Source: Candidatus Methanophagales archaeon (GTDB lineage Archaea; Halobacteriota; Syntropharchaeia; Alkanophagales; Methanospirareceae). From it: DNA of 37,775 bases. Positions 1 through 37,775 of the stretch are shown one piece after another. Each line of letters starts with the position of its first letter. The stretch's first letter is position 1. A model generated the notes under the pieces. The model was not told the DNA's origin and ran no database searches. It worked only from the letters and a program-made list of their open reading frames with translations. Where the stretch lies: positions 7,323 through 45,097 of the forward strand of contig JAPDIG010000005.1 in the NCBI GenBank assembly GCA_025966525.1, in the 5' to 3' direction. The translations under genes were made by a program, and so were the position numbers.

Positions 1-178
1 AATTGCAAAATGGCGAAAGAGTTAGACTGCTTGGGATTGGATTAATACACCAGAAAAGGGACAACCATATTACGAAGAAGCGACAAATAGATTGAAGGAA
101 TTAATTGAAGGGAAAAACCATTACGTTAGAAAAAAATATCAAGTCACAGACCTCGCATTTAAGATACGAATCTTGTGA
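1..178 (+). pseudogene. Decayed staphylococcal-nuclease-like (SNase) gene fragment, cut by the window edge
   Basis: Reading from base 3 gives LQNGERVRLLGIG. Shifting to the frame that starts at base 41 continues INTPEKGQPYYEEATNRL, then KELIEGK, and stops at 176-178. Joined, this matches the core of SNase/thermonuclease-fold proteins (NGERVRLLGIDTPE followed by YYxEAxxxLKxLLEGK). The join needs a frameshift near base 40, and the catalytic-loop Asp of the GIDTPE motif reads as Asn. After the EGK motif the basic/acidic strand is no longer recognisable. The 5' part lies outside the window. I call it a broken gene, not a short functional one. Family assignment rests on motif recognition only. Confidence 0.55.
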
Positions 179-179
179 C
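131..179 (-). terminator. Hairpin plus U-tract, probable thermosome terminator
   Basis: Just past the thermosome stop, bases 144-152 (agtcacaga) pair with 170-179 (tcttgtgact) with one bulged base. A nested hairpin (aagat/atctt) sits at 161-174. On the minus strand this is followed by a T-rich run (complement of the A-tract at 131-137). Hairpin plus U-tract in the right orientation suggests a terminator for the minus-strand chaperonin transcript. Activity is inferred. Confidence 0.45.
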
Positions 180-188
180 TATGAAAAA

Positions 189-1859
189 TCAATATGGTGG
201 CATCCCGCCTGGTGGCATTCCTTCACCCATCCCACCTGGTGGAACTCCTGGTGCACCACCAGGTGGCATTGTCTCGCGCTTTGACGCAATCACATCGTCT
301 ATTCTGAGTATCATCGTTGCAGCCTCTACTGCCGATTTTACCGATTGTTTCTTTGTCCTCAACGGTTCTATCACACCCCCTTGCCACATGTCAACGATTT
401 TACCGGTATACACATCCAACCCTGCATTCTTCTCACCTCGTTCATGTGCGGCTTTCAACTCCACCAGCTTATCTATCGGGTCGAGTCCGGAATTTTCCGC
501 CAATGTCCGTGGTATTATCTCCATCGCCGCTGCGAAATTCTCCACCGCTAATTGCTCTCTTCCTTTTAATGACGCACTATATTCTCGCACGCGCAGTGCC
601 AATTCCGTTTCCACTGCACCGCCGCCTGCAACGGCTTTTCCATCCTCGATTATGCACCCTACAACTCTGAGCATATCATGTAAAGCGCGCTCAACTTCAT
701 CCACTACATGTTCTGTCCCGCCTCTTAGCACAATGGACACCGCATGAGGATTCTCGCACTCCTGTATAAACAGCATCTTATCACCCGCTATTTTTCTCTC
801 CTCCACTAAGCCAGCATGCCCCAAATCGCTTTCGCTTATCTCTTCCACGTTAGTTACTATTTTACCGCCCGTAGCTTTTTCCAATTTCTCCATATCGCTC
901 TTCTTCGCCCTTCGTACCGCGACAATGCCCTCCTTCGCAAGATAATGCTGCACGACATCATCTATCCCCTTCTGACATATCACGACATTCGCCCCGCTTT
1001 CTTTTATGCGCTCCGCCATCTTTCGCATCGTTCTTTCCTCTTCATCAAGGAAACCCTTTAACTGGTCTGACGATGTTATCTTTACTTCTGCACTCGTCTC
1101 TGTCTTCTTCACTTCCAGCGCAGCGTTAATCAACGCTATTTTCGCATCCTCTACTTTTCTCGGCATTCCGGGATGTACTACTTCTTTATCCAGTGCCATT
1201 CCCTGCACCAACTCGGTATCGCCTATTCTCCCTCCCACTTTCTTCTCCACGTTTATATTATCCGTGTCAACCATTCTTTTCCCACCGTGACCAGTTTCCA
1301 TGATTGCCTTAACAGCCTTTATTGCTATTCTCGAGAGGAAATTACGATAAGCCTCGGAGAATTTACCGGTGATTGCGGTTCGTGCTATCTTCTTCAACTC
1401 GTCGTCATTGTTTATGTCTATATCCATAGCAATTTCCTCCAGCACCTCTATCGCCTTTTCTGCCGCAAGTCGGTATCCAGATGTGATTACCGAAGGATGC
1501 AATTCCTGCTCCAATAGCTCCTCAGCCCTCTTTAGCAGTTCGCCTCCAATTACAACCGCGGTTGTCGTGCCGTCACCTGCTTCCTCGTCCACCGTTTTCG
1601 CAACCTCCACCATCATCTTCGCTGCTGGGCTGTCTATCTCCATCTCCTTAAGAATGGTCACACCATCATTTGTTATAACCACGTCACCAAGAGAATCCAC
1701 AAGCATCTTATCCATTCCCTTTGGACCCAAAGTAGTGCGAACCGCAGAAGCGACCGCCTTCGCCGCATTTATGTTCGTGCTCTGCGCCTCTCTCCCTCGT
1801 ATTCTCTCACTCCCTTCTCTCAAGACCAATACCGGTATTCCACCTAACTGTCCTGCCAT
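189..1859 (-). CDS. thsA: Thermosome (group II chaperonin) subunit
   Basis: This 556-residue protein is an ATP-dependent cytosolic protein-folding chaperonin of the archaeal/CCT family, which forms 8- or 9-membered double rings. The length is typical. Visible family motifs are [10 protein letters not shown] (residues 44-53), NDGVTIL (64-70), the ATP-binding GDGTTT (95-100) and the late GGGAVE stretch. The C-terminus is a Gly-Pro-Met-rich tail with PPGG repeats (about residues 530-556), as in other thermosomes, where it projects into the folding chamber. A Shine-Dalgarno AAGGAG at 1868-1873 lies 8 bases before the ATG, and a TATA-like element lies further upstream. It is divergent from aspartate kinase. 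The paralogue letter is a guess. Confidence 0.96.
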
Positions 1860-1905
1860 TTTTATATCTCCTTAACTCTATGTAGCATTTCAATTACCCA
1901 TTAAT

Positions 1906-1920
1906 CATATTAATATAAAT
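1906..1920 (-). promoter_or_regulatory. TATA-like promoter element of the thermosome gene
   Basis: On the minus strand the bases read atttatattaatat, a good archaeal TATA box about 50 bases before the ATG. This predicts a leader of about 25-30 nt that contains the AAGGAG ribosome binding site. The AT-rich block is nearly symmetric and may also serve the divergent aspartate kinase gene. Confidence 0.5.
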
Positions 1921-1975
1921 ACTTTGAAACTATTGACTGTTAAAGCTGGAACGAAGAGTGGGAGAGAATAGTAAC

Positions 1976-3379
1976 ATGAGACTGGTGATGAAATTTGGAG
2001 GGGGAGCAGTAGCAGACGGTGGAAAGATAAAGGCAGTGGCGGACTTGATACGGCGGTATAAAGAAGAAGGAGGAAAGGAAATGGTTGTGGTTACCTCTGC
2101 AATTTTCAACGTCACGGACATATTACACGAAAACGCAACCAGGATAGCAAAAGAAGGGGAAGTGGAAAAGGTAAAAGAATTCGTGGAGGATTTGAAAAAG
2201 AAGCATGAAATAGCTGCCTCAAGGGCGGTAGATAATAAGCAAGTGTTGAACGTGGTGAAGGAAGAAATAAAAGAAAGAGTAGGGGAGATGGAGAAAGCTT
2301 TGGTTGGAATATGCCTCTTAGGCGAATTGACCGCAAGGTCACTTGACTATATCGTCTCGTTTGGCGAAAGATTTGCGGCGCCCATATTGGCTGGCGCGTT
2401 ACAATCAACGGGAATGGACGCAGTGCATCTTACCGGTGGTGATGCGGGAATAATAACGAATGAGGACTATGGCAATGCACAGGTAATGAGAAGCGCAGAA
2501 GCGACGATAAGAGCGAGAATTATGCCTTTATTGGACGGCAATAAAATACCTGTCGTTTGCGGATACACCGGCGAAACGAAGAAAGGGATAATAACAACGT
2601 TGGGTAGGGGTGGGTCGGACTATACTGCTACCATAATCGGTGCGGCGATAGATGCTGATGAAATATGGCTCTGGAAAGAAACGGAGGGGATAATGAGTGC
2701 AGACCCTAAGATAATACGGAACGCAAGAAAAATACCTTATATTTCATACGCGGAAGCGATGGAACTATCTTATTTCGGCGCTTCTGTTCTCCATCCAAGG
2801 GCGATAGAACCTGCAATGAGAAAAAGGATACCGATACGTGTGAAGAATTTACTCAAGCCTGAAGATAAGGGCACGCTTATTGGTGAAGAGCCGGAAAAAA
2901 CAAAAAAGGCTGCCAAAGCCATTACTCTCATTGAAAACACTTCTATCATCAATATCGCTGGGGCAGGTGTGAGAAGCATATCAGATGTTGCAGCACGTAT
3001 ATTCTCTGTCTTAGCCGCTAAAGGAGTGGACATCATAATGATAAGTCAGGGGTCATCAGAACGAACGATATCTATCGTCATAGATAGCGCACAATTGGAC
3101 TGCGCTATCGGTGCGATACAGAGCATGAATGCAGGTGGCACTGTGATACGCGACTTCACATCCAATAGCAACGTTTGCGCAATGGGTGTTGTCGGAGCAG
3201 AAATGGCAGGAACGCCGGGAGTTGCCGGTAAAGTCTTTTCCGCTCTTGGTAAAGAAGGAATAAGCGTGATAATGATCTCTCAGGGCAGCTCAGAGTTTAA
3301 TATCTCTTTTGTGGTAAAAAAGGAAGATGCTTATAAGGCGGCGCAAGCGATACACGATGTGTTTGAGATGGGGGCGTAG
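1976..3379 (+). CDS. lysC: Aspartate kinase with two C-terminal ACT domains
   Basis: It phosphorylates L-aspartate with ATP, the first step to lysine, threonine and methionine. I place the start at the ATG at 1976 (MRLVMKFGG), because GGAGAG lies 9 bases upstream; an in-frame GTG at 1958 would add six residues. Conserved pieces are the KFGG start, VSFGER, LGRGGSDYTAT (ATP/aspartate site) and SADPK. Two ACT regulatory domains follow, each with an ISQGSSE motif, which suggests allosteric feedback control. The usual KFGGTSV reads KFGGGAV here, so the normal Thr-Ser pair is missing. The next pathway gene, asd, lies 18 kb away in the window. Confidence 0.94.
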   Translation: MRLVMKFGGGAVADGGKIKAVADLIRRYKEEGGKEMVVVTSAIFNVTDILHENATRIAKEGEVEKVKEFVEDLKKKHEIAASRAVDNKQVLNVVKEEIKERVGEMEKALVGICLLGELTARSLDYIVSFGERFAAPILAGALQSTGMDAVHLTGGDAGIITNEDYGNAQVMRSAEATIRARIMPLLDGNKIPVVCGYTGETKKGIITTLGRGGSDYTATIIGAAIDADEIWLWKETEGIMSADPKIIRNARKIPYISYAEAMELSYFGASVLHPRAIEPAMRKRIPIRVKNLLKPEDKGTLIGEEPEKTKKAAKAITLIENTSIINIAGAGVRSISDVAARIFSVLAAKGVDIIMISQGSSERTISIVIDSAQLDCAIGAIQSMNAGGTVIRDFTSNSNVCAMGVVGAEMAGTPGVAGKVFSALGKEGISVIMISQGSSEFNISFVVKKEDAYKAAQAIHDVFEMGA

Positions 3380-3486
3380 TGGATTTGGGATTCTATCTGG
3401 AGTTAACCAAATGAAATAAAAATTATAACCTATTTATCTTATGGAAATACTAATTTAATAGGGAATAAAAAAAGAGAGTGAAGATC

Positions 3487-5448
3487 ATGATTGAATTAAA
3501 TGGGGTGAGCAATAAGGGTGTGGATGAGCAACTGGAAACCGATCTGTTAGCAGGTGTTGAAATAAAAACAACCGAGGATGTAGAAGTTCCAAAGTTGCTG
3601 ATTGACCAGGTGATAGGGCAGGAACATGCAGTGGAAGTGATAAAGAAGGCTGCTAAGCAGAGAAGACACGTGATGCTGATAGGCACCCCCGGCACTGGGA
3701 AGTCGATGCTTGGAAGTAGCATGGCGGAATTGCTGCCCAAGGAGGAATTACAGGATATACTGGTATATCCCAACGCAGAGGATAAAAACACACCAAAGAT
3801 AAGGGTTGTTCCATATGGTAAGGGAAAAGAAATAGTGGATGCACAGAAGGTAGAAGTGAGAAAACGCATTCAGATGAGAAGTACTTTTCTCATGTTCACT
3901 TTCTTCCTCATTATGGGTATGGGTTTTATTTATGCATTACAATTCAGTCCAGTTAAAATAGAGTATATTTTTTTGTCAATGATTGCTGCTACGCTTTTAC
4001 TTTTAGTGTTCAGATGGATGATGCCGAAGGAGGAGGCGATGATGCCGAAGTTGCTTGTTTCCAATTTCGGGCGTGAGACGGCACCTTACATAGATGCAAC
4101 GGGAGCGCATTCCGGGGCTCTGCTCGGCGATGTCAGGCATGACCCATACCAGTCAGGTGGGTTGGAGACGCCGGCACACGACAGGGTAGAGGCGGGCGCT
4201 ATCCATAAGGCGCATAAAGGTGTTCTTTTCATTGATGAGATAAACACGCTGAGGATAGAAGCGCAGCAAAACCTGCTCACTGCGATGCAGGAGAAGGAGT
4301 ATCCGATAACAGGGCAATCAGAGAGAAGTGCCGGAGCTATGGTGAAAACAGAGCCGGTGCCATGTGATTTCATCATGATCGCTGCTGGCAATCTGGATGC
4401 CGTAGCTGGTATGCACCCTGCCCTCCGTTCTCGAATCAAGGGATATGGATACGAGATATACATGAAAGATACGATGGACGATACCCCGGAGAACAGGAAA
4501 AAACTTGTCAGGTTCATTGCTCAGGAAGTGAAGCGGGACAAAAAGATACCTCACTTTGATAGAAGCGGTGTGGAAGAGATAATAAGGGAAGCGCGAAGAA
4601 GAGCGGGCAGGAAAGGGCATCTTACTTTGATATTAAGGGACCTGGGCGGATTGGTGCGTGTTGCAGGGGATATTGCTCGTGCCGAAGGTGCTAAATATAC
4701 AAATGGCGAGCATGTGATAAAAGCAAAGGCGATGGCAAAATCCGTGGAGCAGCAGGTGGCTGATGAATATCTGGAGCAAAAGAAGGACTATAAATTGTTT
4801 AAAACCGAGGGATTTGAGATAGGCAAGGTAAATGGACTCGCAGTAGTGGGCGATTCGGGAGTTATGCTCCCAATAATCGCAGAAGTTACACCAGCGCAAT
4901 CAAAGGAGGAGGGAAGGGTAATAGCAACTGGTAGATTGCAGGAAATAGCACAGGAAGCAGTGCAAAACGTCTCCGCGGTGTTCAAGAAGTTCACGGGGAA
5001 GAACATATCCACGAAAGACATCCATATTCAATTTGTAGGTACGCACGAAGGAGTAGAGGGCGATTCCGCCTCTATTTCTGTTGCCACTGCGGTCATTTCT
5101 TCTTTGGAGAATATTCCGGTGGACCAGAGTGTAGCGATGACAGGTTCTTTGTCCGTGCGAGGTGATGTGTTGCCGGTAGGAGGAATAACGCCGAAGGTGG
5201 AGGCTGCTGCACAGGCAGGCATTAAAGAAGTATTGATTCCACAGTCAAACCTGAATGACGTGCTCATCGAAGAGAGGTATAAGGATAAGGTGAAAATAAT
5301 ACCTGTGGTAACAATAGAGGACGTGCTTGAACATGTCTTAGTGGGTAAACTGAAGAAGAAGTTCATAGAGAAGATAAAGAGTTTCACAACTGGCGTGGAG
5401 AAGATTATCCCGGAAAGCGTTGTGGATAAACGAGTGATTCAGCATTAA
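3487..5448 (+). CDS. lonB: Archaeal Lon protease (LonB), membrane-anchored
   Basis: ATP-dependent serine protease of the inner face of the membrane that degrades damaged proteins. The ATG at 3487 follows GAGAGTGA at a normal distance; a GTG at 3478 is an alternative (numbers below use it). Walker A is GTPGTGKS (69-76). Two transmembrane helices (about 136-156 and 162-180) are inserted between Walker A and Walker B (GVLFIDEIN, 248-256), the hallmark of LonB. The protease domain has the catalytic Ser530 (EGDSAS) and Lys573 (ITPKVEA), 43 residues apart as in other Lon proteases. Length is normal for the family. It stands as a single gene followed by a strong hairpin. Confidence 0.96.
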   Translation: MIELNGVSNKGVDEQLETDLLAGVEIKTTEDVEVPKLLIDQVIGQEHAVEVIKKAAKQRRHVMLIGTPGTGKSMLGSSMAELLPKEELQDILVYPNAEDKNTPKIRVVPYGKGKEIVDAQKVEVRKRIQMRSTFLMFTFFLIMGMGFIYALQFSPVKIEYIFLSMIAATLLLLVFRWMMPKEEAMMPKLLVSNFGRETAPYIDATGAHSGALLGDVRHDPYQSGGLETPAHDRVEAGAIHKAHKGVLFIDEINTLRIEAQQNLLTAMQEKEYPITGQSERSAGAMVKTEPVPCDFIMIAAGNLDAVAGMHPALRSRIKGYGYEIYMKDTMDDTPENRKKLVRFIAQEVKRDKKIPHFDRSGVEEIIREARRRAGRKGHLTLILRDLGGLVRVAGDIARAEGAKYTNGEHVIKAKAMAKSVEQQVADEYLEQKKDYKLFKTEGFEIGKVNGLAVVGDSGVMLPIIAEVTPAQSKEEGRVIATGRLQEIAQEAVQNVSAVFKKFTGKNISTKDIHIQFVGTHEGVEGDSASISVATAVISSLENIPVDQSVAMTGSLSVRGDVLPVGGITPKVEAAAQAGIKEVLIPQSNLNDVLIEERYKDKVKIIPVVTIEDVLEHVLVGKLKKKFIEKIKSFTTGVEKIIPESVVDKRVIQH

Positions 5449-5473
5449 AACTTTCTTTTAAAAAGAAAGTTTT
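5447..5473. terminator. Perfect inverted repeat between convergent genes
   Basis: Bases 5447-5459 (aaaactttctttt) are the exact reverse complement of 5461-5473, a 13-bp arm palindrome starting inside the lonB stop codon. Both strands end in a run of T. Its position between two converging genes fits a bidirectional terminator. Confidence 0.6.
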
Positions 5474-5504
5474 ATCAAAGAAACTTATATCGCTTTCTTT
5501 AGTA

Positions 5505-6572
5505 TCAGAATTCCATAACCTCAGGAATCCCCAGCCGGTTTACGAGCTCAAAAAGAAGCTTCTGCTTGAAATTTGAGTACGCGACCTTATTAGGAACTGC
5601 TATTGCCATCTTCCGTTCAGATAATTTTGGATATGCGTCTTTAAACACAACATCGATTTGCCTGATCCATTTTGGTATGCGCTCGGTTATAAAGACCACC
5701 GGAAAGTCTTTCCATTCCCTTGCTTCATACCTCGATAAGCAATCAGTAATTACAAAAGAAAGTGTATCATGCTCTACAAGCGCATTGCCTGTGATAAACA
5801 TAAGGGTGTCATCGGGTGTGAACTCGCTGAAATATCCTACCGTATCCTCTACTTTTTCACTCCCGGGTATGCCAAGAGTCTCAGCAAGTTCTTCTTTTCG
5901 CTTTTCACGCTCCATTCTCCGCCTCGCATCCTCTATAAGTTTTTCTATCTCTTTCTCAACCGTCTTTTTAATAGGCATCTCAGCCAGTTTATTCGTTTTC
6001 CAATCACTTACTCTTTCCTTAACTTCTTTTATTTCATCCTCCCTCTGGATTAACTTCAGAAATTCTGTCGCCTGTCTCTTCCCATACACACAGAGATTCT
6101 CCTTAATAAACTCCTCTGCCAATGAGCTGAAGACCGCAGGAGAGAACATCTCGGAGATCTCGCTTTTTATAATTTCATATTGTGAGAACTCGCCGATTCC
6201 ATGCATGCCCATTTTCAAAAGTAATTCTATCATTTTCAGTGCAGCGGCATTTCCTTCTTTCACCGCTTTTTCAAAATATTCCGATAAGTCGGATGGCTGA
6301 GGTGAAAATCCGGCTGCGATTTCGTTGAAAACCTCTTCATAGCCCGACAAGCAAAGATATTCCTTATAAGTACCTATTTTTAGAATACGTTCTCTTCTAA
6401 GCAGTTTTAACAAATCTTTACAATCCTTTCCTGTCATTGCACGGAAGTTTTTCTCAAGTGCTTCTTCTGTTGTATATCCTTTCAATGGATAAAATATCCC
6501 CAGCAGCGTCTTCATATCCTCATTTGCCTCTACTAACCTCAAAATAGTGCTTCTATACTCATCGGGAAACAT
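5505..6572 (-). CDS. Unrecognised protein translationally coupled to ftsY
   Basis: I do not recognise a family. The ATG at 6572 is preferred over an upstream ATG at 6632, because GGGAGG lies 8 bases before it and it gives a 14-base overlap with the end of ftsY instead of 74. The protein is about 355 residues. The first third looks helical and could be a winged-helix-type fold (a segment around LLKLLRRERILKIG). The middle is rich in Lys, Glu and Arg and probably coiled-coil. The C-terminal 110 residues alternate hydrophobic strands and helices (TLMFITGNALVEHD, FPVVFITE, KMAIAVPNK), which suggests an alpha/beta domain, but I see no P-loop. No signal peptide or membrane segment is visible. Linkage to ftsY and prefoldin hints at a link to protein targeting. 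Confidence 0.75.
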   Translation of the reverse strand: MFPDEYRSTILRLVEANEDMKTLLGIFYPLKGYTTEEALEKNFRAMTGKDCKDLLKLLRRERILKIGTYKEYLCLSGYEEVFNEIAAGFSPQPSDLSEYFEKAVKEGNAAALKMIELLLKMGMHGIGEFSQYEIIKSEISEMFSPAVFSSLAEEFIKENLCVYGKRQATEFLKLIQREDEIKEVKERVSDWKTNKLAEMPIKKTVEKEIEKLIEDARRRMEREKRKEELAETLGIPGSEKVEDTVGYFSEFTPDDTLMFITGNALVEHDTLSFVITDCLSRYEAREWKDFPVVFITERIPKWIRQIDVVFKDAYPKLSERKMAIAVPNKVAYSNFKQKLLFELVNRLGIPEVMEF

Positions 6573-7530
6573 TTCTTTCACCTCCCACACTACCGTTTTC
6601 ACCCAACAACTGGTCCACGAGCCATTCGGCATCGAACTTCCTCAGATCCTCATATCCCTGTCCTGTGCCTAAGAATAAAATGGGTTTAGAAGTAGAATGA
6701 GCGATGGAAATAGCAGTGCCTCCTTTCGCATCTATGTCTACTTTTGTCATGATGGAAGCATCGATTCCTACGACTTCGTCGAATTTCTTCGCTCTTTCTA
6801 CTGCATCGTTCCCTGCTGTCGCTTCATCAACAAATATCACCAGGTCGGGCTTTGTCACCCGGCATATCTTCTTCAACTGTTCCATGAGATTTATGGAAGT
6901 ATGCATTCTGCCTGCGGTATCTGCCAAAACCACATCTTTTCTATTCGCCTTCGCATATTTCATCGCATCATATACAACCGCGGCAGGGTCTGCACCGTAT
7001 TGATGCTTTATCACTTTTATTCCCAAATTAGATGCGTGCTCTTCTATTTGTTCCGTTGCACCAGCCCTGTAAGTATCCGCAGATGCAATCACCACCGAAT
7101 GACCGCCACCGAGTAACTTCTTCGCCACCTTTGCAATACTCGTTGTCTTTCCAGTGCCATTCACGCCGACAAAAACGATATTTACTGGCTTATCCCTTTT
7201 ATTCACGAACTCCTCAAGATCCAGTTTCTCACCGTGAAAAACCTTTAACAGCGCATCTTTTATTGCTCCTTTCACTAATTCTCCAGTACTCACGCTCCAT
7301 TTCTTACTCTTGCCCACCAATTCTGACCTCACCCCAGAAATCAACTCCTCAACTACGGATAGTGCAACGTCACTCTCCAATAACGCGGTCTCCAGCTCCT
7401 CCAGAGGCTCATTCAAATCTTTATTTGTCAATATCGTTTCTCCCTCTAATAGCGCCTTCCCTTTCTCTGTTATTTTCTTCTCGACGGCTTTAGAGAAGTC
7501 CCGTAGCTTATTCCTCAGTTTGTCGAACAT
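6559..7530 (-). CDS. ftsY: Signal recognition particle receptor FtsY
   Basis: SRP-family GTPase that docks ribosome-SRP complexes at the membrane. It has 323 residues, with a short archaeal-type N-terminal helical region, the N domain (to about 100) and the G domain. GTPase motifs are GVNGTGKTTSIAK (122-134), ADTYRAGATEQ (151-161), DTAGR (204-208) and TKVD (262-265), then GTGQGYEDL near the end. It lies 24 bases downstream of the prefoldin alpha gene on the same strand, an arrangement common in archaea, and its stop overlaps the next gene by 14 bases. Nothing is missing from the catalytic motifs. Confidence 0.96.
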   Translation of the reverse strand: MFDKLRNKLRDFSKAVEKKITEKGKALLEGETILTNKDLNEPLEELETALLESDVALSVVEELISGVRSELVGKSKKWSVSTGELVKGAIKDALLKVFHGEKLDLEEFVNKRDKPVNIVFVGVNGTGKTTSIAKVAKKLLGGGHSVVIASADTYRAGATEQIEEHASNLGIKVIKHQYGADPAAVVYDAMKYAKANRKDVVLADTAGRMHTSINLMEQLKKICRVTKPDLVIFVDEATAGNDAVERAKKFDEVVGIDASIMTKVDIDAKGGTAISIAHSTSKPILFLGTGQGYEDLRKFDAEWLVDQLLGENGSVGGERNVSR

Positions 7531-7554
7531 TTTTTGTTTCGTTAAGATCAGACT

Positions 7555-8028
7555 TTATCTTCCCGCGCCAGCCCCACTGCTGCCTGCGGATGCGATTTCT
7601 TGCAGCCTCGTCTGTATTTTCTGTGCCTCCTGCTCCATCCTTTGCAATACTCCAGTCATTTCACGCTGCGAATTCTCTAACTCCTTCTTTTTTTCCTCAA
7701 GATACTCCATTGAAGAATCAGGGTCTTTTTCCGCACTCACGCCCCCTCCTATTCTAACTATTATTTTATCGGTATTGCTGAGTGTAGCGTAAACAGAAGA
7801 GTTAGCTCCTATTGGCACTATCAGTTCGTCTCCCGCTTTCATGCGCTTCAACTGTTTTATCGTCTCAATCGCCTTCTCATGCTCTCCAATCGCCTGTCGG
7901 ACAAAAATCAGTTCCTGAGACGTCGTCTCGGCTTGCGCCTGGTACTGTCGCAATCTTAAAATCAGAGATTGCACCTCTGCTTGCTGCTCCTGCTCCCTCC
8001 TTCTTTCAGTTAGCTCTCTTTCTTCCAT
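7555..8028 (-). CDS. pfdA: Prefoldin alpha subunit
   Basis: Subunit of the jellyfish-shaped hexameric cochaperone that captures unfolded proteins and hands them to the thermosome. The 157 residues have the expected layout: an N-terminal coiled-coil helix (about 1-60, Glu/Gln/Arg-rich), a central beta hairpin (ELIVPIGANSSVYATL), a second strand pair (KIIVRIGGGVSAEKD) and a C-terminal coiled-coil helix. It ends in a short Gly-Ala-Ser tail. It is the first gene of the pfdA-ftsY-unknown unit. Its client chaperonin, the thermosome, is encoded 6 kb away. Confidence 0.92.
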   Translation of the reverse strand: MEERELTERRREQEQQAEVQSLILRLRQYQAQAETTSQELIFVRQAIGEHEKAIETIKQLKRMKAGDELIVPIGANSSVYATLSNTDKIIVRIGGGVSAEKDPDSSMEYLEEKKKELENSQREMTGVLQRMEQEAQKIQTRLQEIASAGSSGAGAGR

Positions 8029-8092
8029 TTTTATCGCCTTTTTCTTCAGGTATTATTTATTACATCACTTCTTCTTTAAAACCTTTAAGAAA

Positions 8093-8105
8093 AAATTTTT
8101 ATTAA
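8093..8105 (+). promoter_or_regulatory. TATA-like element before the dehydratase small-subunit gene
   Basis: An A/T-rich TATA-like stretch (aatttttattaaa) about 30 bases before the ATG predicts a transcript starting at or just before the start codon. No Shine-Dalgarno is visible, which fits leaderless translation. Confidence 0.4.
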
Positions 8106-8128
8106 AATAGATAATTGTTTCTCAAATA

Positions 8129-8530
8129 ATGAAAATAAAAGGTAGAAGCATCTCAAAAGGAGTAGCCACCGGAGAAGCGTTAATTTCAAAGCAGAAAATT
8201 TCATTCCTCGGTGCAGTAGATCCTGCCACTGGTATCATCGTGGATAAATCACTTGATGTCTATGGAAAAGAAATAACAAATCGTATTTTGATATTCCCTG
8301 GGGGTAAAGGCTCAACGGTTGGCTCTTATATAATATACCTGCTTAAGAAGCATGGAAAAAGTCCATGTGCCATGATTAGTCACAGGGCAGATACAATAGT
8401 GGCAGTGGGGGCGATCATAGCAGAGATACCGGTTGTTGATTCGCTTGAGATTGACCCAATTGAAGGCGAACTGATACAGGACGGACAGGAGGTGCTTGTG
8501 AATGGAACCGGAGGCTACATTGAATTTTGA
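8129..8530 (+). CDS. Phosphomevalonate dehydratase small subunit (AcnX small / DUF126)
   Basis: This 133-residue protein matches the swivelling small subunit of AcnX-type aconitases (DUF126). In archaea it pairs with a large subunit to dehydrate (R)-5-phosphomevalonate to trans-anhydromevalonate 5-phosphate in the modified mevalonate pathway for isoprenoid lipids. Landmarks are GRSISKGVATGEALIS at the N-terminus, FPGGKGSTVGSY with the Ser-containing substrate loop, and the C-terminal DGQEVLVNGTGGYIEF. Length is typical. The large subunit is not in this window. The 3' end carries the AGGAGGTG that serves the overlapping next gene, so translation of the two is coupled. Confidence 0.9.
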   Translation: MKIKGRSISKGVATGEALISKQKISFLGAVDPATGIIVDKSLDVYGKEITNRILIFPGGKGSTVGSYIIYLLKKHGKSPCAMISHRADTIVAVGAIIAEIPVVDSLEIDPIEGELIQDGQEVLVNGTGGYIEF

Positions 8531-9542
8531 AATGCGAAAAACGTTGGAAAAGCAGAGATACCACTTTGTAGGCACGCACAAGCATAGTGCGGTAAAAACA
8601 TGTTTATGGCTGTGGAAATCAATAAGAGGGGAGGGAAATTGCTATAAGGGCAAATTTTACGGTATCAGTGCGCACAGATGTGTTCAGATGACGCCCTCTA
8701 TTTTCTGCAACCAGCGGTGTGTCCATTGTTGGCGTCCTCTTGAAGCTTTCACGATAGGAACAGAGCCAGATCTAAAGGAACAGCCAATCGAATGGGATTC
8801 TCCGGAAGAGATAGTAGAAGGATGCATAAAAGAACAAAAAAGGCTTATTTCGGGGTTTAAAGGCTCACCAAAGACAAACCGCAATGCCTTTGCGGAAGCT
8901 GAGGTTCCAAAGCATGCTGCTATTTCACTCATAGGTGAGCCTACTTTGTATCCCTTTTTAAAGGAGCTTATACAGGAATTTCATTCGTATGGCATGACAA
9001 CTTTTGTGGTGACGAATGGCACGAATCCGGACATGCTGCGAGCAATAAGCCCATCTCAGTTGTATCTATCCTTGAATGCACCAAATGAAGCCATTTATAA
9101 AAAGGTTTCACATGCTGACTACTGGTCCCGGATAAACGAATCGCTGGCAGAGATGAAAGCGAAGAAAGGAAAAACGAGAACTGTCATAAGAATCACCTGC
9201 ATAAAAGGACTGAATATGGTGAATCCGGATGGATATGCAGAATTGTTAAAAAGAGCCAATCCAGATTTTGTAGAAGTGAAAGCATATATGCACATAGGAT
9301 ATTCAAGAAAACGGTTGCCTCGTGAAGCTATGCCTACGCATTCGCAGGTGAAACAATTTGCAAGCGAAATTACGGAACAGTTGGTTCATTATAAGATTGT
9401 AGATGAATCGGAGATAAGCCGGGTGATTCTTATGGCTTATAATAGCTCAACCCGCTCTAACAGCGCTTCAAGAGGAACCGAATGCGATTGCACCCCTGCC
9501 ACTTCGTATGCATCCGCGCCCATTGCCAGCGCAATAAGCTGA
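8502..9542 (+). CDS. taw1: TYW1, tRNA 4-demethylwyosine synthase (radical SAM)
   Basis: Radical-SAM enzyme that condenses N1-methylguanosine-37 of tRNA-Phe with pyruvate to form the tricyclic wyosine core. The ATG at 8502 is favoured: AGGAGGTG lies 7-8 bases upstream, inside the preceding gene. The radical-SAM cysteines are C69, C73 and C76 (FCNQRCVHCW), and the second-cluster cysteines C34, C47 and C60 are present with 13-residue spacing as in archaeal TYW1. ISAHRCVQMTP and LIGEPTLYP are also typical. The last ~34 residues, after SRVILM, are a Ser/Thr/Ala-rich tail that lies antisense to the end of the HdrCB-like gene and looks like read-through. Confidence 0.95.
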   Translation: MEPEATLNFEMRKTLEKQRYHFVGTHKHSAVKTCLWLWKSIRGEGNCYKGKFYGISAHRCVQMTPSIFCNQRCVHCWRPLEAFTIGTEPDLKEQPIEWDSPEEIVEGCIKEQKRLISGFKGSPKTNRNAFAEAEVPKHAAISLIGEPTLYPFLKELIQEFHSYGMTTFVVTNGTNPDMLRAISPSQLYLSLNAPNEAIYKKVSHADYWSRINESLAEMKAKKGKTRTVIRITCIKGLNMVNPDGYAELLKRANPDFVEVKAYMHIGYSRKRLPREAMPTHSQVKQFASEITEQLVHYKIVDESEISRVILMAYNSSTRSNSASRGTECDCTPATSYASAPIASAIS

Positions 9543-10927
9543 GCATAATTTATAACTGGCAGTCCAAGTTCCAGACCGCTTTCCTTTTCAATGTGTTCCT
9601 GGTTTCTATCCAGTGTCATCTGGCACCCTGGACAAGCTACAAGAACAACATCCGCTCCTGCCTCTTTAGCAGATAGCAGCTTTCTTTGCGCAATTTCTCT
9701 TGTAAGGTACCTTCGTTCTTCTTCTATTGTATGACCAAAGCCCATACCACAGCATAAGCTCTTTTCCGCATACTCAACAGGCTCTGCTCCAGTAACTAAA
9801 ACAAGCTCATCCAATAAATTCGGTATCGCGGATTTCCTGAACATCTTCGTATAATGGCAGCCATTATGCGTAGCAACTCTTAGACCAGCAAGGCTATGCT
9901 TGCTACGCTTGCTATGCTTTATTTCCTCTTTTATCCTATCTCTTTGCGCCCATAGTATTTCTGAAACGTGGGCTATATTGACCCCTCCTTTGTATTTCCT
10001 GTTCACTTTGCTCAATACTTCTTCATTTACCTGCCTCCCTATTTCACTATTCAAAATCCCTGCTGACTCCGTAAGCACACCGTAACTTGTTTGACAGACC
10101 GGCGCTAAATTCGGATACCCTGCTTCTTCTGCCAGTGCGAAATTCCTTGCATTTACCGCGAGCATTGTGGAAAAAGGTATTTTATCACCGTAATAAGCAA
10201 ATCCCGTACATGTTGAGTGCGCAGGGTCGTCCATATAATCAATGCCAAGCAGGTCAAATATGTATTTTATACTCGTGGTAATACCGGGATAGTGTGCGTC
10301 ACCGATACAACTGTGGAACAAATAGATTTTGCTCTCGGGAATACATTTCTTTACTTCTTCGTTTTCTTTTCCTTTTTTGATTTTTTTATACTCTGTTCTA
10401 TCTACAATTCCCCTTATCTCATCAAGCGATTCCTGAGGTATATCTCGATACAGCCCTTCAAGTCCAAGCTCAGACCGCGTCTTTTTCATGTTATTGTATA
10501 TCTTTTCCCAAGAAGAGCCCCATTCCGGAAACTTATCCGGAGAATGAGTATCCAGTGTCACACATAAACCGGTATCGTAAAACGAATTGCAATGTATCTC
10601 TTCCTGACATTTTAACTTCTCGCTCTCGTTTTCCCTTAAAAACTTTACTATGTCCGCTACACAATTACCTTTTCTGCAAGCGTATTCACAGGCGTGGCAA
10701 GAAAAGCACTTTTCTAATGGATAATCCTCGATATCCCTCCCTGAGATAAGACACTCTACTAATCTTCTCGGATTGTATCTCTTATCTAATGAGGCTGCGG
10801 TGCATACCGAAGTGCACGCACCACATTGAATGCAAGAATAAAAATTAGTGATACGGGGGTCTGTAAGTAGCCAGCGTATCCTGATTTTTCCCAGGTCTTC
10901 TATACAATCAAGCATTTTTTTATACAT
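9437..10927 (-). CDS. HdrC-HdrB fusion protein (HdrD-like heterodisulfide reductase family)
   Basis: The N-terminus carries two ferredoxin-type [4Fe-4S] motifs: C32-C35-C38-C42 and C74-C77-C80-C84. Two CCG domains follow, as in HdrB/HdrD, the catalytic part of CoM-S-S-CoB heterodisulfide reductase. The second CCG domain is complete: C357, C392-C393-G394, C432-x2-C435. The first is degenerate: C207, then C240-Thr241-Gly242 where CCG is expected, then C278 with Ser281 in place of the fourth-position Cys. So it may bind one non-cubane cluster instead of two, and the true substrate is open. No hdrA, hdrE or other partner is nearby. A TATA-like element (about 10952-10964) suggests a near-leaderless start. 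The 3' end overlaps TYW1 by 106 bases. Confidence 0.85.
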   Translation of the reverse strand: MYKKMLDCIEDLGKIRIRWLLTDPRITNFYSCIQCGACTSVCTAASLDKRYNPRRLVECLISGRDIEDYPLEKCFSCHACEYACRKGNCVADIVKFLRENESEKLKCQEEIHCNSFYDTGLCVTLDTHSPDKFPEWGSSWEKIYNNMKKTRSELGLEGLYRDIPQESLDEIRGIVDRTEYKKIKKGKENEEVKKCIPESKIYLFHSCIGDAHYPGITTSIKYIFDLLGIDYMDDPAHSTCTGFAYYGDKIPFSTMLAVNARNFALAEEAGYPNLAPVCQTSYGVLTESAGILNSEIGRQVNEEVLSKVNRKYKGGVNIAHVSEILWAQRDRIKEEIKHSKRSKHSLAGLRVATHNGCHYTKMFRKSAIPNLLDELVLVTGAEPVEYAEKSLCCGMGFGHTIEEERRYLTREIAQRKLLSAKEAGADVVLVACPGCQMTLDRNQEHIEKESGLELGLPVINYAQLIALAMGADAYEVAGVQSHSVPLEALLERVELL

Positions 10928-11010
10928 AAATCTTCTTTCCGTGGTATCGCTATTTAAATTTTTCTATTTTTGTCTATTAAATTGCCTTATTGTATAGTAA
11001 GCTACCAAAA

Positions 11011-11042
11011 AGTATAAATAAAGAGAAATCTTTTATACTATA
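11011..11042 (+). promoter_or_regulatory. TATA box within an inverted repeat; possible autoregulatory operator
   Basis: The TATA-like agtataaata (11011-11020) precedes the regulator's ATG by about 30 bases. The 8-mer agtataaa (11011-11018) is repeated inverted as tttatact (11032-11039). A further pair is tatagta (10993-10999) and tactata (11036-11042). The repeats bracket the predicted transcription start, so a protein bound here would block it. Autoregulation is inferred. Confidence 0.45.
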
Positions 11043-11046
11043 AGAT

Positions 11047-11577
11047 ATGAGCATCGTTGACGATATAGTAACTGAAATCTTCAGGCATAACAAAGAACTG
11101 CCCGCATTATTGGCAAAAACAATCAAACAGAGACTCGGCGTTAGCATAGGAGAATTCAGCGAAAAGTCAGGGATACCGGCAAGCACACTTTACAAAATCC
11201 TTTCCGGCGAGCGTGATCCGAACCTGCGCACCTTCAGGAGGATATTAACCACGATAAGAGAGATAGAAAGAGGGTATGCGAAAAAGAAGAAGAAATTTAT
11301 CGCTATGATCTGCTCTCGAGGTTGTTTGGAGGTGTTGGAAAAAACAACAATAACCGCTGGAAGAGAGACTTTTGACATCAAAGAATATTCAGTAGCGAGC
11401 ATCGAAGAGGCAATAATCGGAGCGATAAAAGCGGAGAGGGATGGTGCATCCGCACTTGTATGTGCACCCATTGTCAGCTCTACGGTTGAAAAGGTGGTTA
11501 ATATTCCGGTGGCAACGATAAGGCCGGGTTCGAGTGTGGTAAGGGCAGTTGAACTGGCAGCGAAGAAAGCAAGTTAA
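11047..11577 (+). CDS. HTH transcriptional regulator, COG1709-like
   Basis: This 176-residue protein starts with a Xre/Cro-type helix-turn-helix (about residues 25-65), with a typical recognition pattern ASTLYKILSGERDPNLRT. The C-terminal domain (about 80-176) holds alternating strands and helices with FIAMICSRG and IPVATIRPGSSV, resembling the COG1709 family of archaeal predicted regulators. A ligand-sensing role of that domain is inferred. The start is close to the predicted transcription start, so the mRNA is nearly leaderless. The Trm112-like gene follows 30 bases downstream on the same strand. Its targets are unknown, and an inverted repeat over its own promoter suggests self-control. 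Confidence 0.85.
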   Translation: MSIVDDIVTEIFRHNKELPALLAKTIKQRLGVSIGEFSEKSGIPASTLYKILSGERDPNLRTFRRILTTIREIERGYAKKKKKFIAMICSRGCLEVLEKTTITAGRETFDIKEYSVASIEEAIIGAIKAERDGASALVCAPIVSSTVEKVVNIPVATIRPGSSVVRAVELAAKKAS

Positions 11578-11607
11578 ATTAAACAAATAGGGAGGTAAGA
11601 GAAAGAG

Positions 11608-11802
11608 ATGAAAAAAGAACTGATGGAGATACTCGCCTGTCCAATATGCAAGGGCGATTTGGAATTGAGTATAGAAGAAGAGGATGAAAAAGGAGAGGTA
11701 ATAGTTGGAAGCTTATATTGCGGGAAATGTGACCAGCGGTATCCCATAGAGGAAGGTATTCCTAATCTATTGCCCCCTGAGCTGAGACCGGAGTCCGAGT
11801 AA
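11608..11802 (+). CDS. Trm112-like zinc-ribbon protein
   Basis: A 64-residue protein of the Trm112/UPF0434 family. Two zinc-binding CxxC pairs are visible, CPIC near residue 11 and CGKC near residue 38, with the family phrase YPIEEGIPNLLP at the end. In archaea and eukaryotes Trm112 is the activating partner of several SAM-dependent methyltransferases acting on tRNA, rRNA and release factors; no methyltransferase gene is adjacent here. A clear Shine-Dalgarno (GGGAGGT) stands upstream. It sits between the HTH regulator and a membrane-anchored protein in a plus-strand run. Confidence 0.9.
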   Translation: MKKELMEILACPICKGDLELSIEEEDEKGEVIVGSLYCGKCDQRYPIEEGIPNLLPPELRPESE

Positions 11803-11834
11803 ATCGTCGCAGGTAATCATGACAAGAAGGTGAA

Positions 11835-12446
11835 ATGGAAAGGATACAACAAAGAATATACCTGAGCAGAAAGAGTTTGAATTCAATCGAATTTGAACAC
11901 GAGGTATTGAGTATCCCGCTGAGAGCAGGGGAGGAGACGAGCTTCGAGATGCTTGTAGTCAACCATGGAGAGCCAACGCATGTGCATTTCTCACTTGGCG
12001 AAGAGATAAAAGACAAGGTAATGATATTGCAGGATAAGGTCTATGTAATAGACAAGGAGAAGGTAGCAGCGATTGTAAAACTGCCGAAGAGCTATGCAGG
12101 TGCGGTAGCTGAGTTATGCGCAGGAGAAATATTCATCAGTACCGGATATGGAGCGACAAAGAAGAGTTTTTCCCTGGAAATAGTAGAGATAGAGGGGAAG
12201 GAAGAGGAAGAAAAAATAGCGGGAGAGAAGATAGAGGAAGGAATGGAGGAAAAGAGGATAGTGGAGAGAGAAGTTACAGTATCACCTGAGAGGATGGCTC
12301 TTTTAAGAAGATTGACGGTATCAACGGAGGCAATGGCTTTATTTTTTATTTTTGTCATTGTAGTGTTCACTTTTCCCGTGTATTCTTTTATTTTTGCTTT
12401 AATTGCCTCCATGATCTTTATTTTCATCGTCATTTATAATTTGTAA
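11835..12446 (+). CDS. Membrane-anchored protein of unknown function (resembles DUF7524)
   Basis: A 203-residue protein with an N-terminal soluble domain (about 1-115) of predicted beta strands, including FEMLVVNHGEPTHVHFSL, which could be an Ig-like or COG1470-like fold. A highly charged Glu/Lys linker follows (about 118-148). Two hydrophobic helices close the protein (about 167-183 and 186-202), ending in IYNL. The layout resembles the archaeal DUF7524 proteins, but I am not certain of the family. The soluble domain's side of the membrane is unclear: no signal peptide is visible, so a C-tail anchor with a cytoplasmic domain is likely. It lies 32 bases after the Trm112-like gene. Confidence 0.8.
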   Translation: MERIQQRIYLSRKSLNSIEFEHEVLSIPLRAGEETSFEMLVVNHGEPTHVHFSLGEEIKDKVMILQDKVYVIDKEKVAAIVKLPKSYAGAVAELCAGEIFISTGYGATKKSFSLEIVEIEGKEEEEKIAGEKIEEGMEEKRIVEREVTVSPERMALLRRLTVSTEAMALFFIFVIVVFTFPVYSFIFALIASMIFIFIVIYNL

Positions 12447-12537
12447 AAAAACCACAGGATTTCACCAGATTGACCTTTTCCAAAGAAAGTTTCTTAAAAA
12501 GACACTAAACAAATACTATAAGTGAGAACGACCAGAG

Positions 12538-14142
12538 ATGAAATATATAGTGGTAACCGGGGGCGTAATGAGCGGGCTTGGAAAGGGCATCACTATGGCT
12601 TCCATCGGTAGAATACTGAAGAATCACGGATACAAGATTGTGCCAATAAAAATCGACCCTTATATAAACATAGATGCTGGCACGATGAATCCATATCAGC
12701 ATGGAGAAGTGTATGTTTTGGCGGATGGTGCTGAGGTCGACCTTGATTTAGGTCATTACGAAAGGTTCATGGATGTAGACTTAAGGAGGGAGCATAATAT
12801 AACCACTGGAGTCGTTTATTCTGCTGTGATAGAGCGGGAAAGGAAAGGTGAATATTTAGGACAGACAGTGCAGATAATTCCACATGTGACAAATGAGATA
12901 AAGGCACGGATAAGAGGAGTCGCGGAGAAAAGCGGTGCAGATATATGCCTGGTGGAAATAGGCGGAACGGTTGGCGATATAGAGAGCATGCCATTTCTTG
13001 AAGCTGTCAGACAGATGAAATTGGAAGAGCATGAGAATGACTTCCTCTTTGTTCACGTTACTTTAGTCCCTTTCACAACGATGCGCGAGCAAAAAACGAA
13101 GCCTACACAGCACTCTGTGAAGGCGCTCCGTGAATTAGGACTTCAACCCGATATAATCGTATGCAGGGGCAAAGAAGCGTTAAAAGAGGATGTGAAAGAG
13201 AAAATAGCAATGTTCTGTAATGTAAGCCCAGAAGCCGTGATCAGTGCACCGGATACAGAGGACATATACGAGGTGCCACTATTGCTTGAACGAGAGGGCA
13301 TTTTCTTTTATATAATGGAAAGGATGCAGTTAGAGCAGTCAAAGGAGGACCCAGCATGGGGGAAGATGGTAGAGAGGCGGAAAAAATCGGCTTCTGGAGA
13401 TAAGCTTATAAGGATAGCAATAGTGGGGAAGTATGCGGAGTTGGAGGATTCATATTTGAGCATAAAAGAAGCGATAAAGCATGCTGCTACGGAGTTAGAA
13501 TGTAGAGTAGATACGAAATGGATAGAAGCGGAGGACTTAGAGGAAGAAAAAGAGATAGGCTCGTTTTTTGATGACGTTCATGGAATACTTGTTCCAGGAG
13601 GTTTTGGCGTTCGCGGTGCGGAAGGAAAAATAAAGTCAATAGAATATGCGCGCGAGAATAAGATTCCATTTCTTGGTTTGTGCTTTGGGTTCCAATTAGC
13701 GGTGATAGAAGCAGCGAGGAACGTTGCAGGATTGAAGGATGCGAATAGTTCTGAACTTTGTGAAACACCACATCCTGTGATAGACCTGTTGGAAGAACAA
13801 AGAGAAGTGGTTGAAAAGGGAGGAACAATGCGGCTGGGCGATTATGAAGTATTCGTAAGGAGGGATACGTTAGCGGAGAGGATATACAGGGAAAATAAGA
13901 TAGTAGAAAGACACAGGCATCGGTATGAGGTAAATCCTGCGTATATAGAGCAGATAGAAAGAGAAGGGGTGATTTTTTCAGGCACCGACAGAAGTGGCAC
14001 GAGAATGGAGATATTGGAGATTTCTCCGGATATGCATCCTTTTTTCCTCGCTACTCAGTTTCATCCTGAATTTCGGTCGAGACCAAATAAGCCTTCGCCA
14101 CCGTTTAAGGCATTTTTGGAGGGTTGTATGCAGAAACATTGA
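12538..14142 (+). CDS. pyrG: CTP synthase
   Basis: It aminates UTP to CTP using glutamine and ATP, the last step of pyrimidine nucleotide synthesis. The 534 residues cover both domains: the N-terminal synthetase ([16 protein letters not shown] at the start, then [15 protein letters not shown]) and the C-terminal class I glutamine amidotransferase. The latter has the nucleophile Cys in [10 protein letters not shown] and the His-Glu pair in [11 protein letters not shown]. The length is standard. A TATA-like sequence lies about 30 bases upstream (near 12508-12516), with little leader. It ends 16 bases from the convergent corrinoid-protein gene. Confidence 0.97.
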
Positions 14143-14158
14143 TTAACCGGCTAAGCCT

Positions 14159-14818
14159 CTAACGCTCTAAACCGCTAAACAAAAGCTCCTTCACTTTTCT
14201 GACTGCATCCACAGCATCTTTGCCGTAGGCGTCAGCACCAATACCTTCTGCGTATTCCTGACTGATTGCCCCGCCACCAACTATTATCTTTGCCCTCAGA
14301 CCCTCTGCTCTGAAATACCGTATGACTTCTGCCATATATTCCCTGGTAGTTGTCAGTAATGCAGACATTGCGAGAATATCAGCTCCGTTTTCTCGTACGG
14401 CTTCTGCATATTTTTCCTTGTCAACATCTGTTCCCAAATCAATGACCTCGAAGCCCTCGGAGGATAACATTATATCGACTATCTCTTTCCCTATGTCGTG
14501 CACGTCTCCTTTGACCGTTCCGATAACGACAGTTCCTATTTTGTTATGCAACTTTGGTTTTGTCTTTCTCTTTAACTCTTCTTGCAGCAGTGGCTTAAGA
14601 ATCTGTAATGCTTTTTTCGCATTCCATCCGGAAACCATCAGTTCAGCATCGAAATATATCTCCTTATATCCTTTCCCGATTTCCCTCAAGCCAAGAGTCA
14701 TCTCGTCAATGATTTTGTACGGGTTCGTTCCATTGCTCAACCTCTCTTCGCAGAATGCTTCTATTTTCTTCTTTCTCACGTCAAGCAGTGCGTCAAGTAT
14801 TGCTATTTTGTAGTCCAT
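14159..14818 (-). CDS. Methyltransferase cognate corrinoid protein (MtaC/MtbC/MtmC type)
   Basis: A 219-residue cobalamin carrier for methyl-group transfer. The N-terminal four-helix cap domain (about 1-90) precedes a Rossmann-like B12 domain. The B12 signature DxHxxG is GDVHDIGK, with D105, H107 and G110; H107 would be the lower axial cobalt ligand. Downstream S-x-L and GG motifs appear as MSALLTTT and IVGGGAIS. In methanogens such proteins shuttle methyl groups from methanol, methylamines or other donors to coenzyme M. No substrate-specific methyltransferase or activating ATPase lies next to it, so the donor cannot be named. A TATA-like element lies about 38 bases upstream. Confidence 0.92.
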   Translation of the reverse strand: MDYKIAILDALLDVRKKKIEAFCEERLSNGTNPYKIIDEMTLGLREIGKGYKEIYFDAELMVSGWNAKKALQILKPLLQEELKRKTKPKLHNKIGTVVIGTVKGDVHDIGKEIVDIMLSSEGFEVIDLGTDVDKEKYAEAVRENGADILAMSALLTTTREYMAEVIRYFRAEGLRAKIIVGGGAISQEYAEGIGADAYGKDAVDAVRKVKELLFSGLER

Positions 14819-14889
14819 AGAATTAAGATAATATGGCTAAAGGCTTTAAGATTATAAAAATTTAGAATAGAAATCGTACTCGGTAAGTT

Positions 14890-15111
14890 CTATGGCGCAC
14901 CTATCTCTTCTATCTCTACAATTTTTCGTCTGCTTTTAGCGCCCGAAACGATTCTTACGTTGGCGTTAAAGTATTTTGACAGTAACTTAATAACCGCTCT
15001 ATTTGCTTTGCCTTTTGTTGCTGGCTCTTTTACTCTTATTACCAATGGTTCAGCCGCAATTATCTCCTCCACATCTGAATTGGGAACGACTTTTATCACG
15101 ATTTTTTTCAT
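14890..15111 (-). CDS. DUF167 (YggU-like) family protein
   Basis: A small protein of the DUF167/UPF0235 family, function unknown. The family core is plain: an N-terminal strand (KKIVIKVVPNS), IRVKEPATKGKANRAVIKLL and VRIVSGAKSRRKIVEI. I place the start at the ATG at 15111 (73 residues). A TATA-like element at 15134-15143 predicts transcription starting almost exactly there, and homologues begin with this strand. An ATG at 15123 would add four residues. The promoter abuts the left end of an IS1595-derived element, so its upstream sequence was probably replaced by that insertion. Confidence 0.88.
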   Translation of the reverse strand: MKKIVIKVVPNSDVEEIIAAEPLVIRVKEPATKGKANRAVIKLLSKYFNANVRIVSGAKSRRKIVEIEEIGAP

Positions 15112-15133
15112 CAGCGAATCCATTTATTAGTGG

Positions 15134-15143
15134 TATTTAAAAA
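15134..15143 (-). promoter_or_regulatory. TATA-like element of the DUF167 gene, beside the IS remnant
   Basis: On the minus strand this reads TTTTTAAATA, about 25 bases before the ATG at 15111, consistent with a leaderless transcript. The inverted end of the insertion element begins two bases further upstream, at 15146. Confidence 0.4.
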
Positions 15144-15145
15144 TT

Positions 15146-15490
15146 GCTCATCCCCACATTTCATCGTAATATTTTAATGGGGATACACACTTAAAAAATC
15201 TCGTAGAGATTGATGAAATTTACGTTACCGCTGGCGAGAAAGTAGGGGAACATATTAAAAATGTCAAAGAGCATAGAACAGTTAATCATTCGGAAGAATA
15301 CGTAAAGGATGGCGTGCATGTGAATACCGCTGAAAAACGGCATAGATTTTTGAGATCATGGTTGAGAAAATTCAGAGGTGTGTCAAAACACTATTTAGAC
15401 AAGTATCTGTCTTTCTTTGAACTTTCATTTAACCGAAGGAGCTTCGGTTTCGCATGGTTATATTGTGCCCGATGAGTTAAGGGGATGAGC
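15146..15490 (+). mobile_element. Internally deleted IS1595-type (ISXO2-like) element, 345 bp, with 10-bp terminal inverted repeats
   Basis: The ends gctcatcccc (15146-15155) and ggggatgagc (15481-15490) are perfect inverted repeats. Between them a reading frame without internal stops keeps the start of the DDE domain (LVEIDEIYVTAGEK) and then jumps to the C-terminal part (HRTVNHSEEYV, HVNTAEKRH, FRGVSKHYLDKYLSFFE). About 80 central residues, including the second catalytic Asp, seem to be missing, and the reading frame is kept across the gap. A 7-bp-stem hairpin (15431-15449) lies near the 3' end. I see no 8-bp target duplication: the flanks are taaaaatt and gtctattt. This is a non-autonomous relic, possibly mobilisable in trans. 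Confidence 0.7.
15191..15475 (+). pseudogene. IS1595-family transposase remnant
   Basis: An open frame of 94 codons before TGA at 15473-15475, without a convincing start codon. It holds the first catalytic Asp (VEIDEIYV) and the region around the catalytic Glu (NTAEKRHRFLRSWLRKFRGV) typical of IS1595/ISH4-type transposases. The N-terminal zinc-ribbon and helix-turn-helix part and the middle of the DDE domain are absent, so it cannot be an active transposase. Confidence 0.7.
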
Positions 15491-15492
15491 GT

Positions 15493-15939
15493 CTATTTTT
15501 TACTGAGCGTTAAATTCAGGAAAGGTAACTCCTCCTTTTTTCTGTAAACCAGAGCTTGACATATTGCGATCAGGTTGCCTCCCTCATTTTCGACGTTGAT
15601 CGTGTACGTTCCGATTCTGCCGGACCTGCTCACTTCTTTCGCTTCCGCGTATAAGACGTCTCCCGGCGAAGCGGGTTTTATATAGGTAATATTCATACTG
15701 AGCGCGACCGCAGCGGTTCCATGTGAGTTCGCAGCCGTTTCAAATGCTTCATCAATCAGAGAAAATATCGCCCCTCCATGTGCCATACCAAAAATATTCT
15801 CCATATCTCCTTTAAATTCCATTTTAACTTTTGAATACCCTTCATCCAATTTTATCAGTTCCATTCCCATTTTCTTTGCATAGGGCTCCTCTCTGACCCG
15901 CTTAATTATTGCATCGAAAATTTTGTCTTTATCCTCCAT
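15493..15939 (-). CDS. PaaI-type hotdog-fold thioesterase
   Basis: A 148-residue single hotdog domain of the PaaI/YbgC acyl-CoA thioesterase superfamily. The catalytic-region motif is visible in FGMAHGGAIFSLIDEAFETAAN, quoted in part as MAHGGAIFSLIDEA; Gly-Gly and the acidic residue on the long helix are characteristic. NITYIKPASPGDVL follows as the next strand pair. Its substrate is unknown; it may hydrolyse stray acyl- or aryl-CoA. The ATG at 15939 is preferred to the one at 15945, because AGGGGGGC touches the latter but is about 7 bases from the former. Its stop codon is only two bases from the right end of the insertion element, so the last residues may be altered. Confidence 0.9.
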   Translation of the reverse strand: MEDKDKIFDAIIKRVREEPYAKKMGMELIKLDEGYSKVKMEFKGDMENIFGMAHGGAIFSLIDEAFETAANSHGTAAVALSMNITYIKPASPGDVLYAEAKEVSRSGRIGTYTINVENEGGNLIAICQALVYRKKEELPFLNLTLSKK

Positions 15940-16026
15940 TTTCATGCCCCCCTACAACTTAGCTGGGTAATATATCTGTCCATATACATAAAAGTAAGTA
16001 ACTCAACTTTATCATAAAAAAATAGA

Positions 16027-16040
16027 AAAGTTTAAATAAC
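16027..16040 (+). promoter_or_regulatory. TATA-like element of the livK gene
   Basis: Sequence aagtttaaataacc, a good archaeal TATA box about 55 bases before the livK ATG. It predicts a leader of about 25-30 nt with GAGGTG (16075-16080) as ribosome binding site. Confidence 0.5.
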
Positions 16041-16087
16041 CCTCGAATCTTAACTGTGACCATAAAAAATAAGCGAGGTGTTTGATG

Positions 16088-17395
16088 ATGAACAAGAAGT
16101 ATGGGATTTTATTTGCTGTGTTAGTGTTTTCAGCGTTGATTGCAGGTTGTGTGCAGCCGCCAGAAGGAGAAGTAAAAGAGATAAAGATAGGGATAGTCGC
16201 TCCTTTGACTGGTGGAGCGAGCACAACAGGGACTGATATGTGGCAGTCTGCGGTATTGGCGGCAGAGGAGATAAACGCCAGGGGCGGGGTTAACGTTAGC
16301 GGCGTTGATATGCAGATTACACTCGTCAAGGGGGACACGGAAACGAGCAGGGAAGGCGGTGTTAAGGCAGTAACGAAGCTCATAACGGAGGATAAGGTTG
16401 ACTTATTGATCGGGGGGTTTTCGAGCGGTATAACGTATGCTGACCAGGTTGTTGCATCAGAACATAAAGTGCCCTTTATAATTACCGGTGCATCCTCTCC
16501 GATAATAACGAGAAGGACGGATATAGACACATCCTACTTCTTTCATCACTGTCCTACAACAGACGACTATCCAGAAGCGACTCTGCTTTTTGTCAATGAT
16601 GTAGTAAAGCCCATGATTTACGAGCGATTCAATTTTTCAGCGGACAGACCTCTCAGGTTAGGGGTTCTATACCAGGACAGCAAATATGGCGAGGGCGTTT
16701 ACGAGGGTATTAAAAAGGCGATAGAGAAACACAACCTCGGGATAGAGATAGTTTCAGCAGAGAAATTTAAGATGAGTGAGACGGACTTCAGAACTGCGCT
16801 AACGGTAATAAAGGAATCTAAACCGGATGTTGTATATCCTGCTGCATTCCTTAACGAGCAGACGCTCATAGTGGCTCAGGGAAGGAAAGACGTCGGCCTG
16901 GATACTATCTATCTCTCAGTCGAGTGTAATGACGACCCGGACTATTATACCGGGGTGGAGCGATGGGGAGAATACTCGATACAGGAGAGCAGATTTAGCC
17001 CCTACGCCATTCCATCAGGACCAATCCACGATGCAGTCGGGAAATTCAAGGAGGACTTTAAGAACAAGTGGGGTACATCCCCGAGTATGATGGGAGCATC
17101 AACCTACGAGGGTGTTTATGTCGCGGCTGAAGCGATTAAGAACGCCGGTACTCTGGATAAGGAAAAGGTCAGGGCTTCATTGGCAGAGCTCGCGATGCCA
17201 CAGATTATAGAGGTGATGCAGAATGGTGTGATAACCTTTTCGCCAGATTACAGAGAGAGTAAATTCGAGCTTTACATGGAGCAGCTTAGGTGGGATGAAA
17301 CAGCCGGCGAGACGAGACCGGAGATAGTGTGGCCAGAGAGCATAAAAGAAACCGATTTTGTACTCCCGGATTGGTACGAGTCCGGGAGCTCGTAA
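16088..17395 (+). CDS. livK: Liv-type ABC transporter substrate-binding lipoprotein
   Basis: Extracellular solute receptor of the branched-chain amino acid/amide ABC importer family (periplasmic-binding-protein type I fold). The N-terminus is a lipoprotein signal: basic MNKK, a hydrophobic stretch and the lipobox LIAGC, whose Cys would be lipidated. The mature protein begins with a charged spacer and then IKIGIVAPLTGGAS, the usual first strand and ligand loop. About 435 residues, normal. The ATG at 16088 lies 7 bases after GAGGTG; an ATG at 16085 is equally in frame. Ligand could be leucine-type amino acids, amides or urea. The 3' end contains a terminator-like hairpin. Confidence 0.93.
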   Translation: MNKKYGILFAVLVFSALIAGCVQPPEGEVKEIKIGIVAPLTGGASTTGTDMWQSAVLAAEEINARGGVNVSGVDMQITLVKGDTETSREGGVKAVTKLITEDKVDLLIGGFSSGITYADQVVASEHKVPFIITGASSPIITRRTDIDTSYFFHHCPTTDDYPEATLLFVNDVVKPMIYERFNFSADRPLRLGVLYQDSKYGEGVYEGIKKAIEKHNLGIEIVSAEKFKMSETDFRTALTVIKESKPDVVYPAAFLNEQTLIVAQGRKDVGLDTIYLSVECNDDPDYYTGVERWGEYSIQESRFSPYAIPSGPIHDAVGKFKEDFKNKWGTSPSMMGASTYEGVYVAAEAIKNAGTLDKEKVRASLAELAMPQIIEVMQNGVITFSPDYRESKFELYMEQLRWDETAGETRPEIVWPESIKETDFVLPDWYESGSS

Positions 17396-17420
17396 TTTTT
17401 TTTTCTTTTTATTTTTTATT
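17363..17420 (+). terminator. Intrinsic-terminator-like hairpin plus long U-tract at the livK/livH junction
   Basis: Bases 17363-17370 (ctcccgga) pair perfectly with 17381-17388 (tccgggag) around a 10-base loop. After seven bases comes a long T-rich run (17396-17420). The stem lies wholly inside the last codons of livK. It should reduce read-through into livH, giving more receptor than permease, a common need in binding-protein transporters. Function is inferred. Confidence 0.65.
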
Positions 17421-17434
17421 CCATATTCAAAACT

Positions 17435-18346
17435 ATGGACCTTAGCGTTTTACTACAGATTTTAGTATGGGGTCTTTATGCTGGCTGCATTTACATTCTC
17501 TTAGCGATAGGGCTGAACCTGATTTTCGGCGTTATGAAGGTCGTGAACTTCGCACATGGTGAGTTGCTAATGCTGGGTGCTTATGCAGCCTTCTGGATTT
17601 ACACCCTTTCAGGGATTAACCCGTACCTAATCATTGCGTTAGCCATGATTCTTCTTGGCATTATCGGAGTTTTCATTGAAAGACTTTGCTTCCGACCGAT
17701 AATGGGTACAGGGAAGTTAAACGAGATCTTTCTCAGTCTTGGATTGATCTATCTGTTTCAGAATTTAGCGGCTTTGTTATGGACAACGGGCTCAAGGTCT
17801 ATTCATAGCCCATACAGTGACGTGTCCGTTTCCATAGGCTCTATTCGGCTGCCACTGGATTATATCATCATTATCGTATTTACGATTCTATTTCTAATTG
17901 CCTTTCAACTCTTCATGAAGAGAACCACCCTCGGGAGAGCGATGCGTGCCACAAGCCAGAACCGGGAGGCAGCGGCTTTAATGGGCATTCATGTGGAGCG
18001 GATGGACATGCTCAGTTTTGCATTGGGTTCTGCGCTTGCAGCAGCGGCTGGTAGCTTATGGTTGATAAGTGGTCAGATAGCGAACCCGTATATGGGTTCA
18101 ATCCCGGCAATAAAAGCTTTTGCAGTTATAATCATCGGTGGGCTCGGCAGTATACCAGGGGCTATTGTTGCAGGTCTGACCCTGGGTATAGCAGAAAACG
18201 TTCTGCCGTTATTCATACAATCCTTTGTAGGTTTATTCGGCGTTTCAATGTCGTTCACAGCGTGGAAGGATACGATAGCTTTCTTTATCTTAATCATAGT
18301 TCTTGTAATAAGACCGACTGGCATATTCGGGGAGAAGGGAGAGTAG
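17435..18346 (+). CDS. livH: Liv-type ABC transporter permease
   Basis: Inner-membrane permease subunit of 303 residues with about eight predicted transmembrane helices. Typical LivH features are LNLIFGVMKVVNFAHGE near residue 30, the loop carrying RAMRATSQNREAAALMGI, in part, that contacts the ATPases, and the late GGLGSIPGAIVAGLTLGI segment. It follows livK after a 39-base gap that holds a T-rich tract, and livM starts 6 bases after its stop. It forms the channel heterodimer with LivM. Confidence 0.95.
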   Translation: MDLSVLLQILVWGLYAGCIYILLAIGLNLIFGVMKVVNFAHGELLMLGAYAAFWIYTLSGINPYLIIALAMILLGIIGVFIERLCFRPIMGTGKLNEIFLSLGLIYLFQNLAALLWTTGSRSIHSPYSDVSVSIGSIRLPLDYIIIIVFTILFLIAFQLFMKRTTLGRAMRATSQNREAAALMGIHVERMDMLSFALGSALAAAAGSLWLISGQIANPYMGSIPAIKAFAVIIIGGLGSIPGAIVAGLTLGIAENVLPLFIQSFVGLFGVSMSFTAWKDTIAFFILIIVLVIRPTGIFGEKGE

Positions 18347-18352
18347 GACAGG

Positions 18353-19300
18353 GTGAAATTGGATAGGATAAACATAAAAACCGGGATTGGAATTGTTTCG
18401 TTGATTCTGGCATTTATAGTACCCGTGATTTTGGGAATCAATCAGTATTTGCTGACGGTTTTGATTATAACGCTTGTGTTTATCATATACTCATCAGCAT
18501 GGAATCTGCTCGCTCTTTCAGGTCAGGCTTCGCTGGGGCATGCAGCTTTTTTCGGTATTGGGGGTTATGTGTCGGCTATAATAACAAATAGTCTTGGTCT
18601 GCCACCGATTGTAGCAATATTTGTCGGAGGTTTTTTTGCTGCGTTTATAGGCATTCTGATAGGCTTTACCTGTATAAGGATGAGGGAGTGGTTCCTCGCC
18701 ATGGTAACCTTCGGGTTTGCGATTATAGCTCATACGATAACCACGGAGCTTCCATGGCTTACCGGAGGCTGGGATGGTATCCCCGCGAAGAGATTGATTT
18801 CTGTAACGATAACAAATTATATCATGTACGAGTATTACATCATGCTACTTATAGCGGTTGCTGTGGTCGTCATAATCTACCAGCTAACGAAATCGAGGAT
18901 GGGGCTCGCTCTGGAGGCAATAAGGGAGAACGAGCTTGAGGCAAAGGTGATGGGCATCAATGTAACAAAGTATAAGCTAATGGCGTTTGCCGTAAGCGCC
19001 TTCTTCACTGGGATTGCCGGTGCATTAGAGATACACCATTTTGGGTATATAACCCCTGAGGTCTATGGTATGGATATATCGTTCTGGCCGATAATATACT
19101 CTATAAGTGGCGGTCTCTTCACCATCGGTGGTCCAATACTTGGTACAATCGTAATTACATTTATATGGGAGATTCTGCGAACTTTCGGTTTGATGTATGA
19201 GCGATTTATATTGATTGGCGTGATACTCATTCTTATTGTGATCTTCCTGCCGAGGGGGCTTGTGTCTATTCCTGAGAAGATAAAGCGATCACATCCCTAA
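18353..19300 (+). CDS. livM: Liv-type ABC transporter permease
   Basis: Second permease of the importer, 315 residues, with about nine to ten hydrophobic helices. The LivM signature GQASLGHAAFFGIGGYVSA sits near residue 60, and the ATPase-coupling loop has LEAIRENELEAKVMGIN. The start is a GTG at 18353, a few bases after the livH stop and preceded by AGGACAGG. The last 12 bases overlap the end of the convergent livF gene. It pairs with LivH. Confidence 0.95.
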   Translation: MKLDRINIKTGIGIVSLILAFIVPVILGINQYLLTVLIITLVFIIYSSAWNLLALSGQASLGHAAFFGIGGYVSAIITNSLGLPPIVAIFVGGFFAAFIGILIGFTCIRMREWFLAMVTFGFAIIAHTITTELPWLTGGWDGIPAKRLISVTITNYIMYEYYIMLLIAVAVVVIIYQLTKSRMGLALEAIRENELEAKVMGINVTKYKLMAFAVSAFFTGIAGALEIHHFGYITPEVYGMDISFWPIIYSISGGLFTIGGPILGTIVITFIWEILRTFGLMYERFILIGVILILIVIFLPRGLVSIPEKIKRSHP

Positions 19301-20008
19301 GTAAGCCTCCTTCACGTATTTGTCACTCAGAAGCTCAAAGCCTTTTCCTTCTAATATAGTTCTACCCTTTTCCAGAACGTATGCGCGGTCTGAGAGCCCA
19401 AGCGCATGATGTACGTTCTGTTCCACAAGCAATATGGTAACGCCTTCTTCATTCAGCTTTTTTATTATATCGAATACCTGTAATACGAGCACTGGAGCTA
19501 ATCCGAGGGATGGCTCATCCAGCATCAGAAGCTTTGGTTTTGACATCAGAGCGCGTGCAATAGCAAGCATCTGCTGCTCTCCCCCGCTCATCGTTCCTGC
19601 GAGCTGTTTTTTCCTTTCTTCGAGTTTCGGGAAGAGTTTGAAGACCCAATCGAGACTTTCATCGCGTAAATCCTTTGCTCTTGCTCTTGGCACATATGCA
19701 CCAAGTATGAGGTTTTCAAGGACGCTCATCTTTGGGAATATCTCTCTGCCCTCAGGGACGAGAGAGATCCCCGCAGCCACTACCTTGTATGCTGGTAGTC
19801 CTCCAATACTTTTGTCCATGAACCTGATACTGCCTGACCTTGACTTAAGCAGACCCTGGATAGTCTTTACAGTGGTTGACTTCCCTGCTCCGTTAGAACC
19901 GAGGAGGGTTACGATTTCCCCCTCGTTAATATTAAAGGAGACGTCCCATAGCACCTGTACCTTATCGTAAGCAACATTTAATCCCTTTATCTCAAGCATA
20001 ATCATCAC
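19289..20008 (-). CDS. livF: Liv-type ABC transporter ATPase, LivF type
   Basis: ATP-binding subunit of 239 residues. Walker A is GSNGAGKST, the ABC signature is MSGGEQQMLAIARAL, Walker B is LLMLDEPSLGLAP, and the switch His lies in VEQNVHHAL. LivF-type features are the short length and the early KTIQGLLKSRSG. It overlaps the end of livG by 4 bases. The start is uncertain: a GTG at 20008, ATG at 20005 or ATG at 19999 (MLEIKGLNV), and no clear Shine-Dalgarno helps. It lies on the strand opposite to the permeases it must serve. Confidence 0.94.
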   Translation of the reverse strand: MMIMLEIKGLNVAYDKVQVLWDVSFNINEGEIVTLLGSNGAGKSTTVKTIQGLLKSRSGSIRFMDKSIGGLPAYKVVAAGISLVPEGREIFPKMSVLENLILGAYVPRARAKDLRDESLDWVFKLFPKLEERKKQLAGTMSGGEQQMLAIARALMSKPKLLMLDEPSLGLAPVLVLQVFDIIKKLNEEGVTILLVEQNVHHALGLSDRAYVLEKGRTILEGKGFELLSDKYVKEAYLGM

Positions 20009-20733
20009 ATATATGTTTTTTCTCCAAGATATGAGCTTATAACCTTTTCATCCGCAGCTATTTCGGCGGGTGTTCCTTCCGCTATTTTTTCTCCGTGATG
20101 CAGAACAACAATACTGTCGGAGACATTCATTATCACCTTCATAACATGCTCTACCATAAGTATTGTTATTCCCGAGTCGCGGATTTTCTGTATCAGTGAG
20201 ATTGCAGCGTTGCTTTCTTTCGGATTTAGCCCAGTTGTTACCTCGTCTAACAGGAGTAGTTTCGGGTCGGTCGCAAGAGCTCTTGCAAGCTGTACCCGTT
20301 TAAGCTCTACGATATTAAGGTTTTTCACAGGGTAATTTATTTTGTTCATCGGGTAGCCGACGAATTCAAGATGCTTTTCTGCTTTTTCTCTGGCTTCCTT
20401 CATGCTGATTTTCTCTGAATTACCGAACAAGGCTCCTACAAGGACGTTTTGAGATGCCGAGAGTTCAGGAAAAGAGTGTACAAGCTGGAATGTCTTAGCG
20501 ATTCCCAGTTTACATACTTTATTGGGACTCAGGTTCGTTATATCCAACCCGTCGAAGATGATAGAGCCTGAGCTGGGCAGATAGACGCCGCTCACGACAT
20601 TCAGGAGCGTTGATTTTCCCGCGCCATTCGGGCCCACAAGACCGACTATCGCTCCCTTCTGTATTCTAAAGCTGACGTCCTTGATGGCTGTTAGGCGGTC
20701 AAAGTGCTTGCTCACTTTTTTTATGGAGAGCAT
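20005..20733 (-). CDS. livG: Liv-type ABC transporter ATPase, LivG type
   Basis: ATP-binding subunit of 242 residues. Walker A is GPNGAGKST, Walker B is LLLLDEVTTGLNP and the switch region is VEHVMKVIM, all of LivG type. The ABC signature is unusual: where LSxGxxxxxxLARAL is expected, it reads LNIVELKRVQLARAL, as seen in many LivG proteins (ERRRLEIARAL-like), so it may still work in the heterodimer with LivF. A TATA-like element at 20761-20774 predicts transcription starting near the ATG, which has no Shine-Dalgarno. Confidence 0.93.
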   Translation of the reverse strand: MLSIKKVSKHFDRLTAIKDVSFRIQKGAIVGLVGPNGAGKSTLLNVVSGVYLPSSGSIIFDGLDITNLSPNKVCKLGIAKTFQLVHSFPELSASQNVLVGALFGNSEKISMKEAREKAEKHLEFVGYPMNKINYPVKNLNIVELKRVQLARALATDPKLLLLDEVTTGLNPKESNAAISLIQKIRDSGITILMVEHVMKVIMNVSDSIVVLHHGEKIAEGTPAEIAADEKVISSYLGEKTYM

Positions 20734-20760
20734 GTGTCATTACGTTTGTGTTATAGATAC

Positions 20761-20774
20761 GAATATATAAAAAA
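20761..20774 (-). promoter_or_regulatory. TATA-like element of the livGF unit
   Basis: On the minus strand it reads ttttttatatattc, about 30 bases upstream of the livG ATG. This is the right distance for a leaderless or nearly leaderless livGF transcript. Confidence 0.45.
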
Positions 20775-20904
20775 CTTGCGTATTTTAAGACAGAAACGGA
20801 AGACCATATCTGACAATTGCATTTAAGGCAAAAGGCAACTACGAATATTTCTGCGATTAAGTTTTTTAATAACTAAGAGAAATAGGAGTATGAGGTACGA
20901 GTCA

Positions 20905-20916
20905 GATACGCGTATC
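20905..20916. repeat. Perfect 12-bp palindrome upstream of the tRNA gene
   Basis: The sequence gatacgcgtatc is a perfect 12-base palindrome ending 17 bases before the tRNA. It could be a protein-binding site or a 5'-leader hairpin; nothing in the sequence decides which. Confidence 0.4.
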
Positions 20917-20933
20917 ACAGGAACCCTGAAAAA

Positions 20934-21006
20934 AGTCCCGTGGTGTAGCGGTCAAGCATACCGGCCCTTGGAGCCTGTGACGGGGGTTCGAATCCTCCCG
21001 GGACTA
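20934..21006 (+). tRNA. tRNA-Gln(UUG), with C at position 33
   Basis: A 73-base cloverleaf. The acceptor stem is agtcccg (20934-20940) with cgggact, discriminator A73, and no encoded CCA. The D stem is gtgt/gcat with two G-T pairs. The anticodon stem is ccggc (20961-20965) with gcctg (20973-20977), with a C-T mismatch at 28-42. The loop is ccttgga with anticodon TTG at 20968-20970. The T stem is ggggg/cctcc around ttcgaat. The acceptor sequence AGUCCCG...CGGGACUA is that of archaeal tRNA-Gln. Position 33 is C, where U is nearly universal. Reading the loop one base later would give UGG (Pro), but then the anticodon stem does not pair. Confidence 0.85.
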
Positions 21007-21561
21007 TTTAAGCACATCCAGCATCGCAACTCTTTCCAACACCAGCATCTTTAACTTTGACTTGCCCACTGCCTTTAACTCTGCCTCTGTTATGTCAAAG
21101 AACTTCTTTATTTTCTCTTTTTTATTCTCATTATACTCTAACTCCAACTCTAGGATTGGCTCTTCTTGAATCCCTATTTTTCCCTTTATTTCCTCAGCAA
21201 CCATTTCCAAATCTCCTCGTACTCGCGCAGAAGCATCAACAATAACGATTGCAACTCTTTTCTCGGCTTCTGACACAGAAACGCCCATCGCCAATGCTCT
21301 TTCTATCTGCCTTCTTCCTGCGGCATATAAAAGAATCTCCAAGCCAATATCGCTCGTTATATTCCTTTTCATCGCCGTAGCTCTTATTGCTTTTTTCACC
21401 GCTGATATTATATGCTCTCCCCCAGCTATCAGCTCCGCATCCATAGCTTGTATGGTCACGTCGTATTCATGTGCGATATTTTTCAACGAAGAGAGAAAAT
21501 CATCTATGTTGGATATGCCAACTTTACCAACAATTATTTTGTAGTTTAATGGCGTCTCCAT
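21004..21561 (-). CDS. cgi121: KEOPS complex subunit Cgi121
   Basis: A 185-residue subunit of the KEOPS complex (Kae1-Bud32-Cgi121-Pcc1), which makes N6-threonylcarbamoyladenosine (t6A) at position 37 of ANN-decoding tRNAs. Cgi121 binds the tRNA 3' end and Bud32. Family motifs are AMDAELIAGGEHIISAVKKA and LEILLYAAGRRQIERA in order, followed by VAIVIVD. The gene follows asd by 26 bases on the same strand. Its stop overlaps the last three bases of the convergent tRNA-Gln gene. Confidence 0.92.
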   Translation of the reverse strand: METPLNYKIIVGKVGISNIDDFLSSLKNIAHEYDVTIQAMDAELIAGGEHIISAVKKAIRATAMKRNITSDIGLEILLYAAGRRQIERALAMGVSVSEAEKRVAIVIVDASARVRGDLEMVAEEIKGKIGIQEEPILELELEYNENKKEKIKKFFDITEAELKAVGKSKLKMLVLERVAMLDVLK

Positions 21562-21587
21562 TCATTTCTCCCACTTATTCTTTTGGA

Positions 21588-22640
21588 TTAGATAAACCCC
21601 CTCTCCAACAGCACCTCTGCATTCAATATGGATGCACCCGCAGCACCTCTTATCGTATTGTGACCCTGTGCAATATACTTCACCTCATTCTCCATTCTCC
21701 CTGCTCTTATTCTTCCTACGGATACACTCATCCCTCGCCCTGCATCACGGTCTAACTTCGGCTGTGGTCTATCCCGCTCCTCCCGCAATATTATAGCCTT
21801 TTCTGGAGCAAAGGGTGTGTTTATATCTGTGGTGAAGTTCTTAAACGCCTTTTTCACTTCTTCTTCACTTACGCTTTCCGCAAACTTAACCCACACCGCT
21901 TCTGTATGACCATCCATCACTGGAACACGATGGCAAGAAGCACATACGGTGAATGCTGCGTTTTTTATCTCAGATTTTTCCATTGTGCCGAGTATCTTCT
22001 GGGGTTCACTTTCCATCTTATCCTCTTCTTTTTCTATAAACGGTATCACATTATCCATTATTGCCATCGAAGGCACACCTGCATACCCGGCACCTGATAC
22101 CGCCTGCATGGTTGAAACTCGCACCTCCTTTATCCCATACCTCATTAATGGTTTCAAACTCAAAGTAAGCACAATTGCCGAGCAGTTGGGATTCGTCATA
22201 ATGAAACCATCCCAGCCCCGCCTTTCTTTTTGCACCACTATCAATGCTAAGTGGTCAGCATTTATCTCTGGAATAACCAGAGGTACATCGGGTTCCATTC
22301 TATGTACCGATACATTACTGGAAATTGCATAACCCGCCTGTGCGCATCTCTTCTCCACTTCGCTTGCAATTGATCCCGGCACAGCGGAAAACATAACCAC
22401 TATATCTTCATTCTCTGAAGCATCCACATCGTCCATAGATTTCACCACCATCTCCGCTGCTTCCTCCGGCATCTCATACGGAAGAAACCACTTTGCCACT
22501 TCTTTGTATTTCTTACCCGCGCTTTTTTCAGAAGCGAACAGTGCTCCGAGCTCAAACCAGGGATGCGCGTCTAAAAGCTGCACGAATCTCTGCCCCACGC
22601 TACCTGTTGCGCCCAATATCCCCACTTTTATCTTTTTCAT
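21588..22640 (-). CDS. asd: Aspartate-semialdehyde dehydrogenase
   Basis: It reduces aspartyl-4-phosphate to aspartate semialdehyde with NADPH, the second step after aspartate kinase. The 350 residues are normal for the archaeal/fungal type. The N-terminal nucleotide-binding motif is GILGATGSVGQRFVQLL. The catalytic Cys153 is in MTNPNCSAIVL, and the active-site His region is CHRVPVMDGHTEAVWV. It is the first gene of an asd-cgi121 minus-strand pair and diverges from the L40e gene. Confidence 0.96.
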   Translation of the reverse strand: MKKIKVGILGATGSVGQRFVQLLDAHPWFELGALFASEKSAGKKYKEVAKWFLPYEMPEEAAEMVVKSMDDVDASENEDIVVMFSAVPGSIASEVEKRCAQAGYAISSNVSVHRMEPDVPLVIPEINADHLALIVVQKERRGWDGFIMTNPNCSAIVLTLSLKPLMRYGIKEVRVSTMQAVSGAGYAGVPSMAIMDNVIPFIEKEEDKMESEPQKILGTMEKSEIKNAAFTVCASCHRVPVMDGHTEAVWVKFAESVSEEEVKKAFKNFTTDINTPFAPEKAIILREERDRPQPKLDRDAGRGMSVSVGRIRAGRMENEVKYIAQGHNTIRGAAGASILNAEVLLERGFI

Positions 22641-22707
22641 TTTATTTTTATATTTTCACTATCTCACTAAATATTATTCTATTCTATAATCCGCGAAAAG
22701 ATTTAAA

Positions 22708-22717
22708 GGTTTTTATA
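22708..22717 (+). promoter_or_regulatory. TATA-like element of the L40e-cooC unit
   Basis: The stretch ggtttttata, followed by aac, lies about 40 bases before the L40e ATG. GAGGTG at 22741-22746 supplies the ribosome binding site 8 bases before that ATG. Confidence 0.45.
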
Positions 22718-22754
22718 AACGTATGTAGAGTGAGTATATAGAGGTGAAAACAGA

Positions 22755-22901
22755 ATGGCAAGATTTCCGGAAGCGGAGGCAAGGCTCTTTCGTGTGAAGA
22801 TATGCATGGACTGTAATGCAAGAAATGCGCTCAGAGCGACGAGATGCAGGAAATGCGGGTCGAAGGATCTGAGGATGAAATCCAGCCACAGAGGGAAATA
22901 A
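22755..22901 (+). CDS. rpl40e: Large ribosomal subunit protein eL40 (L40e)
   Basis: A 48-residue zinc-ribbon protein of the 50S subunit. The translation begins [17 protein letters not shown], almost the archaeal L40e consensus. Two CxxC pairs (CMDC and CRKC) form the zinc site, and the end is basic. GAGGTG is 8 bases upstream of the ATG. The stop TAA is directly followed by the ATG of the CooC-like gene (22902), so the two are translated from one message and probably coupled. Confidence 0.93.
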
Positions 22902-23666
22902 ATGCAAAAGGGCAAAGTGGTAGGGGTATCAGGCAAAGGAGGCACCGGGAAAACAGCCATCGCTGCTCTGTTAATCAGGGAAATTTTGCGGTGTAAATCG
23001 CACGAAGATATTTGTATTTTAGCCATAGATGCAGACGCAGATTCAAATTTGCCGGACGCTCTCGGTATATCCTATGATAAGACGGCAGGCGATATAAGAG
23101 AAAGTTTGTTGGAGGAGAAGCATCAGGACGTTACATTAGACGTGAGGTCAGAATTTGAGGGTAAAATAGCAGAGATAATAGTGGAGGAAGACCAGTATGA
23201 CCTGCTGGTCATGGGACGCCCTGAGGGACCGGGTTGCTACTGCCCGGTAAATCACATAATAAGAATGATCCTCGATACATTGTCGAAGAACTACGATTAC
23301 ACGGTGATAGATTGCGAAGCTGGTCTGGAACATCTCAGCAGGAGAACCACAAGGGACGTAGATGTCATGCTTGTCGTGCTGGATACAACAGTGAAGAGCA
23401 TGAAAACCGCATTACGGCTGAGGAAGATTGCAGAGGAAATAGATGCTGACGTGAAGAAACTGATGAATGTAGCGAATAAAATACCTGAGGGCGCGGAGGA
23501 GATGATAATAGAAGAAGCGAAGAAGCAAGACCTTGAAATAGAGGAAATAATACCTTTTGACCCGTTAATCCCGGAATATGACTTTAAAGGAATTCCAATT
23601 GTGGCTTTACCCGATGATGCACCATCTGTTGCGGGTGTGAGAAGAATAGCGGAGAAGATAATTTAA
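22902..23666 (+). CDS. cooC: CooC-type nickel-insertion ATPase (CODH maturation)
   Basis: A 254-residue deviant-Walker ATPase of the MinD/ParA class. The P-loop is GKGGTGKT (11-18), and a conserved CxC metal site is GCYC with C112 and C114. CooC phrases MGRPEGPGCYC and CEAGLEHLSRRT are both present. CooC proteins load nickel into carbon monoxide dehydrogenase. In CODH/ACS-containing archaea this supports acetyl-CoA synthesis or oxidation. No CODH gene is in the window. It starts immediately after the L40e stop codon, and its 3' end overlaps the convergent HEPN gene by 4 bases. Confidence 0.92.
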   Translation: MQKGKVVGVSGKGGTGKTAIAALLIREILRCKSHEDICILAIDADADSNLPDALGISYDKTAGDIRESLLEEKHQDVTLDVRSEFEGKIAEIIVEEDQYDLLVMGRPEGPGCYCPVNHIIRMILDTLSKNYDYTVIDCEAGLEHLSRRTTRDVDVMLVVLDTTVKSMKTALRLRKIAEEIDADVKKLMNVANKIPEGAEEMIIEEAKKQDLEIEEIIPFDPLIPEYDFKGIPIVALPDDAPSVAGVRRIAEKII

Positions 23667-24496
23667 TCTTTGTTATTAACATTCCCATTTCTGAAAGGCA
23701 CTTTCCGCACTTTCTCAATTAATTTTTGTAGTTCAATGCAACTTTCCTCCAGTTTTGATATTGTTTCCTCAGACAAATATTGACTTCTGCAATGCATTAT
23801 TGCATTACGGATTGGTATGAGCGTTTTCAATCTATTTATCAACTCATCTAAATCTGTTTTCCCTATGATGGAAGTGAAGACCTTCTTTTTCTTCTCGATG
23901 ATCTCTGCATAGGTATGGAAGTCGATAAAAAGCAATTCCGATAGTTTCCTCTCTTCCTTTAATCGCGCTTCCTGCTTTCTCTCCGCACATCCCTTTCGTG
24001 TATTGAGATCAACTCCTTCCCACCACCAATCCTCGCCATACTTCCTACTTAATACTTCCTGGATTAGTTCCCTAAGAGCGTTTTCAAGCCATTCTATCAA
24101 CGCATGATTTAGTAATATTGAATAGTAATGTGGTGCCCATAGCGTGGGATTTAGTTGTATTGCTTTTCTAAACAGTGACTCGATTTCTTTTACCCGCTCT
24201 GGCGATAGATCATGCTTGTAAGCGAAAAAGAATTCCTTACCTTTTTTATAATAAGCCATAGCATCTTCTTTATCCATTTCCTTTTCCTCCTTCCCTCCCG
24301 CTATCTTAAACTTCGTAAACTCATCTATTGCACGATTAGCCAATTTATCTGCTCTCTTTATAAGGTCTTCCCCTCTCTGCACGTGAAAATAGCTTATTCT
24401 CTCACTTGATGAAATAACTTGCCCAATTTTTCGTTTTTTACCCGGTATGCGCCATCTTCTCCATAGTGGAAGAATTATTTTTATATCAAAATCCAC
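23663..24496 (-). CDS. HEPN-domain protein, Swt1-like HEPN type
   Basis: A 277-residue protein without a known name. The middle has a TPR-like helix pair (SLFRKAIQLNPTLWAPHYY, about 108-126). The C-terminal part resembles the Swt1-like HEPN domain: ENALRELIQEVL, a Trp-rich turn (DWWWEG, 156-161) and the HEPN signature R-x4-H at R230-H235 (IRNAIMH). HEPN domains with this motif are often metal-independent RNases in toxin, defence or RNA-processing proteins. No adjacent same-strand partner (for example a nucleotidyltransferase antitoxin) exists, so toxin status is not supported. The start is uncertain, since only 12 bases separate it from the divergent small gene. Confidence 0.75.
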   Translation of the reverse strand: MDFDIKIILPLWRRWRIPGKKRKIGQVISSSERISYFHVQRGEDLIKRADKLANRAIDEFTKFKIAGGKEEKEMDKEDAMAYYKKGKEFFFAYKHDLSPERVKEIESLFRKAIQLNPTLWAPHYYSILLNHALIEWLENALRELIQEVLSRKYGEDWWWEGVDLNTRKGCAERKQEARLKEERKLSELLFIDFHTYAEIIEKKKKVFTSIIGKTDLDELINRLKTLIPIRNAIMHCRSQYLSEETISKLEESCIELQKLIEKVRKVPFRNGNVNNKD

Positions 24497-24508
24497 ACAT
24501 CAGAATAT

Positions 24509-24754
24509 ATGAAACCTGAAGAGGCTAAAGACCGAGCAAAAGCACTTCTTAACGTGATTGAAACTATGTATGAAATACAGATTACTAATTTAGAGGAGGT
24601 TATCGAGGCGATAATCGAAAAAACACGCGATGAGCAAGAGATATTAACAATTTGTACCGCTTTAAATTCGTGGGTTGCAACGAATGTCTTTGTAAGAGAA
24701 GTTGAGATACCACTGGAGGTTGTGAACGAATTAGCAGGAAAGATATTGTTGTAA
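24509..24754 (+). CDS. Small conserved-looking protein, function unknown
   Basis: An 81-residue acidic protein predicted to be all helical, with several Glu-rich amphipathic segments (AKALLNVIETMYEIQ, LEEVIEAIIEK). I recognise no family, metal site or membrane segment. A TATA-like sequence (tttttatatc, 24478-24487) lies about 25-30 bases upstream, inside the start region of the divergent HEPN gene. The leuC-like gene follows after 31 bases on the same strand. Codon pattern and context suggest a real gene. Confidence 0.6.
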   Translation: MKPEEAKDRAKALLNVIETMYEIQITNLEEVIEAIIEKTRDEQEILTICTALNSWVATNVFVREVEIPLEVVNELAGKILL

Positions 24755-24785
24755 CACCATAAAACATTTAAAGAGAAGGGGCTGA

Positions 24786-26051
24786 ATGATGCCGACCATA
24801 GCAGAAAAGATACTGCGTGAAAAAGCAGGAAAAGGGGAAAAGGTAGAAGCGGGAGAAATCCTCGAATGTGAAGTGGACTACATAATGGTGAATGATATAA
24901 CGGGCGTGCCGGCTTTTGAAGTGCTCGATGAGCTTGAACTTGATGAAGAGCTGAAAAAGGAGCTCGTGGTAGTGATACAGGATCATTATGTGCCAAACAA
25001 GGATGTGGATTCTGCGGAGCAGGCGAAAGCATTGCGGGACTATGCCCGAAAATACGGGATTAAGAATTATTTTGAAGTAGGGAAAGGGATATGCCACCAG
25101 GTAATGATAGAAGAAGGATTTGCTGCACCGGGAAGGCTAATAATAGGTGCTGATTCGCACACTTGCTCTTACGGTGCCTTAGGTGCTTTTTCTACGGGGA
25201 TAGGCTCGACAGAAGCCGCAGCAGCAATGGCTACCGGGAGATTATGGTTTAAAGTCCCAACGACACAGAAGTTTGTGATTGATGGCGAGTTGAAGCAATA
25301 TGTAATGGGGAAGGATATAATTTTGCATATCATCGGTGACATAGGCGTTTCGGGTTCGCTGTACAAATCACAGGAGTTCTACGGGACGGCGATAGAAAAA
25401 CTAAGCCTTTCTGACCGTATAACAATCTCGAACATGGCAGTGGAAGCAGGTGCAAAGGCAGGGATTATCCCTCCTGATGAGAAGGTCTTCGAGTTCTTGA
25501 ATGGCAGGGTAAGGGGCGAATATAAACCGGTTTATGCCGATGGACCTGAAAGCGAGTATGAGGAAGTATTTGAGTATAATGCATCAGAGATAGTTCCAAC
25601 GGTTGCAAAACCTTTTTCGCCTGATAATACCGCACCTGCGAGCGAATTAGATGTTCCCATTGACCAGGCTTATTTAGGGTCTTGTACTAACGGTAGGATC
25701 GAGGATTTAAGGGTTGCCGCTGCGATATTGATGGGTAAAAAGATAAGTCCTGATGTTAGAATGATTGTGGTCCCAGCGAGTAAAAGGGTGCTTGAACAGG
25801 CACTCGAAGAAGGTTTAATAAAAATTTTTCTTGCCGCGGATGCCTTTGTTTGTGGTCCTACCTGTGGCGCATGTTTGGGTGGGCACATGGGCGTTCTCGC
25901 ATCTGGGGAATGCTGCATAAGCACAACGAACCGAAACTTTATCGGACGGATGGGACACAAGGATTCGGAGGTTTATTTGGCGAATCCCGCTGTGGTTGCA
26001 GCTTCGGCACTTAAAGGGAGGATAATAGACCCGAGGGAGTTGGAGATATGA
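24786..26051 (+). CDS. leuC: 3-isopropylmalate dehydratase / homoaconitase large subunit
   Basis: Large subunit of a two-subunit aconitase-family hydro-lyase. In archaea these act in leucine synthesis (isopropylmalate isomerase) or in coenzyme B synthesis (homoaconitase). The 421 residues are typical of the short archaeal form. The [4Fe-4S] ligands are C300 (LGSCTNGR), C360 and C363 (CGPTCGAC). Substrate-loop motifs include GADSHTCSYGALGAFSTGIG. Two consecutive ATG codons (24786, 24789) are possible starts after GAAGGGG. The partner small subunit lies 0.6 kb downstream, separated by an unrelated exported protein. Confidence 0.92.
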   Translation: MMPTIAEKILREKAGKGEKVEAGEILECEVDYIMVNDITGVPAFEVLDELELDEELKKELVVVIQDHYVPNKDVDSAEQAKALRDYARKYGIKNYFEVGKGICHQVMIEEGFAAPGRLIIGADSHTCSYGALGAFSTGIGSTEAAAAMATGRLWFKVPTTQKFVIDGELKQYVMGKDIILHIIGDIGVSGSLYKSQEFYGTAIEKLSLSDRITISNMAVEAGAKAGIIPPDEKVFEFLNGRVRGEYKPVYADGPESEYEEVFEYNASEIVPTVAKPFSPDNTAPASELDVPIDQAYLGSCTNGRIEDLRVAAAILMGKKISPDVRMIVVPASKRVLEQALEEGLIKIFLAADAFVCGPTCGACLGGHMGVLASGECCISTTNRNFIGRMGHKDSEVYLANPAVVAASALKGRIIDPRELEI

Positions 26052-26075
26052 GATTAATTGAAAAAGAAAACTTTA

Positions 26076-26086
26076 TATGGTGGGTC
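26076..26086 (+). promoter_or_regulatory. TATA-like element before the SCP2-like gene
   Basis: The sequence actttatatgg matches an archaeal TATA box. It lies in the 120-base gap after the leuC-like gene, and suggests that the SCP2-like gene and leuD can be transcribed independently of leuC. Confidence 0.4.
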
Positions 26087-26170
26087 AGCGAAACTAATTA
26101 TTTATGTAGTTTATTATGGAGTGCCTGTAAAAAGAAGAGATAAAGCAAAAAAGAGGTGATAAACGAAAAA

Positions 26171-26677
26171 ATGAATAAAATAAAAAGCATATCTGCTTTT
26201 TTTGCGGTTGTTTTGGTGATTTCCATTTTTGTGGGTATCGTAGTTGGGACAGAAAAAGAATCCGACCTATTTGAAGACTTGAAACAACAGGTGGGTATAT
26301 ATAATCAAAATGTTGACCAAATTCCATTTGTGAAAAGTCTTATAGGTGAGGAGAGAATAAACTGCGACATTTCTCTTAGCGATGGAAACATGCTAACAAT
26401 TGGAATTAAGACCGACAAAGAGGCAAAAGTCATAAGCATTGAGAAAGGTGAAATCCAAGATCCAACGGTTGATGCATATACTACCGAAAACACCGTTCGC
26501 AATATAATGAATTCCGGCGACCCTGTTTCTGCATTTCAGGGTGCTTTAAACACCGGGAAGATAAAATTTGAAGGTGTTGGACTGGGTAATAAAATAAAAG
26601 TCAGGACTATGGATATTGCAATAAAATTATACGGTTTCTTCAAGGGATTTTTCAGAGATGAGAATCTGGAAATTTGA
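26171..26677 (+). CDS. Exported or membrane-anchored SCP2-like protein
   Basis: About 168 residues from the ATG at 26171; a GTG at 26156 would add five, but GAGGTG overlaps it. A hydrophobic N-terminal segment (ISAFFAVVLVISIFVGIVVG) serves as signal anchor. The rest resembles the SCP2 sterol-carrier fold, a lipid-binding pocket: a strand with DGNMLTIGIKTDKE, then DPTVDAYTTENTVRNIM and AFQGALNTGKIKFEGVGLGN. SCP2 proteins bind hydrophobic ligands. The anchored archaeal form has no assigned role that I know of. It sits between leuC and leuD, and its end overlaps the leuD start by 20 bases. Confidence 0.75.
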   Translation: MNKIKSISAFFAVVLVISIFVGIVVGTEKESDLFEDLKQQVGIYNQNVDQIPFVKSLIGEERINCDISLSDGNMLTIGIKTDKEAKVISIEKGEIQDPTVDAYTTENTVRNIMNSGDPVSAFQGALNTGKIKFEGVGLGNKIKVRTMDIAIKLYGFFKGFFRDENLEI

Positions 26678-27131
26678 ACACAATGTAGATACGGACCAGA
26701 TAATACCGGCAGAATATCTGACGACCGGGGACGCGAAGAAACTCGCAGCTCATGCCTTCGCTAAAGCGCGACCTGAATTCTCAAAAGAAGTGAAGGAAGG
26801 CGATGTCATCGTAGCAGGCGAAAATTTCGGCTGTGGCAGTTCTCGTGAGCATGCACCACGCGCATTACTCGGTGCAGGCATAAGTTGCGTGATTGCACGT
26901 AGTTTTGCACGGATATTCTTCAGAAATTCAATAAATATCGGGCTGCATCTGATTGAAGCTGATGTCTTCGATAAGATAGAAGAAGGAGATGAAATAGAAA
27001 TAAATTTTGAAGCAGGCGTGATAAAGAACTTCACAAAAGAGGAGGAATACAAATTCAAACCTCTGCCGGAATTTATGCAAAAGCTATTAGATAGTGGTGG
27101 ATTGATTAATTATATTATAAAGCAAAAATGA
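26658..27131 (+). CDS. leuD: 3-isopropylmalate dehydratase / homoaconitase small subunit
   Basis: Swivelling small subunit, 157 residues, partner of the large subunit at 24786. Typical motifs are DTDQIIPAEYL, GENFGCGSSREHAPRALL and ARSFARIFFRNSINIGL. The substrate-specificity loop after PAE reads YLTT. In characterised archaeal enzymes YLVY marks isopropylmalate isomerase and YLRT marks homoaconitase, so YLTT leaves the substrate open, closer to YLRT. It starts inside the SCP2-like gene and overlaps argC through ATGA, suggesting translational coupling of all three. Confidence 0.93.
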   Translation: MRIWKFEHNVDTDQIIPAEYLTTGDAKKLAAHAFAKARPEFSKEVKEGDVIVAGENFGCGSSREHAPRALLGAGISCVIARSFARIFFRNSINIGLHLIEADVFDKIEEGDEIEINFEAGVIKNFTKEEEYKFKPLPEFMQKLLDSGGLINYIIKQK

Positions 27132-28144
27132 TAAAGGCAGGCATAATAGGCGGAGCGGGATATACAGGTCTTGAATTAATCAGACTGCTTTTGATGCATC
27201 CAGAGGTAGAAATATCGGTTGTAACGTCGAGAAGATACAAAGGGGAGAAGATAAGCGATGTGAATCCACATCTTGAGCCTTTCATCGAGCTCGAATACGA
27301 AGACGTAGATACAAAAGAAATCGCAGATAGAAGTGATGTTGTATTTGTTGCGGTACCTCATGGCAGTGCAATGGACTACGTGCCGGAGTTAATAGCGAGG
27401 GGAGCGAGAGTGATAGACTTGAGCGCTGACTACCGACTGAAAAAAGACGAATATGAAAGAATATACAAGCGAGAACATAAGGATAAACACAAAGAGGAAA
27501 GGAGAGCGGTATATGGACTGACTGAATTGCATCCAGAGGTTGCAGATGCTGATTTAGTGGCGAATCCCGGATGCTATCCCACGGGTGCAATACTTGCAGT
27601 TGCTCCTCTGGTGAAGGAAGGCGGTGGGGGGGTAAAACAGGTGATATTTGATGCGAAATCCGGCATTTCGGGTGCAGGAGTAGAACCCTCAGAAACGTCT
27701 CATTTCCCTAATCTCGCTGAGAATATCATTCCTTATCAGGTTACTGCACATAGGCACGTTGCAGAGATGAGGATGGAATTAGGCGTAAAAGTAAGTTTCA
27801 CACCTCATGTCATTCCTTCTATAAGAGGCATACTTACCACTGCGCATGTTTTTTTAGCAGAAGGGACAAAAACGCATCATGCAATCGAAAGAGCATACAA
27901 GCAGTTTTACGAGGGTAAGAGATTTATAAGGCTCAGAAAAGGAATACCGTCTTTGAGTGCCGTGAGAGGTACTAACTTCTGCGATATCTGGTTCGAAATA
28001 GAAGAGAAAAGTAACCGGATAGTAGTAATTTCTGCAATTGACAACCTTGTTAAAGGCGGATCAGGTCAGGCGATACAGAATATGAATGTGATGTTTGGGC
28101 TGAACGAAGGAGAAGGGCTGTGGTTCCCGGGTTTGGTTCCCTAA
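27128..28144 (+). CDS. argC: N-acetyl-gamma-glutamyl-phosphate reductase
   Basis: It reduces N-acetylglutamyl phosphate to the semialdehyde with NADPH, the third step of arginine synthesis. The 338 residues begin with the nucleotide-binding GIIGGAGYTGLELIRLL. The catalytic Cys149 is in VANPGCYPTGA, and an active-site His is in QVTAHRHVAEM. The C-terminal signature DNLVKGGSGQAIQNMN is intact. It overlaps leuD by 4 bases (ATGA). A LysY-type relative acting on a carrier-bound lysine intermediate is a less likely alternative. Confidence 0.93.
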   Translation: MIKAGIIGGAGYTGLELIRLLLMHPEVEISVVTSRRYKGEKISDVNPHLEPFIELEYEDVDTKEIADRSDVVFVAVPHGSAMDYVPELIARGARVIDLSADYRLKKDEYERIYKREHKDKHKEERRAVYGLTELHPEVADADLVANPGCYPTGAILAVAPLVKEGGGGVKQVIFDAKSGISGAGVEPSETSHFPNLAENIIPYQVTAHRHVAEMRMELGVKVSFTPHVIPSIRGILTTAHVFLAEGTKTHHAIERAYKQFYEGKRFIRLRKGIPSLSAVRGTNFCDIWFEIEEKSNRIVVISAIDNLVKGGSGQAIQNMNVMFGLNEGEGLWFPGLVP

Positions 28145-28192
28145 CTAAAGCAGGTCTGAGCAAACAAATCCTAATTTCAGAACACAGCGGCT

Positions 28193-29350
28193 CTACCCTT
28201 TGCCCCGGAACTGTACTGCTCTCATGAGGTCAGTCCTGGAGATGATGCCTGCCATCTGTCCATCCTCCATAACGATTAAGCGACCTATATTTTTGCTGGA
28301 CATTAGTTTTAGTGCGTCAGAGGCATCCGCATCAGGTCCAATTGTGATTATCTCTCTTTTCATAACATCCCCAACCCTGATAGTGTCTCGCTTTGAGGCA
28401 GGTATCTGACGGACGTCCCCAAAGGTTATCACTCCAAGTACTGGAGAACTCTGCTCTTCTTGCACCGGATAGCCTATGTGTTTGGTTCTGAACATTACAT
28501 CTACCAACTGATTGAGCGTCATGTCTGGAGGCACATAGACAACATTCGGGACTGCGGTCATAACATCCCTGGCTTTAACACCTTCCAGAGAGACCGAAAT
28601 TATCGTTGCCTTCTCCTCCGCCGAAGCGCCAAAGTAGATGAAGATGGCTATGAGTAGTAGCCATACTCCACCGGGCAATGTTAGTAACCCGAGAAGTCCC
28701 ATAGCAAATGCAAAGCTCTCACCCACTGCCACTGCCTTCTTTGTCGCTTCTATATATGACATACGCGTAGCGAACAAAGCACGCAATATTCTGCCTCCAT
28801 CCATGGGAAACGCGGGAATAAGATTGAAGAGACCAAGTAGCACATTGTAAAATGCGATTATACCCACGACTAAGAGAGCAGCATCCTTGAACGTCGCTCC
28901 GGGTGCAGTTAGGTTTACCGGGCCAAAGATGTAGTAAACAGCGTAGGCAAAGATGCCGATGCCCATACTGAAGGCGGGACCAGCAGCCGAAACTTTTGCT
29001 TCCTTTCCCGGGTCTCTGGGTATCTCTTCCATCTGTGCCACGCCACCGAGTACGAAGAGGGTGATGCTCCGAATTTTTGCCCCATAACGCATTGCCACGA
29101 TGGAGTGACTGAGCTCGTGAAAGAGCAGGGTGGCGAAGAAGAGAACAGACGCAATGGCGCCCAACAGGTACTTCAGCCATGTTGAAATATCCATGCCACC
29201 AAAACCGATAATTATGCCCAGAGTTTTAATTCTAATATCATTAACTGCAAATATCCAGATAAAAATTAGTAGTATTATAAGAAATGAGAGGTGCAGCTTT
29301 ATAGGTATACCAGCGATACTGCCAATTTTATAAGACCACTTCGTTTTCAT
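28193..29350 (-). CDS. Site-2 protease (M50 family) with tandem CBS domains
   Basis: A 385-residue intramembrane zinc metalloprotease. The zinc motif is HELSH (78-82) in a membrane helix, and the third-ligand region is NLIPAFPMDGGRILRAL (Asp184-Gly185). Five to six hydrophobic segments fill residues 15-255. The C-terminus holds two CBS domains (about 263-380), which bind adenine nucleotides and may tie activity to energy state. This is the archaeal S2P type (as MJ0392). It is the last gene of the minus-strand run and overlaps the preceding gene by 4 bases. Substrate unknown. Confidence 0.94.
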   Translation of the reverse strand: MKTKWSYKIGSIAGIPIKLHLSFLIILLIFIWIFAVNDIRIKTLGIIIGFGGMDISTWLKYLLGAIASVLFFATLLFHELSHSIVAMRYGAKIRSITLFVLGGVAQMEEIPRDPGKEAKVSAAGPAFSMGIGIFAYAVYYIFGPVNLTAPGATFKDAALLVVGIIAFYNVLLGLFNLIPAFPMDGGRILRALFATRMSYIEATKKAVAVGESFAFAMGLLGLLTLPGGVWLLLIAIFIYFGASAEEKATIISVSLEGVKARDVMTAVPNVVYVPPDMTLNQLVDVMFRTKHIGYPVQEEQSSPVLGVITFGDVRQIPASKRDTIRVGDVMKREIITIGPDADASDALKLMSSKNIGRLIVMEDGQMAGIISRTDLMRAVQFRGKG

Positions 29351-30402
29351 TTTAACACCCCCAAAGATTTTAAATCTATAAAACGTTCGACAAGTTCTTT
29401 AATCCTTCTTATCTTCGCATCGCCCTTTATCCTTACCTTCCCGAATACCTCATCCACCTTCTCCACCGTCGTGAGTGTGTCATCCGCAACGAGAATAACC
29501 GGGATGCCTTTATCTTCTGCTTTTCCAAGCATCGTTGCTGGTGGTTCTAAATGCCCGGTCAGCAGAAGGCACTTAATATTCCCCGTTTCCAGTGCGAGAT
29601 TTTGCAAATCCGCTCGGTCTCCGCCGGTTATCAATGTCGCTTGCCTCACACGCCTGAAATATTTCAATGCCGCTGGCGGGGACATCGCACCTATCAAGAA
29701 CTCTTCAATAATTACATCCTCATCTGGCTTAACGAGCCATTCGCCATTCAGTGCCTCACCAAGTTCACTGACAAACAAACCGGCAAGTAGAGGGTCGTAA
29801 GGCAGCGTACCGAGCATTTCCATTCCGTTCCTCTTTAAGAATCTTTCCGCGATATCCCTGACGTACGCCTTCTTGTAGCCCGCAAGTTGGTTGAACAGAA
29901 CGAACTTAAGCCTTTCGCCAAAAAGTTCTCTCGCAGTAAGAATTCCGTCGAGAACGAAATCGCTCGTGTATTTTACCACCATGAGCGCCCCTAAATCCAG
30001 CGATGATGAAACGTCTGGATCGCTGAGTCCCATCGCTCTCCCAACTTTATACTCGACGGCGCCCTCCACAAGGACTATATCCTTGTCCTCGGAGATTCGC
30101 TTATATGAATCCATAACTCTTTTCTTTAATGATACGGGGTCTGCGGAACAGACAAATTCCACGTATGGTCTGTCAAGCTTGACCGGGCAAATGTCTTCTA
30201 TATCGTCTCCGGTATTCAGCACGCTTACTGTATTGTAGGCGTCTTCATCCACTAATTCGTCGTTTATCCGTGTGGTACCCACGCAAAAAGGCTTGAAGTA
30301 GCCAACTTTAAATCCCTTTTCACGCAGTATTAGCCCCAGGGCTACTATCAAAGCACTCTTTCCCGAATATTCTTCTATGGAAGATACAAGCAGGCTTTTC
30401 AT
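29347..30402 (-). CDS. BioD-like ATPase with DRTGG domain (phosphotransacetylase N-terminal-like)
   Basis: A 351-residue protein of the COG0857 type. The N-terminal BioD/cobyrinate-synthase-like P-loop domain has SIEEYSGKSALIVALGL in place of a standard Walker A, followed by GYFKPF. The C-terminal DRTGG domain is visible in LITGGDRADLQNLALETGN and IPVILVADDTLTTVE. In bacteria this part is fused to phosphotransacetylase; in archaea it stands alone next to ADP-forming acetyl-CoA synthetase genes, as here (4-base overlap). A regulatory role in acetyl-CoA/acetate conversion is plausible but unproven. Confidence 0.88.
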   Translation of the reverse strand: MKSLLVSSIEEYSGKSALIVALGLILREKGFKVGYFKPFCVGTTRINDELVDEDAYNTVSVLNTGDDIEDICPVKLDRPYVEFVCSADPVSLKKRVMDSYKRISEDKDIVLVEGAVEYKVGRAMGLSDPDVSSSLDLGALMVVKYTSDFVLDGILTARELFGERLKFVLFNQLAGYKKAYVRDIAERFLKRNGMEMLGTLPYDPLLAGLFVSELGEALNGEWLVKPDEDVIIEEFLIGAMSPPAALKYFRRVRQATLITGGDRADLQNLALETGNIKCLLLTGHLEPPATMLGKAEDKGIPVILVADDTLTTVEKVDEVFGKVRIKGDAKIRRIKELVERFIDLKSLGVLK

Positions 30403-32495
30403 CTTATCGCTCCCATAATCATTTTAAAATCTATTGCATAACAACCTTTGCCGTGCTCAAAGACCTTAATTGGATTTAAATCCGCTTCCAGTATCTCCGG
30501 AAAGTCCATGCTGAGCTGTGAAACCCTGAGCAATACATCCACCAGCGAATCTATATCTGACATTGGCTCCCCTCTTATACCCTTCAATATTCTATATGCC
30601 TTAACACTTTTAATCATTTCTATTGCATCTTCCTTACTTAGTGGTGCAATCCTGAACGAAACGTCCTTGAAGACCTCCACATAAATTCCCCCGAGGCCGA
30701 ACATAATCAAAGGTCCAAAATGCATGTCGCGTTTCATACCCACGATTACCTCCTTTCCGCCTTCTATCATCTGCTGAATAAGAATCCCTTCTATTCGCCT
30801 TGCACTTGTGTATTTCTCAGCGCGATGCAGGATCTCAAAGAACATTTCTTTTACCTCTTCTCGTCTCACGTTCAGCTTTACACAACCCACGTCCGTTTTA
30901 TGCACTATATCTGGGGAAACAATCTTCATACTCACGGGATAGCCTATCATGTCCGCGAGTTCAAGTGCTTCCGCCGCCGTTTCCGCTTTACCATACGAAG
31001 GCACGGGTATTCCATACGTTTCTAATACTTTAAATCCCTCAACACCCATACTTCTTTTTACCTCTTTCCTATCTCGGAGTTCTATCAACTCCTTAATGGC
31101 GTTCCTATCGACCTTGAAGTAATATGGAGGGGCAGATACTTTATCCCTGCTCTCACTATATTTCTTGACCGCGCAGAGTGCCCTTACTGCCCTTACGGGG
31201 TCGAAGTAGTTGGTGATGCCGTGCTTTTTAAACCGCTCTACGGTTTTCGCAATCTCATCACCACCCATGAACACGGGAATAATCGGCTTAGTTCCTGTCA
31301 ATTCCAGAACATAATCCCCGGCTTTATCGAATTCTATCGGTGCAGTGGGAGAAAGTATAGCGATTATTGCACCCACGCTTTCATCGGCTGACACGATACC
31401 AAGAGCAGAACCAAATTTATCCGAATCTGCATCCCCCATCACATCAACGGGATTATAAAAATTCGCAACGTGCAAATCACGAAGTTTTTCCATCGTTTCT
31501 CTATCAAATGCGGCGAGCCCAAGTCCCGATTCTTCGATTGCGTCGGCAGCCATAACACCCGGTCCGCCAGAATTGGTGACAATTGCTATTCCTCCAGTTA
31601 CGTGACGAATTCGCGATAGGGTAAGAGAAAAGTCAAACAAATCATTAATCGAGTTCGCTTCAATCGCGCCTGATTGTTGAAATGCTGCCCTGAAAGCTTC
31701 TACACTGCCTGCTATGCTCCCAGTATGACTCGAAGCTGCTTTTGCTCCTGCTTCGGTCTTCCCGCTTTTCATCACTACCACCGGCTTTGTTCTCGTGACA
31801 TGCCTCACAATGTCAATAAATCTTCTCCCTTCTCTTATGTCCTCGAGATACATCGTTATCACTGCTGTTTCATTGTCCTTAGCCAAATATTCGATAAAGC
31901 CGCATTCGTCGAGAACCGCTTTGTTACCTAAGGAGACCACCTTACTAAAGCCCACATTCGCCACTTTTGCCCAATCAATAACGGCTAATGCGAAAGCACC
32001 GGATTGGCTTAAGAACGCGATATTACCCTCTGTCGGTGTAGATTTACCGAAAGTTGCATTTAAGCCGGAATGCGTGTTTATTATCCCCAAACAGTTTGGA
32101 CCGACGAGACATAAGCCATATTTCTCGCTTATTCTGATAAGTTCGGATTCGAGCACCGCACCTTCCCGCCCAGCTTCTTTAAAGCCCGCGGAGATGACAA
32201 CTACGTTCTTTATTCCTTTCAATCCGCATTGCTTAAGGACTTCCGGGACGCGTATAGCGGGAACTGCTACAACAGCCAGATTGACCCCTTCTTCGATTTG
32301 AAGCACTGATGGATAACATCGGATATTCAGAATTTTATCGTACTTGGGATTGACTGCATAAATCCGCACGCTCTGCTCCCGAAACGAGAGTATGTTCTTA
32401 AGAAGGGTATTTCCAATTTTTCCTTCCCTGGGCGTTGCCCCTACTACTGCTATACTTTCTGGATTGAAAAAGTGGTCAAGCATGTTTTCAGTCAT
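30399..32495 (-). CDS. acdAB: Acetyl-CoA synthetase (ADP-forming), fused alpha-beta
   Basis: It converts acetyl-CoA (or another acyl-CoA), ADP and phosphate into the acid, CoA and ATP by substrate-level phosphorylation. The 698 residues hold the CoA-binding and ligase alpha part (about 1-460) with the phosphorylated active-site His257 in SSHTGSIAGS, and the ATP-grasp beta part at the C-terminus (EGFKVLETYGIPVPSYG, then VSMKIVSPDIVHKTDVGCV in part, GGIYVEVFKDVSFR). The natural one-chain fusion is intact. It starts four bases after the ATPase stop and overlaps the DRTGG gene by 4 bases. Substrate range cannot be read from sequence. Confidence 0.95.
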   Translation of the reverse strand: MTENMLDHFFNPESIAVVGATPREGKIGNTLLKNILSFREQSVRIYAVNPKYDKILNIRCYPSVLQIEEGVNLAVVAVPAIRVPEVLKQCGLKGIKNVVVISAGFKEAGREGAVLESELIRISEKYGLCLVGPNCLGIINTHSGLNATFGKSTPTEGNIAFLSQSGAFALAVIDWAKVANVGFSKVVSLGNKAVLDECGFIEYLAKDNETAVITMYLEDIREGRRFIDIVRHVTRTKPVVVMKSGKTEAGAKAASSHTGSIAGSVEAFRAAFQQSGAIEANSINDLFDFSLTLSRIRHVTGGIAIVTNSGGPGVMAADAIEESGLGLAAFDRETMEKLRDLHVANFYNPVDVMGDADSDKFGSALGIVSADESVGAIIAILSPTAPIEFDKAGDYVLELTGTKPIIPVFMGGDEIAKTVERFKKHGITNYFDPVRAVRALCAVKKYSESRDKVSAPPYYFKVDRNAIKELIELRDRKEVKRSMGVEGFKVLETYGIPVPSYGKAETAAEALELADMIGYPVSMKIVSPDIVHKTDVGCVKLNVRREEVKEMFFEILHRAEKYTSARRIEGILIQQMIEGGKEVIVGMKRDMHFGPLIMFGLGGIYVEVFKDVSFRIAPLSKEDAIEMIKSVKAYRILKGIRGEPMSDIDSLVDVLLRVSQLSMDFPEILEADLNPIKVFEHGKGCYAIDFKMIMGAIR

Positions 32496-32499
32496 TCGT

Positions 32500-35052
32500 T
32501 CATTCCTTCCATGCGCCTTTCCTATGGCACCACGCTGCGTAGTGGGTAACCGGCTGTTTTATGAAACTCAAGAAATTACGGTGACGCGGGGTCTTCAGTT
32601 CAAGGTGGCGATAGACTCCCAATTTCGCTATGTCCTCAATGAATATCCAGACGAGGCAGTAGACCCATATCAGCGCAACATTTATCCAGCTGATTGGCGT
32701 GATGAGCCCGAAAGGATATACCACGAAAAGAGTCGCCAGCAGCTTGGTTCCAATCGCTGACCAGAGGACGGGCTGCGAAGGATATGGTTTGGTAAAGAAC
32801 GGGCGGCGCGTGCGTGCAACGAAGAGGGTCAGGTGCCCGGCTACTGCAAGCTTCAGAAAAATGAACGTCTGGATTTGTGTGACACCGAGAAACAGCCAAT
32901 CTTTAGCAATTATTAATATACCAAAGGTTTCCACTACCCCGATGAGACCCAATACTGCGGATAGCGTGAGAATCCGGTGCATATCCCAATGCACTGGCTT
33001 GGGATCGAGCACCGTGTTGTCGAAGGCAATAGTCATGATGGGGATGTCGTTAAAAAATGCAAGCAGGATGATCATGATAGCAGTAATCGGGTAAAAGTTA
33101 TAAGCAATCATCGCCAGTACGACGAAGAACATAATCCGGATTGTCTCCGTGATGCGGTAAATAGCATAACTGTTCATGCGTTCAAATATCTTGCGCGCTT
33201 CTTCTATTGCATTGATGATTACGGACAAGCCCGGTGCGGTGAGCACCAGAGATGCTGCCGCACGTGCTGCATCCGTGGCACCGCTGACTGCGATCCCTGC
33301 ATCCGCCTGTTTGAGAGCAGGCGAGTCATTGACTCCGTCTCCGGTCATCCCCACGATATGACCACGAGCTTGAAGCGCTTTGACAATGCCGTATTTATGC
33401 TCAGGATAGACCTGTGCGAAACCGTCTGCCTGCTCAATCTGCATCGCCGCCTGTGAACTCAGATGACCGGCATCCACATCTTTCTTGAAGAGCTGACCAG
33501 CGGGTTGGATATTCTTACCCATGCCAAGTTGCTCCGAAATATGTCGGGCGATAGCTACATTGTCGCCGGTGACCATCTTGAACTGGACGCCGTGCGCCTG
33601 CGCCCTGGCGATGGTCTCAGCAGAATCCTCACGTGGAGGGTCATAAAGGGGCAGAATACCTAAAAAACGCCATGCACCTCCTTCATCTGCCTTCGCCACT
33701 CCCAGAGTGCGGAAACCCTTAGCAGCAAACTCATTGACGATTTCCTCAGCACGGGTCTTACTGCTCGGGTCTATCTGGCTTATGCTCAGGATTACCTGGG
33801 GTGCACCTTTCGTCACTTTGAAGACATTTCCTCCGGAATCCTTAATGGTCGCCTCGGTGCGCTTGTGCACCGGGTCAAAAGGCACGATTTTTAACTGCTG
33901 ATAAGAGCTGAGGGCTTCCTGGTCCTTAAGCCCACCCATCACTGCACGGTCGATGGCATCAGGGTTCTCTGCTTCAGAGGCGAGTGCTCCGGTGAGGATT
34001 AATTCTTGCACATCTTTCGCCTCGAAGGTCACGGGGTCCCCCAGTGTGAGCTTGTTCTGGGTCAGAGTGCCCGTCTTGTCGGAGCAGAGGATGTCAATGC
34101 CCGCCATTTCTTCTATGGATTGCAGTCGTGAGACGATTGCTTTCATCCTGGATAATGCCAGAGCGCCGACAGCCATGGTCATCGAGAGCACCGCCGGCAT
34201 GGCTACGGGGATGGAGGCAACGATAAGTACGAGTGCAAATTGTACCAATTCCAGCACTGGTGCGCCGCGACTCAGCTGTACGAGAATCAGCATCGCAGCC
34301 AGTCCAAGACTCATATAGATCAGGAAGTCGCCGATAGTAAGAACCGCCCTCTGGAAGTGGGAAATGGGCGCAGCGCTCTCGACCAGCTTTGCTGTTCGGC
34401 CGAAGTAGGTATTGCTGCCCGTGCTGGTCACCAGAGCCACCATTTCCCCCTGTTTAGCCACCGAGCCCGAATACGCGACGTCGCCAATCTTCTTACTGAC
34501 CAGCAGCGATTCACCGGTGAGGGCAGACTGATCTATGTCGATATAATCACCCTCTATGAGCTTAACGTCGGCAGGGATGACATCTCCGAGCTGGATACGG
34601 GTGACGTCGCCAGGTACCAGTTTCTCTGCAACGAGTTCCTGCCATTTACCGTCCCGCAGCACGCGTGCCTTGAGAGCTAGCTGTTCCTTTAAAGCTTCCA
34701 GCGCGTTTGCCGCTTTGTGCTCCTGCCAGAAGCCGATCCCGGCGTTGAAAAGTAACAGCGCCATGATGATGCTGAAATCATCCCAGTGCCGTATTAGTAC
34801 GGAGAGGACTGCCGCCACCTCTATCATCCAGGGAATCGGACCCCAAAAATAACTCAAGAATTTGAGCAGAGGATGGGCTTTCTTTTCAGTGATCTCGTTA
34901 TAGCCGTATTTCTGGATGCGTTCTTCTGCTTCCGAAGTAGAAAGCCCCTTTTCACTGCATGAGAGTTTCCGCAACAGCTCAGTTATAGATGCTTTCTCTG
35001 CCTCTTCCGTGCTGATAATATCCAGGTCCGTTACATCTTCCATTCCCTGCAT
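32500..35052 (-). CDS. P-type cation ATPase, plasma-membrane H+-ATPase (P3A) type
   Basis: An 850-residue ATP-driven pump. Actuator motif TGES is at 179-182, the phosphorylated Asp325 is in CSDKTGTLTQNK, and the hinge is MTGDGVNDSPALKQADAGIA. The M4 segment is VASIPVAMPAVLSM, and M6 carries FNDIPIMTIAFDN with an Asp where plant and fungal proton pumps bind H+. About ten membrane helices are expected. The N-terminal region resembles archaeal MJ1226-type pumps. No C-terminal autoinhibitory extension of plant type is seen. Its start touches the ppsA stop (1-base overlap). The DNA here looks richer in GC than genes to the left. Confidence 0.94.
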   Translation of the reverse strand: MQGMEDVTDLDIISTEEAEKASITELLRKLSCSEKGLSTSEAEERIQKYGYNEITEKKAHPLLKFLSYFWGPIPWMIEVAAVLSVLIRHWDDFSIIMALLLFNAGIGFWQEHKAANALEALKEQLALKARVLRDGKWQELVAEKLVPGDVTRIQLGDVIPADVKLIEGDYIDIDQSALTGESLLVSKKIGDVAYSGSVAKQGEMVALVTSTGSNTYFGRTAKLVESAAPISHFQRAVLTIGDFLIYMSLGLAAMLILVQLSRGAPVLELVQFALVLIVASIPVAMPAVLSMTMAVGALALSRMKAIVSRLQSIEEMAGIDILCSDKTGTLTQNKLTLGDPVTFEAKDVQELILTGALASEAENPDAIDRAVMGGLKDQEALSSYQQLKIVPFDPVHKRTEATIKDSGGNVFKVTKGAPQVILSISQIDPSSKTRAEEIVNEFAAKGFRTLGVAKADEGGAWRFLGILPLYDPPREDSAETIARAQAHGVQFKMVTGDNVAIARHISEQLGMGKNIQPAGQLFKKDVDAGHLSSQAAMQIEQADGFAQVYPEHKYGIVKALQARGHIVGMTGDGVNDSPALKQADAGIAVSGATDAARAAASLVLTAPGLSVIINAIEEARKIFERMNSYAIYRITETIRIMFFVVLAMIAYNFYPITAIMIILLAFFNDIPIMTIAFDNTVLDPKPVHWDMHRILTLSAVLGLIGVVETFGILIIAKDWLFLGVTQIQTFIFLKLAVAGHLTLFVARTRRPFFTKPYPSQPVLWSAIGTKLLATLFVVYPFGLITPISWINVALIWVYCLVWIFIEDIAKLGVYRHLELKTPRHRNFLSFIKQPVTHYAAWCHRKGAWKE

Positions 35053-37478
35053 TAAAGCCTGCCTTCCATCTCTGTTACCTTAAGCGTAATTTTCATTACC
35101 GAGTCAGGATTGAGAGAGATGGAATCTATCCCTTCTTTCACCAGAAACTCTGCAACCTCGGGATAATCGCTCGGCGCCTGACCGCAGAGTCCACTATGTC
35201 GGTTATTCCTCTTTGCGCCCTGAATAGCCATGGAAATCATCTTCATCACTCCGGGGTCGCGCTCATCGAAGTCACGGGCAACCAGTGCCGAGTCACGGTC
35301 AACCCCCAGCATCAGTTGGGTCAGGTCATTGGAACCAATAGAAAAGCCATCAAACAGCTTGCTGAATTCGTCAATCAGGATGACATTATTTGGTATCTCG
35401 CACATCACATAGACCAGAAGTCCATTCTCTCCACGTTTCAAGCCATTCTTCGCCATCTCTGCCAGCACCTTTTCTGCCTCTTCCACACGCCGGCAAAAAG
35501 GAACCATGATGATTAGATTGTTCAGTCCCATCTCTTCCCGAACACGTTTCATCGCCTTACACTCAAGCGCAAAGCCTTCCCGGTATCGCTCGTCATAGTA
35601 ACGAGAAGCTCCACGAAAGCCTATCATCGGATTGTCTTCTTCCGGTTCAAAATATTTACCACCTATGAGACTTGCATATTCATTGGTCTTAAAGTCACTC
35701 AGGCGTACAACAACCGGTTTGGGATAAAAAGCGGCTGCTATCGTGCCTACACCCTGAGACAATTTCTCCACAAAATAGTCCTCTTTATTTTCATAGCCAG
35801 ATGTAAGTTCATCTATCGTGTTCCTCACCGTTGCATCCGTTATCCTTTCAGGATGGACAAGAGCCATGGGATGAATTTTTATGTAACTGTTGATAATGAA
35901 CTCCATGCGTGCCAGTCCAATACCATCATTAGGAATCATAGATAGAGAAAAAGCCTCTTCCGGATTACCGAGGTTCATCATAATCTTTGTTCTTGGTCGC
36001 TTCAGATTGCTAAGGCTGAGCTTTTCAACGTGAAACGGCAGTATTCCATCATACACCGTCCCCTCGTATCCCTCTGCACAACTTACTGTCACTTCCTGTC
36101 CAGTGCTGATCTTCTCCGTTGCATCTTCTGCACCCACCACCGCGGGAATGCCAAGCTCACGGCTGACGATGGCTGCATGACAGGTCCTTCCACCCCGGTT
36201 TGTCACAATAGCAGCCGCGGTTTTCATTACTGGCTCCCAATCGGGTGTGGTCGTGTCTGCAATTAGTATCTCACCGGGCTGAAAAGAAGAAAGATGTGCT
36301 ACATCAGGGACTATGCGTGCCTTGCCGTTTGCAACCTTCTCGCCTACGCTCTTGCCCCTCGCCAGTACGGGGCCTTTTTTATCTAAGTGGTATGTCAGAA
36401 GGACATCTAGGGCTTTCTGTGACTGGACCGTTTCAGGCCTTGCCTGCACAATGAACAAGTCCCCGGTATTGCCATCTTTTGCCCATTCAATATCCATCGG
36501 CCTAGTTTCACCTGCTTTCTTTGTGTAATGGTCTTCTATGGCGATTGCATAACCCGCTAATGTAAGAACATCATCGTCCGTAAGGCAGAACCGCCTGCGG
36601 TCTGCCTCTGGAACTTCCACGTTTCGCGTTAGCACCTTTGAGCCCCCACGACCGTAGATCATTTTAATCCTTTTATCCCCTATATTTTTCCGGATGATAG
36701 CCCTGTGCCCTTTTCTGAATGTCGGCTTGAAGACATAGTACTCGTCAGGGTTAACAGCGCCCTGGACTATGTTCTCGCCAAGTCCGTAGGAACCGGTAAT
36801 AAAAACAACATCCCGGAATCCTGTCTCTGTATCGAGGGTAAACATCACACCGCTTGTGGCTAAGTCAGAGCGTACCATTTTCATAATGCCTATGGAGAGG
36901 GCGACCTTGAAGTGGTCAAAGTTATTGTCAATACGATAGGATATTGCCCGGTCAGTAAAAAGGGATGCAAAACACCTGCTACATGCCTGTTTCAATTCGT
37001 GGTACCCGCGAATATTAAGATACGTCTCCTGCTGCCCTGCAAAAGAAGCGGTGGGTAAATCTTCTGCCGTGGCGGAACTCCGTATTGCAACATCGGTATC
37101 AGCGCCGTACTCTTCACAGAGCCGGTCATAGGCAGCCTTTATTTCCGCCCATAGGTCATCGGGAATGCCCGCACCGATAATTAAATCCCGCGCTTTCTTA
37201 CCACGTCTCTCAAGGTCTTTTATGTTCGTCTTGTCCAGACCTGCCATGACTCCTTTGAGCTCATCAAGAATGCCTGCCGTGTTTACCACATACCAGTATG
37301 CCCCGGCAGTGACTGCGAAACCATCGGGTATTTTTACCCCTTCTGTGCTAAGTTCACTGTACATCTCGCCTAAAGAGGCGTTCTTACCTCCAACCAAAGG
37401 TACATCTTCATTCCTGACGTCTTCAAACCAACGGATGTACTTCGCATCTTGCTTCATAATATTTCTTACTTCGTTCAT
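35052..37478 (-). CDS. ppsA: Phosphoenolpyruvate synthase
   Basis: It makes PEP, AMP and phosphate from pyruvate, ATP and water, the entry to gluconeogenesis. The 808 residues include the ATP-binding N-domain (VGGKNASLGEMYSEL, AIRSSATAEDLPTASFAGQQ in order), the phosphohistidine domain with His434 in GGRTCHAAIVSREL, and the PEP/pyruvate barrel with FSIGSNDLTQL and catalytic Cys in SGLCGQAPSDYPE. The start may be the ATG at 37478 or 37457 (MKQDAKYIRWFED); neither has a strong Shine-Dalgarno. It heads the minus-strand run through the ATPase and acdAB. Confidence 0.96.
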   Translation of the reverse strand: MNEVRNIMKQDAKYIRWFEDVRNEDVPLVGGKNASLGEMYSELSTEGVKIPDGFAVTAGAYWYVVNTAGILDELKGVMAGLDKTNIKDLERRGKKARDLIIGAGIPDDLWAEIKAAYDRLCEEYGADTDVAIRSSATAEDLPTASFAGQQETYLNIRGYHELKQACSRCFASLFTDRAISYRIDNNFDHFKVALSIGIMKMVRSDLATSGVMFTLDTETGFRDVVFITGSYGLGENIVQGAVNPDEYYVFKPTFRKGHRAIIRKNIGDKRIKMIYGRGGSKVLTRNVEVPEADRRRFCLTDDDVLTLAGYAIAIEDHYTKKAGETRPMDIEWAKDGNTGDLFIVQARPETVQSQKALDVLLTYHLDKKGPVLARGKSVGEKVANGKARIVPDVAHLSSFQPGEILIADTTTPDWEPVMKTAAAIVTNRGGRTCHAAIVSRELGIPAVVGAEDATEKISTGQEVTVSCAEGYEGTVYDGILPFHVEKLSLSNLKRPRTKIMMNLGNPEEAFSLSMIPNDGIGLARMEFIINSYIKIHPMALVHPERITDATVRNTIDELTSGYENKEDYFVEKLSQGVGTIAAAFYPKPVVVRLSDFKTNEYASLIGGKYFEPEEDNPMIGFRGASRYYDERYREGFALECKAMKRVREEMGLNNLIIMVPFCRRVEEAEKVLAEMAKNGLKRGENGLLVYVMCEIPNNVILIDEFSKLFDGFSIGSNDLTQLMLGVDRDSALVARDFDERDPGVMKMISMAIQGAKRNNRHSGLCGQAPSDYPEVAEFLVKEGIDSISLNPDSVMKITLKVTEMEGRL

Positions 37479-37570
37479 ATATTCTGCACTTCAAGTTTAT
37501 AAAGATATTGCTTCCTAAATTCGTTTTCTTTGCTATCATTATAATAATAGCCCCCTCCACCAACTACCAT
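37475..37570 (-). CDS. Possible 31-residue leader ORF overlapping the ppsA start
   Basis: An ATG at 37570 opens a 31-codon frame that begins MVVGGGGYYYNDSKEN. Its TGA forms an ATGA overlap with the ppsA ATG at 37478. The strongest Shine-Dalgarno nearby (AAAGGAGG, complement of 37590-37597) is too far upstream (19 bases). No homology recognised. It could be a coupled leader peptide, the tail of a decayed gene, or chance. Confidence 0.22.
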   Translation of the reverse strand: MVVGGGGYYYNDSKENEFRKQYLYKLEVQNI

Positions 37571-37690
37571 TCGGCAATCTTCAGTAATTCCTCCTTTGTG
37601 TTAATACCCCGCGATACCACTATCCCTACCAAAAGTACATGCAAACAAACGGATTTTTCGACTGAACGCATCGTATAGCCATAGTTTCAT
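37564..37690 (-). pseudogene. Possible frameshifted small gene upstream of ppsA
   Basis: AAGGAG (complement of 37697-37702) lies six bases before an ATG at 37690, a good ribosome binding site. That frame (MKLWLYDAFSRKIRLF...) stops after 29 codons at 37601. The next frame stays open from an ATG at 37671 and ends GINTKEELLKIAEW at 37564. A strong start signal followed by a more protein-like second frame suggests a decayed gene. I do not recognise a family. Confidence 0.2.
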
Positions 37691-37701
37691 GCAAAGCTCC
37701 T

Positions 37702-37725
37702 TATATTATACGCCACTATAATATA
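37702..37725. repeat. Perfect 9-bp inverted repeat, AT-rich
   Basis: The arm tatattata (37702-37710) and its exact inverse tataatata (37717-37725) flank a six-base spacer cgccac. It could be a terminator for a gene ending at the right edge (a minus-strand frame ending GGYLNHFLTHDIL stops at 37716-37718 inside it), an operator or a promoter element. It has no U-tract on the minus strand. Confidence 0.35.
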
Positions 37726-37775
37726 TCATGAGTCAAGAAGTGGTTAAGGTATCCACCAGGATGAATAACTGCCCC
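37716..37775 (-). CDS. Possible 3' end of a gene entering from the right edge
   Basis: A minus-strand frame open from the window edge for 19 codons reads GAVIHPGGYLNHFLTHDIL and stops with TAG at 37716-37718. It is too short to assign. Its stop falls in the AT-rich inverted repeat. It could be the C-terminus of a gene upstream of ppsA, or chance. Confidence 0.15.
   Translation of the reverse strand, partial: GAVIHPGGYLNHFLTHDIL

Follow-up and report, generated by a model that had tools for sequence, protein, structure and literature searches.

The window, the whole 37,775-nucleotide stretch of Methanophagales DNA analysed here, contains a 345-bp unit between a DUF167/YggU-type gene and a thioesterase-type gene. 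The unit is bounded by inverted ends and encloses pieces of an IS1595-type transposase gene. The features of the locus are:

14890–15123, reverse strand: flanking DUF167/YggU-type gene (PF02594), which lies apart from the thioesterase gene in relatives
15139–15189, forward strand: left end of a subtype found also in G016:C56 (94% identity); the cut at about 15189/15190 is the first deletion junction
15146–15490, forward strand: the whole unit, which ends, homology and copy search identify as a probable 345-bp internally deleted IS1595-family element
15146–15166, forward strand: left terminal inverted repeat, its first 10 bases perfect, found also in other family genomes
15170–15475, forward strand: 101-codon frame, open from stop to stop, that contains transposase pieces and has no ATG, GTG or TTG before 15314
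15212–15214, forward strand: codon of the putative first catalytic Asp (within VEIDEIYV), its role assigned by alignment
15242–15250, forward strand: approximate second deletion junction; by alignment with the 302-aa transposase of locus L073, some 73 residues are lost here, the second catalytic Asp among them
15263–15427, forward strand: C-terminal part of the transposase, containing the Glu region and differing from the G044 copy mostly at third codon positions
15470–15490, reverse strand: right terminal inverted repeat, in agreement with the right-end consensus of longer copies
15493–15945, reverse strand: flanking gene of the 4HBT thioesterase type (PF03061), whose homology to genus relatives ends at 15507–15512, beside the element

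An initial annotation, made from the sequence alone, described perfect 10-bp ends, and these are present at 15146–15155 and 15481–15490. The longer arms (15146–15166 and 15470–15490) are 81% complementary over 21 nt and imperfect beyond the outer 10. A perfect 10-bp inverted pair alone is weak evidence of an element border, as such pairs are not rare: the whole window has 77 of them at 100–1500 bp spacing, while 60 first-order Markov resamples of the window average 63 (range 37–84). That frequency would suit a fortuitous inverted repeat flanking a piece of transposase gene, with no element border at all. The ends nevertheless recur elsewhere. The left-end pattern GCTCATCCCCRCATTTCATCG, exact in the window, produced 52 matches with at most three mismatches in 14 of the 51 family genomes, whereas the reversed pattern produced none in the same genomes at the same tolerance. 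The right ends follow a consensus, GCTCATCCCCCTAAACCATCGG, that differs slightly from the left, so that the two can be told apart, and left and right ends were found as a pair at 14 distinct places in the family, one of them the window copy, spanning 82 to 822 bp (loci sharing the same 14-base flanks entered the count once, which removed L057 and repeat fetches). Because other copies are delimited by the same ends, the ends of the 345-bp unit are real, and the chance explanation, refuted by this recurrence and pairing, has practically no probability left. The terminal repeats are shared with longer IS1595-family members: a full-length relative with these ends, the search for which had been set beforehand as the test that could refute the annotation, exists in decayed form within the family and intact in haloarchaea.

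Inside the element, near its right end, a hairpin at 15431–15449 has an 8-bp stem (AACCGAAG/CTTCGGTT) and a folding energy of −8.4 kcal/mol, unremarkable against shuffles (z −1.87). An Rfam search of the window returned tRNA only.

The enclosed frame joins a first-Asp stretch, VEIDEIYVTAGEK, to a C-terminal Glu stretch (GVHVNTAEK...FRGVSKHYL) without a stop from 15170 to 15475, just as the annotation had it. Profile NF033547 (transpos_IS1595) aligns with this frame over its positions 154–215 of 215 (62 matched) at 59.5 bits and E 4e-16, below the curated cut-off of 75, and PF12762 matches at 29.2 bits and E 1.1e-6, above its cut-off of 27. By these profile matches the frame consists of IS1595-type transposase pieces with a predicted DDE_Tnp_IS1595 domain, and the family assignment made earlier holds.

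Haloarchaeal relatives show what a complete element looks like. Those with both ends found measure 942–943 bp, carry a nearly whole transposase gene and end in CGCTCATC or a close variant; L073, which occupies the same place as L093, encodes an uninterrupted transposase of 302 aa. These elements (another is L125 in Halobacterium salinarum DSM 3754) have the same DDE transposase type as the window copy, and among the best 80 of 171 relatives in a scan across genome contigs their C-terminal stretch is 50–57% identical to that of the window. The window copy differs from them in being 345 bp long, with two internal deletions.

Alignment with the intact L073 protein locates both losses. The first-Asp stretch and the C-terminal Glu stretch are retained; residues 1 to about 131, which include the zinc ribbon, are gone together with the start codon, as are the roughly 73 residues that would separate AGEK from the C-terminal part, among them the second catalytic Asp (CTDQYS). 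The catalytic roles are assigned from the DDE pattern of the family, as quoted for ISApl4 in PMC12561309. In G016:C56, the same left-end subtype continues into ATG ATT GAA..., the 5′ end of the transposase gene; homology between that left end and the window stops about 10 bases upstream of the ATG. A left end cut before the transposase start, taken together with the central gap, implies at least two deletions. The initial annotation had proposed a single in-frame loss of about 80 central residues; the central loss stands at about 73, but a second deletion removed some 130 N-terminal residues and the start codon. The N-terminal zinc-finger domain, encoded in L073 (CPHC...CHNC) and present in most IS1595 subgroups according to PMC8101967, is therefore deleted from the window copy, and the catalytic triad is incomplete, its second Asp lying within the missing stretch. 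Since the triad is incomplete, the unit is filed as a defective derivative of an IS1595 member and not as a functional one. Of the family hallmarks, it has the DDE_Tnp_IS1595-type domain and lacks the N-terminal zinc finger, the complete triad and the 8-bp duplication considered below.

The reading frame, said earlier to have been kept, is open from stop to stop but has no usual start where one would be needed. The first in-frame ATG, GTG or TTG is the GTG at 15314, which lies 3′ of both junctions and of the first Asp codon; synthesis of a protein that links this Asp to the C terminus is therefore unlikely. This bears on the suggestion that the shortened protein acts as an inhibitor, in which a C-terminal piece begun at GTG 15314 or 15320 would bind transposase or DNA and repress transposition. 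The open frame is compatible with such a role, as is the pattern of differences from G044:C125: over 54 shared codons the two differ at 10 first, 4 second and 22 third positions, and 20 of the changed codons are synonymous and 10 are not. The excess at third positions, however, would be produced equally by divergence between parents that were still intact; it indicates that most of the divergence arose when these were protein-coding and does not demonstrate selection on the shortened form. Moreover, every usual start codon of the frame lies downstream of the first Asp, the DNA-binding N terminus is lost, and the draft genome has yielded no IS1595-family transposase to inhibit. A retained inhibitor is accordingly very improbable. 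The same two observations, a frame still open and differences mostly at third positions, imply that drift as a pseudogene has been short or slow, which counts to some extent against a dead relic.

The host genome is a draft of 1.49 Mb in 126 contigs, estimated to be 94.8% complete. The 345-bp unit is present in it as a single copy, and a search with NF033547 at E ≤ 1 detected nothing in the draft besides the unit itself; the absence of a transposase source in the host thus depends on a draft assembly. Nor do the same joined pieces occur in any other of the 99 genomes searched. A single copy, with no repeat of the joined pieces among these genomes, gives no sign that the 345-bp form ever multiplied. 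Among viral contigs, four stretches fitted a pattern and none of them encodes a relative.

Sister genomes of the family contain relatives of the element that are themselves decayed. NF033547 exceeds its curated cut-off in none of the 51 family genomes and reaches E ≤ 0.001 in five; in a phylum sample, the protein piece of the window was matched in 42 of 392 genomes, five of them within its own family. The longest copy with two ends, 822 bp in G046:C243 (L003, 909–1730), holds most of the transposase with many stops and frame breaks. Like it, the copies in G044:C125, G028:C18 and G016:C56 have the same ends or transposase pieces as the window, the G044 protein being 69–73% identical, but their deletions are different ones and none has the junctions of the window. 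Besides these, the sister genomes contain shortened copies of 595, 501, 325, 208, 156, 145, 140, 89 and 82 bp; in the draft of the host genome itself no further copy was found.

The 82-bp end-bearing type is represented by five full or nearly full and two partial matches in G008, G028, G044 and G046. Four of the five copies (L038, L057, L191 and L192) have similar left flanks, and L038, L191 and L192 similar right flanks too; the fifth, L053, has a different left flank and a right flank like that of L057. Flanks common to several copies mean that not all are separate insertions, and the four with similar left flanks may trace to one old insertion. We considered these copies as the best case of a moving MITE and set them aside, as the shared flanks speak against separate insertions. 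In L038, L057 and L192, ATGAG is doubled at the right end.

Members of the IS1595 family generate an 8-bp target site duplication. Two identical haloarchaeal copies, L087 and L088, are flanked by 8-bp duplications, ATATGCTA and TGCAGCAC respectively, which sit one base outside GCTC; the true end is thus CGCTC. At L090 the duplication TAGTCAGAT is 9 bp by our reading, and at L089, L091, L092 and L093 none was seen. The window copy likewise has none at the same offset (best 4 of 9), in keeping with what the initial annotation had noted. Within the family, the 822-bp copy scores 7 of 9 at a different offset, in T-rich sequence. An internally deleted 325-bp copy (L007/L010, in G028:C37) has a 7-of-8 duplication at the haloarchaeal offset and is the best case in the family for a mobilised short copy. 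The rest of the 14 end pairs score 6 or fewer.

These comparisons bear on whether the unit is a genuine MITE, that is, a miniature made elsewhere by deletion and brought to this site, already 345 bp long, by a transposase acting in trans. Prokaryotic MITEs, like the unit, are short, IS-derived and non-autonomous, with terminal inverted repeats; at 345 bp, with two deletions and no functional transposase, the unit agrees with that anatomy. Both of its ends are intact, with the arm complementarity given above, and short derivatives of the same element (82–595 bp) occur in sister genomes, the recurrent 82-bp type and the 325-bp copy with its probable duplication among them. The unit departs from MITEs in being single-copy, in having no target duplication and in keeping 101 open transposase codons. 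Neither a duplication nor presence at several sites indicates that it moved as a unit, and a likely duplication was seen at just one other derivative, the 325-bp copy. MITEs tend to be multicopy, as stated in PMC10969869; this unit occurs once in its genome and its joined pieces recur in no other of the 99 genomes searched. We consider it improbable that the window copy is a genuine MITE. What had been called a MITE-like derivative in an early state is MITE-like in anatomy (deleted, non-autonomous, with shared ends) but not in movement as a unit, and the early state finds no support, given the solitary copy, the missing duplication, the lack of a transposase in the draft genome and the absence of the joined pieces from the other genomes searched. 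Given the shortened copies in sister genomes, 'MITE-like' is a fair label for the element family, though it is unproven for the window copy. In sum, the annotation is partly supported: it saw the anatomy well and overread state and function.

The surroundings of the element point to rearrangement. In the genus relatives G001–G003, matching pieces of the region lie on separate contigs, and homology to them ends at 15507 or 15512 on the thioesterase side and at 15111 on the DUF167 side. The flanking genes are not side by side in any of these three relatives, so no empty site could be read. Across 12 thioesterase loci of at least 75% identity, the window included (the 12 weaker of 24 hits were left out), the DUF167 gene adjoins the thioesterase gene in the window alone and at none of the other 11. 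A RecQ-like helicase gene is the neighbour at 3 of these 11; the remaining 8 have neither neighbour, in some cases owing to contig ends, which makes the gene-order argument a partial one, several of the 11 loci being contig-cut or neighbourless. The host genome has its RecQ-like gene on a different contig, C83, which breaks off soon past that gene. This comparison of neighbours indicates that gene order changed beside the element in the lineage of the window. A missing target duplication is described as accompanying IS-linked rearrangements in PMC11708052. The position of the element suggests that it lies at the breakpoint of a rearrangement, which it may or may not have caused. The 3′ end of the thioesterase gene (15493–15510), beside the element, is altered relative to genus relatives.

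We conclude, with a probability of roughly 0.88, that the 345-bp unit is an immobile, internally deleted IS1595-family relic at a rearrangement breakpoint. An autonomous IS1595 element would have entered the genome through its CGCTCATC-type ends, by the cut-and-join reaction usual for DDE transposases. Later it would have lost its start codon and N-terminal zinc-ribbon part, as well as the central part of the catalytic domain, second Asp included, leaving a 345-bp unit with no transposase product. With no further IS1595 member found in its own genome, mobilisation in trans is probably impossible now. We infer that the genome was rearranged at the element, and not merely near it, from the absent target duplication and from flanking genes that are non-adjacent in relatives. 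IS copies with internal deletions are common, and the unit itself, as an ordinary dead relic, has little importance. Together with the shortened derivatives, it records an IS1595 lineage of ANME-1 genomes that is now extinct or nearly so; a literature search of partial coverage turned up no description of elements like these from ANME-1 or Methanophagales. More tentatively, and with the odds against it, a once-active IS1595 family in Methanophagales (ANME-1) may have repeatedly spawned end-bearing short derivatives of 82 to 595 bp, some of them moved in trans, the window unit being a late member that came to mark a gene-order breakpoint after its autonomous parent had become extinct.

The haloarchaeal relatives, reached through this relic, have a feature that may matter more than the relic itself and that would offer a testable case of recoding in archaea. 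Their transposase gene shows a conserved −1 frame change located after the first Asp and before the (S/G)DKPPV stretch, a region that the window copy has lost. At 19 loci (within L114–L137, with L087–L092 also cited) the change accompanies an A-tract that reads GGACTCAAAAAAAGG or GGACTCTCAAAAAAGG, the latter giving A AAA AAG in phase; its forms are also written GGACTCAAAAAAAGG or CTCTCAAAAAAGG. The shift is −1 at 15 of the 19, including L133, and the other shift at L118, L130, L131 and L137. Immediately 5′ of the tract, 17 of the 19 have a perfect inverted repeat, AGTCCGCGC-NN-GCGCGGACT, forming a hairpin with a 9-bp stem (−18.8 and −25.3 kcal/mol in two examples). Pairwise identity across the 19 regions ranges from 57 to 96% (median 76%), a spread that speaks against a single dead copy. 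The sister group that lacks the tract is in frame at the 16 loci where both motifs were found. These frame counts are taken from the 80 best of 171 relatives, less the many loci that yielded no motif. The tract and hairpin together constitute a possible programmed frameshift. IS1595 members are described with a single transposase gene in PMC8101967, and the term IS1595 does not appear in the accessible text of a review of archaeal recoding (PMC8211752). Outside the haloarchaea, L140 (Archaeon HR02, HRbin02) has the two halves of the gene in different frames at the same place, at about 1740–1810, with no A-tract.

Follow-up and report, generated by a model that had tools for sequence, protein, structure and literature searches.

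A single-copy tRNA-Gln(UUG) gene of an ANME-1 archaeon carries C33 instead of U33, probably as a functional exception to the tRNA rule

The window, i.e. the whole stretch of 37,775 nucleotides that was analysed, originates from the draft genome of a Candidatus Methanophagales archaeon (G000). According to ARAGORN it contains one tRNA gene only, tRNA-Gln(ttg), at 20934..21006 on the forward strand. The gene was also matched over its full length by Rfam RF00005 with 53.4 bits (gathering score 29) and was recovered in the genome-wide tRNA typing, so that its location and identity, first proposed by a sequence-only reading of this DNA, were confirmed. The sequence AGUCCCG UG GUGU AGCGGUCAA GCAU A CCGGC CCUUGGA GCCUG UGAC GGGGG UUCGAAU CCUCC CGGGACU A forms a full cloverleaf with a 7-nt anticodon loop and the anticodon UUG (34-36; 20968..20970), on which sequence and ARAGORN agree. 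All seven pairs of the acceptor stem are Watson-Crick pairs, the first one being A1-U72 as in the aligned orthologues, a pair that plays a role in glutamine identity. The T stem is intact and includes a G-U wobble at 51-63; the acceptor and T arms had both been described as perfect, which is correct for the acceptor but not for the T arm. The D stem harbors the pairs G10-U25 and U13-G22, which are normal in archaea (PMC7668247).

Typing of the anticodon arm (27-43; 20961..20977) disclosed a C28-U42 mismatch, in which C 20962 faces U 20976. The loop 32-38 reads C32 C33 U34 U35 G36 G37 A38. Thus, base 20967 is a C at the position where an archaeal elongator tRNA-Gln(UUG) should possess U33. Both features had been read correctly from the letters. 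U33 is nearly invariant in tRNAs and forms the U-turn of the anticodon loop, which C33 is expected to weaken. An alternative register with the anticodon UGG and U33, corresponding to a tRNA-Pro, was rejected: the pair 31-39 that closes the loop would be lost, and Gln orthologues agree with the gene nearly base for base.

Upstream of the gene, a putative TATA-like sequence, AAGTTTTTTAATA (20859..20871, forward strand), was recognized in a by-eye alignment of upstream stretches. The TATA-like stretch AAGTTTTTTAAT (region 20859-20933) is common to this genome and its relatives. Here it lies approximately 75 bases before the tRNA, compared with approximately 45 bases in the sister genomes, which looks like an insertion of about 30 bases in the leader of tRNA-Gln(UUG). 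Downstream, the sequence is the same in the sister genomes G001 and G002. The convergent gene of the KEOPS subunit Cgi121 (21004-21561, reverse strand; NCBIfam PRK14886 match) overlaps with its stop codon the final three bases of the tRNA gene. Elsewhere in the window reside a gene for the 4-demethylwyosine synthase TYW1, a tRNA-Phe G37 modification enzyme (8502-9542, forward strand), and a gene (9437-10927, reverse strand) for a 496-aa protein that resembles a fused heterodisulfide reductase HdrC-HdrB and stays under the curated family cut-offs.

With 92% identity between its CTP synthase and the one of Methanophagales archaeon RS_14_10, the window can be assigned to ANME-1, a group of uncultured methane oxidisers. 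In the draft genome (1.49 Mb, 126 contigs, 94.8% complete) 42 tRNAs were typed, and the survey for C33 covered all of them. Ranking 30th of 42 and lying inside the genome range of 47.7-73.9 bits, tRNA-Gln(UUG) is no score outlier. One Gln(UUG) and one Gln(CUG) gene were identified. A second Gln(UUG) gene, the search for which had been recommended by the sequence-only reading, was not found among the 42 typed tRNAs of this 94.8%-complete draft, and a third Gln-like match (G000:C26:6664) is not a tRNA. Two other genes of the set, tRNA-Met(CAU) and tRNA-Ser(GGA), were called with introns (L026, L039). C33 occurs in three tRNAs, Gln(UUG) with the loop CCUUGGA, Gln(CUG) with CCCUGGA and Pro(GGG) with UCGGGGA, while the other 39 possess U33; both glutamine tRNAs and the only GGG-anticodon tRNA of this genome are thus devoid of U33. 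G36 and G37 are common to all three, in G000 also A38. Among the 9,936 codons of the window, CAA was encountered 58 times and CAG 160 times. In an alignment of the CTP synthase with 76 relatives, Gln was the residue aligned to CAA codons in 89% and to CAG codons in 53%. Given this usage and the Gln at aligned residues, the genetic code is standard and tRNA-Gln(UUG) is needed.

To follow position 33 within ANME-1, a pattern search was carried out over 53 genomes of the order, for most of which full sequences were fetched. In Gln(UUG), C was present in 11 of 39 typed genomes (G000, G002, G011, G028, G029, G030, G044 and G046-G049); the other 28, among them the sister species G001, have T. In Gln(CUG) C and T were found in 18 and 25 of 43 genomes, respectively. 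Even one genus showed mixed states: G000 has C in both Gln genes, G002 in the UUG gene only, and G001 has T in both. Since C33 lies at the same site in the separate assemblies of ten other genomes, chance is excluded, and so is the sequencing error considered earlier. A relative with T at 20967 had been named as a sign of such an error; G001 is such a relative, but with C in 11 of the 39 typed orthologues of the order its T represents true variation. U33 is therefore not required for membership in tRNA-Gln(UUG) in this clade. Mapped onto a CTP-synthase tree of 47 genomes, position 33 must have changed at least four times in Gln(UUG) and at least seven times in Gln(CUG), numbers that are approximate because this is a one-gene tree, certain inner branches of which are weak. 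The remaining six loop positions are invariant in Gln(UUG) and Gln(CUG) of the order, and base 33 is never a purine. As many as four different bases occur at fast-changing sites elsewhere in the gene, in the D loop, the variable loop and the T stem; the pattern at position 33 is thus a restricted C/U switch and not the result of a general loss of constraint.

Positions 28-42 of the relatives are occupied by C-U, C-A or U-C, or are paired, and mismatches, observed with C33, are common in relatives with U33 as well. C-A was seen with C33 only, but among related genomes. The C28-U42 mismatch is a tolerated feature of tRNA-Gln(UUG) that is separate from C33. Some divergent sequences were also encountered. 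On another contig, G001 contains a second, divergent Gln(UUG) with U33 (L080:269-343), perhaps belonging to a mobile element or to another organism, and G024 contains a divergent Gln(UUG) with C33, the D loop of which is longer (L181:160-237). G026 and G051 (L179, L180) harbor tRNA-like elements that were not called by ARAGORN; their D arm is abnormal and their anticodon may be UAA.

In Pro(GGG), a pattern allowing both pyrimidines revealed C33 in all 39 ANME-1 genomes matched. With a wider pattern, the loop UUGGGGU with U33 was detected in the genera g2, g10 and g11; family f2, an outgroup, has CCGGGGC with C33. The remaining five members of the class possess U33 in the loop CUGGGGG or UUGGGGU. 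A change at base 33 goes along with one at base 38: C33 is accompanied by A38 or C38, U33 by U38 or G38. Folding of the isolated C33 arm predicted that U32-A38 and C33-G37 close into a GGG triloop (-10.0 kcal/mol), whereas the U33/U38 arm kept an open loop (-7.0 kcal/mol); this prediction ignores base modification. G37 is normally methylated in archaea, and a methylated G37 would block the C33-G37 pair, for which reason the triloop can be regarded as a lead only. The loop of most ANME-1 Pro(GGG) is UCGGGGA and capable of forming the triloop (L036; L207-L216; L284-L313).

Across 393 genomes of the phylum (Halobacteriota), Gln C33 was found mostly in ANME-1. Gln(CUG) genes with C33 that were confirmed by ARAGORN exist in family f32 (four of four sampled), in both members of genus g36 of family f8, and in f12 (G077), f3 (G121) and f6 (G302); G077 also has C33 in Pro(GGG). 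As C33 of both tRNAs thus occurs in families outside the order, Gln(CUG) and Pro(GGG) have lost U33 more than once. Among the 28 genomes behind named loci that were scanned, true C33 tRNAs were restricted to Methanophagales, and in the 24 genomes of other archaea no C33 was found in the same anticodon class. Pattern matches in G221, G212 and several haloarchaea were discarded, as ARAGORN recognized no tRNA. A generic, non-exhaustive pattern for tRNAs with a 5-nt variable loop and a GG-TTC T arm yielded no convincing C33 case, and with the corresponding pattern for a 4-nt variable loop many of the matches listed were out of register.

Taken together, C33 of tRNA-Gln(UUG) is probably a real and functional exception to the tRNA rule and not the mark of a broken gene. 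Three explanations had been offered by the sequence-only reading, a functional exception, editing of the base and beginning decay. The first is backed by the recurrence in other genomes, the single copy, the normal codon use and the lasting conservation. We infer from the gene sequences that tRNA-Gln(UUG) is expressed and functional. Our preferred explanation, which we hold to be rather likely, is that this working single-copy tRNA keeps C33 in its mature form and that U33 has been relaxed to a pyrimidine. It is suggested by the fact that the gene is the only one for CAA, by the lasting conservation of C33 in f32 and in Pro(GGG), and by the existence of known C33 tRNAs. In this scheme tRNA-Gln(UUG) would decode CAA and share CAG with tRNA-Gln(CUG), Gln(UUG), Gln(CUG) and Pro(GGG) of ANME-1 would need no more than a pyrimidine at position 33, and decoding would proceed with a somewhat weaker U-turn that these lineages tolerate. 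In Pro(GGG), retention of C33 may also serve to curb a GGG-CCC pairing that would otherwise be too strong. A retained C33 does not explain why Gln should tolerate this base better than His or Leu, which have the same G36-G37.

Among elongator tRNAs, C33 was already known from Sulfolobales, whose tRNA-Cys(GCA) exhibits C33 clade-wide together with G27-U43 (PMC7668247). Both cases concern archaeal elongator tRNA genes with a C33 common to a clade. They differ in isotype and in the pair 27-43: the tRNA-Cys of G000 has U33, and its C33 tRNA-Gln has C27-G43. Moreover, in ANME-1 three other tRNAs are involved and base 33 switches between C and U within genera. Eukaryotic initiator tRNA-Met is likewise a functional tRNA with C33 (PMC9023262), but it enters the P site, whereas the C33 tRNAs of ANME-1 are elongators selected in the A site. 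Work by Yarus bearing on C33 and the U-turn is cited in PMC11194099. For Sulfolobus tokodaii, whose tRNAs were studied experimentally, position 33 is not mentioned in the main text (PMC4307357), and in the open literature we found no description of a C33 that recurs throughout an order in tRNAs for Gln and Pro.

Pure switching between C and T, which speaks against a true C33, is also what C-to-U editing would leave behind. According to this second explanation, a deaminase would turn C33 into U in the precursor or mature tRNA, and C or T in the gene would be neutral. It would account for a genomic C at a nearly invariant U, for the exclusive occurrence of C and T at position 33 and for the repeated switches between close relatives, in two tRNAs whose loops are otherwise invariant. 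There is also a precedent for archaeal editing at an invariant tRNA U, as CDAT8 of Methanopyrus kandleri edits C to U at position 8 of 30 out of 34 tRNAs (PMC3695527). That system resembles the present one by its genomic C at a near-invariant U in an archaeon, but it acts on another position, affects 30 of 34 tRNAs compared with three of 42 here, and is known by its enzyme, whereas the present case is known from genes. A genome search confined to the PF00383 family, made without a CDAT8 control, found no dedicated tRNA deaminase; the sole protein obtained resembles dCMP deaminase/ComEB. Furthermore, C33 of Pro(GGG) shows no reversion to T in 39 genomes. Being conserved and covarying with base 38, it is unlike a neutral edited base. 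Nothing was found in the open literature on ANME-1, tRNA and RNA editing together. We regard editing as unlikely, and correspondingly doubt that ANME-1 possess a site-specific C-to-U editor for position 33 of Gln(UUG), Gln(CUG) and Pro(GGG) that would set C and T free to switch. If it existed, it would constitute a second archaeal tRNA C-to-U editing system, located inside the anticodon loop.

C33 might also owe its presence to positive selection for a tuning function, by which affinity for the ribosome or the misreading of particular codons would be lowered, similar to the 32-38 pair, an assumption that we consider quite unlikely. It is in line with the coupling of bases 33 and 38 in Pro(GGG), with the pairs U32-A38 and C33-G37 predicted for the isolated arm, and with the same tRNAs being affected in unrelated families. 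It is known that the loop can attenuate GC-rich anticodons, and 32-38 tuning has been described for tRNA-Ala(GGC) and tRNA-Pro (PMC11194099; PMC6720975). In both cases loop bases evolve with the anticodon, but position 33 lies outside the described pair and the ANME-1 case is known from sequence. The Gln anticodons UUG and CUG, however, are not GC-rich, Gln C33 appears and disappears while the rest of the loop stays the same, and the fold suffers from the restriction imposed by G37 methylation. Tuning fits Gln less well than the GC-rich Pro(GGG). To some extent the readings can be combined: Gln could tolerate C33 while Pro(GGG) makes use of it.

That the gene is a decaying pseudogene or the base an assembly or sequencing error, for which the general near-invariance of U33, the 126 contigs of the draft and the T of the sister G001 might be quoted, is extremely improbable: the identical C is present in ten other genomes, one of which, G002, belongs to the same genus, the stems are otherwise intact, the score is inside the genome range, a second Gln(UUG) that could take over is lacking, Gln codons are normally used, and hence neither the low score nor the broken arms nor the redundancy of a tRNA pseudogene was observed, which also speaks against the beginning decay suspected earlier.

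U33 is regarded as a near-universal need for the anticodon U-turn and for decoding. In the environmentally important ANME-1, the only gene for a CAA-reading tRNA often lacks it, and the many switches at this position amount to a natural experiment. The joint changes of bases 33 and 38 in Pro(GGG) suggest that base 33 can help to tune decoding strength. Either the U33 rule is softer than taught for certain anticodons, or ANME-1 harbor an editing enzyme that has escaped notice.
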